DNA of 64,000 bases. Source: Seiridium cupressi. Lineage: Eukaryota; Ascomycota; Sordariomycetes; Amphisphaeriales; Sporocadaceae. Made by a program: the position numbers and the translations under genes. The stretch is from NCBI GenBank assembly GCA_036674765.1, contig JARVKI010000062.1, positions 124,001 through 188,000 on the forward strand, in the 5' to 3' direction. The notes under the pieces were generated by a model that was not told the origin of the DNA, did not search any database, and worked only from the letters and a program-made list of their open reading frames with translations. This document shows positions 1 to 64,000 of the stretch, in pieces (the stretch's first letter is position 1; the number at the start of each line of letters is the position of its first letter).

Positions 1-232
1 GCAAGCTAGTATTATTGTTTACGGCATAAAATTCGGTCTTTTTTTCGGTCTATTTTTCTCTGGCCTGTATCTTTCTTTTCGCTGACAAACAATCTTCCTA
101 AACAGCCGATGAGTATTCATCCGGCGTAACGCCTATCCACAGCCTCAGAAAAAGTCATAACACAAATATATCGGACTCGGGTCAACGATCACGTCGACCT
201 AGTTTCTTATCCTGAACCTCCCGCAAACTATT

Positions 233-2072
233 ATGTCTCCGCAACTGACGATGTACCAATTAGCTTTATTAGTTATGACAATCGCCGCCACGATATGGAT
301 CTGTCAGCATATCACCAATTGGTTCTGGTCCCCATTTGTTTCAATTCCCGCTGCACATCCGCTTGCCAATTTCACATCTCTCTGGATTGAATGGCAGCGT
401 TTCCAGGGTACCGATTTCCAAAGCATATCCAAAGCTTTCGCCAACAAGGGCCCTTACGTACGCCTTGGACCGCGGGAGCTTGCTGTCAATGATATAGAGG
501 CTGTAGGCTGTATATGGGGTGTTGGTGTCGCCGACTTCGACAAACATCCATCTTATAATTATTGGAAGACACTCGGGTATGTGTCATTTTCCCCCACGCT
601 ACCTTTCCGTCAAGGTTGCCTTTGAGTCTAGCGTATATGCTCCCACTCTTTCGATACCAGCTGATTGATTGTTGCTGAGTAGGACCTCGAACACTTTTAC
701 ATCTGTGTTAGGCGATGAACACCGTCGCCATCATCGCCGCATTCGAGGTGTTCACAATCGCCTCTTTATTAGCTCGTCGCCTCATGTGCGTTCCATTATG
801 AGAGTTTTGATGACTGAACGACTTCTCCCTCTGCTCGACCAAATTTCAACCTCAGCTGATGGAACCGCGAATGTACTGCCCATTGCGCAGTCTATCACTC
901 TTGACTGTACCTCTGCATTCGCTTTCGGGCTCTCTCTGTCTTTGAATTTCATTTTAGACACAGAATCTCGGCAACAGTGGTTCAACTTATTCGGTACTGC
1001 TTTCCCGACCGACCAATCTTCATTTTGGCTAAGGGAACACCCACAGCTCACTAAGTATCTTTGCTTTCTTGGAATTCCCATTGTCTCCCGCAAGACTGCT
1101 AGCGCACGTCGCGAATTTGAGGCATGGGCGCTGTCAAAGGTTGACGCAGCCGAGTTGGTGATGCAAAGACATGCAGCTGGACAACTAATACCAGAAGGAG
1201 ACTTCCCAATACTATACAGTGCTGTCCGAAAGCACTTGGCAGTGTCCGAGAGGGGGCCAGCAAAAGAAACCCCCACACAGAGTGTCATTGAGCGGCGGGA
1301 GCGAGCGAGTGAGTGTCTCGACCATATTGGTACGTTCTCGAAATCATAGACAAAGGCAAGCAATGGGACTAAGGCAGTGTCTTTACGTAAAAGCCTTTAC
1401 CGGCGAAGCATTTGGTACGGTTTATACGTACATGCTATACGAACTCTCACGTCACGCCGATATTCAGCGGGAGCTACATGAGGAACTATGCTCTGTTGAT
1501 AACCCACTCAACCAAGCTGACAGACCGGCTGATATATGCACTTCCGAGACTCTCGAACGTCTTCCTCTCCTAGGCGCAGTCATCAAGGAGTGCCTTCGAC
1601 TCCGCAACACGTCGCCCAACGCCGATCCTCGGGTTACTCCGGCCCGTGGTGTTTCCCGTATCGGCTCTGTTTCTGGTGTGCCCCCAAACACACGTGTATG
1701 CAGCTATGGGTGGTGTCTCCATCGCAATCCAGATGTTTACACCGACCCTCTTTGTTGGAATCCCAAACGCTGGCTTGAGGGTTCGTGTGACAATGCTACA
1801 GCGGCCAAAAAATGGTTCTTCGCTTTCGGCGCTGGTAGTAGAAGTTGTATCGGCCAGAATATTGCCCTGGAATGTAAGGGTTCGTTTTCTCTAAATTGAT
1901 CTTGCAGCGCTAACCATATTGGGTCTTTATAGTGTTCAGAGTGTCTCTAGCTACAGTATACACGCGCTATGCTACCTCTGTCGCCGATGAGTCCAATTAT
2001 CCCGGTGCTAATGAGCCAATGAGCCCAGCTCTGACCGATAAGCTTTTCATAAAGTTTGAGAAGCGATATTGA
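233..2072 (+). CDS. Cytochrome P450 monooxygenase, four exons
   Basis: Haem-thiolate monooxygenase, expected in the ER membrane, adding oxygen to an unknown lipophilic substrate. Splicing by eye gives exons 233-576, 683-1329, 1394-1873 and 1933-2072, an open frame of 536 residues, normal for the family. An N-terminal hydrophobic anchor (about residues 6-25) is followed by a short proline/alanine hinge. The I-helix carries TGEAF in place of the usual AGxDT. The K-helix ExxR is in KECLR, a WNPKRWLEG stretch marks the PERF region, and the haem loop is FGAGSRSCIG with its cysteine ligand. I see no stop or frameshift. It lies tail-to-tail with the Zn2Cys6 regulator on the other strand, about 390 bases away. 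The lack of the alcohol threonine pair in the I-helix is a mild oddity. The P450 call is secure; substrate and subfamily are not. Confidence 0.9.
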
Positions 2073-2461
2073 TCATGATGTATGGAAAATGGGGTTTGAT
2101 AGCAGTTGTTTCCAAGGTTGGTGCTGTGGATAAGGCGATTGTGTTCTCTTTGGCCTTTTGAATAGACATACGGCATTGTCACTGCTGTCATTTCGTAGCA
2201 CTGGGTTTTAAACGGTAGTATCTTCAAGGAGATAAGAATTGTGAACTGTCTTGAAAGGAGTGGTAGCTTGACACTACGATCAATTAGCCCAAAGTAGGAT
2301 AATTAAAAACAGAAGGGGGGATTCAATACGACAAAGCGTAAAGTACTTACGTAGTAAATCTATATAGAACTAGTTGGCTCCACCTTGAGATAAAGCTCCT
2401 CCCGCTGCCGCAGGAGAGCTGAAGAATTCGTGTTCTCACACCACTTTATTTAACCCCCATA

Positions 2462-4925
2462 CTATCTGTTTGAATACTGCTCAAAAGCCTCCTTAGCTAT
2501 AGTCAAAAGTGACAGTACATCACAAAAGATCCCTTGAGTTTGGTCGAGCGATCGCCCGAAGTATCCAAGCAATATTCCTAGGCGTATGAGGTCTTTTTCC
2601 GACCCGTTTCCATTGTATATGTCGCAGAACGTAATACCAGTAATAGCCAAAGCAAGATTGAAAAGGATCCTGAGACACATGTCATAAACGGTTTGAAGTG
2701 AGATAGGTGGTTGGGATCATGGGACATACTTTTTCGTGGATTCTTCGTAATTTATATCTTGTGACAACATGTCCTCCACGCTTCCGATCGCTTCCACAAT
2801 GCTTTTTCTCAGTGTACCTTGTGCAAAGTCTGGAAGGCGCAACTCTTGCCATTTAGGTGTATGCCACCGACCTTGTAATACGAACACAATTTCATAATAT
2901 CGAACGAGAACCGAGATTTCCGGGTCGATGGCTGCTCTTGATCTGTTGGTGACTGGTGATTCCGAGCCCTTGCGCAGTGACTCAGAACATCTGTTTCTCC
3001 ATAAAACGGAACTTTCATGAAGAGCACAAGTTCTCGCCTCAGCCTGTTCAAGACTTTGCCTACAGGCATAGAGCTGTGGTACCAAATTTGAGCAAATGGA
3101 GGCATATTCATAAAGCAGGCCTATATCTTGGCTAAAACCGTCGTCGTACAGTTCCCTACCATGTAGGAGGCCGGGATCTTGAGGCGAATGGTCAATAAAT
3201 ACATCATTCAACATCTGTGGCAGGAACAGTTAGCACATTTCGAAGTCTTGCAATGTACGAATGCCCCTAACCGAAGATATGCCCATTCGCATCGAATAAG
3301 GCTTTTCTATCGTATAAAGAAACCAGAACGCTCTTTGCGCACGTCTTTGGTCCTGGATGGTTGAGAACGACTGTCGAATAGCGTTCCAGCAATCCAATCG
3401 CATGCGAAGAGACATATGTACACTCTCTGCAAGCAGACGATGGAATGATGACTGTGCGAGAGTTTGGCTACAATATAGCTGACTAGACATCAATCTTTGT
3501 ATTCTCCGGGGGTTCGAGTTCTACTTGCCAGTATGACAGACGCCTAAGACACAAATATTAGAATCTCCAAACCAGAGCAACTTGTAATCCTGCTAGAGTT
3601 TATTACCTCAAAATGGAGAAGGGTACTTCCGAGGTCATCATATGCCTGAAAGCGACCATGTGCACGTAAGGCCTCCTGGAAAAAGACCAAAGCAGTATGA
3701 TTATGACTTTGAAGTTGTTTGAGGGCCCCGACCGTGATTATGGCATTCGCTAATGCAATATCAGCCGAACTAGGGTTCCCTTGAATGAACTGAAGTGAAG
3801 TAACATGTGAAGCGATGTCCTTCTCCAAGAACAGCTCAGGCCTACATGCCAGTCAGTATATGCATTGTAAATTGCTACCTACGTCCCATTGAGGCAACGT
3901 CGAGACGTATTTACCCATCGAAGGAGTACCGATAGAAGTCTGCGTACGAAATGAGAAAACGTAATTCTGCTAGAGTAAGTTGTCTACAGTCGACACCTTA
4001 CCTTGCAAATAGACTCGTAACTGACTCCCATCTAGGGCTCGGTATGACCATGCTTGTTCCACCTCATATACCCGGGGACGACTGTAGGAGTGATTCAAGG
4101 CAATCGTGGCCAGTTTTTTCAGGATCATCTCCACCTCAGTGGAACCTCGCGCACCGTTTTTTCTCGATTTATCAATATTGAGCATGTATATTGAGATCAG
4201 ATCAGCCTTTCCACGGTTAGCGGCCAGTGATACTCCATTGTCTCGCTTTCCATCATGCGGGAAAGTGTCCACGCCCGAACTGACACAACGATTAGCCGAG
4301 TCATTCAATTCTAAAAAGCTCCAGTCCAGGAGGTCTAATTCAGAAGGATGTATCTCTGGAAGATTAATGTCGTAGCTCATAGAAAAGTCCACGCTGTGAT
4401 TTTCGTCAAAGTTGGAAGCTGGTAAGTGTGAGCTATTAGTTTGTGGTGGACACGGGTTGAGACCAGGCGACCCAGTGATAGTCGGATCTACTTAGCCATT
4501 GGCTGTTAGGAACGATGATATCTCATGTGCGTCACGGGACTAGCCCTACAATCGCTTGTGACACTCGATGGCGTCTGAGATAACAGCAACAAAGCTTCAG
4601 CAGACATGCGATTGCTTGGTGGGCGGCCAAGTCTCTTGCCCGGTGCAGGTTCACAAGCAGTACCATTCTTCTGTTATCGATATAATTAGTGAAACAGTGG
4701 GTTCTAGTTGAGGGAGCGACAAGCGTAAGCGTTGGGTCTCAATAATGGGGAACCGACCTCGCACTCTGAACAGAGAGGCTTCTTGCCATCACCTACACCC
4801 GCTGGTTGTCAGATCGCGGGTAAAATGACTACCAAAGAGTTGAACGGGAACTAACATCGAACCTTCTTTAGTCTACACGCTCGACAAGCTCCCCGACGCC
4901 TCGTGATGGATGTATTGTTAGGCAT
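2462..4925 (-). CDS. Zn2Cys6 (AflR-like) fungal transcription factor, many exons
   Basis: Nuclear regulator of the Gal4 type. The first exon (4925-4856) gives MPNNTSITRRR followed by CRACRLKKVRC, with the third cysteine split by an intron (4855-4793). Exon 4792-4758 gives DGKKPLCSEC, and a third exon starting at 4670 gives KNGTAC. Together these make a canonical C-x2-C-x6-C-x6-C-x2-C-x6-C cluster. A basic linker GKRLGRPPS follows, as in AflR-like regulators. A further intron of about 53 bases probably ends near 4490. Downstream exons (about 4490-3990, 3840-3590, 3493-3235, 3214-2720, 2680-2462) encode an acidic stretch (DLLDWSFLELND) and a helical middle-homology region with FWFLYTIEKPYSMRMG, typical of fungal-specific transcription factor domains. 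A small exon near 3950-3890 is possible. No stop breaks the chain if these introns are accepted. It is convergent with the P450, so it may regulate a local cluster (inference). Confidence 0.8.
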
Positions 4926-7900
4926 AGCTCGTGACTGGGTCTCTTTTGCGATGGACAACTTTGTCCTCGCCTCCGCCCGAGGCACTATGTCTTATGATGG
5001 CCATGTCGACGCTACCTCTAGGCCCCGATTTTTCACGAGTGGAGACCTCCATTTAAGATTTGAGCACACCATCGCAACTGCTACATCTTTGGCCGAAGAT
5101 GGAGTCCTGCACAGGTTAGACGAGCAAACTTGCAAGGAGCAAAGGAGACTTTCAAAAGCCACAATGTCTGATCTTTGGCCGCTCGATTTATGCTTTCTGC
5201 AAGGGTGTAAGGGTATTGCTTCAATACTTCCTGTGCTCGGCAAATGGCGGATCAGCCGGAAGTGGAGACCATTCAGCAGGGAAGTAGCACTGGGGTTTCC
5301 ACATGTTATCTTTGTCCAGACGATTGGACTTCGCAACCTCCGCAATTTGATTCTCTGCCGCATAATGCGTGGAATTGATAATTTTTGAGTACAAGCTGGC
5401 TACCCTGCATCAGCTTTACGAAGCTAAATACCGGCAGTCGAGCAGACGGGCCGGGCCGTACGAGCTATTGGTTACTTGAATTTTCGTCCTGACTAATGCG
5501 AAACGTCGGCTGCTCTACCCGGTCTTTTCCGAGCCATACCAATACACAGGCTAGTTCGGGCTCTTGCTCGTTATGGCTCCAATGCCAAGTCGACGGTCTC
5601 AAAGGCTGCAGAGCCACGAGGCGCAACGTAACAACAATTTTGCATTGGGCAGTCCACAACACGACTGCGACGTCCCAGTCCGCTCGCAATACCAGCCGGC
5701 CTAGAAACACACCGGAGGGTCAAGCTCGAACCCAGAGGCTCTAACGCTTACCGTAGCATACATATATGCTTCTTGTAGTGTGGGTGCAACCCCAGCCCAG
5801 TCACCACTTCTCAAACGGGTCGGATAGCCACACCCTGCAAGAACTGGGCAGACATTTCGATCTAGAGTCGAACAAATTAGATTGGCCTATCGGACATGAA
5901 CACCCACCCCTGTTGCATCATCTTACTGATACCTACATCACAGCTGCTATTGACCATTCCTCATTTGGCATCTCTCGGCTGTTGCGTACGGCTTCGCGTC
6001 CGCCCCTTAGACTACGAATGCAATTTCAGGCTTACAAGTAAGACTACAGGCAACAGCTATTAGTGACATTTTAGCAAATATCTCGACACCACGGCGACAT
6101 CAACTAAATATTACGCCTGCTAATCTTATAACCTAGCAGAAACAACTTTACTTTCACTAACCGAGTCGCCTTACAAAGCAGATCTCCTGCAAGTCACTGT
6201 TATAACTGGATGAGTACTAGTATTGAGGAATCGCTCCGCTCCTTCGATCTTAGGCTTATAATTTGGCCTATGTGAATGCCGGCCAACCCGATGCATGCTA
6301 TCGATGTCGAAGTATGCCCGGTGGAGAAGACAGTCGTATGGTGCAGGAGGTCAGAGCGCAAGACTGCACACTTCTCTAAGAGTGCTGATTTTGCGAGTAT
6401 ATAACTCAATAATATAACGAAATTAAAATATTTTAAAAAATACCAACTTATAAGGCATGTAATTATTAGTATATATATAAAATCTAAAACTTTTACGATT
6501 CTTTACTTTATTTCTATTATTGAATTTGTTGAGTTCTCACCGAAATCTGTGGGGAAGTGTGCAATCTTTCGCTCTGACCTCCTGGGTGCTCCACGAGACG
6601 AGTCTAATTTTGTCTGGAGCTTGTCTTCTGTCTATCTTTTGCAACATACGGTCCAAATACTCCGGATACCTTAGCAACCTCCTCACTAGAAGGTGGCCGA
6701 TTTATTGGTTCCTTCGAACCAAAGCCGAGCTGTAGTTCGTCACTATTTCAGCGCCGCTAATCTCGGGGCAATGCTGCAATAGTCTTTCACCATTTGAATT
6801 TGAAACTCATCAGGATCAAGGGTTGCCGCCAGGCGGATAGCCCGACGATGCTCCTGAACGCCACAGGTATATACGGGGCGGTTTTCTCATTCCTAAGTCG
6901 CATTCATCCTGATGGACGCATAATATGAGGAACGTGTATGTATTGTGTGGTCTAGGAGGAGGAGGGAAGCTCCTGCTCTCCTGCCATGAGGTCTAGCTGA
7001 AGAGGGAACCGTACAGACCACCTGTAGGGTTTCCATTACATTTTAGGAAACTAGTACAACGCATCGTCACAACCTAGCACATCACCTAAATATTCCCACG
7101 ATTCGCAACGACCCTTGATTTTCTGGCCCAGTTTTTATTGCAATTATCCCAAGTCCCGACTAGTGTATAGTCTTTAGATATGTGCCGCCAGGACCAAGCA
7201 AGGCGCGGCTACCGGACTCCCGGACGACAAGCGCGACCCAGACTAGCTGTTATAACCATCAGAATTGCCCTAAAAGTCACAGCCGCCTAATAGTAATTAA
7301 TTTCGCCGATAAGTTAGCACGCCATCCAGCTGTATCACTGCATAGTTATACATGGAAGCGGCCGTTGACCCTTCCCTTAGACTCGGCTCGCTATGTCTTA
7401 CGATCTACCTGACGCGCCACGTTCTTCCTGATAGTAAGGCATTGTAATGCTAAAACGGGCTCCCACAGGTGGTCTGTGGGGTTCTCCCTTAGTTAGTCCT
7501 CATGGCTGGGAGCTGGAGCTTCCCACCTTCTCCCTCGCCACTACACAATATACGGATTCACCCGTACTGCGTGCCCATTAGATGCAAATGCCAATATAAT
7601 ACACTTTTTTCTAGGTGTGATTGCAATAAATTCAGAACTTTATTTATATATAAAGTGTCAGGACTAGCCCCGCTCCTACAGGGATTTCGGCAAGGGGTCG
7701 ATAAATAAAGTTAGCCGGACTTATAATTGAGGTTATCGGAGATCACTCGGACCGAGCACAGCCCGAGAAAACTGGGTAATCGATCGATCGTTTCTATATA
7801 ATAATATTGCCGAATAAGAAATAGTTCGGTAGGTCTTAATTATCACGCAATAATACCTTTATTACTGCTTTTATCACTCGTAATTCTAGAAATCTCACAT

Positions 7901-10775
7901 AAAGACTACCCGGAAGTAACGAAGCTATAACCTTTAATTAAAAGCCTAGCCGAGCTACACGAGCTGGCTGGTAACGTTTATCACCTTTTCGAGGATTGGT
8001 TATATACGTCCGATGTCTGCTTGGCAATTGTCGGACACCGACCCGTTAACCCACGGCGAGTAACGGCACGCAATACGACTGCTTATAGTATATATTACTG
8101 TCGTAGTTGCAGTAAATCACCCCCCAAATGCCTTCGAAGAGCTCTAACCAATTATTATACGCATCACAAATACAGCAGATATATCGATAAACATTAAGAG
8201 TTGTAATTATACTTAAAAACGGAATAATAACATCCATTTCATCTTCTCTGTTTAAAGATTGCTATTTTTAGTTAAGCTAGCATCACTTACCCCTTTTGCA
8301 CCGTGTGACCCGCTTTAGCTGCCAAAATACCGATCCCCAATAATCACCTCGGCTGTCTCTTAACATTTTGTTTTCTCGTATTTTCTCCTCTGAGAGTTCA
8401 AAGGCCTCTAAGTGAGATACTTTACGCGCCATACTCATAGCTCAAGCCCGTCCACGTTGAATGTTACGGCACAACTCCTAGTGCAACCCTAAACAACTGA
8501 TTATTCTCTCGGGGAAGCCGGCAAAGTGGAGCCCTCCCTCGTGCTCCGGGCCCCCGTTATAGCACAGATCCATCCCAAGTTGGAAAAAACCTTAAGTCAT
8601 TTTCCTAAAATATCGCGGCGAGAAGGACGCGAAATTATTAATCTTTAGTCAAGAGCCCCGGGCGCGCCGACAGGCGGTGATCACCTGGCCTAGGATGCAT
8701 CACGTGGACGGGCTTTTGCATCCTTGTACGCTACCATGACTTTAGTTTCCTGTTAATCAAGATAAGCATGACCAATCACGGTACCGCCATGGATGTCGTC
8801 CTTGTCACGCAGCTGCCGCATACTAGGTGGCACGGGTACCACGTAATTCAGCCGAATAACCATTTCTTAGTAACTTGCGGAAAAGCGCCTGTGATTTACG
8901 ATCCCAGCCCTGAAAACCCCGAGCCCGAGCTGCACATTTTGCTTCGCATTACTGCCGTCACCGTAACGCTGAACTAATGACTTTTCTTTCTAGCACCTCA
9001 GGGATCTAAGCGAGTGAGGTACACCGACGCTGAATCAAGACACTTCGGTAGACTGACGTGGCCAAAACATTGGCGGCCGGGATTGTCCATGCATCCACAA
9101 TAGAATGAGTGCCAAGCAGGCAGTGACCCCACAGTTGAACAGAAGCGCCCACGGTCTCAATCAACCCGAGTCCTTCTGGGCAGCAACCAGAAGGAGCTTT
9201 GCTCGGATGTCGAGTTCCTGTCACACGGTAAGACCCCGGTTACTTTAGTAATTAGTCAAACTTTGACGTCTGATTATCGGTTGGTGGCATAAACTCGACA
9301 TCCAAGCGGCGCTCCCACCCCCAAAACGGACTTGATTCTTTTTACGCATGGGAGTAACATCCTCCTTGGTTTATATGCCATGTGTCCGTTTTGAAATTCG
9401 TCTCTTCTGGTCGCTACGCGTTATGCACGATCGACTTGGGATCCAGCCTGCATATAAATAATCCCTAAACAGACCCGAAGTTCTCTATAAAGCCGCTTGC
9501 GAACCTGAATCGAGTTAGACCGTTAGGATCTTTCCGCTGCCGTTAGAGCCGTTGTGAGCGCGGGAAACGGACCTTGGACCACTCGCGAATGCATAACATT
9601 TAGCCCGGGGACTCTAAGTAACCGAGCTGCCAAACTATTTAATAGGCATAGGCATTATTTAGTATTTAGGAAGACAGTAGAGATGTAGGACGGACGTCTA
9701 AAGGGTTTAAAAACCTCCCGTGGCATCGTGTATACTCTGTAAAACATTCGCACGGCATCTCTCTTAAGCCCGAGGCTTTGTAGAGGAGTCAACCGCTAGG
9801 TCGGCCGAGGCCCTTTTAGGCGAATGCTGAGCATAAACATGACAAGAAGGAGATATTGGAATCGGCGGAAGAGAATGGCCCTTAAATGTTCCTGGTTGGA
9901 GTCCGGAAGAGACGGCTAAGGTGCGGTCACTGTCATCGAGGCTGTTGTCTAGAATGTGGGAAGGCCGGTTATACCTACTCACAGATCTTCTGATCCCCAG
10001 CCTCACTTCCCCACTCATGTCCGCCAGTCTGGTGTCGGACAGAAAGTGGCTACTTTGATTTCTTCTCGCTCTTGCTGTTTGATGTGCACAGATACCAGTG
10101 CCGCGTTTTGGCTTTGGACTTCAAATTTATAACTGTCAAACTGCAGTTCTACTGGGATGCCAACCGATTATACGTCAACACGCCTTATAGAAAACGACCT
10201 AAAGCAGCCTTATACTTGTCCAATATCAGCAATAGTAGCGGATGAGGAGACAACGCATTGAATATCACGCGAGTATGTCCTTGGTCTTTGATTCACGTTG
10301 GTACAAAACAGTATAGGCAGGTCAGTGTTGTTTGTGTCTTTGGATGTGATGAGTTTTCGATCGGTAACTTGGCTCCCTCACCCGTCAAGGACGTTCGAGC
10401 AAGTGACAGTGAGCGTGCTCTGTACGGAGCTGGTAGTTCCTAGGACGACAGGGCGACAAGATGGCCAAGCTGGGTAACGGGTTTGTTATTGCTGGCCATG
10501 TTGATGTATAAATAAAGTGAATTTGAATTTAAAAATTCAAGACCAATCAGAAGAATATATACCCTAGGTAATACAATAGCACTGCTATATATTATAATCC
10601 TTCTCGTCCTTTTTAGTATTAAATAGCAGCCTGCATTTGTAAACGGGTCTATCGTATATTTTTTGTTATACGTTAAACAATAATGACAAGCCTGAATATA
10701 AGTCATATTAACAGGTGTATAATGCGTTATTGAAAAGCATGTGCGGATCTCCTAGGACGGGATTTCATAGCATTC
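4926..10775. other. Gene-poor stretch, no supported gene
   Basis: Both strands were read and only short open frames without recognisable domains, consistent splice sites or compositional bias were found. The regulator's start codon at 4925 marks its left edge. It contains one fold-back repeat (6344-6584) and AT-rich patches near 6410-6510, 7600-7900 and 8060-8280. No tRNA, CRISPR or long tandem repeat is visible. It may be old mobile-element sequence decayed beyond recognition. Confidence 0.5.
6344..6584. repeat. Fold-back (inverted) repeat
   Basis: Bases 6344-6376 and 6552-6584 are reverse complements at 30 of 33 positions. The similarity continues inward more weakly for about another 30-40 bases on each side, toward an AT-rich centre around 6430-6500. 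The whole would fold into a long hairpin. It resembles a small non-autonomous fold-back element or a degraded terminal-repeat pair; no target-site duplication was established. Confidence 0.55.
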
Positions 10776-11258
10776 TTACAATAATGCGTTAATATAATTG
10801 GGGCAAGAGAAAGTAGTGGGCGTGGTTATTTCCGGAATGCTGGCGTCGAGATTTAAGAGCCCAAAGCAAGCATCGTATTTTTTAATAATAGAAGAAAGAT
10901 TCAGTATTATGGAATCGTCTAGTTTCTGCAGTAAGTCTTCTCTTGCTTTAATCAGCGCAGCCCACTCTGGAATATTACGGACGAAGCGTCGTGCTGGGTC
11001 AATCTTGATACCTTTTTACGCGTAGAATGAAGGATCTTGCGCTTCAAGTACCGACTCGAGATCAAGGCCGTTCTCTAACGTGATACCATATATTTTCTGG
11101 AACTCCATCTTGAGATCCTCCCGTGCGACCCTTGAGCTGAGCCAGTCGCAATAGTCCTGAACTACGTCGTCCAGAAGTCTAGGGACACCAAGCTTGGCGC
11201 GCGTCCTGATTATTCCTAACACAGTGGAGGGGGGCGAATCTAGGTTCGAGTTTGTCAT
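10776..11258 (-). pseudogene. Broken gene of unknown function with internal stop
   Basis: One reading frame runs from an ATG at 11258 to a stop at 10776 (160 codons), interrupted by a single in-frame TAA at 11016-11018 after residue 80. Both halves look like genuine protein: VVQDYCDW and KMEFQKIYGI before the stop, IDPARRFVRNIPEW and LIKAREDLL after it. Continuity of coding character across the stop argues for a nonsense mutation, not chance. I do not recognise a named domain. My impression is that similar short proteins recur in fungal genomes near mobile elements, but that is not something the sequence proves. It sits alone in the gene-poor island, next to GC-rich palindromes at 11451-11595. 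Confidence 0.5.
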
Positions 11259-12939
11259 CGAGCCACTCGTGGATGCACTCAGCAGCGCGTTGGTAATGTT
11301 AATTGGCGGTCACTTGCCTTGCACTGGTTTACTGTCAGATGGATTGTGCAACAGAGTGAAAGGCCACGAAGATGATGATAGTTTCTAGATAGATAGGATA
11401 CAGACTGATCTCTGCCCTTCAACCAATATGGGTTGCCGCCCCTTGATATCCGCGGCGCAGGCGCTGAGCCAGCGCCGCACCTTCGCGGCGCTGCGTCAGC
11501 GCTGTATCGGTACTGTATCAATCCCTTCGGCCCGAGTCTCATCCCTTACTAGTGGTTTCACGCTGTCTGTGCGCTGCGTCAGCGCAGCTGCTGCATTCGC
11601 GTCTGACATTTACCCTGACGTTCCAACCTTTGCTTATTCTCCGCGTAGAGCATTTCGCATATATCTTCCCGGAACGTTATGTGTGTCTAATGCATGGCCG
11701 TCCTGGACATATTTAGTGAGACGAATTGGATAAAGCGTTCTTAGCTTGTATCTCTTCTTCGTGTTACTGTCCCGCTAATAGTACGGACTTTGGGGGCAAG
11801 GGGGACTAGTGCGTGGCATGTTACTACATATACGACGCCATAGAAGAGGTTTGCCAGACGGATTGACTTGCCTATCGAGTTTTTGAAGTATTAGCTCAGT
11901 CGCCGACCGTGCATTCCGGTACTTTCTCCACCGCGTGACTTATTGCTAGGAGGGACTTGGTACGGGCACTATCTCTACATACTTGAAATAAATATATTCA
12001 TAATAAATTTCTATATAAACCACAAGCCATGGTCGCCGAAAGGCGGCCCCTGGGAATCGAAATGAGGCATGACTGGTAGGCAGGTAGACTCGTCCGAAAT
12101 CGTTGCTCCAAACGAGCAAAGCAGCCCAGTCATTGCGTCAGGGCGTCCGTCCTTAGATGGGGTTTACGTGGCTAGATAGACTTTGCAGCTGTGGAACAGC
12201 CTCTCAGAAAGAACCCGCGGTACAGGTGAACTGCGGCGGCTTGCAATATGGGGAAAGCGACTATGGTGGAGGCACCCACACCTGTGGGTTCGAACGAATG
12301 TCATCATCCTTGAAACCTGACCTTAAGGGATGGTCCCCGTTGGATAGAATAGAAAGAGACATGATACGCTAAGCCTGAAGTGCACTGGCGGAGGGTTTAG
12401 GCCATGCCCTGCCGTGCCCAGTGAGCGGCGTATAGTCAAACTAGCAGTGCAATTAGTCTTCAACCTCGTTTCGGAAACCATTCAAAAACAGAGAATACTG
12501 ACCATGCTATCCTGCTACGCCATTGCAACGCGCGCGTAGCCTTTTGTCATGCGAACAAGATGATGATTGGCCGTCGGAGCCCGCTGTCCAAGCGGGTTTG
12601 TAGCCGCACGAGGCTCTGGACGGACCCCATGAATTGCTGGGGGAGATTCGACTACCAGGTATTCGAAGTCGACAGAGCTGGGGCACACCGACTCAATTCA
12701 TCGGACTCAAAACTAGGGTAAAACCGGTCCTAGTCTGACGACATTTAAACCTTCCGTAGATACCGGCGGAAGGCTGCCATAATTTATGAGGCGAGACGAG
12801 ACGAGACCCGCGACCGCCTAAATCTAACTTATAAAACACCTTTAAACATGTGTGCTGGTCTATTAGTTTGGAAATCTTTCAAAATAGCCAAAGGCTCCAA
12901 AGCCTTTCCATGGGGCCCATTTTGGGTGCCATCGACCTC
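11259..12939. other. Intergenic, no supported gene
   Basis: Apart from the GC palindromes at its left end, nothing supports a gene. The open frames are short, overlap on both strands and have no recognisable motif. Confidence 0.4.
11451..11595. repeat. Cluster of GCGCTG/CAGCGC palindromes
   Basis: Three or four closely spaced GC-rich palindromic units built on GCGCTG..CAGCGC occur in about 145 bases, in otherwise moderate-GC DNA. Examples are GCGCTGAGCCAGCGC near 11461 and GCGCTGCGTCAGC near 11489 and 11571. Repeated subterminal motifs of this sort are common at the ends of fungal hAT-type transposons. No transposase or matching second end was identified, so this is only a suggestion. Confidence 0.35.
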
Positions 12940-13080
12940 GTTGAGAAGGAATAAAGGTTATAATGTGAGTTGAGTGATTAAATAAGTATCAGAAGGGTGC
13001 CAGAGGCAGAAAGAGGTAGCTAGTCTATATAATGGCTGGGAAGCCCGATAATCTAGGTGGCTGAAGCCCTTATTCTGACA
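12940..13080 (+). repeat. Dispersed repeat, copy A (type-2 end)
   Basis: About 140 bases beginning TTGAGAAGG..AAAGGTTATAA and ending with GGCTGGGAAGCCCGATAATC and GGTGGCTGAAGCCC..TATTCTGACA. It matches copies B, D and F over its full length with scattered differences. Its inner part contains a GGCTGGGAAGCC-like short palindrome. Confidence 0.75.
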
Positions 13081-15225
13081 AACCTCGATAGGGTAATTGA
13101 TTGAGTAACCTTTGGGAAGATGGCTCAAATACAGTGGAAGGCCTGTCGGGTGTTGCCAATTTAGTTAGATAACGTGCATAGCGAGATTTTATATTGGATC
13201 TTATGGTATAACAATCTTTCTAACTAGTTGTCCTCAAGTTTCTTTGATGCACATTACTAGTCTCAGATTCCATCCCCGTAAAGTTATTAACAGGCACTGG
13301 TTTATATCTCTAAGCTTAAAGTAACTTATTAGCGTGTATTCCTTTTACCTTTATCGCTTGGGCTTTACAGCCCGAGTTCCTCTTTTCGGAGGAGAGCAGG
13401 ATCATGCGTTCTGTGGTCCTGGCAGTCCAGTACTCAAACCAGTGCATTATACTCGCTTACTTAAAGACACGATCTTAATATTTCTAGACGCTCAGTATAC
13501 GTGGCAAAGCGTTGGATCACACCGGCTATTTATCCAGCTGTTCGCGACTTCGCGGCAGGTTTTTGATCTAGATCACTGTGTCCTGGCCGGCGAGACACTT
13601 GGAAGAGGAACGTGCGCATGTACTACGGTCGCGAAGGCTCTTAACGAGGTGTTGGGTTGGTCTAGTTGAGCCCCAGTCCTAAATCGTGTCTCTGTCTTGT
13701 CGTCACTCAGTCTCTGTACTGGCTAGCTCTCACTGATAAACAGATAGAGGGCCCACTCGCCCGTCCCCGTTTCGAAGTCGGAAGCTTCCAGAGCACAGGC
13801 CGTTCGTTCGCTAGAGTTGGAGGCTTACTCAACCATATGAGCCACTTTTCCTAAGCCCTGCATTCGTTAGAACCAACTTGTGGAGCTTGCCGCTCTTGAT
13901 GGCAATGGTATAGTGGCAGGGTCTTCACAGCGTGTGAAACAATCACGGATCAATAGGTGCTTGGAGAGCGATACAGTTTATTAGATATATTTCTGGCTCG
14001 ACAAACTGTATGTACAGTAAGGCATGATGCCCGACTCAGAACGAAGGGAGCGACCGATGGGTGTTGGGAAGGCAGGTATAGGCCACATTTTAAATGAGAA
14101 CAGGAGCGAAACCCAAAATATGGTCGAGAGGTTCGTCATTTATTCTAACCACGGAATGTGTTAATTTGATTGGTTGTCATTCGAACATAGCTTATATAGC
14201 GGTATTGGGTCTACCAAAAAGTGAGATCATTCTCCGTAACAGGTCGAACTTTGTAGCCGAGCCTCTAATTAGGCCGTTAAACTGGCGGCCAAGAGCTAGG
14301 ACTATGCTGCTCTAACCGTGCTTTCCCTTGCATCTGGTTGATAAGCAGTCACCAAGTCGTAAGGCGTAAGGTCATCTCGGTTGGCTGTTCCATTTCCCAA
14401 ACTGATTCCAATGCGGACCAATCTCCCCCGCCCCGAGGTACTGTATGTTGGGCATGCGACTTCGTTTAGCGACTTCCGAACAGCTAGGACCATCGAGCCG
14501 CGTGTCCACCGGTGGCAAATTTTTTAGCGTGCGCTTATTCGTTAAGACTAGGGCTCACAGAATGGATACGAAGCTAATGATGTTCCCCCTTTCTTAAGCA
14601 CATGCACAACGGTGACTTCAGCGACATGAATTAAAGATGCCACTGTAGTCTATTTCCCCTAAAAAGCTTCCCAGAGGCTAAATAATCCATTGAGTTTTAG
14701 TCCGAAGTAGCCCTTGAACTCCAGTTTGTCATGGGATCACAGATCTCACACCTATATGTGATATTGCCCGTAAAAGTCCGCAAATTCCACGCAGATCTAT
14801 ACGATAATGTTTATGAGCTCGAATCTCGTACTACGTGACGATTCCGGTCGGTGTTGCAAGACAATATACCCAATGTAATTCAAAAGTGGGTTCCTCGGCA
14901 CGGGTGCTTGGAGGACGAGTGGCTTCAAATCGGTCCAATGCGATACGAATGCCAGACAGATACGACAGAACAGAGAGGGACCATTTCGTTAGACCTATCG
15001 TATTTGTGAGCTCATTTGAACTTGGCGCGTAGCAACGATATGCTTGCGGCATTTCTGATTGCGACTATTTACGGGTGTTCCCGCAAACCTTCGCACTGAC
15101 CGTGCCTTTCCCAGACCTTGTGCTGATCATACACCACTGAAATTAGGCATATTGAATGATTGCAGTAGTCGTTTCACCCTTGCTAGCTCGTACGAGATGA
15201 TGCCTTCGCTTCTAGGTATAGAGTA
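13081..15225. other. Intergenic between repeat copies, no supported gene
   Basis: Between repeat copies A and B. Only short, unconvincing open frames on both strands. No coding motif, RNA gene or tandem repeat was seen. Confidence 0.4.
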
Positions 15226-15365
15226 TGAAGGTAGAATGAAGATCATAAGGTGAATCAAGTGATTGTTAAGTGTCAGGAAGGTACCAAAGGCAGAGGTAAA
15301 TAGCTAGCCTATATGGAGTGCCTGTGAAGGCCGATAATCCAGGCGGCTGGAGCCCCTGTTCTGAC
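15226..15365 (+). repeat. Dispersed repeat, copy B (type-2 end, diverged)
   Basis: About 140 bases sharing with copies A, D and F the order AAGGTGAAT..GTGATTG, CAAAGGCAGAGGTAAATAGC, GGCCGATAATCCAGGCGGCT and CCCCTGTTCTGACA. It is the most diverged copy. It faces copy C (16937-17094, opposite orientation), giving a possible 1.87 kb element. Confidence 0.65.
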
Positions 15366-15858
15366 ATAGATTACGGTCCAGCAAGGCCACATCTCGAGGC
15401 CGCAAGCTACCCGTCTACCTTCTGGCAAAGCTGACAAGTTTTTACTGTCCCCTGAGGGGTCTAAGGTCCCACGTCGGTCAAGTTGATCGGAAAAGTCCTC
15501 GTTTTTAAAACGAATCGACGAAGTTTCGCCCAGGAGTTTCAGATATACATAAGCTTTTGCCAATACGCGCTATTGATGTATGTCTGCCACGACTTTTACT
15601 GTAGGCAGAGCCCGCACGAGCCCTCATCAGGTCCGAGTGTGCGTTCAGGCTAGATATCTTTAGCGAGCGATAATTCGAAAAGCGCAGGCACGACGAGGCT
15701 ATTGGGCAGGAGTCACGGAATACTTTTAGGGCACTCACTCCTAACACAAGCCATGTAGCCATTGAATCTTACTTTTATATGATTTGAAAGTCTCGTAGAT
15801 GTTTCCCACTTGATGAGGTCCAGTGAGCTACCGCCGGCCAAAACATTAGCAATCCACG

Positions 15859-16931
15859 TTGGCTTCCTCCGCGCCAGTCTTTCAACGCTACGAACTTATT
15901 AAGACCTTTGACACCGACGAAATTGACATTGAGGTACCGTTTGGGGCGACGTATCGAATGTGTTCTGTCGATCAACATCATAACAAAACCGAACCCAATG
16001 CAGGTGATTTATCAGAATGGGGGGGCTATCACGGTCGCCGGGTTTCGGTAGATCCAGTGTTGCGTCCCATAGCGTTGCACCAACCACTATGTTGTTCAAA
16101 TGTCACCATTGGCATTGAAGCAGATGCTGTGTCGTCCGTTGAGCTCAGTACAGACGAGGTGAGTGTACGACTAAATGTCAACGCCGGGTAAAGCCGAACC
16201 CCCCTCATTTCCATCAACTTATCATTCGGGCTTGATAGTCTTCGACTGTAATTGGTCAGGCACAAGGGGATTCGATTGGCAATTTGACAGCGGAACAATC
16301 ATTAAATGTGCCGATTGACGAAAGAATTACATATGACCAGTTCATCCATAAAGATGTATCGCGACCACAAATTAATCAAGACAATACTCAATCCAACTGC
16401 AGCGACAGATTGAGTGAGCGCCACAGACCGTTATTCGGCATTGCGACGTCCTTGCCCATATTCTTCAGGCCAAAGTTCCTGCACGGAGTCCCATCAACCG
16501 ATTCCGATGCATTTCTCCTTGGCTCGCAACCAAGTAAAGCCGAGAAGGCATTACAAGCTGAGCTCCGAGGCTCCGTCGACGATCATATCGACGTAGCATC
16601 TACAGCCGATATCGCGATCACACCCAGCATTCCCCACTACCAAACGCCATCACAGCAACCATCTATTCTATTCGGCATCGAATAATGCTTGGAATTGGTC
16701 AGCCAGTCGAACCAGCAGAAATTGAGAATGAAATTACAAGAAGCGGCGGACGACTCCCCATCAGTGCGTCTTCAAAAGGAGTCTGGCGTAGCAAGAAATT
16801 TGCTGGAGCGTAGAGGTCTAGCGGGGAAGCAAATTTCAGTGGTTACCAATACTCCTACAGGAGGACACCATAAATACAATAGCTCCTGGCTCTCATCGGA
16901 GAGTTCGCAAGATGATTCAGAATCCCCTTAG
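15859..16931 (+). other. Series of open frames between two inverted repeat copies, unidentified
   Basis: Three consecutive plus-strand open frames (15859-16191, 16284-16685, 16689-16931) fill most of the interval between repeat copies B and C. They are longer and less interrupted than other frames in the island. Segments such as VPIDERITYDQFIHKDVSRP and SKAEKALQAELRGSVDDH have ordinary protein composition. The last frame stops just before repeat copy C. I recognise no transposase signature or other domain. They may be a frame-shifted internal gene of a transposable element, or chance. Confidence 0.25.
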
Positions 16932-16936
16932 CATTT

Positions 16937-17094
16937 AAAACAGGTGGCCCAGCCACCCTCCTTTCGGGCTTCCCAGCCACAGACACATGTAAATATACTA
17001 GACTATCTCCTCTTCTTTTATTTCTCTCTCGGATACTCAATCAAGTAACCGATTCACCCCTTATAACCTTTGTCCATCTTGACAAGTATAGGTC
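16937..17094 (-). repeat. Dispersed repeat, copy C (type-1 end)
   Basis: Read on the minus strand it starts TGTCAAGATGGACAAAGG, continues TTATAAGGGGTGAATCGG, GAGGAGATAGTCTAGTATAT and GGCTGGGAAGCCCGAAAGG, and ends GGGTGGCTGGGCCACCTGTT. It is close to copy E (39408-39556) and clearly different from A, B, D and F in its inner third. Copies C and E therefore define a second end type of the same family. Confidence 0.75.
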
Positions 17095-19572
17095 TGAGCC
17101 TGACTCGGTTTAGAGTTTCGCGACATAGAGTGGGTCCGTGCATAACTGGCATCGAGAGCTTCGGCGATGGCTAAATACCGATAAAGGTTCTCATAGAGTC
17201 AAGTTATATCATACCATAGACGATCGCAACGAGATATAAACGAGCAGCAAGTAAACCGTGGAAAAGACACCTTTACTTGGGATCTGGTTGTTCAGCTTAA
17301 TTTGTGGGTAGTAGACCTCGGGCCGTCGGGGAAGCTTTGCGGCGATACGTCTCGAAGACTCATTTCTGATGGCGGCTGTGCCCTAAAGCTGGACATAAAT
17401 AACAACGCTCTTTTTCGTCCAGCTATGTAATAAGAATTGATAATGCTTATGACCAGTCGATTTGTCTCGATCAACTTCTTCTCCTGTTCGGCACCGACTT
17501 TAGGCTGCGGGCTTCCGCCAGCAAAAATGATCACGTGCACTAGTGTTAGGGTCAATGTACTGCCCACGATGGTGTAATACGGCTATTTCTTCAGTTTTGC
17601 TTCTAAATTAAATATACATCCTCCCAGGAAGCAGCTGTCCACGCCCGGTCAATAGAGGTGCTAGCCGAATCTATTATTTCAACCGGTAAGGAATACAAAC
17701 TTGCGTCTTGGTTGGTTTGTCATAGCGAGAGTCTCCAAGTAAGGGTTGACCATCAAAATCCATGGTTTGTCTGCGAAACAGAAAAAGGCGGCGGTCTATC
17801 AGTCTATTCAAAAAACGCGGTCGGTAGCAGTTCGAAATAGCAGTGCTGCATTAAGCGTTCTTCCACCCTGCATCTTGGCTTGGTATTAATTGAAGACCTG
17901 TAAATATATGGGGTCCTTCATTTAAACATCTCCCAACACCTCTGATGATGAATGAGACAGCGCCAATTACTCTACATGTGTTCCACGACTCTATCCATTA
18001 TGTTCTTTTCCCAGAAAGAGTTCCCTTTCTACTAGCGAGCTTGGAAGGATAATCAATCGATCAAGGTGGTCCGATTCGTGTTGCTTATTGCCGGAGGCCG
18101 AGAGCGCCATGGAACATCATATCCAGTTCCGGACTTTTGTTGCCGGCCGGCAAGTGGCATCCGCAGTAAAGAGCGGAGACTTCGGGAAAGTTCACTTCAA
18201 GATTATTACATTCGGATCCGCGCCCCGCGCGCTTATCATCCAGGGATCGCTGAGCTTGGTTGACTCAGCCACATTGCTCCACAGCGTCTAACGGGGTGAT
18301 GACGAGGCATCAGCTTAGGCCTATAGCTGACCTATCGTTATGGCACCGTTAATCATCCAGGGTGAAGGGCTGGCAGCCATTAGATTTCGAATACCCATTA
18401 TTCTCACATTGAACAAGCTCTAGAAATCGGGGCTATAAGCTGCCATGCTACGGGGTGGGTCATGAACTTCAGTGTTGTGTTAAGCTTACCTAGTATTAAA
18501 ACGCAGCTAACAAATCATGTATTACCAGACGAATCAACGTTCAACAGCGAATAAACCGGTACTGCAAATGGAGCGGTTGAAAAACTAGCAGAACTCCCTA
18601 TAGAGATAAGCTATTTAGTTCTACACCAACAATGAGGGTTGCGCTTCTCAACTCCCTTCAAACAGCTGCCGTGCGCATTACGCGGCGGATAGGCCGAGCC
18701 CTGGAAAGTCCGCGTAAAATCCGTACCGCGTGTGGGGTGTGGGGGACAGTGATCGACACCGGCATATCTCTATAAGGACAAACACCCCGGAGCTTGCGTA
18801 TACGTCGCCGCGTATCTCAAAAGCTTGTTGGCATAAGAGTTGACGACCCAGATTGTTTCTGAAATCCCCGATTGGCTACGTTAACTCCATGTCGGCCTTA
18901 CACTAATCGTGGCGGGTCTGTAAGCTACACTAATCCTAGCGGGTCTGTAAGCCTTGCGCGTACATCATCAAGTCACGAGAAGAAACAGAGAAACGAATAA
19001 AATTTGAGCTTTGGTGTAAATCGCGGTCTACCGAAATCACGTAAACGGTTTAGTTGCAGTTCAGAAACTACTTTGCACTGTTCGTATGGACACGGCCGCG
19101 TTGACGAGTTCCTCAGTGAGCGGTGAGCTAGGAGTGGTAAGCGATTGCTTCCCACTGTGGCGCCCAAGGGATTCCCATAGACCAGGATGAAATCCTAATA
19201 GGATTCTATTAACATTTGTTGTACTTTTGGACTGGATAACACTACGATTGGAAGAAGCCTTCCACTCACGAGTCTCCCGATGTCTAGAATTGGGTCGACG
19301 CGTCTTCGACTGGTGTCCGTCTGCCAGAATTACCTCATCTTGCACCCACTTACAAGACGCAGTTGCAAGGATTGGAGTATGCGTAAGCTGCTATCCGAGC
19401 ACATTTTCACGATGTTCCCTCGGGCCCGAGAAAATACAGATTGGATAGGTCTATCGTGGGCATACACATAACTCAACGTTTTCCTACAGCTGTCCCGAAC
19501 CATATATATCGACGATGCTCCTCTATCTCTTCGCCAAGCATCGCAGCTTATCGAAGTTCATAACATCTCATC
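17095..19572. other. Intergenic upstream of the tyrosinase-like gene
   Basis: No gene is supported. A near-perfect direct repeat of about 22 bases (CACTAATC.TGGCGGGTCTGTAAGC type) lies at about 18900-18950. Open frames here (for example 18088-18291) are short and lack known motifs. The last few hundred bases presumably hold the promoter of the downstream gene; TATATATC lies at about 19502-19509. Confidence 0.35.
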
Positions 19573-20965
19573 ATGTATTTATCACCCGTCTTTTACATCT
19601 TCTTGGCAGCAGTTGCTTGGGCTATACCTGCTCCACGAGATACGTCCGATGCATACATCTCGCAGTTCTATGACTTGCTAGCTGAGGCGAGCTCGAACCA
19701 AGCTGCCTTCCTTGATTCGAGCTATAACTCAACATGTTCCAGTGAAAACATGGTCGTGCGCCAGTCGTGGTCAGTTCACCCCGAGCCCTCGATTAAACAC
19801 CACACTGATTGACTTTCCAGGCTGTCAATGAATGAGACGGATAGGAAGGCATATACGGATGCGGTGCTATGTTTGCAGACTCTGCCGGCCAACACTCCAA
19901 GTGACTTGGTTCCAGGAGCAAAGACTCGATATGATGACTTTGTCGCAGCACATATCAATCAGACCCTGACTATTCACGAAACGGTACACAATGCCCTCTG
20001 ACGTTACTTCGCAATGGTCACTGATTATGACTTTCTCCCAGGGAGACTTCCTTTCATGGCACCGTTGGTTTGTGTATACGTACGAACAGGCCCTGAAAAC
20101 CGAATGTGGTTACAATGGCAGTCAACCGTAAGTTTGCCGCACACTTAATGTCGGGGATAACTGACTAAACAGAGTAGATATTGGAACTGGGGATTGACTC
20201 AAGATGATCCAGCTTCGTCGACCATTTTCGATGGTAGTGATTACAGTATGGGAGGAAATGGAGAATACATTGCTGGCAGAGGTGACCTTGTTCTATCTCT
20301 CAACGGAAACAACACCGTCTACCTCCCTGCCGGCTCTGGGGGTGGGTGCGTCACTTCAGGCCCATTCAAAGATATGGTAGTCAACCTTGGTCCAGTGTCA
20401 CTGCCTATCAGCAATGGCTCGACGATCAGCAGTTCCAATGGAGGGCTAGATTGGAACCCGCGTTGTCTCGCTCGCGACGTCACAACCGAAGCCAACTCTG
20501 GCTATGCCAACAGCACTGCGATGATTAATCTACTCACAACACCTGATGATATCGGCACGTTTCAGGATGTCATGCAAGGTGCTCTCGGCACTACAGACTT
20601 AGGCGTCCATGGCGGCGGGCACTACACAATCGGTGGAAATCCAGCAGATGATGTTTACGTATCTCCTGGTGATCCGGTGTTCTTTCTTCATGTACAGTTC
20701 TCTATCTTCAATTGGTATTATGGTCGCTAACACTCCACCCCAGCACGGTATGATCGACCTAATGTGGTGGCTTTGGCAGTTCTTGGACATCAAGAACAGA
20801 CAATATGTCATTTCTGGTACTCGGACGTTTGAAAACTCGCCCGCTTCAGACAATGCCACCTTGGACGATATAGTTGATCTTGGTTACGCTGGGGGATACC
20901 CCATCACAATTCGGGAATTGACGAATACTGTTGAAGGGCCATTCTGCTATACCTATATTTCATAG
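19573..20965 (+). CDS. Secreted tyrosinase-like copper oxidase, five exons
   Basis: Type-3 copper enzyme expected to hydroxylate or oxidise phenols, entering the secretory pathway. Exons 19573-19769, 19821-19983, 20042-20127, 20178-20691 and 20744-20965 join in frame to 393 residues. A signal peptide is visible (MYLSPVFYIFLAAVAWAIPA). The CuA site has three histidines: one in FVAAH, one in LTIHET and one in GDFLSWHRWF. The CuB site has VHGGGHYTIGG and, across the last intron, FFLHHGMIDLMWW. PYWNWG follows the CuA site, as in the fungal tyrosinase-like family of secondary-metabolite clusters. All six copper ligands appear present and no break was seen. The protein is shorter than classical tyrosinases and lacks a long C-terminal domain. 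An MFS exporter and an FAD oxidase follow. The substrate is unknown. Confidence 0.9.
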
Positions 20966-22091
20966 ATCGTCAGAAAAGCGAAGGTTCAGTCGGAAGTGGA
21001 GATGGGACTCAGACGCTGCTCGCTAGCCGTAATTGATTGTGTGGTGTGCGGCTCAAATGTTTTTTCAGAAGCTTTAATTTAATCCAGAATATTTAATTAT
21101 CCTTCAACTCTGGGTGTGTGTCTTATAATGTCTGAAATCGCATGTATAGCGGAGTGACTTGTACAATGTTACTGTTCTATAGAACTGAACATGGCGTTTC
21201 CTTCCGCAAATAGCTTAATAAAGGGAATAAAAGTATGGTTGTAGATAAGGACCAAGTGGTATCGATTACCGATTAATTGTCAATTTTTGGAAGACGTCTC
21301 GTTTGTGGTAGACCTAAATGCCATTGAGCCTGTAGTGCCCTTACGGCTGCAATAAATGCAGCGCACGAGCTACGCAGTGTTTTGTGATGTATGTTCTTGA
21401 GGGTTTGATAGGCTCGACATATAAACTTGAAGGCCTGGCGTTGAATCTCTTGACATCTTTTCTTATATTCAACTGTGACAGCATGATGAGGCGGTGCATC
21501 TTCGCGCCTTCAGCACCATTATCAGGTTGACTCCCGAGGTTGGAGAGAATGATGCGCTTACTTTCGGGCGCACTCTACTCTTTAACATGAATGATATACT
21601 CTAGAGCTATAGCGGATATAGGGAGTAGCAAGTAAGATCCCTCAGCAACGTAGTTGCAAGCGACGACTGTCGGTTGATCTCTCGTCTTGAAGACAGCCAG
21701 CGGACTGCATCCAGTATTTATGTCAGCGTCTGTTCAATCACTCCTTGAAATTTGAAACTTGCACGCTGTCAATAAAGACCCAAGCCCATACATTAAGCCC
21801 CGCTAAAGCGAATTTCACTCGTTCCATTCCAGAATCTCCGGTGTTATGTACGTGGGGATACCTCCGTAGGAGTTGATGATTTATCAAGACGCTTTTCCGA
21901 GCTTACAGGATATCCTAAGTCAATGCCCGGGACGTACTATGATGGCTGGCCTGGGCTCACCCATCCGGTAACATATAAACCAGCGAAATGCACGGTTATT
22001 GGGGAAGACGAGCCTTGCAACAAGGACAATGCACACAATACCGTTGACTACTCCACCTAAAATTAGCATTGGCCATCGATGGCCGTACATA
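20966..22091. other. Intergenic, no supported gene
   Basis: Contains the 3' flank of the tyrosinase-like gene and about 1.1 kb without a supported open frame. No RNA gene or terminator-like feature was recognised. Confidence 0.4.
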
Positions 22092-22235
22092 TTGAGATGG
22101 AACGAAGGTTACGAGGTGAACCGAGTGATTGATTGAGTATCAGAAGGGTGTCTAGAGGCAGGAGGGAAGTGTTAATTCATGTGTAGTGGCCGAGAAGCCC
22201 GATAATCCAGGTGGCTAAAGCCCCTATCCTGATAG
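22092..22235 (+). repeat. Dispersed repeat, copy D (type-2 end, solo)
   Basis: About 144 bases starting TTGAGATGGAACGAAGGTTA and carrying GTGATTGATTGAGTATCAGA, GAGAAGCCCGATAATCC and GGTGGCTAAAGCCCCTATCC. Closest in order and sequence to copies A and F. No oppositely oriented partner was found nearby, so it looks like a single left-over end between the tyrosinase-like gene and the MFS gene. Confidence 0.75.
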
Positions 22236-22698
22236 CGCAGCCAATTGTCGCCTGGACAGTATTACATCAGTATCCGTTTTCTCTGAGCTACCATGGGAAC
22301 GGGAGTGCCTACTCGACCAAGCCGTGAATACTGTTATGATGACGACAGTAGCCTGGATTGGCGTTACATAGTTGTCTGAATGGCTTGTCAACATCTGTTC
22401 GATCGACAATGGAGAGGAACGAAAAAAAGCTTATTAGTCTACGGGACGGTATGAGACCCTGGGATAGTGCACCATGGCTTCAATAAAAACGCCATCGAGT
22501 TGGAAGGCTGGTTGCCGATCGAATTCCAGGTTTTATTGGCCAATTTAGATGACACATGATCCTCATTTCGAAAATGGTCTTATATCTAGATCACTAGAGA
22601 AGCCGGATTTCGGCTGTGGGTAACCAGCGCTGGATCCAACCAATGGCTTATAAGTTGATAGTACGACATACGTCATGGCGCTAAAGCTTCTATTAAGT
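22236..22698. other. Intergenic, no supported gene
   Basis: 3' flank of the minus-strand MFS gene; no open frame, RNA gene or repeat is supported here. Confidence 0.4.
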
Positions 22699-24585
22699 TT
22701 ACGAATCCTCAACGGCTCCCTTTTGCTCTTTGATAGGCGAGAACCATACGATTGTGATGGATATGGTAATCATAGCAGCAGCGCACATGAAAGGGAGCCC
22801 AATCCAATTGCCACCCAGCTCGAAGCCAAGCCGTAGACATCCGAATAATGTCGGGGCTGATATCATTAAGCCTAACATTTCTAGAATTCCCACGAGGGAA
22901 TTCATGGTACCCAGCGAGCGAGGCTCGACGATATCACTAAGCAAGCTGCGAATAACAGGAGGCATGCCTCCATTGACTGCTAAAGTAACCAGTCCTAGAA
23001 TTTCATGTTAGTTCGGAATACTAAATAGGACGATGCAACTACTCGTGACTCACCTAGAATCAAAACTTCAGAAGTCGGCGCGAATGCAATGAGCAAAGTC
23101 CCAATAACGCCAGCTAGTCCCGTCACGGAGGCAATCCATACATCTCTCCGTTTTGCGGAGATTTTGAGCTTGGTGACGAGGAATTGACTCAAAACCGGTA
23201 AGACTATTATGAGAACAATGAGACTGACAATACTACGAATAGTAAGGAGGAATGATGCCTGCAGATGGTCAGCATGGTTGTCCCATGGGACCATATGTTG
23301 GACGATGCCTACCTTGCTCCAGGTCCAATCATATCTCTTTGTTGTGTATTGCCAAAGCATGACTTGCACGAGTTTGCTTAGAGACACTAAGACGTATGCG
23401 AACATCAAAGCGACCACAACTCCATGGCAACCTAGAAAAGAGCGTATTTCCTTGAATCCTTCACGTAGTTTTCGATAAGACGCCGTGAATGTAGACACGG
23501 CATTATTCGATGTATATCCATCAGTTGTTGGCTGATGGCTATTATCATGATGGTCCCTGGCCTTTGTGTTATGTAGCGTATTAGGAAGGAGGAACGTAGT
23601 GATGGTAGCCAGCACATAGAAAGCAGAGGATAAGGATATCAGACCCCAGGTACTCTTCAGTAAGATAAGACCGGCGATGGGCCCGGAAGCTACCTCTGCG
23701 AGAATCAACAATCCCGAAAGTTGTAGGAAGATGGGACCCCTGGTTTGACGTCAGCTTATAGCCAGATACAAACATACGATCGGATATACCTCGCGCTGAC
23801 AGGAGTGATATCGGCTATCGAAGTATATAACATGGCCGTGATTACCGCTGGACCTCCTCCCATGAACATGAACAGAGGTGATACCAGAACCAAATTGGAA
23901 GGAAAGACTTGGAAATAGACTGTGTGATACCGTCAATATTGGATACGAGAGAAATGTATGTAAAAGTCAGAGCGACTTACGGACCATGAGCTGAAATGCA
24001 AGACCCAACGTAATGCCAGTAAACGCAAGAGAAAGGATACGGTGTCGACCCCATTTATCCGATAAGATTCCGTACGGAACAGTTGCAAAAAGGCCTACAT
24101 ATAACGTGTTATTAGATGGGAAACTCCCCATGACCTTGCACATCCAAACTTTCAAATGGCAAACACTGGAAACAGGAAAAATTAAGAATCAAGACTGTTG
24201 GCCCAGAGACAGTAAATGCAGTAAGAGAGGTCTAGCAGCCTCTTGGAGCAGACTTACCTGGTACACAATCCAGTGTGGTCTGCCAGCCTTTGAGAACTGC
24301 AATAGCGCCCTGAACGATAGCTGCTTTGCAATCCCGATGATTGGGGTCTAAGTTGGCGTACTGCTCGTTACATATCTTCTGCTCTAGCGCCACTGTCGTC
24401 GCAGGAAGGAGCAGATTCGCGCCAATCTCCAGGAAAAAGAACATGGTGAACGTGATGACGATGACCCGACGACGGTGGTGATATACCGGCTGGGCTTCCA
24501 CGGGGACCTGTGCTTGAAGCAAGGGAGTCGTCTCCGGAATCTCTGCGCCGCTAAGAGACGTGCTATTAGCGTTGTGGCCGGCCAT
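22699..24585 (-). CDS. Major facilitator superfamily transporter, multi-exon
   Basis: Twelve-helix-type plasma-membrane carrier, probably a proton-coupled exporter. The start chosen is the ATG at 24585 (MAGHNANSTSLSG), followed by the acidic PETTPLLQ motif frequent at the N-terminus of fungal MFS proteins. Exon pieces on the minus strand cover: the first helix (VIVITFTMFFFLEIGANLLL); the signature loop between helices 2 and 3, GILSDKWGRHRIL (near 24060); GGGPAVITAMLYTSIADIT (near 23830); the long central part 23700-23050, with a hydrophilic loop between helices 6 and 7; and a last exon ending KEQKGAVEDS at 22699. Several introns of about 50-100 bases are needed; I could not fix every one. No clear break was seen. 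It is divergent from the FAD oxidase gene with about 640 bases between start codons, suggesting shared control and export of the product (inference). Confidence 0.8.
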
Positions 24586-25226
24586 TCTTGTGGAAAGCGA
24601 ATGGTTATGCACGGCGCTGGCGAATGAAAACGAGAGAAAGTCCAACTGCCACTCATTCAGGTCGGGAAACGACAAGGAAAGACATCAAGGATACGCGACA
24701 AACACGGTAAACCGCTCAAAAAGTGGGTGCATAAAACCCGACCACCGATGTGGGCCCATGAAGCCCAGCGCGTCCGGGACGCCGAAGTCAGATGCTAGCT
24801 AGTCCTATAGTTTCAAGTGCCGACAACCAGATCCAATTCCAATCCCTCTCTTCTCATTGGCTCTCTCTTGTTGTACTCATGGACCCCATGCCATTCATGT
24901 TAGATGATTTACTGAATAGAGTTCGAAGACTAGACCAGGCGCATACACGGTGAAGTATACCGACCCGATGATAGGCGCAGGTTCGCCCAGAAATGCTACA
25001 ATGTATAGTCGTCTTGATTGGAAGATTCGTGCGATTCGAGCTGTCTGGGACTAACGGATAGGGTAATGCAGTTCGGCGGCGTTTGCTGTCTTGGACCGTC
25101 CACGAATGATCTCATGACTCCTGCAAAGCCCCGCTGTGTCTGCGCAAATCGACCCCGCAATTGACGTCGCTGTAGATCTTGTCAATCCTCATAGCAGATG
25201 GGACTCGACGCGCCCAGGCCTCGACC
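24586..25226. promoter_or_regulatory. Divergent intergenic promoter region
   Basis: About 640 bases between the start codons of the minus-strand MFS transporter and the plus-strand FAD oxidase. The arrangement implies two promoters in a shared region. TCG/CGA-rich words occur around 25030 and 25205, but no operator can be assigned from sequence alone. Confidence 0.45.
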
Positions 25227-26996
25227 ATGGTACTGTATTTGTTTGTAGTAACAATAGTTACTGCTATACTAGTTGAAGCTTTCACTCAGCAAGCTCCACT
25301 AAACACTGTCGACGACGCTGGCCAGGGAATACTGGCTCAGCATAGCCGACAAGATACTATCCTCCAGACTTTGTATGGTTATGGACTCGACAGTAATCTG
25401 TTGCGACATCTGAAAAATCAGTTGTCGCAAGCTCCATCCTGTAAAGATGCCGTAGGTCACCAATAGCTTTCTTCACCCTATTCGCGCTCAATTGTCTTCT
25501 CTCTTACATAAACACAGTGTGAGGTCTTGGCCCGTCGCTTTCCACACCAAGTGATCACGAAGGGAATGAGCCAAAGATACCAGGAGTTTGTGGGGTCATA
25601 CTGGTCTCAGCAACAAATAGACGTACAGCCGCATTGTATTTTCATACCATTTGCACCGCAGGATGTTGCTGTGCAGGTCCTCACATGTCAGCTATTCGCC
25701 TGCCACTTCTCTGTAAAGTCCGGCGGGCACGCTTCTTTCGCTGGTGCAAGTAGTGTACAAGGCGGCATAACCGTGTCTTTGGAGAGACTGAACGAAATCA
25801 CCATCTCAGAGGATCGGAAGCTCGTCGCCATTGGGATGGGAAATCGATGGGGAGACGTGTACGAGAAGTTGGAAGAGTACGATTTAACCGTCATCGGAGG
25901 GAGGGACGCAGATGTGGGAGTAGGTGGTTATGCGCTGGGTGGTGGAATGAGCTTTTTCAGCAACTTGTATGGTTGGGCCTGCGACAATGTCGCACAGTAT
26001 GAGATTGCCCTTGGCAATGGCACTATACTCCAGGCAAGTCATAATAGCCACGCCGGGTTGTACCGTGCTCTGCGTGGTGGAGGTGATAATCTTGGTGTGG
26101 TTACCAAAATCTTGATGGATGCTTATACACTCGAAGGTGGCGTAATGGCAGCCGGTGGTGGAAGCACTAGCGACAGCAAAAGCTTCGGGGCTCTGCTAGA
26201 TGCTTTCGTTGATCTGGCAACAACGGGCGCGGAACTTGACGGAAAGGCAAATCAGATCCTGACATTTCAAAGCATTGTGGACGATACTGGAATAGACTTG
26301 AAGACGACAGGATATGTGGGTCTGGTCTATGCCGAAGGGCTGCCTGAAGGAGTCTTGCCAGGCGTCTTTGAGCCTTACAGAAGAGTCCTCCATCCATGGA
26401 ATAAACCTCCAGCCGGAACATCCACCCACCAGAGACTGCTATGGAATACGACGCTAAAGTATGTGGTAGCTCAAGGACCCATAGGCCAACCTGCGGGACG
26501 CAGAAACACGTATTGGACAAAAACCTTCACGTTGAGTAGGGAGTCTATGCAAATAGCCTTGGACGTGTTTCTCGAAACCACAAGAGCCATCCAGATGTCA
26601 GGAAGCGTTAGAGAACTGACTGTGGCATTAATGCTACAGCCGATCACAACACCAATTCTCCAAAGCATGATGAGGAGAGGTGGGAACTCATTAGGTCTAG
26701 ATGATGGTCCACCTCGACTGACAGCTACTTCTGTTATGAGCTGGGTTGACGCAGCTGATGACGATATGGTCATGAAGGTTAATGAACAAGTTGTAGGCAC
26801 GTGGGAAAAGGAGGGTATCGAGCAGGGATTGGAGGACAGGTTCGTCTATATGAACTATGCAGCGCGAAAACAACGGGTTGTTGAGGGGTACGGAACGAAG
26901 AGCCGAGAGAACCTTGTAAGAGTAGCGCATGAATACGACCCGGCAAGCGTGTTCCAGAAGCTAGTTACCGGATATCAAAAGCTGCGTTTGGAATAG
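25227..26996 (+). CDS. Secreted FAD-linked oxidoreductase (BBE/VAO type)
   Basis: Flavoprotein oxidase of the berberine-bridge-enzyme-like family, probably secreted or vacuolar. ATG 25227 was preferred to 25179 because it sits directly before a signal peptide (MVLYLFVVTIVTAILVEA) and in a good context (GACCATGG). Exons 25227-25451 and 25518-26996 join in frame to 567 residues, normal for the family. The FAD-binding PCMH domain shows VKSGGHASFAG, whose histidine is the expected covalent FAD attachment site. GVGGYALGGGMSFFS, YGWACDNV and RGGGDNLGVVT follow, and the C-terminal tail has ASVFQKLVTGYQKL. No break was seen. In such clusters BBE-like oxidases perform oxidative cyclisation, dehydrogenation or alcohol oxidation; the substrate cannot be told here. 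Confidence 0.9.
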
Positions 26997-29210
26997 TTTC
27001 GTAACATAGAACCTGGTAGATCAGAGGCAAAATTGATAGTCTTCAAGTTTGATGCAAACAGCTCCTTATCTACATGTAGTCAGTTGCCTGTCGTTCATGG
27101 CGTCCGCAACATAATGTACCCCATGCAGGAGAGCCGCTGATTTTTACACTTTTCATATATTGTAGATGCAGAAAAATGGTGATTTGTGATAGATATGAGT
27201 CGTCTTTTATGAACATTTAAAGCTCGTAAGACCAGCCACCACGCTAGACGCATAACCCCCAAATAGGGCCTAGGATATATTGAGGCGCCGTCAGAGCCTC
27301 ATTTCCATCCATCTATGGAACTTCCACCACATGCTGCTCGAAATAACATTCACCACATATGGGCACCTTTGGGTCCATGGTAGGCACCTCACTTTCCACT
27401 ATTTCGTTGCAACCCCCGAAAGACAAGCGGTTCCTGTTCACATAGGGGCATTTCGCGCCGCCGTTTTTCACCGTGTTCCCAAAAAAGTGGGATGCGTACT
27501 CACACCAGTGGCGTCTGTAGTATTGTGTACACATATCCTTCGAGTTCAGCAAATTTCGAATTCAGAGAATGCGTCTTCCAGATCAGGTAATGTTGTTCCT
27601 AGCCGAGTAGAGGTTTGTCACAGTTTAATTCTAAGTTTTTAAACAACCGTAGAAGGCTCGTGTAAATGTCGAAGAGAATGTCGTAAGGAATGAACGAGCT
27701 TTTTATACGGCAAGTCTGAAATGGCAGTGATTCAATTCCCATGAATCTGTCACAGATGCGACCTACTTTCTCACAGCTACGATACCAAAAATGTGATCCA
27801 CTAGTGATTAGCCAAGCCTCTACCGATAAAAGCAACCCTCCACATCTCCATTGGCCATAATACGTCTCTCTTTGTGAATACCAACCCAATCAATCTCTTT
27901 CCACGAAAACTGCTTATGAACTTCTCGCTTGCATCAAATCAGGGATCTTGCGAATAGTGTGTTCTAAACTCCTAGCATATGCGAAGCTTGCGGGTGTAGC
28001 GCTCAGGGTCAGTCGCCCCAACGGGTTCACCTACCTGACCTTGGGAGTTTGTACATCTCCACATTGGCGCGGTCGCCAACGGTACAAGGTACCTGACCCA
28101 ACAGCCCGAGCATCCAGGCCAGAAACTTTTTGCCCCAAACTTGGCGGCGGGGGGCGGGGACCGTACGGTATTCACACCCAGCTCCATCACGTAGGTTTTT
28201 TGACAAATAGGCATACGTTGATCCCATTCTACTTGAAACCGACTTCCGTGTGCCCGACAAACAATTAAGTACATGTAACTAAGGCGCACACTGACCTTTT
28301 CGACTCGTACTCAACGAAATGAGCTCCTCGAAGGAAGCATTAGAGTACGACTGGTGCGATATGACAATTCGGCGAGGAATTTCCACATCCCATTCATTCG
28401 AGCGGTACCCGAGCATCAACTTGCCGCCATCCTGCAAAGATCCCCTGCGCCAGCGATCGAGCCGCCGCACAAAGCGGAACCCATTGCACCGTCGATTCCT
28501 GACTATACATCATTAGGAAAGCTTCGCCAAGCATATTATAATAGTGGGTATGGTATCTGCCAATCTCGGAACCTCACAAATGGACTGAATACCTCTGTTT
28601 TACCAACAGCTCCAGTGTTACGTTGAGACATGTAAGCTTCCAATTTTCCAGAATGCGGAGACCTCAAGCTAGTGGTGCTTCGGGTTTGGAAGTTTGCCGA
28701 CACAATTTGGCACCACAAACGACACTATAGCCGAAGGTGTTATGGCATCGGACAATGCAAACCTGATGCTGGCCAACATCAACCACGCCCAGACACCGGA
28801 GATTTCTCCGAAAACACGACGGTTAGTATGATAAGATCCACGGCGGTACTCCAAAGCTCGTCTCTGCCGCCATACAGGGCCAATTTTACGTTTGAGAGCT
28901 AGGAGCAAGGAGCAAAGGGTAATTCGATGTATAGTGGATAACGGGATTTTACTAGTCCTAAGGGGACGCACGACAGGGGAGGGAGAACGATCCCGCGGGG
29001 CAAGCGACCATATTGCCTGAATGAGCCTTCTCAGCGGTTTGTATCCGTTCCGCAGCATGTTCCAATATATGTGAACCGGCTAGTGCAGATGAAGGTTCCA
29101 AAATGGAAATTGTGCCAAAAAGAAACACGACGGCCTTCATATTCAACCTGTCGACAGGACTATTACACTGTCGACTACATGCGATCTATGGCTACAGCGA
29201 ACTCCTGCAC
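26997..29210. other. 2.2 kb interval without a confirmed gene
   Basis: Holds one small cysteine-bearing frame (27313-27552, listed separately). Competing frames on both strands around 27600-27890 and 28350-28830 have locally protein-like composition (for example a plus-strand stretch near 28690-28820 with ASDNANLMLANINHAQTPE). No recognisable domain, start or splice pattern ties them together, so they may be gene relics. Confidence 0.35.
27313..27552 (-). CDS. Possible small cysteine-containing protein (hypothetical)
   Basis: A 79-codon frame ending at 27313. It contains CEYASHFFGNTVKNGG, then CPYVNRNRLSFGGC and a C-terminal ICGECYF pair. The spaced cysteines (including CGEC) suggest a small zinc-ribbon-like or redox protein. 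A frame also exists on the opposite strand, but the minus-strand one has the more protein-like composition. The initiation codon is uncertain because upstream sequence in this frame has a stop, so it may be the last exon of a spliced gene. Function unknown. Confidence 0.3.
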   Translation of the reverse strand: MLNSKDMCTQYYRRHWCEYASHFFGNTVKNGGAKCPYVNRNRLSFGGCNEIVESEVPTMDPKVPICGECYFEQHVVEVP

Positions 29211-29956
29211 CTAGAACTCGATGTAACCCTGCCCTTTGACAAAGGTAGCGTGCCAGGGTACGTCTTTCTCTCCGCTTACAAGCTGAGCATAGAACTCGGC
29301 ATGCGCGTCCCCATCAAGCTGCATGCCCTTCTGACTGCCATCGGCATTGCGCTCATCGGCGTAGAAGAAGCTGTTGAGTACATTAGTCATTGATCATCTC
29401 TTCAGGCCAAAATGTCAATTCACCGATTACCAAGCTTGGAGTACCGAGTGTCTGCGGCGCCAATAAGATAGGCAGAAGCGGACTTGCCAATGCCCAAGGT
29501 CACCGTGAGTAGCATTGGGCCAATCCCTGTATTCTGCTTGTTTCCCGTGTATATAAACACCTTCTTGGCATCCTTTGTGAGTGTCTCCCAGCCCTTGACG
29601 GCTTCCTGTGCAGCCGCATAGACAGACACAGTGTTGGTATCGAGGTTGGAAGCGAGGCTTTCCACCGGGATGGAGAATAGGTCGTCACCCACAGGCGGCG
29701 TGAGGTCGGCTGCGTTGTACACAACGACGCTCGGCGCGCTGTGGAACTCGGCTTTGACGGCATTAAACACTGCCGGAATCGACGAAGTGTCAGACAGGTC
29801 TGCCTTGATCGACATATACCCCTCTGCGGTCTTGCCCCCTGTGGCTTTGCGAGACGCCACGGCGACAGAATACCATGAGCCGGCAAATTGCTTGGCAACC
29901 GCGGTACCAACTCTGGGGCCTGAGCCAAGGATGAGGGCAACGGGATAAGAAGGCAT
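29211..29956 (-). CDS. NAD(P)-binding short-chain dehydrogenase-like protein, paralogue 1
   Basis: Rossmann-fold protein of 230 residues, exons 29956-29424 and 29370-29211. The N-terminus carries the dinucleotide-binding loop LILGSGPRVGTAVA, then ASRK, and VVVYNAAD in place of the usual NNAG. Downstream are FIYTGNKQN and GIGKSASAYLI; the C-terminal exon gives FFYADERNADGS and ATFVKGQGY. No classical YxxxK catalytic pair is seen, as in the two other paralogues here (32487-33285 and 36028-36843). They form an atypical SDR group, and reduction cannot be assumed. It is divergent from the amidohydrolase gene. It has lost the first intron that both other copies share. Confidence 0.85.
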
Positions 29957-30570
29957 TCCGCTTTGATTTATGTAGATGGGTAAAGTTGAGTAGAGGGGGA
30001 TTGCTGCTGTGTGTCAGTGAAATTCAATACGGCCCCTGAGGCCTTCATCATTATTTATACGCAGCAACGGACCTTCGTAAATTCCCCAAGATGACAAAAC
30101 GATCCTCCGCTTATAAAGGTACCCCTCGCTACAAAAGCCGAAATATATCGACTACTTCAAGCTTGCGCCAATTACGTGGGCTCACGACGTGGCGCACGAG
30201 TGATGCCTCCAACAATGAGGCCCACAACCCGCGCGCGGTATTACGCCAAGATGCAATTAGCGCTTTGCAAGGCGCCCTATTCGGACAAGTGCATCATCGC
30301 GCGCGGCTTGTGGGTCCCCCTCTACCTTCCCTACATGTAAGTTGATTTCTTCTAGATTCCACAAGGATTTCCCGTTGGACCTTTTCGTAGTGGTAGCCCT
30401 AATATCATGTAGTCGACTGACTAATGTAGTCTACTTGATGTATCAGAACAGGAGTGGGGGGATGTTTACGGAAGGACTCGCTCCCTTGCTCCTTTCCGTT
30501 TATTTAATGACGCCTCGTTCGACTGCTTCATGTTGTTACAGTACCACCAAGGATAATAACCTACCCAGCC
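29957..30570. promoter_or_regulatory. Divergent intergenic promoter region
   Basis: About 610 bases between the start codons of SDR paralogue 1 (minus strand) and the amidohydrolase (plus strand). CG-rich words cluster around 30180-30310. No operator can be named with confidence. Confidence 0.4.
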
Positions 30571-31658
30571 ATGTCTTCAATCAACCTCGCCACCTTGGAA
30601 CGAGTCGATGTTCACGCTCACGCAATAACTCCAAAATATCGCGAGTTTCTCATCCAGACTGGTCACCAAAATCCAGATGGGTGGCCTGAAATACCGGTTA
30701 GAGAATACAATGGCCTCCCTAGTAGAAATCCCCAGTTAACATTTCCTAGGAATGGACACCAGAGCAACACATCTCCATGATGAAAGAAACCAACATTACC
30801 ACCACAATCCTCAGCATCAGTACTCCAGGTACCTACCTCCGGCCATTCGATACACCTCTCACGAAAGAAATATCCCGCACTACCAATGTGGAGCTTTCCG
30901 AAATATGCGCTGCACATCCAAATCATTTCCGTTTCTTTGCCTCTCTCCCGCTGCCTTCTATCCAAGACTCTCTGGAGGAAATTGACTATGCTTTGGACAC
31001 CCTTGATGCCGTTGGCTTTTGCGTCCTCTCCAATGCGAATGGAGTTTACATGGGGGACAAAAGTCTGGATCCTGTTTTCGATAAGTTAAATGAGCGTGAA
31101 GCTATTCTTTTCATGCATCCAACAACCTGCAAAATCATCTCCCAGGCCCACTCGTGTGGTACCGCTTCAGACACGGAATCGAGGGCAAGCCTGACCGTCG
31201 TCAACCCACTGCAGATCCCCTCTGGTCTCCTGGAATACATGTTTGACGAGACTCGCGCGGTCGCGAATCTGCTTGTCTCCGGGACTGTAACTCGCTGTCC
31301 TCAAATCAGATTCATCATGTCTCACGCAGGATGCCTCCTTCCGCCTGTTCTTGAGCGCGTTGCAGTCGCCTTGCAGAATTTCTTCGGTGGTGGGATGGAT
31401 TCGACTGAGATGAAGAAGCTCCTCCGTGAGAGGTTTCATTTTGATCTTGCCGGGCTTCCGTGGCCGGACACGATCCACGCATTATTGAGGATTGTGGGAC
31501 CCGATAGGCTAGTCTATGGGAGTGACTACTGCTGGACGCCGCTGGCTCTGGCGAAGACACGAATACAAAAGATGGACGAGGGCGCCGAGGAGATGTGGGC
31601 ACTGGATATCATTAGAGAGGTTTACGCGGGGAACGCGAAAAAGTTGTTCGAGCTATAG
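30571..31658 (+). CDS. Amidohydrolase-family decarboxylase (ACMSD/PatG-like)
   Basis: Metal-dependent TIM-barrel enzyme of 344 residues (exons 30571-30696 and 30750-31658), the usual size for ACMSD-type decarboxylases. All expected metal-site residues are present: the HxH in VDVHAHA near residue 15, a histidine in LFMHPTT, a histidine in FIMSHAGC, and an aspartate in VYGSDYCW near the C-terminus. The fungal members of this family that I know from secondary metabolism (6-methylsalicylate decarboxylases of the PatG/YanB type) remove the carboxyl group of aromatic acids. A similar role on a phenolic acid is likely here, but no PKS that would supply one lies in the window. The gene is intact. The family is secure; the substrate is inference. 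Confidence 0.9.
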
Positions 31659-32486
31659 TGCCTAGAGATTCTGGTATCTAAGGACAGTACATCTTGATGA
31701 ATATTAGTTGCGCGAGAATTGTTTAATTCCGTTACGCGGTAGTGATTACGATGGTCTAACAGTAATATTAGAGCTTAGCAAGAATTGGCAGTTAATTTCC
31801 TAGTATCGATCAAAAAATCAGCGAGAAGCTCCATAGTTTAGCCGGCGCTTGTTCAAAGGATGTATTTATTAAATATTCAATTATTGTAACTATATGACTT
31901 TATTAGATTCTTTAGGTCGGTCCAACCCCATTATTATTCGAGGAAGATCGGGGGCACTGGCAACTAGCTAGTTGAACCAATGAATCTCTTCAGCACCTTT
32001 GAACGTCGCTCGAATCTCCTGAACGACCGTTCAATAATATTTCGATTTCAGCGAGAGGTAGAACAGCGTGGCGCCCATAGCGGTTGCCATTGTACCACGG
32101 GCGACCTCCCCGACATATCAAAGAGTGAGCGTGTATAACTTGTATTTAATATCTCATGATTTTGAAGATTGAGAGAGGTTCTCAACCGGAAGCCTGCTGC
32201 AATGCAAGCACCAGAGAAGTGAATATCGGTCAAGATGCAACGCACATCAAGAAGGCCGATCCACGTCCAAGAGTCCTCACTTGCAGGAAACCAATACGAA
32301 ATAGGCACAAAATTTCAACTTGATTTCCCGAGAAACAGGAGGATGACAGCATCAAATAATAGATTGATAATGGATATGGCACACACGACTAACTGATCGT
32401 ACTCTAGTATCTAGGGAAAGCTGCCTTACTTGTCAAGCTGGCCTCCTTTAACCTGCAATATAGATGCTAGACTATCTGGAAGTGGC
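31659..32486. other. Intergenic with a possible transposase trace
   Basis: 3' flanks of two convergent genes. Apart from the possible Harbinger-type transposase scrap at 31975-32308 nothing is recognised. The stretch near 31680-31920 is AT-rich. Confidence 0.4.
31975..32308 (-). pseudogene. Possible remnant of a Harbinger-type (DDE_Tnp_4) transposase
   Basis: On the minus strand, one frame runs from about 32308 to a stop at 32048 and continues in the same frame as RNIIERSFRRFERRSKVL (about 32043-31990). This resembles the conserved RNxIERxFGxLKxRFxIL end of DDE_Tnp_4 transposases. The upstream part is not clearly recognisable and there are no intact catalytic motifs. A weak relic at best. 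Confidence 0.3.
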
Positions 32487-33285
32487 TTATTGACTCCCAA
32501 AATTCTTGTAGCCCATGCCCTTGACGAATGTCTGCAACCACGGACCTTGCTTCTTTTCCTCGGCAAGCTTCCAGTAAAGGTCTGCATGAGCCTCTCCATC
32601 GACCCTATATTTGGCCGATCCGTCTGCCTTCCGTTCGTCGCCGTAATAAAACCTATAATAGTTTAGTCATTCGTAGAGTGAATTGAATATGAAGTAAATA
32701 GCTTACTTGAAACCGCGATCTTGATATGCAGCTGAAGCAGCCCAGATCATATGCGCGCCGGCGGACTTTCCAATGCCTTGGTCGATGAATGCCGGGAGAA
32801 TAGCGGTATTCAGGATATTCCCAGTATAGATGAATGTCCTGGAAGCAGAAGCAGGAAGCTGTGCAAAACCGGAAGCAGCTTGTTGCGCGGCGACAAAGGC
32901 ACTAGTGACATTGATGGTCACATCTCGATTGAAAGCGGCCAGTGGAAGCGTGAACGGATCCTGAGGTGGGGTGAGCGTGGAGGCGCTGACTGCTAATCTT
33001 CAGTAGGAAATTCAGAGACACGCTGAAGTACGAAGAGTTACCATTGTAAACCACCACACTTGGGATACCAAACACTTTATGGACCTTTTTAAATGCGCTG
33101 ACAACATCATCGGAATTGGCAAAGTCACTCGTGATGTTGAGTTGTTTGTCAGTGCTATCTGCCTCGTTCAGTGATCGGGCAGCGATGGCAACTTTGAAGC
33201 CTTTCGCGACAAAAGTCCGAGCGACTGCCTGGCCTATATTCGGGCCTGCTCCAAGGATGAGAACGACTGGGGATGTGCCAGGCAT
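32487..33285 (-). CDS. NAD(P)-binding short-chain dehydrogenase-like protein, paralogue 2
   Basis: A 231-residue Rossmann-fold protein assembled from exons 33285-33042, 32992-32707 and 32652-32487. Features: LILGAGPNIGQAVARTF near residue 8, VVVYN before the first intron, FIYTGNILNTAILP, GIGKSAGAHMIWAAS, and a last exon with FYYGDERKADGS and LQTFVKGMGY. The intron inside the VVxYN|(A) codon and the one before FYY occur at the same places in the third, broken copy (36028-36843), which shows common origin. Like its relatives it lacks an obvious YxxxK pair. No lesion was seen, making this the best preserved of the three. Confidence 0.88.
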
Positions 33286-33908
33286 GATTCCGAGTATGGG
33301 GATGTGGGAAGACTGGTGGTAGGTTGCCCAGATTAGAAATGTTCTGTACGGTGGGACTTATCTTATTTATATATACACGATAGCTTGGTGTGCGGCGACC
33401 GACACGGCCAGTCCCACTAATTCTCACAAGAGAGAGGTCAGAGCATGGGTGCAATTACCAAGCCGTTCGTCTGGTATTAGATAGACAAATATTGATTCCT
33501 GCTATCTAAGCTTGAGAAAGATATCTAAATGCCGCATTAGTCGCACACTTTGGAGCCGGAACAGTACTGCCGGCGATATTGATAATCAATAATCAACCGG
33601 AGCGGAGTGCGGCACTAGTCAAACCATGCGGGGCCGCGACATTGCTACCCGTAATATCTATAATCAATCGGAGCGGCGTGGTCATCGATAGAATAATTTT
33701 AGTTGCCCGGCTGTTTGCAAATGAATGATTCATAATACAATCTGTTTAATGGATATAGATTGTTGGCAGCCGTTCGTAAAATCAAATCTAGCTTGCGGTC
33801 AAACATCGCTTCTTCTCAGTTAGAGTTCGGAATTGCGTGATACTTCGCTTAGATAGCTCTCTACTTTCATGTACTGAAACATATCTCCCGACACGCTCTC
33901 CCTTGCAG

Positions 33909-34823
33909 GAAAGACTGCTTTGGTTACAGGCTCTGGCAAAGAGAACGGCATCGGTGCTGCTATTGCCAGAGCTTTGGCCCGGAAAGGCGCGTCCGTAGCA
34001 ATTCATTACGTGTCGGAGGGATCCAAGGGGCCGGCTGAGAAGGGAGCGACTGATATCCGCAAAGAGTTTGGCACCAAAACCACCGTCGTGCAGGGAGGGG
34101 TGAAGAACTACGATACAGCGAAGAACATGGTTGAACAAATTCTGAAGGCATTCAGCGTCGATCACATCGATATTCTCGGTATGTCATGGGTGGTGTAATT
34201 TTGCTTCCGGCTATTCGAGCATAACTGATTTGCCATTTGTTCTAGTCAACGACGGAGCAGCTGCACACCCCACGTCGCTCATGGAGGTTAAAGAAGCGCA
34301 ACTCCAGTATTAATTCGCCGTCAACGTCTTCGGCGTGATCTACATGACACAAGCCGTGATTGGCTTAGGTCGAATGCCGAAAGACGGCCGCATCATCAAC
34401 ATTGGCACAATTGCCTCAAAGATATTGGTCCCACCCCCCGTATATGGTGCGACAGAAGCTGCAGCGGATGCACTCACGACACTATGGGCTGGAGAGGTAA
34501 GCTTTCCTTTAGCATTTATCCACTCTCTGCCCTCGACAACCATCTAACGAAGTGCCAAACAGCTTGACAAGAGCAGTATAATTACCGTCAATACACTGGC
34601 GCCCGGTCCAGTGCCAACAGATATGTCGAAAGAGATTTTGGACAACCCCGACGGATCTCCAACTGCGCTTCAGCTTACTATGTATGACCAGACGAGAGCT
34701 GCGAATCGCCTTGGGTCGCCAGAGGATCTGGCTGATGCCACGCTTCTGCTAGTATCGGAGAAGAGCCGATGGATCACTGCACAGTTTATCTCGGTAAGCG
34801 GCGGAATCACCGGGACTATATAG
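33909..34823 (+). pseudogene. FabG-like SDR with nonsense codon and lost catalytic lysine
   Basis: Classical SDR fold: ALVTGSGKENGIGAAIARAL at the N-terminus, LVNDGAA, AVNVFGVIYMTQ, IINIGTIASK, the active-site stretch YGATEAAADALT, then LAPGPVPTDMS and VSGGITGTI at the end. Exons are about 33909-34178, 34246-34497 and 34563-34823. Two defects are visible. An in-frame TAA at 34311-34313 splits LQY from FAVNVFG; a single C-to-T change in CAA would explain it. The catalytic YxxxK reads YGATE, so the lysine is replaced by glutamate. No convincing first exon with an ATG was found upstream of 33909. The gene is most likely non-functional. It belongs to a different SDR subfamily from its three neighbours. 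Confidence 0.75.
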
Positions 34824-36027
34824 TATGGTGGCTAAGGTGGCGCGACTACTTGACCAAAATGACGTGTCAATGTCGCTAAAGCTTTCAACATCGTGTGCCC
34901 TTCTGGGTCATTGCAAACATCTTTCATTCTGGTGAAATTACTTAAGCCGGTCCTATTGCGGACCGGGTTTTGCCAGCCATACTTAGAGCTACATAGAGAA
35001 TAGAAGATGTTTTCGTCACCGTTTGTGGTACAAAACAAAGGCATGGGAGGTTGTACTTGACAGGGCTGAACAACGCGAACAAACGGCGACCGCCACCAGT
35101 TAGTGACGTCCATGTAGAACAACTGAATGGATTTTTGACTGATTTCCTGACTTGATGTCAAGATAATGCTTTATTTGAAGCCAATGTTGCCATGAGCTGG
35201 TGATAAATATGAGTATAGGCAGTGTAGCAAGGGAACAGATAACGATTCCCCATGCGCATCCGTTCACTGCGTCGTAGTAGTTGTCGACAACCACCATTAG
35301 ATCTGTATCAATGGAGCATTTGGGACCATGGGCAAAGCCTCAACTACGCAAGAGATAGTCCCAGCAAGTTTGCTCATGTCGGTTGGTCAGACTTGGTTAT
35401 AAGAAAGTAAAATACGCAATATGGAGAGTTGTCTCCGTCGGACTTTTGAGTAACTCCGAAGCTTTGCCATCTGACTCCTGTAAGATCTAACATTAGTCTA
35501 GTTGTAGAATGGGTTTTAGACATATCTAGGTTGGGACCTGCCAGGGAGACAAAAGACCCATTAGACGAGGCTGCATTGTTTTCTAGGTCTTAGCTCCACC
35601 AATACGACCGGAGGGCGACCTAGACAGGGCGATAAGCAGTTAACGATTTGTCAAACGACTCATGACTGGGGCTTGATAGTTGAATGATAGTTTGTCACAA
35701 TTAGTTTGCGTGTGGCACTTATGTAGATGTGATTGGCTCTTGCGCAGGCACCGCCGACATGGATGACCAGGGCATTTGTGAGGTCCGCTTCGAATTGGTA
35801 AGCCACTTCTCGGATTCAGCTAAAAAAGCAATCTAAGCGAACAAAAGACTGGATAAGTCATGATCATATAATAGGCTGTTTCTTTCACGACCTAATATTT
35901 AAATAGCTGCGCATAACTACATGTAATAAAAATCAATTATAACTCGTTTAATTCCGAGACCGCAGCGGATGTTCTCGACTTCCGATTGCTACCAACCCGG
36001 CTCAACGACGATACCTAAATATTCACT
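34824..36027. other. Intergenic, possible membrane-protein relic
   Basis: No complete gene. A minus-strand frame (35297-35100) has a hydrophobic segment (WGIVICSLATLPILIFI) that could be one transmembrane helix, and a second minus-strand frame covers 35161-34832. They do not join convincingly. The rest shows nothing. Confidence 0.3.
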
Positions 36028-36843
36028 ATGTCACCCACTCCTCCCATCGCACTCATTCTCGGGGCCGGTAGCAACGTTGGACATCATGTTGGCCGGGCAT
36101 TTGCAGCCAAGGGATACAAGATCGTTGCTACAGCCAGAAGCGTGAAGGAGGCCGACGGCAGCTCAGATCAGATCCATGTTCAAAGTAACCTAAGCAACCC
36201 AGCTGGCGTCGCCGAGTTGTTTGCGACGGTCAAAACACAACTCGGCCACCCAAGTGTCGTTATTTATAATGGTATAACACCAAAATACCCGTGTTGTTGC
36301 TAAGAAACTCCTCACTCATCGTCTTCTAGCTGCTGCGGTCACCCTAAATGACCCCAAGAACCCTTTTTCCGTCTGTCTCAGCGATTTCCAGCGCGACTTC
36401 GCTGTAAATACGACGAGCGTCTTTCGCGGCTGCGCAGCAAGCCGTTCTGGGTTTCCAGGAGCTTCCAGAGTCTGCGGCCCGCACCTTCAACTACACAAGC
36501 AACTGCCTCAACGTGTCGCCAATTCTACCTCTCACAGACGCGGGTGTGGGGAAATCGGCGACGGCGCATCTAATCCACTGTGCCTCGGAGGCATTCAAGG
36601 ACAGGGGCTTTAAGTCTGTACAGCCCATTCAGTGTTTTGTGCCGTAAACTTCTAACTCTAGAGTAGGTTCTACTACGCGGATGAACGGAACGGAATGCTG
36701 ATGGGTCTCCCGCATATTCTAAGGTCAATGGTCCAGCACATGGCAAATTCTACACAGAACTTGCTGAGGGAGCCGAGCAGGGCCCATGGCAGCAGACATT
36801 CGTCAAAGGTGTGGGGCATACGCTATTTTCGGCGAAGATATGA
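36028..36843 (+). pseudogene. Third SDR paralogue, two frameshifts
   Basis: Homologue of the genes at 29211 and 32487, on the opposite strand. Exon 1 starts MSPTPPIALILGAGSNVG and ends VVIYN, with an intron in the same codon as in paralogue 2. Exon 2 (from about 36331) is disrupted near 36420: GTCTTTCGCGG has one T too many. With the other frame the protein continues AAAQQAVLGFQEL, FNYTGN, GVGKSATAHLIHC and FKDRGFK. In the last exon, after FYYADER, the bases CGGAA are present twice in tandem near 36684, shifting the frame again. In the restored frame DGSPAYSKVNGPAHGK and QTFVKGVGH follow, to a stop at 36843. Both lesions would prevent a normal protein. It was recently functional, judging by otherwise good conservation. 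Confidence 0.8.
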
Positions 36844-37259
36844 ATGGCAAAGCATCAGATAAATAAATGATAGTAAATTCCCATAAAGAAAACTACAGAT
36901 TCCACACTTGGCCGCCTGTTCTGACGGTGAGAAGCCCATGGCCATTGAACACAGCCCACTAAACTAACCAAGTTGCATTAGCTAGTGCTAGTCTGTGCCC
37001 GATAGGCCCTAATTTGGCTACTGTGCAGTAGACACGAAAGTAACACGACAGCCATCCTCAATTACATCAATGCTACAAATAAAGTCAATTGAACACCATA
37101 AATAGTTGGCCTGGTATACCTGCTCGTTGTACCAAGTTTGAACACTGTCGCGCACTGATTGAATGCGAATGTAGGCTGTTCACTTTCGAAGAGATATCAC
37201 AGTGGGTCATGCGGCGGGGTCCTAACCAGTATCTTGATTCATAAGCAATCTTTACGCCG
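36844..37259. other. Intergenic before the second Zn2Cys6 regulator
   Basis: About 400 bases without a supported gene; presumably promoter of the downstream regulator. No motif could be assigned. Confidence 0.35.
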
Positions 37260-39357
37260 ATGTCATCTCTTACCCTGGACGGATCGCTCACCCTCAAGCG
37301 TATCGTCCAGAAGCACTACAAACCAGCGGACAAACCCATCACCAAGCGTGCTTGGTCCGGGAAAGCAAAGAAAGATCAACCTAGAACGTTGTCGAGAGCG
37401 CATCAGCGACCGGCCCTGGCTGCCCGACCTGCATGCAATTTGAGAATGGACAAAACTGTAGCCACACGAGAAAATAAGCGATCCCGTGACCCTGGGAACC
37501 AGAGATTCATCACTAGGGTAGGCTTCCTGCGACGTATTTTGGATGTGGTCTATTCTATCTTCTGACGCTACTTCCGCAGGCTTGTGACGTCTGCCGAAAG
37601 AAAAAGATTCGCTGCGAGCCAACAAAGGATAAGTGCCTACAATGCATCAAGTTTAAATCTCGATGTCACTTCACTCCTATTTCGCGCTCGCGGAAAATCA
37701 GAAAACCAGCCGAGTGTGTCAGGCCTGCATTAGATATCCATGGTCACGTGTCCTAACATACCAAATGCAGAAATGAATACATAATAGAGCTCGAGGAAAG
37801 AGTGAAGGAAATGGAAGGGCAGCTACAGATCGCGTACAAGTTGAACGTGCAAGCCGGACGCCCCCCGCTTCAGCCAACCAGCCCAAGGAACATCCTTCCC
37901 GATCTCCTGTCAGGACACCACCAGATACAACACCCGAATATGTCCTCTTGGAACGAACCCTCGCTGAATCTGATGGACCTAGTTGTACCCAAGCGAAACA
38001 TCGCTCCCTACTTTCCTAGATACCTGGACCTTCCCTCGAAGTCATCAGCCTTGATCTTGATCGAAGAGGGTTTCAGAAGCTTCAACCGATACTTCCCGAT
38101 TTTCGACGAGCAAAAGTTTATGACGTCGTTCGACGCCCGCTATTCCGCTGCTGGCCTCCAAGATCTAGCTTGGTGGGCATGTGTCAATGTGGCGCTCTCA
38201 ATGGGACACGCCTTCCGGGCCATACGCACGTCTCGGTCTAAGCATGACATGGCCCTTTCCTATGGCTACATACAAAACGTTTTAGGTGTAGTCTCCCAGT
38301 TAATAGCGCTACCAGGCAGTCTAGCCGTCATCCAGGCCTTACTTGGAACTATCCTCATCTTAGAAGGCACGCCAAACTCACAAATGTGTCCTGTGCTGAT
38401 GGCAACAGCTATGGGGATGACTCAAGCCATGGGTTTACACAGGAGAGATCGAGACCCCCCGGGGCTTAGCTTATCGGAGATCGAAGAGCGAAGAAATGTC
38501 TTCTGGATCGCGTACTGGATCGAAAAGAACATCAGCTGCTTGCGAAGACAAGCTTCCGTACAGGACGATGATGATATAGATGTTGAACTTCCCACGGGAA
38601 TCGTCTCGGAACCGCATCTGCTGAGCCATGGGCCAGCCACAATCAATATTCTCAACTCTCGCATCGGGCTTGCCATAATCCAAGGGCAGATATATAAGAG
38701 GTTGTTCTCAGTTCAAGCTCAGCGGCAGTCTAAAGCACAGCGGGCCGCGGCGGCTCTTGACCTCAGTGGGCTATTGGCATGCTGGCGAGCCAGCGTTCCG
38801 TTTGACTTTGAAGAGTCCAGCATGACCTCCCTCCGCCTTCCTCTCCCAGAGGACGTCCTGCAGATCATCATACTGCACACTGTCTACGCCAATTCTGTGA
38901 TCACCGTGGACCGTCATCTTCCGCAGCGCGGCAATCCGGCAGCGGGGCCTGCAGACATTTACACCTACACCCTACCGTCAGAAAGTGTCTGCCTTATTGA
39001 CTCACGGAAAGCGATCCAGCTGCTGCAGAAGATACCCCGAGGCAAATACGCCTTTGTTTGGTAATTCCGCCCCCGTTTCAAGTAGCAAGGCCATATCTAA
39101 CACAGAGTAGGTTGCTGGTGGGTTCCTTTTTCGAAGCTGTCACAGTTCTCCTCCACAATGTTATTATCAACCCGTTTCACACGCGGGCACGTTCCGATAT
39201 CTTACTCATAGAGCCGTTCTTGGCGCTTTTGGAGGTCCTGGATGACGGTGGGGATAATGCAGAACTGCAGAGGATGCGTAAAGAGTGCAATAGCCTCATC
39301 CAAAATGCGATAGCTGCGGTGGAAAGCGTCGAGGACACAATTATTGTGAATTATTGA
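37260..39357 (+). CDS. Zn2Cys6 transcription factor with fungal-specific TF domain
   Basis: Nuclear regulator. An ATG at 37260 opens a frame of 86 codons before the zinc cluster; ATG 37446 (MDKTVATREN) is an equally possible, shorter start. Exon 1 ends at 37517 (FITR). Exon 2 starts ACDVCRKKKIRC and continues EPTKDKCLQCIKFKSRC, a canonical C-x2-C-x6-C-x6-C-x2-C-x6-C cluster. An intron ends at 37770; exon 3 begins NEYIIELEERVKEMEGQL, a short coiled coil. The middle-homology region has ARYSAAGLQDLAWWACVN, GLHRRDRD and RNVFWIAYWIEKNISCLR, typical of the Fungal_trans domain. A last intron (39061-39110) precedes a C-terminal exon ending at 39357. No defect was seen. It probably controls the 19-37 kb genes or those to its right (inference). 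Confidence 0.9.
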
Positions 39358-39407
39358 GAGAGACAAAACGGTGATACCGTTCCAACTGTCTGATTGAAAG
39401 AGTCAAC

Positions 39408-39556
39408 TGTCAAGATAGACGAAGGTTATAAGGGGTGAATTGGTTGATTGATTGAGTATCAGAGAGAGAACTGGACGGAGAGGAGATAATCTAGTATATG
39501 TACATGTATGTGTGGCTGGGAAGCCCGAAAAGAGGGTGGCTGGGCCACCTGTTTCA
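39408..39556 (+). repeat. Dispersed repeat, copy E (type-1 end)
   Basis: Starts TGTCAAGATAGACGAAGG and TTATAAGGGGTGAATTGG, passes GAGGAGATAATCTAGTATAT and GGCTGGGAAGCCCGAAAAG and ends GGGTGGCTGGGCCACCTGTT. Nearly identical to copy C of the gene-poor island, 22 kb away and in opposite orientation. Confidence 0.8.
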
Positions 39557-39886
39557 CAAACCGCAAGTCTCACCAGCGGACTTCTGGGCTACGGTACTCG
39601 TGTCAACTTTGGAAGCTATGCAGCAATGTATGCTAGATACTTACGCCGAGGACATAAAAGCAGTGTGTGATCCCCAAGATAGAGTGACGGACAACTCGGT
39701 ATCAAATCCTGATAAATGCAAGTATGATTCTGGGCACCTTGTGCGGAACACTGTGAATTGTTCCGAGTCCATCGGGTTCATGCAAATCACCACTCGGTAC
39801 TCCTGATTATCTCGGAGATTCTTACAGGACCAAGAAAGTTAACAGACGAGTTCCAGTGATATGGTCTGCCCAAGGGAGCTCCGTTT

Positions 39887-40027
39887 TGTCAGAATAGGGA
39901 CTCCAGCCACCCGGATTATCGGGCTTCTCAGCCACTAATAGACTCGCTACCTCCTCCTGCCTCTGGCACTCTTCTGATACTCAATCAATCACTCCATTCA
40001 CCTCATAACCTTCGTCCCATCTCAACA
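39887..40027 (-). repeat. Dispersed repeat, copy F (type-2 end)
   Basis: On the minus strand it starts TGTTGAGATGGGACGAAGG, passes GTGATTGATTGAGTATCAGA and GAGAAGCCCGATAATCCGG and ends GGAGTCCCTATTCTGACA. Closest to copies A and D. Confidence 0.8.
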
Positions 40028-40143
40028 CGTTTAATGGGATTATTTAAACGGCCTGGGTAAACGAGGCGACGGTACCCGTTCCATTTTCTCCCGCAGAATC
40101 ATGAATCCGGTACTTTGTGATATAAGACCCTGGATTCGGGTCT

Positions 40144-40560
40144 GAGAACTTGACCTTTGTCGAGTTTCAGACTATTTTCAATGCCTCTGTCTTTATGTTC
40201 TCCGACATCCTCGGCACCGACAACCCCGATCTCTCTGATTTCGATAGACTTGGAGGGACACTCCTTACTTAGTACCCACTCGCAGACCCACTAACAACTC
40301 ACGAGGGCGGAACTAGGTACCGTGAGCACCAGCAAATCAAGATGGGGGAGTAGAAGAGGTCGATCAGTTTTATAAGCTTTTCCTCGCTCCAGAGGCTGGA
40401 AACTGCTCGGGGGGTGTCGGGCCTTTTCCCATCGATCCCTGGGGACTTTGCATTGAATAGGCTGGGAAAGGAGTCTCGGCAGTCAAAATGTGGACTAGAT
40501 ATCCGAGGTCTGTGGCTGACTCGACAGCGGGGCTCCTTCTGACTCGGATCTTGTAAACAA
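40144..40560 (+). pseudogene. Remnant of tannase/feruloyl esterase gene (C-terminal part)
   Basis: Translation from 40144 gives LTFVEFQTIFNASVF, then ILGTDNPDLSDFDRLGGTLL, matching the GTDxPDLxxFxxxGGKxxxWHG region of fungal tannase/feruloyl esterases (PF07519). A TAG at 40270-40272 stands where that family has tryptophan. After it the frame reads YPLADPL and GGTRY, corresponding to the HGxADPLIPxxGT region. A shift of frame near 40350 is followed by VDQFYKLFLAPEAGNC and GGVGPFPIDPW, matching the FYRLFLAPGxxHCxGGxGP block that holds the catalytic histidine. Here that position is asparagine (GNC). A further TAG follows. Only the C-terminal third is visible; the MITE-like element lies just upstream. 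Non-functional. Confidence 0.7.
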
Positions 40561-40877
40561 CGGTATCTACCATAGTAGCCACACCGAGGCCCTTATTGTG
40601 GGTATTCCTGTTAACTAGAGCCGTCAGACGGTGGGGAAGACCCGCGGTAAAGCTGGGGGGATAGCGCTGCCTTTGACTACCCCGCGCTACATTCCGGGGG
40701 GCCCGACTGTCGTGATAATCTAACGAGCTGATCACGTTCACGAGGCTTATATACTCGTGGTAATCATTATGCATATATAGTAAGGCTTCGCACTCTCATA
40801 ACATCATGACATCACTCAGCTGAAACGACTGGAACGCTGGAGACTAGATTTGCGCACCTTCATTCGGAATCCATAAC

Positions 40878-42699
40878 ATGCCCTTCAAATCGCCCTATCC
40901 ATCTCTTGATATACCTCGGACGAACGTGCTGTCCTACCTCTTCCCACGTGGTGAACTCGTTTCTAGCGACCCGCTCTGGCACGATGCAAAAAATGCTGCA
41001 CATAATCTATCACCAAAGCAACTGCTTCAATGGGTGAGGAGACTCTCATTCGGCCTTAAGGGACTCGGCCTGCAGAAGGAAGATGTCGTGATGATTCATA
41101 CTCCCAACCACATCTTTGTGCCAGTTGCCTATCTCGGCATTGTAGGGGCTGGATATGTATTTAGCGGTGCTAATCCAGCTTATACTGTTCCTGGTACAAT
41201 ACGATCTGCCCACCAACTTTGGCGCAACCTGCTGATTCTCGTGCAGAAATGGTCCATCAGATCAAGGATACAAACACAAAGATAATTCTTGTTCATCCAA
41301 CCCATATCGAGACAGCGTTTGCCGCGGCCACCGAAGCCGGATTACCACATTCCCGCATATTCCAGTTCGCTGACTTTCCAACCTCCACCGCGAGGGGCAT
41401 TCCGGATTGGCGCTCCTTTATTGGCAACGAAGCTGAAGGTGAGGCTTACGAGTGGCCGGATTTGAGCCCATTGGACTCGGCATCCACGGTCGCTACGATC
41501 AACTACAGCTCCGGAACGACCGGCCTACCCAAAGGAGTATGTATGTCTCATGCGAGCCTCATCGCCAATGTCGAGCAGACCATATTCATGAGATATGCAC
41601 ACAAACCTTATCGATTCGAGGCTCGACCACAAGAACGGTGGATAGGCTTCCTTCCACTTTATCATGCCTACGGGCAACTCTACGCGATGCTCATGTGTGT
41701 GAAGCTCCGGTGTCCGATCTACATAATGACCGAGTTTCGATACGAAGATTTCTTGAGCAACATTGACCGCTATCGCATCACGAGTCTGCAAGTTGCACCA
41801 CCTATCTTAGTCATGCTGCTAAAGCGACCCGAGACATCTCGCTATACCCTTTCTAGTCTCAGAGAATGTATATGTGGTGGGGCTCCACTATCGAAAGAGG
41901 TGCAAAATGCCTGTCAACACCGTTTCAATATTCAGATCAATCAAGGATGGGGCATGACTGAAGTAACATGTGGTGCTTTGATGGTACCTGGTGGCCTCAC
42001 GGATGACTCTGGCAGCGTCGGCCAGTTACTGCCGAATTGCGAGGCCAAACTGGTCAATGATGACGGAAAGGAGGTTGGCTTTGGTCAGTCGGCGGAGCTG
42101 TATGTGCGAGGGCCCAATATTATGCTGAGATATTGGAAGAATACAACGGCGACACAAGAGTCCCTGGACAGGCACGGCTGGTTGAAGACTGGGGACATTG
42201 CTGCCTGCGATAAAGATGGTGTGTTTTGGATAGTGGATAGAAAAAAGGTGAGCCACACGTGCAGAGCTTGTTTGCCGCGTCCTGACACACAATAGGAACT
42301 TATCAAGGTCAACGCCCTTCAAGTGTCGCCGGCCGAATTGGAAAGCGTCCTCCTACAGAACGAGGATGTGGCAGATGCTGCTGTTGTGGGAATAACCATG
42401 TAAGTTTCTAGTCACGTCTAAGGATTGTAAAATCGACTGACCAAGTGTACAGCAACGGAGAGGAATTTCCTCGAGCATACGTTGCGATACACGAAACCTC
42501 TAGGGGCAAAGTAAAACCTCATGATATCCAAGAATGGATCAAGTCGGAAGTTTCGAAGCATAAGTTCCTCGCAGGCGGCGTGGTCTTTGTAGATCAAGTC
42601 CCCAAGTTGGCTAGTGGGAAAATACAGAGGAAGACACTACGCGAGTGGGCCAAAAGGGACGCTTTGAGGCTGGCAAAGATCGGCCGACCAAACCTGTGA
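40878..42699 (+). CDS. 4-coumarate-CoA-ligase-like acyl-CoA synthetase
   Basis: Adenylate-forming enzyme that would activate an aromatic or fatty acid to its CoA thioester. Exons 40878-41193, 41247-42247, 42296-42399 and 42453-42699 join in frame to 555 residues, the normal 4CL size. Motifs in order: INYSSGTTGLPKGVCMSH (ATP-binding P-loop), FLPLYHAYGQL, GGAPLSKEVQ, INQGWGMTEVTC (adenine binding), YVRGPNIMLRYWKN, WLKTGDIAACDKDG, IVDRKKELIKV and the C-terminal lysine motif SGKIQRKTLREW. The protein ends GRPNL, which is not a strong peroxisomal signal. No damage was seen. Bidirectional context is lacking; the next gene downstream is a bZIP regulator. Substrate unknown; the family includes phenylacetyl- and cinnamoyl-CoA ligases. 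Confidence 0.92.
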
Positions 42700-43054
42700 T
42701 GGCCGCTAACAATGCAATTCGTGATAATATTGAAAGAATTCAGAATAAAGAATTTGGATTTCGATTGAGCATTTCCAAACCATCTTGTTCATAAAATGGA
42801 TTTGCTCGATCTCTCGTCTATGCCTCGGCTCCAGTATTAACTACCACTTACCCGACATTCCCTCATCACCATTGGCGGTCACTAATATTTATGCATCTCC
42901 CCGCCTTTTGTCCCTAAATGTCCGCCATTTCCCCGCAACACCCCAGATGTCCCGCTTCCCATGCAGTATCCACTGGCTTTGCCGAACACTTCATCTGCGC
43001 CCTTGGCAGAGTCTGCAGCAATTCGAATTGACGAAAGCATGTGGTTGGGAGAGA

Positions 43055-44532
43055 ATGGATGGTACGCCGTGGGACCAGTCACCGTCGGGATCCGGGACGA
43101 TGTCCGCCCGCCGACTTAAAAAGAGGGAGCAAGACCGACTGGCGCAAAGAGCAGCGCGAGGACGAACGAAGCAGCGAATCTCCGAGCTGGAGGCAACAGT
43201 GGCCGAGCTAAGTCATGCTCGCCCAGGCCAGGGTATCGGGAGGCTGAGAGAGCAGCTTGCGACCGTGACGAAGGAGAAGGACGGGCTTGTCCAGACCTTG
43301 AATTCCATTCAGAACCTCATTCAGGCGCGTTGCAGTGGTGACAGCGTGCTTCGTGAGGATTCATCTCATCACGCTCCACGCCCGCCCTCTGCGGCTTCAA
43401 GTGGTCCCTCCATAGGATTGAGCAATGCTGTGGACGGGCCTGCCTCGAACGCAAGTAGAATTGACGATAATGGCTATCCAACCTTGCCTACGACCGAGTT
43501 GCTTTCCCCAACATCGCCCACTCTGGACGTCGGTTCACAGGCGACAATAATGATGCCAGCAGCATTTTCGGGTGACATAGATATCACCGGACAGCTTTCT
43601 GGAGAAACTCTGGTGCCCTCTCCGGGTACATGCGACTGCTCCTATTGGAATCCGATTGACACCGGCAACAACTCGTCGCAACACCGTAGTTTATGGCGAT
43701 CTGCAAACAATTACCTCAAGGAGCCCAGCAAGGCCTCGGCCAACGAACTTACCCAGGCAGACCAACAAGCCGATGACATACCAGTGAGGGTGTTGTTGGA
43801 AGGCTGGGATTCCATCGCAAAATCCGGCCAACTATCTCCCCTCTGGGCCAAGCTAAAGGAAATAGACAAACTCCAGTTTAGCAACTGTGGGGATGTTGAA
43901 CGATTGGCTATTCTCAGGACGATGCATTCGCTACTAAAATTTCACGTCGAGCCAACGCTGGACCACTGTACCAATCTGCCTCAATGGTATCTCGAATTGT
44001 CGGTAACCCCAATATCTGCGATGTTCGAGTATTTGCCAGCTAAACAGCTGCAGGCCTTCTCAGCGTCTTCCTCACTCTTACGCCATCGATTTCTTCGTGT
44101 GGTAAGTCACAAACTTGAATCTCCTTTGTAACTTAGTCTGTGGCTCACGCTAATTGTATTATGTGAACCAACAGGCCCGGAGTCAGGGATAAGTTTGTTT
44201 TCTCCGAGCATAGATATTGCTCGAATCGCTTCTGGCGTGTCTTTACGGAGTCATTTCGTATCTCGTGGCCCTACGAATTCCGAGATTGCTACAAGAATAA
44301 CCTTGCCACGGGACAAGTAAACATATCTGCAGAATTCGACGGATGCATCCGGAACATCAATTCCTGGGCCATGGGTTCCGACTTCTTTGTGCATTTCCCT
44401 GAAATGCGCAGCGATATTCCAGCATATCTGTCAATACCAAGTTCCATCGGTACTCCACATGTGGAGGATGCCCATGGCCAACAAACAAGCGTCAAAACCA
44501 CCGTAGGGACTTCACTTTCAACGAGTTCATAG
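43055..44532 (+). CDS. bZIP transcription factor with DUF3425-type C-terminus
   Basis: ATG 43055 (MDGTPWDQSPSG) was chosen as the last methionine well before the basic region; the frame stays open upstream to 42785. The basic region is KKREQDRLAQRAARGRTKQR, followed by a leucine-zipper-like ISELEATVAEL. A long acidic/serine linker follows, then VRVLLEGWDSI. After an intron that starts GTAAGT at about 44102, an open frame contains PGVRDKFVFSEHRYCSNRF, WRVFTESFRISWPY and NSWAMGSDFFVHFPEM, typical of DUF3425 proteins, ending at 44532. The phases of the obvious donor and acceptor (CAG at about 44176) do not match: the expected frame needs a one-base change or an unusual splice site. The C-terminus may therefore be frameshifted. 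Confidence 0.75.
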
Positions 44533-45172
44533 CTTTCTGCGTTGTAAAAAATAAAAAAATTTACGTGAGGATTCCAAGAAATGGCTTTTTGCTTCTGAGG
44601 ATGCGGTGGTTGAAGGTAAATTGGTGAGAATAAGGACCACTGCGAGCCAAGCACCAACCGGCTGCATGACTACTCATCTGAACAATCCCCACGAACCTAG
44701 ACTATGTGTGCTCCTACCAGAGATACATATATACTTGGGATATTAGTATGTATATATTGCCGGGGAGGTTATCGATATATAGGTAGTGTTATGTAACCTT
44801 TTAAGTTGTCATTTTTAAACTTATTTGAAAACAAAATGAGTCATCAAGGATAGGACAAATCAGGAATCCTCTCCGATTCTCCGACAATGCGCCTCCTAGG
44901 TTTCATACCTGCTTTCCAAACGCCGATCAGAGTACGATCTTGGCCCGCTATGCATGAGTCAGAGAGACTAAAATGCAATGTCAGGAGCTAATGTCTTGGT
45001 ATTCTCAACTTCCCCGCATTCCCGATCGCCTGGGACCCGGGGAAATGCTCCAAAACCAATAATCTATAAATGAAGCCTAGATGCAGATTACCCATGATAT
45101 TACTTGTGTGAGCACCAAGTCTGTTGCTACGTCAGTCCCTTAGATATTGAACACATAAGAGCAATTTAGTCA
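44533..45172. other. Intergenic, no supported gene
   Basis: 3' flank of the bZIP gene and presumed promoter of the MFS gene. TATATATA-type runs lie near 44725-44780. No other feature was recognised. Confidence 0.35.
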
Positions 45173-47055
45173 ATGAATATGGCAGCAATTTACGACACAC
45201 GACTACCAGGACAGGAAGTCTCAAAACTTGACAGCCATGAAGCGTGCACCATTGACGGCATTGTGACCCACACTGGAGATGCGGAGAAAGCCAATTCTGA
45301 GCTCCAAGCCACCAGACTAAGTCCTTCAGAGGAGAAACGATTAATGTTGTTTTTGACATAAGCCGTTGAGCTACTATACACTAACATATATTTCCAGCCG
45401 ACGAATCGATCGAAGGCTACTCCCCATCTTGGGTATCATGTACTCCATATCTCTGATCGACCGTACAAACTTGGGTCTAGCGCTTGTAGCCGGCATGCAA
45501 GAAGATCTTGGTCTCGGCGTGGCCAATCGCTATACCATTGTTGTCATGCTGTTCTTTTTGACTTACATGTAGGCATATCTGCGAGCAATCCTTGGCTCAC
45601 ACACTAATTCACGAAAAAGTATCTTTGAAATCCCCAGTGTACGTCTTCGACACTGAATACTCGACATTATCGACTGATATGAATATCTTGAAAAGAACCT
45701 CATATTACCCAGAGTAGGTCCAGCAAATTGGCTTGCTTTTCTGGGTGTCAGCTTCGGAGCCATTCTCATTGGCATGGGCTTCACAAAGAGCTGGGAAACA
45801 ATGGCACTTTGCAGGGCTCTTCTGGGGGTGGTAGAAGCCGGATTCCTTCCAGGTCAGTAATGTGGACTCCCATCGAGGATTCATACTGAATAAGGCACCA
45901 GGCTGCACTTACCTGATCACTTGCTGGTATACACGATTTGAGGTTGGGAAAAGGATCTCCGGCTTCTGGATCCTCTCCGTCCTAGCTAGTGCTTTCTCAG
46001 CTATATTCGCCTATGTGCTCACCCTGCTTTCCGGGAAGGCCGGTCTGCGAGGATGGAGTTGTGAGTTTGTGCAATAAATGCTACATCGTTGTGTTTCTAC
46101 TAATTGGTACTGAACTGTCGTAGGGATATTCGTTATCGAGGGAATAATTACGTGCCTGGTATGCTTTGCCGGTCGGTTCATTATCATCGACTTCCCCTCT
46201 CAAGCGAACCACTTTTTGAAGTCGGAGGAACAAGCACACATAATTGCACGGATCGATCGTGACCGAGGCGATGCGGTGGAGGATGAGGTAACCTTCACCA
46301 AGATCGTGCACCATCTGAAGGATTGGCGGCTATATGTGTGGGCTTTCAATCTCATGGCGTCAACCTTGCCCGGTTACGCGTATTCTTATTTTCTCCCCAT
46401 CATTCTACGCAGTGGAATGGGATTCAGTAGCACAAATAGCCAGCTCCTAAGCGCCCCGCCTTACATCCTTGCGGCTATCATTACCTATATATCCGGTTGG
46501 TTAGGCGACAGATTCCACATAAGGGGCCCCATCATCGGAATGCACCAACTCCTCACGGCTATCGGAATGTTATTGACCGCATATGGTGGGTCAAACGCAG
46601 TTCGCTATTTCGGAGCCTTTTTAGGTAAGTCTGGTTTCATTCTCCAGGCACCGGTGGCTCATCGCCCTGACACGCCAAAGGCATCGGATTTGTCCAATAT
46701 TGCATCCCTGGTGTCCTCACGTTCCAGGCCAATAATATTACACAACACTCCAAGCGCGCAGTTGCAACATGCGTATGTATCACAGGAGGTGGTTTTGGTG
46801 GTATCATTGCCAGCCTCGTGTTTATTTCTCGGGAAAGCCCAAATTACACCGTAGGTCTCTCTCCGCATAACGATATATCGTATAATCTTTATTGACTTTT
46901 CTTCTGCAGACTGGTGTATTCACGACTCTGGGTATATCTCTTGCAAGTATTGTCTTCATCGCAGGTCTGGATATCTATCTCTGGGTGCGTAATAAAAAAG
47001 TCAAAGTAGGCACTCATCAGAATGAAGGGATCGAGGGTTGGTTGTACACTATTTA
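45173..47055 (+). CDS. MFS transporter, allantoate/anion permease (ACS) type
   Basis: Membrane carrier of the anion:cation symporter group (Dal5-like). The cytosolic N-terminus (ATG 45173) ends in RLSPSEEKR, followed by RRIDRRLLPILGIMYSISLI and DRTNLGLALVAGM, hallmarks of the group. Further exons give VGPANWLAFLGVSFGAILIG, CRALLGVVEAGFLPG, CTYLITCWYTRFEVGKR and FVIEGIITCLVCFAG. The cytosolic loop FLKSEEQAHIIARIDRDRG follows, then the second half with SYFLPIILRSGMGFSSTNS, SGWLGDRFHIRGP and, across an intron at about 46624-46679, IGFVQYCIPGVLTFQ. The last exon ends GWLYTI at 47055. At least seven short introns, including one or two micro-exons near 45620-45720, are required; those were not fixed. 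No clear lesion was seen. Substrate unknown. Confidence 0.82.
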
Positions 47056-47324
47056 GGTTGCCTTGCTCGCCTGCCGATTAGACCAAGTATCCTCCTACGA
47101 ATGTTTTCGGGTGTAATCTGCGTATGAATTCTTCATATATTGTCTCTCTAAAATTCTCAAAATGAAAGACATATCGAAGTGTCGTAATACTCAGACTGGA
47201 AGTATTAATGGAAGAGATGAGGGCTTCCATACCCTCCTGACTTGCACCTTGGGTGACCGGCTCCGACGGGCACACGTCAGGCGACCACGGCACCAGCAGT
47301 GATCTGAAGTCATGTCACGAGGCC

Positions 47325-50262
47325 CTATTGTGTACGTGTACCTACATCCTTCAGAACATGAATCTGCCCATAGAGGTCTGTCACGTCAACAAACATGCGC
47401 AGTGCACTCATCAACTCCCCGGGGCCTAGTTCCTTCTCTAGCAGATTCATTGCCACGTCTAGTCCCCGTCGCTCATATTCGGCAATCCACAAGAGCTCCG
47501 ATTTAGCGTCACCACTGCTAGTAGAAGACGTAATCGGGCTTGCCTGCTTTCCACCGTGATAGAAAAATTCGGGAAAGTTGACCGAGTTGAGAGCGTGTTC
47601 CTCCTCGTCGCGTTCCAAAGACCCGTAATCTTTGTACATGCGGCAGAGATTGGCGACAGGCGTCCTCGGCGAGATAGGCGGTGCGTGCCGAGGACAGTAT
47701 GCCGCCATTGCGAGTCTGGGCGGTATCAGACAGCGCAGCGCCCACTAGACAAGTGAGGAAAACGAAAGAGAAGGGACAAGAGGTGTGATCGGCCGAAGTG
47801 CTGCGCACCCAGCGGTAGAAAGTTCGCCCTGGCTGATCGTACTGCAGAGTCAAGTTCCCATTGACTGAGTGCACAACATTTCCGTTACTTAGAAGAGTTC
47901 CTTTGCCGTTTGATTGAGACTGTGTACGGAGGCGATGGTTGTCTTCAGCATGCATGATGTGTGCCAGGATAAACGTCTGTAACTCGGAAGCAAGTTGTCC
48001 CTGAAGGCGGGCAGGACTTGATTGAACCGCTGGGTGTTCCAAAATTCGCTCTATGAAACTAAAGAGTACAGCCTTCACGTCATTTACTGAAGGCTGATCT
48101 AAAGAATCGTGTTGCTGTTCCAGGTCAAAGGTAGTCGGACTACTACCGTTGGTGAACAACTCAGAGGTTTCCGAGCTCTGGTTAATAGTCTTGGCTTCAC
48201 CAGAATGGCCATTCGTGTTTCCGTTCACCTTGCCACTATAAGCATGGGAATGGGTACTAGTGAAGAGCTGTCCGACTAGGCCGCGGATAACATCTAGATC
48301 GGTACTGAAATGCTTTTCAATGACGCCCCCCATGTACTCGTCCGCATGGAAATTCAAGATGGATAATACCATCATTTCGTATAAGACGGAGAGGCTGATC
48401 GAGCAGCCATGAACCTCTGCACAAAGTAAAACGGCTAGCGGTATGATGAAGATGTACTTGTCCTTGCCCTTGGCCGTCCGCGGGAAGATATCAGGAGGTT
48501 GACGCTGCAGCGCCTGCAGAGCAGAACAGGCTTGCAACTCAACAAGCTGTACGATACCCGGTTCGGTGTCACGAATGAGGGGAGTACGAGCCAGAAAACT
48601 TCCAGTTTTCCTCATGCCTATTAAAAGCTTATCGGGAGCTAGGAATAGGTCGTCTTTGCAGGGCGTCCCAATGACGATGGCTGACACAGGTTCAACCGTC
48701 GACGGGAAAGGAATTAGAAAGCCGCCAAACAGTATGCTTCACTGAGTATGTCGGAACTGTATGTCACTTTTTCAGTCCACATGTGGTGACCTCTACCCCA
48801 TTACCCCCTGTTCAACTGGAAGAACGATTTCCCCAGTGCCATTGAGGAGAAGATCTTTCCCTTCTCCAGTTGTCGCACAAAGGGCAATCTTTAGTAGGGA
48901 TGATAGTGCTAAGATGCTATACGATGTGGTCTCGCCTACGTCAATCCATGATCCATTCTTTTGCTGACTAGGTATGAAATATGCGAATGAGCACTTGCAA
49001 CAAGACCATCGGTAGGTCAAGAATGATCTTTCCCTTCAAATGTCAGTATGGCGGCCTCGACACTGTTGTCAGAGCCCAAGTGATGGAGGGCTTCAAGCCC
49101 TTTGGCCGTGTCAGCTACATCAGGTAGAATGCCAGGGGCTGTTTTCATGATGTTAGCAAGATTATTACCTTACATGATTAACCCAAACGCTATTTGACAT
49201 TTGGTATAGCCTAGTTCAATCAAGAGTATAGAATCTTTAACTCACCAAACCCAAGAAGTCCTTTCTGTTCCTCAAGTGCTTCCTGTAAGGTTTTACGCAA
49301 AATCAACGAGTCGGACGGGTCCGGAGACACCCCAAATGTTGCAAGGGTAGTAACCACCTTGGTGAGAAAGGTCAGTCTTGACATTTGAATTTTGCTTTCT
49401 GATCAGTACTCACCCAGCTAATTTCAAAAACCGTCGGCGGCTAGGCAGAAGATACACCTCCATTATCTCGACTAACGACATCCTTTAGATAGGACTCAGC
49501 CTTGTCGTCCCAAGAGGATGAGTTCATGAGGTATGCAGCCGTGGTCCTTTGAAACATCAGTCAACTATCGTCGGACACTTTAAATGTCGGTACTTACGCA
49601 GGAGAGTCCATGAAAGACCCGTTGGCCTCTTGCCATTGGCCAACTTTATCGAAGTCAATGTAACCGATGAATGCCTCAAGAGAGTGGTACGAAGTGGATC
49701 GAATCTTGTACACCGTTGAAGAAGGAATCTTAGCGAGCTTGGCATCTCTGACGGCTCGCAGAGCACTAAGCTGTGGGAACTCTATGAAGATTTCTTCCTT
49801 CTCTAGAAGACCTAAGAGAGAAATAATCAAAATCTCCTGTCCAACCTGGTCCGTCGAATACATATCCCACCCTCTCAGTATATCCTCTAGGGCAGCCTTG
49901 GCCTTTCGTGACCTAAGAAGCCAGTCCTGATTATCCGGCTGAATCTTGAGGTGCTTGATCAGAGAGAGCAATGCTGCGGCTGTGTTCAAGATGCCATCTA
50001 CAGGCGTCGTGTAAGACTCCCATGCCTCAGATGGAAGCTGTCGTGCTAGTACGAACTCAAAACACTCCGGAAATAACCATGTAGTGGCCACATAGATTCC
50101 AAATCCCGTCTTCGCGGGCTTCTGCACCATGGAGAGCCATGCTGTGTCGTACAAATATGATGACATGGAACCCACCTCTTTTCCTTTGCCGAAAGAGCAT
50201 TGTGCTGCCAACGCAGCGAACAGTGCATTTCCTTGGTGATGCCAAGAGCTCGAGATGCCCAT
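47325..50262 (-). pseudogene. Bifunctional diterpene synthase (CPS/KS type), heavily damaged
   Basis: Fungal class II/class I diterpene cyclases convert GGPP through a copalyl diphosphate. From 50262: SMSSYLYDTAWLSMVQKP, WLFPECFEF, GILNTAAALLSLIKHL and LEAFIGYIDFDKV mark the N-terminal part; SSSWDDKAESYLKDVV follows. Lesions: TAG at 49441-49443 before PPTVFEISW; the class II DxDD motif reads DVAD (ILPDVADTAK, near 49110), so the catalytic middle aspartate is alanine; a one-base deletion after EGKDH (near 49023) shifts the frame; about 100 residues normally between that point and QQKNGSWIDVGE are missing. The class I part (48687 down) has NFHADEYMGG, where a DExxE-type metal motif would be expected, and YKDYGSLERD in place of the NDxxSxxxD/E motif. 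A frameshift near 47670 precedes that block. Not functional; a clear relic. Confidence 0.85.
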
Positions 50263-50301
50263 GACTACTTTGGGATATAAGAGAAGACGTATAATTCGCA
50301 A

Positions 50302-51418
50302 ATGTCACAATGTTAGTAGCACATAACATGTTCAGTTCTGTAGCCCACGTCTCGTATTTGACTTATACAGATACTTCCCTCGGGCGTATCGGCGTCATAC
50401 CTGGGGACCCACGAACCCCCAGTTCGTGGCAACACCTTGGACTTGTCCAGCGCCATCTGCGCTTCCAACAGCATATCTTCCATAGCTTTGACCACAAGCT
50501 CATGATCGTTGTAGACAATGAGTCTCTTGCATACGATAACGCACGATTACCTGAATAAACTCGGCATGGCAACGTGCCAAGGTCTTCCATACTGGCTGCC
50601 CGTTTCTCATCATGCGCGCTTTGAATGATAAGGCTGTACTGAAATGATACCACGGCTCTTTGCATCATATCAACACATTCAGCTACCCTGCCTTTCTGTC
50701 TAACGAGTACATCGGAAATATACATGCGCAATCAGTGCCTAGTTAGATGACTTTCCTCAAACAGACAGACAAGGGGCCAGATGATAGACCGGTCAGTGTC
50801 CGATTCTGTCAACGATCAATCGCTCGGACGCTGCAATGGAAAAATGCACTTCAAGATACAACCCAACCCAGTAAGACGGGCTGGGATACGCGCTGACATG
50901 TACCTAGGGGTAACAAGGTCAGGATGCTCCAAATACCCCACGCAAAGTAGAATGTAGTGGCTTTGCCGCCTCTGGCGCTTTAGTGTCGCCCCCCACGGTG
51001 ACTGAGGTCTCTCACTCCTTACATCAGTTTACATTGGTGAAGTGCGGTATCATTTACGCTATGCGACTAGTCATATTCTTATGACAAGGCCCATATCAGG
51101 CTGCAGGCTCAGCCCTGAAGGTGGGTTGGTTAGTGCTCAGATCATGTTACATTTAAGTGGAGTGGGCATAGCAAACAACTCTTGGCAAGGGCGGCACAAG
51201 CAGGGTCCGGCTATGAAGTAATTCCAAAACAACCCACCGTGAGCACTAGTGGTTATCATGTCATCAAAACCGCTTCCGAGAGAGATGTCCTGAGGTGCTC
51301 ATCAAGAGATATCGGACCATCAGCCAGAGGCTGTAACTGAATTTCGACTGCTCGTCATCCAAACCAAGATATAGCAGAAAGGACAGCAACGCAAGACACC
51401 ATCCCATACCAGTTGAAC
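50302..51418. other. Interval upstream of the terpene synthase relic; unassigned exons
   Basis: Minus-strand frames at 50731-50363 and 50495-50313 contain protein-like pieces (RNGQPVWKTLARCHAEFIQ followed by a GTAATC donor near 50552, then VVKAMEDMLLEAQMALDKSK). They could be exons of one gene or its remains. I do not recognise the family and cannot fix a start. Bases 50740-51400 show no gene. Confidence 0.35.
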
Positions 51419-52337
51419 ATGGCCACCAACCCACCGAAGCCAATTCGTGTTTGGATCACTCGTAGGTAACCCTTCATCCTCGCATTGCCTTTGGCGCATT
51501 CTGGCTGACGTTTTGGCAGCGCCCGGCCCCAACCCATGGAAGGTAAGCACACAACACAGGATTTGTGCGAGCGAATCACACTCGCAACATCCACCCCCAC
51601 ACCATCTGTGGTAACATTTTCTCCGGTAGGCTGTCTTCATCTTTGAGGAGCTTGGCCTCAACTACGAGATCAAGTCGTTCAGTTTTGCACAAGTCAAGGA
51701 GAAGCCTTTCACCGACATCAACCCTAATGGTCGCGTACCGGCTATCGAGGACCCAAACACAAATTCGACTCTGTGGGAGTCGGGTGCTATCTACCAATAC
51801 CTGATTGAGAAGTACGATACCAACCACCATTTGTCCTACGAAACTTTGAAGGAGCGACATCTAAGCAACCAATGGCTCCACTTCCAGATGAGCGGGCAAG
51901 GCCCTTACTACGGCCAAGCCGGCTGGTTCCAGCATCTACACCCTGAGAGGATCCAGTCGGCCATAGACCGATATATCAGCGAGATCAAACGAGTCCTCGG
52001 TGTCCTGGAGGGTGTACTAGCCGCCAAGCCTGCCGATGCGCAATGGCTCGTCGGCAACAAGATGACGTTCGCCGACATAGCCTTCGTGCCATGGAATTTC
52101 CGTCTCAGTGAGGTCATGAACACCTCTTGGGACGAGGTCTGGGCGGGGTTGCCTCACGTCCGCGCTTGGCATGAGCGTATGATCGAACTTCCATCCTGGA
52201 AGCGATCCATGGAGATCCGCGCTCGTTTGATGGACGAACAAGGACTGCAGTGGAACGGCGTCCCCAAGGGCATTGGGACATTCACCGAGTATGAGAAGGA
52301 AATTGCTGCCAAGGGAGAGACGAAAAGGCAGGAGTAG
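51419..52337 (+). CDS. Glutathione S-transferase (Ure2p-like)
   Basis: Cytosolic GST-fold protein that could conjugate glutathione or protect against reactive intermediates. Three exons: 51419-51461 (MATNPPKPIRVWIT), 51520-51542 (PPGPNPWK) and 51630-52337, joining in frame to 257 residues. The thioredoxin-like N-domain shows PNPWKAVFIFEELGLNYEI, NPNGRVPAIEDP and the glutathione-binding ESGAIYQYLIEKY. The helical C-domain has GNKMTFADIAFVPW and RAWHERMIELPSWKRSM. GSTs of this kind occur in detoxification and in secondary-metabolite clusters. It lies next to the diterpene synthase relic but looks intact. Confidence 0.92.
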
Positions 52338-52679
52338 AAAGGCACCTGAGTATTTTGCTATCAAAGTAGTGGCAGTAGCGCTCGCCAGACTTGAAAATAT
52401 AGGACATAGTCATCATTTCGCTCCTTTGACCAACGTGCCATCATACTCAAAAGCTATGGAAAGGGCATAGTAATTCAGCAAGCATCTAACAAAGTAAGGT
52501 TTAATGGTCCAAATGACTCATGTGCATGTCTTGATCCTGAATCAATCATGGTCGACGTGGTGTAAAAGTTGGCATTGATGAATATATATGCCTAGGGGCT
52601 CGAATTACAATAATTACATTAGAGAAGCCATATTGTCATGAATAGAAAAACGTATGCCACTTCCAAACCATGTTACATA
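52338..52679. other. Intergenic between convergent genes
   Basis: About 340 bases of shared 3' flank between the GST gene and the truncated MFS gene. No feature recognised. Confidence 0.4.
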
Positions 52680-53638
52680 TTACACACCAGCACCCCGCTC
52701 TGCATTGGCATTCTTCTCGCCTACCTCCACTGCTGCCGCTGGGGTCTGTTTACTCTTTGTTAAAATCCACTTGCAGCCAAGTAGCAGGAAAAATGCGACG
52801 ACTGGTACTACGGCTGGGATGTACTGTTATGTAGTGTGTTAGAGTTGCTAACTACACCGATGTGAGAGTGAGATCGAGCCTGGGTACTTACGAAGACCTG
52901 TGTGACTGATAAACTATGTTTTTCCACCACCGTGCGTAGTATACCAGGATCCACTAATGAGCTCAGGTCGGTGACACCTGAGTCGATGATCTTGTCCACG
53001 AAATCTTGCGATATCACTGGCCCAAGGTTTACCTGCAACTGCTTCTGGAATACTGCCTGGCCAACCGCTGCGAAGATGGCGCAGCTGATTGAGATAATGG
53101 AAAGAAGGGTCAATGCTCCAAGCGGGACAAGATCTTGAGGAAGCGAAGTCTACATGGCGAGATGTGACTTTGAGAAAAAGGTAAGGTTAACACAGGTAAA
53201 TCCGCAATAATGAAATTGTGTAGTTACTTACCAGGTTTGACGACAGTGAATAGCCAACACCACCTAGAATCTGATAGCCGACCCAGTGAGATTCTGAGAT
53301 ATCAGGATAAATAGTTGTCACCAACCCTCCACCAAGACACACGTAACTGAGCCAAGTATGACAAACGGGTTCCACCACCCCAGCTGCGATGCAAGTGCCG
53401 AACCGACAAAGGCTGCAAGCACATCCGCAATCACAGTAGGGAAGAAACTCATACCACTAGTCGTAGGTGAGGACCATAGTACTTCCTGGAACCAAACCGG
53501 AAGCCAATAAATGATTGTCCGGAAAGGTCCATTGACGAAGAATGCCGCGCTGCAGAATTGCTCATCGCTGCTAAAATCGGACCCTGACATGGACAGAGGA
53601 CCTAAATCAGCATCCGAAGCGTATTTGTGTATGGGCAC
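52680..53638 (-). pseudogene. MFS transporter, C-terminal half only
   Basis: Exons on the minus strand encode the last part of a 14-helix (DHA2-type) drug transporter: AAFFVNGPFRTIIYWLPVWF, SGMSFFPTVIADVLAAFVG, WVGYQILGGVGYSLSSN, PLGALTLLSIISISCAIFAA, QNQLQV-like helices, then YIPAVVPVVAFFLLLGCKWI, ending ERGAGV at 52680. The N-terminal helices with the usual GRxxD-type signature are absent. To the right of about 53640 the sequence turns into unrelated GC-rich palindromic DNA. This looks like a 5'-truncated gene, cut by rearrangement or an insertion. Confidence 0.7.
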
Positions 53639-56600
53639 GTCCTGAGCTATGAGGTACCTGGTGCTAGGCCAACCTAGGCCCCCGCGCTGCGCTAGCGATG
53701 GCTGCGATCTTGCCTGGAGTTTTGGTTTGAGTGGGGCGAAACCGAGCCGGGAAAGTGAAGGGAGAGGTCGGGAAGTGCCTGGAATGAGCTTGTATCAGCT
53801 ACAATGTGCCCTATTTACTCAATAGCGCATCTTTAGATACACCGAAGGAGTAATCGGACTAACGCGTTCTTCGTATATGGATCGTTAGTTGGAAATTCTG
53901 CGCAAGTTTAGAGCCGACATCCGCGGTCAGTTCTTTAGCGCCAGTATTCAATTACGTACCCTATCACATCACAGAGTGGGATGAAGAAGTCCAGACCAAG
54001 CCCCGTCTGGAGTTAGTCAAGGAACTCACTGCTTTAGATCAGTCTACAGATGACATTGAGATTGTGAGGCCGTCAGATCTTTCGACCAGTTCGATGCACT
54101 CGTGCTACAATACGAGCCAAACAGAAGACCAACGGTTCAGCTGGCGCGCCCATAGATTCGCGGCCTCTGGATTCGCTCCGAGGACAATGCATATGTACAG
54201 GACCAGACTGAGTGAGTCCTTCGCGGTCGCGCTGAATGTTCTTCCACTCAATATGAAATTGCTGTTGAAGACTGGAAGGGTGACTGGGAGACTACCCAAG
54301 AAACACATCAAGCTGAACTCGTCCACTTCTCAAGCATGGTTTGGAAGCGCACAATCAAGCATCAGGAAACAGCCTTGAATGTGGTCAGAGTTAATCATCT
54401 AGCATGCAAAATATAGAGAGGGAATCCTCCATAATAAATATGGTGATCTCGGTTGTGATTGGAAGAAGGCACTTTAGAAGAAATATTGAATGTTTTGGCA
54501 GCTATGGCATCAAGGGTGTCCTCAGCGCCGTGAAACGTCATAGTCAGGCATTGTTCAGTGCCACAGCCTCGCTATCACTTCAAAATTAAATCTACTTCTA
54601 TGTATAGCATTTGCGTCCAATGGCACTATCTGGCGCATACGCCTATTTTTTGGTTCCATGGCCACCTGGTGGTCCGCTGACGTACCTAGCACCAAATCCA
54701 AGGGCCCTTCATCCACCGTCTGTATAGCTTCGCTACTTTACATGGCGCAGTGAACTCCATTATATATACGGGTTTTCTAAAATTTCAATGCAGTGAAAGA
54801 CCGGTAGGGGCTAAGGTGTCAGAGATCTTCCAATGATTGCTAGGCAATTTCAAGACGACTAGTGTTGGGGAGAGTGTATTTTGACCGATTACTAATAGAT
54901 TTGATGAGCCTTTCAACTCCGGTAATGCCCTCGAGTCACCTCAAGCATGGTACGGTGCTAGTTCTCTACTGATCAAACGGAATACAACGTAAGCACTTTA
55001 ATATCAATTACTAGTCAGTTGAAACTCGCTCGTTTCCATGGCTTGATAAAGTTAGGGAAGTTGCTGTGCCTTATGATTTATCGTATTATGATTATGAGGC
55101 CTTGGCGTGCTGCACAGCGCGGCTCTACGTGGTGTCTGTGGCTGGAGATATGGCACCAACTACATTAAAGAGTGGCCAGCCAAAAGGGTCTTTGTGGCTG
55201 AGCTTACAGTACTAGCAAGAATTTGGCATCCCTTTCAGGTATCCTACTCAAACGATCGCCATAAAAAGTGGCGTAGATGTGTACGCTTTATCATCTTCGG
55301 TACAACTCCACGACAGGATGCCCCACAGGGGTATAAAATTAATGTCGCGTATTGTAATCGTACCTTGACTACGACTCCTCTTACATTTGTATCTGCCCAC
55401 CTACATATCAATAGGGTTCAGCCAATTTCGAAACAGCGGCAGCCGTTACACTGCGGTTATGAATAATGCTTTGTGCCACCAAACTTTTCAAGATGAACAA
55501 ACCCGACATCCTGGTATCTGTACCTACGATGCACGATGCCACGAGCAGCAGTGCATACTGGAGCTAAAGGGCTTCATCACTACACCACTTAATACTCAGC
55601 TCACCGGGAATTCTCCCAAGCACACATACGACCCACCCATTACATAGCACTTCAAAGCCATTCAAAGAACCAGTATGGGGATGGCGATTGGCCCTCTGTG
55701 ATTCTCACAGTGTGAGTGCCAGACGGAAAGGAAGTGCCAGGCAACCTCGTGTCCTTCATCTCCGTAGCCGAGAACTAACAAGCTGTTATCGTGAAGATTC
55801 AAAGTTGTATTACTCTTAGCCATAATAACGATGGAGAAATTTGGTGCAGGGATTGCAGCACATACATAAACTAGCTACATATCTACCGTCGACTTCCCTT
55901 TGACATCCAATCAACCACTCAGACCCTTCGTTCTTCTTTGAACTAACACCGAGTCCGTAACTAAATATACCGCCGCGTTCCTAAGCACGTCTACGTAGTA
56001 TACAACCAAATATAGGGCTCCAACTCTCTATCTAATGCCGTTAACGCGAACAGTCGAATAAAAAGAGGCCATCCGATTGCATTGTGTAGCTAGCTAGCTA
56101 GCTCAATTAAGCGAGCGGAGGTTGTTAACAATCTGCGTCACTACATTTGAGGATCGCAATGGCTAAAAGTATGCCAACTGAGCTACTTACGGGCTACTTA
56201 CACACAAGTCCTATCAAGTGTGTGGACATCAAAGGAGACCGAGTAAGTGGAAGACTTAAATTTATAGTAGTTGATAGCTATGATGCGCCACAGTGGCTGA
56301 TAAGTATAGCTGGGGGGTTGGCCTCTTTGGGGCTACTATGGTAACACAAAGGGGGAGGGCACACTTAGGGCCGTTTAAGCCACCAAAAGTGATTTTGAAC
56401 CTGTATCTTGGCAAGGTCTGGATGGACGTGTATGTTTTACTTCACCAAACGGTCAGATTGATGAGAAATGTAAAACTGTGTCTAACCCTGGTGGGACAGC
56501 AGCTACAGTTCCACTTATTCCACTTATTCAGTTCCCGTGCTTTCTGCCAGCAGCTGAAAGCTCCTCTACAGCCGCGTCAATACATATCTTATTTCTTACT

Positions 56601-56973
56601 CTTTATATCAAATACAAGTTTGTATCAAGTTAACGTACTTCTAATACCGTTTAGATCTTCCAGTCATTCAAACCGATATAAATAATGACTTCCGCAAAAA
56701 ACTTGTCCACTTTCATATTTCAGATGTCTCTTTAACGATAGCTAATGGTGACTGTGTATCCGTACGTTATTATCAGCATAGGAGATAGTTGTGACTCAGA
56801 TATAAGGAGCTAGGAGTTGATAATCACACCCACTTAACCGCATATAAAAGGAAAACATGATTTGCAATCCTGCGGTTTCATCTTGCTTAGGATCCTACTG
56901 ATAACTTGACTTCATCTCCATTCTATCACACTTGACATTTGAGAATCTAAAATCCATTACCCCTTGAGTCAAA
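53639..56973. other. 3.3 kb gene-poor stretch
   Basis: Begins with a GC-rich patch (53660-53700, CCGCGCTGCGCTAGCG). The word TGGTGCTAGG near 53658 recurs inverted near 54685, a possible weak end pair of an element of about 1 kb. Frames at 54064-54378, 55107-55647 and 56147-56685 are not recognisable. A short TAGC tandem run lies at about 56086-56103. No gene is supported. Confidence 0.35.
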
Positions 56974-57589
56974 ATGTCATCCTCATACGAGAACGAGAAC
57001 GAGAACGACGCTTTATACCTGCGCGCTGAGTACAATCTGGAAATGCAAGTATTGGTTGAAGAGTGGTTCAGAGCTTCCCGAAAAAGTAAATCTTCTTCCA
57101 GCAAATCTTCTTCCAATAAACCGATTTCATTGGACCATAGAGGCCTACAAGAAGTCGCTCGAGGGAAGATTGACGGAAAGGAACTCACCTTGATGGTCAG
57201 GAAAGCAAAGAAGAGGGTTCCCGAGCTAAAATTCGATGACAATTTGCGGAAGGAGTGCCTCAAGGTGCTTAGAACCTACGGCGCTGATTCGTACGAGCAC
57301 CCAGTTGCTGATGGAAACTATCTTATTGTTTTCTGCCTGGGGGGACAAGGTAATTGTCACATTTTCTTAATTTGTTGTATCATGCTGACAATCGACTACA
57401 GCGTCTAGTACATTTGACATGACAACGACCCCCAGCAACGAAACACAGGGTCAGCATTATCTACCAGGTCCAGATGAGGCGACGGACTCGCAGGAGCTTG
57501 ATAGATCGGATCGTCAGGAGGGTGTTGTACTGGGTCTAGAGAAAATATCGGCGGCGGGGATGATGACAATGAGCCAAGACCTCCATTGA
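56974..57589 (+). CDS. Small hypothetical protein, two exons
   Basis: Exons 56974-57349 and 57402-57589 join in frame to 187 residues. The ATG follows an A-rich leader (CAAAATGTC), a good fungal context. The N-terminus is acidic with a GAGAAC hexamer repeated three times (encoding ENENEN). A basic-serine run (KSKSSSSKSSSNK) made of a near-repeat of about 15 bases follows. Then comes a folded-looking part with GLQEVARGKIDGKELTLM and FDDNLRKECLKVLRTYG. The second exon is polar and Ser/Thr/Gln-rich. No signal peptide or membrane segment. The family is not recognised. Coding nature is supported by the clean intron and composition; function unknown. Confidence 0.6.
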
Positions 57590-58815
57590 CTTCGAGCTGG
57601 GAATATTTTGGGAGGACCCTTTGAGCATCATTCGGCCAGACGTAAAGATGGATTCGCTATCTGGAATTGTATCTAGCTGATACGTCCGCAAAGACTGATG
57701 AAAGGAGGTTGTATAGTGCAGCTAGGGGGTGACTTGTTGAGCCAGCCTCCGCATGTTCGTAGCAACTATTCTGAATAGGTAGAGGCGACCTGATTATTGA
57801 GAAGATAAACAAAGGAGAGGAAATTCCAGAAGAGTGTGTCAGCCGTCTCTTTGGTTGCATGACGAAATGGCAGCACTCGCCACCAACTGAAGATGCGCAT
57901 TCGTAATATCGCTTTGGACACATCAAATGGCGGTAGTGAGGACGTAAGGCAAAGACAACTATTACCGCAGACACCCCGAGAGGACAGCAACCCGCGCCGG
58001 ACGGACATAAGGAACAGCCGGGAGATGAACGTACCATCGCTGGTATTTTTTGCCGTTCATAGAGCTCTATCTTTCCATCCTGACTCGTGGGATCTGTAGT
58101 CATGGTCCGGGTAAGAATGCTGTTCGTATGCGGGGTCAAACTCATAGCCTTCCCAATAGATAATGTAGTATATCATTATAAAAACGTCATGACAACGGAA
58201 CAGCATAGCGTGGGTGCAGACTGAAAGTTCTCTGTAGGACTGAATCTGACGCTCACCAATCCCTTTATTGTTAAGAGTGTCAGTGAAAAATGAACTGCGC
58301 ATATGATGATACTTGGAGATGTGGGAAACAAGTTAAACATTTGCCGCAGTGGCACAATAAATCATTGGAGCAGAGAGGAGATAACTCAACCAGTCACCTT
58401 GCCAATCCTAAGTCACGTGCTATGGTGACCAGAAGCGAAAGTGTGTTCTTTTTTGTTAGACTTTCTGAACTATTTGAACGTTTTTAACTAGGTATTTGGA
58501 AATAATAAAGACAGACGGCTGACTGAATGCCTTGATTGAAAATTGGCCATCTTCCCGTGATGTCGTTGTTGTCAGACACACAATACTATTTGTTGATGTG
58601 CTGGAAGGGTGGCTTTTTATACTATTTTATTAACCAATTCTTATTGTCTACCTATCGGTGGCACGAGTAACCTAGTCTACGATCCCCGTCAACAGCCATA
58701 TGGCTATAACCGTTGCTCTGACTGACATAATCGGAAGTTCTAGGCATCCCCTATTCCCCCTCGGGCCAATAATTCGGGTGTCTGTGCCCTCCCCTCAACT
58801 AGCAAGATAAAGTCA
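57590..58815. other. Intergenic, no supported gene
   Basis: Overlapping short frames on both strands; none has motif or splice support. Confidence 0.35.
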
Positions 58816-59403
58816 CTATGAAGCCACCGGGGGTTGCTCTGTGTCACTCGCGCTTTCTAAAGAAGGTATGCCAAGAGCGCTCGATAATACGATAAGGGCT
58901 CTAGTGTAATCCCAGAGATCGGCGTAGGGGTCGTCTTGCTCGGAATCTCTGTGAATGTCGAGGCTGCTCGTTAAACCCATTTCCGATTGCATTATATCAT
59001 GCATGTCCTCGAGCCGGCGATAAAACAGCGCGGCCTTTGCGGTTACCTCCCCGGTAAGGGTATCCTGGCTCCCCATGAGAATAGAATATGTGCTCATGCC
59101 AATACGAAAAATGCAGGTGTAAACGAGAGCTCGGTGTTGTGGGTGTTCGGAGGCGACAGCATCTAGTTTCCTTCTGGGGTCAAAGCGCCCACACCAGAGC
59201 GCTAGTTTCAAAAGCATATCGCTTGCGAGGTTGCCGCCATTGGTAACAATGCCGGTCGGTCGCTTCGCGATAGCCGCTAGGAGCTCTATGGAGAGCATTA
59301 AAACGTTGTCTAGTATAAACATTCTGGAAATCGACTCTGGAAGATTTTCCATTTTGACTTTTAGGTGCTGTGGTTGATTCTGTTGATTCCCACGCTGCAA
59401 CAA
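58816..59403 (-). CDS. Hypothetical protein, helical, possibly C-terminal exon of a regulator
   Basis: A continuous 195-codon frame ending at 58816. Sequence such as LDNVLMLSIELLAAIAKRP, FRIGMSTYSILMGSQDTL and TAKAALFYRRLEDMHDIM is rich in amphipathic helix. No zinc cluster, catalytic motif or membrane helix is present. The composition recalls the C-terminal part of fungal transcription factors of the AflR type, but no matching N-terminal exon was found upstream before about 59600. The initiating codon is uncertain (the first in-frame ATG after the stop is at 59403; MENLPESISRMF, 17 codons further on, is an alternative). Confidence 0.5.
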   Translation of the reverse strand: MLQRGNQQNQPQHLKVKMENLPESISRMFILDNVLMLSIELLAAIAKRPTGIVTNGGNLASDMLLKLALWCGRFDPRRKLDAVASEHPQHRALVYTCIFRIGMSTYSILMGSQDTLTGEVTAKAALFYRRLEDMHDIMQSEMGLTSSLDIHRDSEQDDPYADLWDYTRALIVLSSALGIPSLESASDTEQPPVAS

Positions 59404-60911
59404 AGAATGTTAACCTGAGAATCATTTCAGGAGGCTCATGTTCATTTACCCCGGTCGACTGTTATGCGGCATTCAGCGAACTTACATGTAATAGCAGGTT
59501 CTTATGAAACTAATGGGTTTCTTCACTCCTCGGCCGATGTATCCAACGCTGGTTTTGGTTTCTGTTTGTGCGAGAAATAGACTTGAATGAATCGAACAGT
59601 TTGGAGACGTCTTCTTATACTAGCTAGACTTGACTGTCCATCACTGTTCGTCTCATACGATGGACCATTGGAGGTTACACACGAACGGGTACTTGAATCA
59701 CAGGTTCGTCTTCATCACTGCTTTACGCCTGACTCTGTAACATCCAACGTTCACCAGCTAAAATATGTTGTCGATGGATACACACCTCCGCATTGCAAAG
59801 CAAGATATTGATTGGTGTGGCAGTATTAAGCTAGTTCCAGCGCATCCACGTCAACGCTATGGATTGTCTGGGTCGACTGGTTATGACTCCATCTCACATC
59901 CTATAGCCCTGATGCGACGTAGTCAGACTCCTAGTATACACTCTAGTCCCCAATCTCTTGTAGGGGTCTCACAATACTAACCTAGCCATGTCTTTCTCCA
60001 GTTCGCCAACAAGCGACTGCATCACAGGCCTATGCCCAGGCAACACATTGGTGTTCTTGAAGGAAGCACCACGTATCAGGTGTTCACATCTTTTTTAAAC
60101 TTTCCCATGGCACAGCGCTCCGTTTTGTGTGTCCACATCCACTTACTCTGCTGCGTCAACGGCACATATTCTCGACGATATTAGTATCTAGGCGGTGGCA
60201 AGACTCACGATTTATAGAGCCCGTGTGCTGCACAAGGGTCCACCCTCTGGTGCCTATATATATATATAGAGTAAGCATAAGTAATTACTAGTAAATCGCA
60301 AAAATCATAGCTAAAGTCGATATCGCTGCCAACCATAAGTCACTGCATCTTGAATTTATCGCTTACATTCATAGTTAGATAAGCTACCAATTGCAGTCCA
60401 TCGTTTAAAGGCAAGGTAACATATTGCCACATATTCATATCGAAGAAGCATCACGTCAAGATGAACGAGTGTTTGGGAGAATGGAAAGGAGACCACCTTT
60501 CAGGTTAATATGGAAAATAAATGGCTTGATATCTCATCACCGAACAAGACTTCGAACCGATTCTTGCCTAATGTGGCCGATATCCGCCCCGCATCGTCAG
60601 CAACCCAAGGTCTTTTCTCATGGTCCACGCTATACCATTTCCACTTGTTCAGACATCCTCGGTGGCAAGGATAGGCTCAGCAGTTACTGCAGCGTTCCTC
60701 CCATCCATGTTACGATATTTGATGGTGAACTCAATCGTGAAATTCCACGATGGCATCTTCCACTGGGATACATGCCCCCCTCACTGCGACCGGGATCTAT
60801 AGACCCAAATGAACCTTATGACGAAGAGCAAAAGATGCGTGAAGCTAGTCGATAGGAAAGTTTAGTTAGCTACTCGTAACTCGTATTCCTGATACGTGCA
60901 TTAACACCAAC
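59404..60911. other. Intergenic, no confirmed gene
   Basis: A plus-strand frame 60424-60855 has a protein-like end (GSIDPNEPYDEEQKMREASR) but no recognised domain, and it could be chance. A TA run lies at about 60256-60268. Nothing else is supported. Confidence 0.35.
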
Positions 60912-61578
60912 TTACACAAGTAACAATGCCAAGACAACGTAGACCACTAGGACGATCGTGGCTATACGGGTGAAATCTACACATCGCTGCCAATCGGTTC
61001 CGTACTTTGGATCGCTGTAGCAGTGACCCTGATAGCCCCAGAAGTTGAGCGCATCGACCGACTCGCCGGCTAAGACTCCAAGCCAATAGATAATCACCGC
61101 ATCGAATATTATGGTGATAAATCCGACACGTGATTTCTGGAATTGACGCGAACTCCAAGGGTGATTCCTATGGATGCCTGAGGAGATTGCGGCTAACAGA
61201 GCCTGCGTAGGAAAAAGACTTATTATGCAATGCGAGTGTAAAATGGCGGGCATGACTTACGGGTATAGCAAAATATGAATACACATAGCTGAGTCGGTAC
61301 GGAATGCTGAAATAGGAGGGCTTGAATTCCAGCAAAATCCCAAACGCGGCACCAACGAGCAAGGTTGCGATTGCATCACCGAAGGAAAAGTAGACCAAGA
61401 ACCTCATGCCACGCGTTAGACGACCGCCAGGGTCAGTGACCCCCGGGTCCGATGTCTCGGGCTCGTCGCCATCATGCCTGTTGGAGCTTACGTCTTCATG
61501 ACTGGCGGAAAGCAAAGGAGTGCTCTCATCGGGGGCTGATTGCGGAATCACTGCTTCGTTTGTGCTAGACTCGGACAT
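60912..61578 (-). CDS. Small integral membrane protein, about four TM helices
   Basis: Exons 61578-61261 and 61202-60912 join in frame to 202 residues. The acidic N-terminus has the DESTPLLSAS motif seen in many fungal membrane proteins. Hydrophobic segments follow: LVYFSFGDAIATLLVGAAFG, a second around YVYSYFAIP/ALLAAISSG, a third in FITIIFDAVIIYWLGVLAG and a last in TIVLVVYVVLALLL. Between the third and fourth is a loop with two cysteines (GHCYSDPKYGTDWQRC) that could pair outside the membrane. ATG 61578 was preferred to 61593 because of its better context (CGGACATGGC read in reverse). The family is not recognised. No damage was seen. Confidence 0.65.
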
Positions 61579-63041
61579 GGCTAACAAACACACGTTCTAG
61601 CCCGCAAATATGTCGAAGGGTGGTGAGTGTTGTGAATCGAAGGAAGGACAACGCAAGTCCTTGGTGATAACTTGTAATTTGAGAATGCTTCTGCATGGAG
61701 AATTGAGATGTGGCAAGTTCCACGAATCCTTCTAAGCATCGCTAAGCATTAACTAGGCCAAATCAAGATTGTGCTAAACTGTAGCTGCCTCTCAGCAAAG
61801 CATTACAGCCGGTGATTACTTGAGCATCAAAAAAATTGAAAGATCGATATTCTTGCTTTGTATTGTAACGGACGTGTTGTTCCAAGTCAAAATCCCGGCA
61901 GACGTGGTAAATCCGTCGTGGTCTGCAGAAAAGCGGGGCTCATGTCAGCAGTTATGCAGGAACCATTCCGCCTAAAAGCCTAACCAGGAATTATTCTCGG
62001 CTAGTCAAATCCCTTCAGAAATAAACAAAATTCATGGGTCTGATTCAAGCCAAGAAAGCCAGCTCCGAATTTTGTGGACCGTCTCACTCGATAATATGAT
62101 CGCATTGATCTCAGGAGCTAAGAAATAATGTTGGATAAGGCCCACCTTCCTGTCTGTCAGACTTCGCAGCCACCTCTATAGAAAGGCTCCAATATACGAA
62201 CAGGGTTTTTTCACGTCGGTCCTAAGGAAATTGATCCCACAGCATGTCCTATAGAGTGTCTTTGCGAGAAATCTGATCCCTGTGGCTAGGCCTAGATTCT
62301 GAGATCATAGAGATTTTGGTGATGCATCCTGATTGATGTTGCAACGTAGTATCCTATCCACATCTTCTATTGAGATGGATTACGCTTCCTTCGATTTTTC
62401 TTTCCTTGTCCTCAACGACTACAACTGTCAAGGGATCGGAATGTATGCTGCTAGGCCATATAATTGTGGTACCGTTCGGGTGTCGTACGCCAATTATTCT
62501 TCGTGGAGTAGGAACATATCCGGTGACGTATCGCTATGTTGGCGATGCTTACATTCGAGGAGTAGCACTAAATTGTATGATGGGCGACTGAGAGCTACCG
62601 GAGTCAAAGGAAATCGCGTGAAGGGTTTATTCCGATTTGAATGGGAGTTTATTTCAAGGCAAGTATAGTATCAAGATTCTCGAATGTTATATTTACACGT
62701 GAAGAATGTTTGCATGAGTTGGCAAGCGGAACAGTCGAGCAGAGTCCTAGCAAGGTCGAGAGCGTGCGTGTCGCAGCTGACCAGGGGTCAAAGAAAGGTG
62801 ACCAGGGGTCAAACGGGCTCGCGCCACAACGCGCCACACCATTTGACCCCTGGTCAGCGACTTTGACCCCTGATCAGCGTACATAGTACACAATCGTTGG
62901 TGGAGAGTGGAGATCGAGCCTGACCCGATAGCCGTCCGCTTATCGGTAGCGATAGGACCATCTGCCCGACAGTCAACGGCGGGGATAAGCATTCACTCCG
63001 GTGGGGGAACATCAATACCGCAGGTGAATAAGTCATCTCAC
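61579..63041. other. Intergenic with fold-back near its right end
   Basis: About 1.45 kb between divergent genes. Frames at 62333-62668 are not recognised. The fold-back at 62778-62878 is listed separately. It presumably contains promoters of the membrane-protein gene and of the regulator at 63042. Confidence 0.4.
62778..62878. repeat. Fold-back with four TGACCAGGGGTCAAA units
   Basis: The 15-mer TGACCAGGGGTCAAA lies at 62778-62792 and 62799-62813. Its reverse complement lies at 62842-62856, and once more, with one change, at 62862-62876. The arms enclose a short GC-rich centre with GCGCCACAACGCGCC. The whole can form a hairpin of about 48-base arms. It may be a miniature fold-back element or a regulatory site array; it lies about 165 bases upstream of a Zn2Cys6 regulator start. 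Confidence 0.7.
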
Positions 63042-64000
63042 ATGGGAGATAACATGGCAGATCGCGTTCGAAGTCAATCACGAACTCGCAGTGGCTGCAA
63101 AAAGTGCCGAGGTGAGTAGCCTTTATTGAGCTTGACTTGATTACTAATGGGACTTGTAGAGCGACGGGTCAAATGCCCAGAACAGCGTCTAAAGTGCCGT
63201 CACTGCGAACGACTTGGGTTCGAATGCCGCTACCAGATCCATCTGAGCTGGCAACCTGTTGATGTCATTAGCAATCCAAGGAGAGATACTAGTCGAAGAC
63301 AATCACATAGGGAGTCTGTTCCCGTCAAGTCCTGGATGTTCTTGAATACAGCGCTGGACGATTTCGACCTAGACGCGCAGTCCACCGCGCAAAGACCGAA
63401 TGAGATATCATGTCTTTCAATTTCTCCCAAGCCTTGGGTGGCATTTCCTCTAATTTACAATCAAACACCGCAATATTCATGCACCGACAATATTCCTATT
63501 CCTCGCCATATATCATCAACGTTCATCAGTTCGGATGAGGGCCATCTCTGGACTTACTTCGATGAATGCATCACCCCTCAGTGCGTCTTCAACCCAGCTT
63601 TTAATCCGTACCGGGATATCATCCTCCGAATTGCTGCAAATTCACTAGATGGCCCGCTATTGCATTGCGTACTCGCCGTGGCCGCCAACCAGTTGTACAG
63701 TATAGGTCTCACCCGGTACAAGTCGGTCATGTGGATGCATCGAGCAAAGGCCCTGGAACTATTGCGATCAAGAGTGGAGGATGCCGTCGGCGGGTTAGAC
63801 GCTCTATCATATGATCACATTCGGGACGGCCAGATCATAGCATCCACTTTGATGCTATGCTTCTTTGAGGTACGTGTCGTCGTCTACAGATGGAACTCGA
63901 TGCTAAAGAGTTGCGGCAACAGATTCTGCAGGACTGTTCTAATTCATGGCGCATCCACATACAGTTCGCACTGAATTGTTTGTCGTCAACGCCCTTGCAG
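63042..64000 (+). CDS. Zn2Cys6 transcription factor, cut by window end
   Basis: ATG 63042 (MGDNMADRVRSQSRTRSG; ATG 63054 is possible too) starts exon 1, which ends at 63111 after CKKCRE. Exon 2 from 63160 continues RRVKC, EQRLKCRHCERLGFEC, giving a complete C-x2-C-x6-C-x6-C-x2-C-x6-C cluster. A linker rich in Ser/Arg follows, then the start of a helical region with LWTYFDECITPQCVFNP and LLHCVLAVAANQLYSIGL, as in Fungal_trans_2-type regulators. A donor GTACGT after CFFE at about 63870 suggests another intron. The rest lies beyond the window. No damage in the visible part. Confidence 0.85.

What the first reader, a model, noticed from the sequence alone, without database searches (positions are those of the whole stretch)
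47325..50262. Diterpene cyclase relic with all three active-site motifs changed
The sequence shows DVAD where DxDD should be, DEYMG at the first class I metal motif, KDYGSLERD at the second, plus a nonsense codon (49441), two frameshifts and a missing internal block of about 100 residues. In this family the middle aspartate of DxDD is the general acid. Loss of both class II and class I signatures, besides truncating lesions, means long relaxed selection while gene order was kept. It points to a former diterpenoid cluster here (P450, GST, MFS nearby).
Basis: partly seen in the sequence, partly recalled or inferred. Interest (0 to 1): 0.8.

Follow-up and report, generated by a model that had tools for sequence, protein, structure and literature searches.

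The report
Recently broken diterpene-making gene in fungus
A cypress-canker fungus carries a broken copy of a gene for a diterpene-making enzyme; a sister species appears to keep a working copy, so this is a real but ordinary case of recent gene loss.

Summary
The window is Seiridium cupressi. Its minus-strand gene at 47325-50262 is a decayed fungal bifunctional (class II + class I, CPS/KS-type) diterpene synthase with DVAD, DEYMG and KDYGSLERD. Beyond three ordinary introns it has two in-frame stops, five frame changes and a deletion of about 90 residues. A second S. cupressi strain's predicted protein shows the same 3' shifted frame and class I change, but neither the 49441 stop nor the K of KDYGSLERD: not an assembly error, and decay is continuing. 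The sister S. cardinale has an uninterrupted 1005-residue prediction with all three motifs canonical, so the decay is recent, not long. In the parts compared, the flanking transporter and GST are intact and 97% identical to sister species; the cyclase pieces are 91%. A GST lies beside this cyclase in other genera too. The transporter shows no such link, and the only P450 among the pieces scanned is about 45 kb away, so 'former cluster' is supported for the GST alone. No second locus of this cyclase was found in the genome. Product unknown. Ordinary pseudogenisation; modest interest.

The parts
47325..50262 (-). decayed bifunctional (CPS/KS-type) diterpene synthase gene, start codon to natural stop
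   Evidence: tblastn with S. cardinale P0004; one-frame reading with X at stops; single locus found in the genome
49597..50262 (-). exon 1, open, 222 residues, N-terminal class II part
   Evidence: PDB copalyl diphosphate synthase 8v0f_A E 3e-38
49411..49545 (-). exon 2, with the in-frame stop at 49441-49443
49247..49357 (-). exon 3, open
49023..49139 (-). start of exon 4 with the altered class II motif DVAD (49110-49121)
49013..49022 (-). frame change and junction of the ~91-93-residue deletion
48720..48970 (-). remnant with frame changes near 48970, 48888 and 48718 and a second in-frame stop at 48801-48803
47653..48717 (-). open 355-residue stretch of the class I part with altered motif DEYMG (48328-48342)
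47325..47657 (-). 3' part in another frame after a frame change near 47655; altered NSE motif KDYGSLERD (47607-47633); natural stop 47325-47327
51419..52337 (+). glutathione S-transferase, divergently oriented neighbour, intact in the parts compared
   Evidence: Pfam GST_N/GST_C; 97.2% to S. unicorne over 249 residues, no gap, no stop (a ten-residue middle piece left out); GST on the cyclase's contig in 5 of 60 rows, this species included
45375..47056 (+). MFS transporter, intact in the parts compared, convergent downstream neighbour; probably not a pathway gene

Best explanation
The locus is a pseudogene of a fungal bifunctional diterpene synthase. In a working enzyme of this family the class II site (DxDD) protonates geranylgeranyl diphosphate to a copalyl-type diphosphate, and the class I site (DExxE plus NSE) ionises that to a diterpene hydrocarbon (established family knowledge). 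In S. cupressi the gene lost function after the split from S. cardinale. It has since collected stops, frame changes, a deletion and replacements at all three catalytic motifs, while the GST and transporter beside it stayed intact in the parts compared. Some lesions are older than the split of the two sequenced S. cupressi strains and others are younger. Shown: lesions, motif changes, sister prediction full length, neighbours, sharing with strain 515 at protein level. Inferred: loss of enzyme activity; loss of a labdane-related diterpenoid of unknown structure; time of loss.
For: Species and strain: exon 1 is 100% identical to the S. cupressi SCUP234 protein and 91% to S. cardinale. Lesions. 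Family: PDB copalyl diphosphate synthases. Strain 515's predicted protein carries the shifted-frame stretch upstream of its NSE motif and the class I E-to-G change. More change on the S. cupressi side: 41 against 14 lineage-assigned replacements (p 0.0004); 40 against 17 with two more stretches and another alignment method (p 0.003). S. cupressi replacements fall on conserved columns as often as by chance: 15 of 41, with 34% of columns conserved (p 0.75). Neighbours: MFS 97.4%, GST 97.2%, no gaps, against 91.1% for the cyclase pieces. No RIP signature. PMC10512213 (passages): the middle Asp of DxDD was changed to Ala to eliminate CPS activity, the same change as here.
Against: No DNA of S. cardinale or strain 515 was available: their states are read from predicted proteins, and 515's DxDD segment is left out of its prediction. 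The neighbours also have a few more changes on the S. cupressi side (MFS 6 to 3, GST 5 to 1), so part of the rate excess may be lineage-wide. The upstream bZIP part is only 87.6% identical to S. cardinale, so 91% alone proves nothing. The conserved-column contrast (15/41 against 1/14, Fisher p 0.045) shrinks to 15/40 against 3/17, where I did not test it. In both differences could not be assigned to a lineage.
Confidence: 0.93

Rival explanations
1. A working gene whose lesions are assembly errors.
For: Draft assembly in 228 contigs; the 49441 stop and the NSE change are not in strain 515's prediction.
Against: Strain 515's separate prediction repeats the 3' shifted frame and the class I change and omits the same middle part. 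Neighbouring genes on the same contig show no gaps in the parts compared.
Confidence: 0.03
2. A shorter but functional protein made by other splicing, as in the 647- and 693-residue deposited predictions.
For: Both predictions are deposited as proteins; a 355-residue open stretch survives.
Against: Both drop the DxDD segment and the adjoining middle part, include a stretch of shifted frame, and keep the altered class I motif. Replacements do not avoid conserved columns.
Confidence: 0.03
3. Ancient relic under long relaxed selection.
For: Many lesions; all three motifs changed.
Against: Sister species prediction is uninterrupted with canonical motifs; retained parts are 91% identical to it; some lesions are private to one strain.
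Confidence: 0.03

Closest known systems
Fungal bifunctional diterpene synthases (CPS/KS type); nearest: predicted S. cardinale ent-kaurene-synthase-like protein and Botrytis cinerea/B. porri orthologues (B. fuckeliana_a in the table of PMC4617483 shows the same motif strings as P0006)
   Same: Collinear over the retained length, same natural end as Botrytis, same motif positions
   Different: S. cupressi copy has stops, frame changes, a deletion and all three motifs altered
Copalyl diphosphate synthases of PDB 8v0f / 9q3i
   Same: Class II half alignable (8v0f_A E 3e-38 with exon 1 of the window; E 2.9e-100 with the sister protein over residues 24-538)
   Different: No match of their remaining part to the class I half was reported
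Decayed secondary-metabolism genes in other fungi, e.g. the nonfunctional bikaverin cluster of Botrytis cinerea that is complete in rare strains (PMC3538735, abstract start in the listing only)
   Same: A decayed pathway with working copies in relatives
   Different: Another pathway; here a single core gene with an intact divergent neighbour

Membership tests
Fungal bifunctional diterpene synthase (CPS/KS) | Sequence relationship along the whole length | tested here: met
   tblastn with S. cardinale and Botrytis proteins, E 1e-124 to 0.0; no Pfam match at E 0.1 for any of 7 pieces
Fungal bifunctional diterpene synthase (CPS/KS) | Class II DxDD motif | tested here: not met
   DVAD; 23 chosen relatives: D in 21, 2 gapped
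Fungal bifunctional diterpene synthase (CPS/KS) | Class I DExxE metal motif | tested here: not met
   DEYMG; E in 23 of 23 chosen relatives
Fungal bifunctional diterpene synthase (CPS/KS) | NSE motif | tested here: not met
   K at the first position; N in 23 of 23 chosen relatives
Fungal bifunctional diterpene synthase (CPS/KS) | One continuous spliced frame | tested here: not met
   two in-frame stops, five frame changes, one deletion: a pseudogene of the family, not a working member
Fungal diterpene gene cluster | P450 and GGPP synthase beside the cyclase | tested here: not met
   only P450 match at 1189-1896; 0 of 5 polyprenyl synthase matches on C62; 46 window pieces were scanned, 7 of them of the cyclase, so small exons can be missed
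Cyclase-GST pair | GST gene adjacent to the related cyclase in other genera | tested here: met

The most novel reading that the evidence does not exclude
Among the cypress-canker Seiridium species, S. cupressi has lost its only labdane-type diterpene synthase while S. cardinale keeps one. A diterpenoid then separates the chemistry of the two species, and the GST kept beside the dead cyclase has a role of its own, such as detoxifying host terpenes.
Probability: 0.25. Interest if true: 0.45.

Novelty: new member of a known kind. Interest (0 to 1): 0.28.

Why it matters
It is a clean, recent, still-diverging case of losing a secondary-metabolism core gene, with a closely related sister copy that seems whole, so timing and chemical consequence can be tested. 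The altered DxDD matches the replacement used in the laboratory to switch off class II activity. The recurrent cyclase-GST pair suggests a GST step in this family's diterpenoid pathway.

Tried and rejected
RIP as cause: indices in the gene (0.77, 1.20) are close to the whole window (0.80, 1.19). Intron explanation of the 49441 stop: the deposited 234 prediction removes it with an early donor in exon 2, but then drops exon residues that strain 515 and S. cardinale keep. Second copy in the genome: none with either half of the window gene or with SonA as query (a remote copy could be missed). A coherent gene between cyclase and GST (50316-50731): no Pfam match above cut-off and no second copy for its first piece. 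dN/dS: not done, no sister DNA. No structure prediction was run. A first try at exon 2 used a wrong start and was redone. In one search ten places were listed as differing in strain 515; four of them (residues 550-570), and most of its 42 '515 only' places, look like misalignments around the spliced-out middle and were dropped.

Full report
What the window is. The 222-residue open exon 1 of the finding is identical to a deposited protein of Seiridium cupressi (SCUP234_08841), 99% identical to one of strain 515 and 91% identical to an S. cardinale protein. These fungi are associated with cypress canker (PMC8067579, passages). The genome held is 45.4 Mb in 228 contigs.

The gene. Against the 1005-residue S. 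cardinale protein, the minus strand from 50262 to 47325 is collinear from start codon to natural stop, with three ordinary introns near the 5' end. Exon 1 matches the class II half of solved copalyl diphosphate synthases (8v0f_A, E 3e-38). The class I piece alone found no significant structure. No Pfam family matched any of seven pieces.

Lesions. In-frame stops lie at 49441-49443 and 48801-48803. Frame changes lie near 49020, 48970, 48888, 48718 and 47655. About 91-93 residues are missing at the first of these. The motifs are DVAD, DEYMG and KDYGSLERD, at positions where 23 relatives, chosen from the 60 hits, show D (21, with 2 gapped), E (23) and N (23). PMC10512213 (passages) says that the middle Asp of DxDD was mutated to Ala to eliminate CPS activity. 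PMC4617483 (passages) reports DxDD not conserved in 3 of 47 fungal enzymes and DExxE not found in 11, so single-motif changes are not unheard of.

Age. S. cardinale has an uninterrupted prediction with all three motifs canonical. The other S. cupressi strain's prediction carries the class I change and a stretch of the same shifted frame near the 3' end, but neither the 49441 stop nor the NSE change; its DxDD segment is spliced out of the prediction and cannot be judged. So decay most likely began after the split from S. cardinale, before the two strains parted, and went on since. Lineage-assigned replacements are 41 in S. cupressi against 14 in S. cardinale, with 18 unassigned, over 785 positions; 40, 17 and 18 over 838 positions with two further stretches and another alignment method. 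In S. cupressi 15 of 41 fall on columns that are at least 80% conserved, where 34% is expected without constraint. In S. cardinale 1 of 14 does, or 3 of 17.

Neighbours as controls. In the parts compared, the MFS gene is 97.4% identical to S. cardinale over 428 residues and the GST 97.2% to S. unicorne over 249, without gaps or stops (the MFS 5' end, one short MFS exon and a ten-residue GST piece were left out). The cyclase pieces are 91.1% over 838. The bZIP part further off is 87.6% over 315, so identity alone is not the argument; the lesions are. The controls also lean to the S. cupressi side (6 to 3 and 5 to 1).

Was there a cluster? The GST (51419-52337, divergent) is the only neighbour with evidence. 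Cyclase and GST have consecutive locus tags in Pestalotiopsis fici (PFICI_11972/11973) and Xylaria longipes (g3355/g3354). PMC4617483 (section 7) already lists GST among syntenic genes of fungal diterpene loci in its Fig. 3 legend. The MFS gene shares a contig length with the S. cardinale cyclase only, 1 of 60 rows against the 120 listed of 503 MFS rows (by eye). The only P450 match among 46 scanned window pieces is at 1189-1896. None of the 5 polyprenyl synthase matches in the genome is on this contig.

Wider loss. With both halves of the gene and with a distant relative (SonA) as queries, this was the only locus found in the genome. Other terpene cyclases are present (7 exon-level matches of PF19086 on 6 contigs), so only the labdane-type route would be lost. 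The product is unknown. In the passages I saw, Seiridium compounds are butenolides, a macrolide, cyclopaldic acid and sesquiterpenes, no diterpene. Searches (15 papers; 5; 15 of 25 listed) showed no paper on this gene by title or abstract start.

Conclusion. A genuine, recent pseudogene of a known enzyme family in one of two sister pathogens.

Noticed in passing
P0005, P0006 (Botrytis) against the Seiridium gene 47325-50262: Botrytis orthologues group with Seiridium, Pestalotiopsis fici and a Xylaria (fork 100/100) and nest inside them (98/97; 31-row tree); over exon 1 they are 72-73% identical to the window, Pestalotiopsis fici (same family as Seiridium, recalled) 60%. Suggests horizontal transfer, which PMC4617483 proposed for Chaetomium globosum and Botrytis.
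   Followed up: partly
42749-47056: The deposited S. cardinale transporter (771 aa) joins a bZIP gene to the MFS gene; in the window these look like two genes, so the prediction is probably a fusion artefact.
   Followed up: partly
50316-50731: Overlapping open frames between cyclase and GST with gene-like sequence but no family match above cut-off; nature unknown.
   Followed up: partly
G000:C14:17562-19157: Adjacent polyprenyl synthase and terpene cyclase matches, as in a fused fusicoccadiene-type synthase (type recalled); stops within the reading may be introns.
   Followed up: no
6001-14000: Stretch with RIP indices nearer 1 (TA/AT 0.97-1.09) than the rest of the window, perhaps old repeat DNA.
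   Followed up: no
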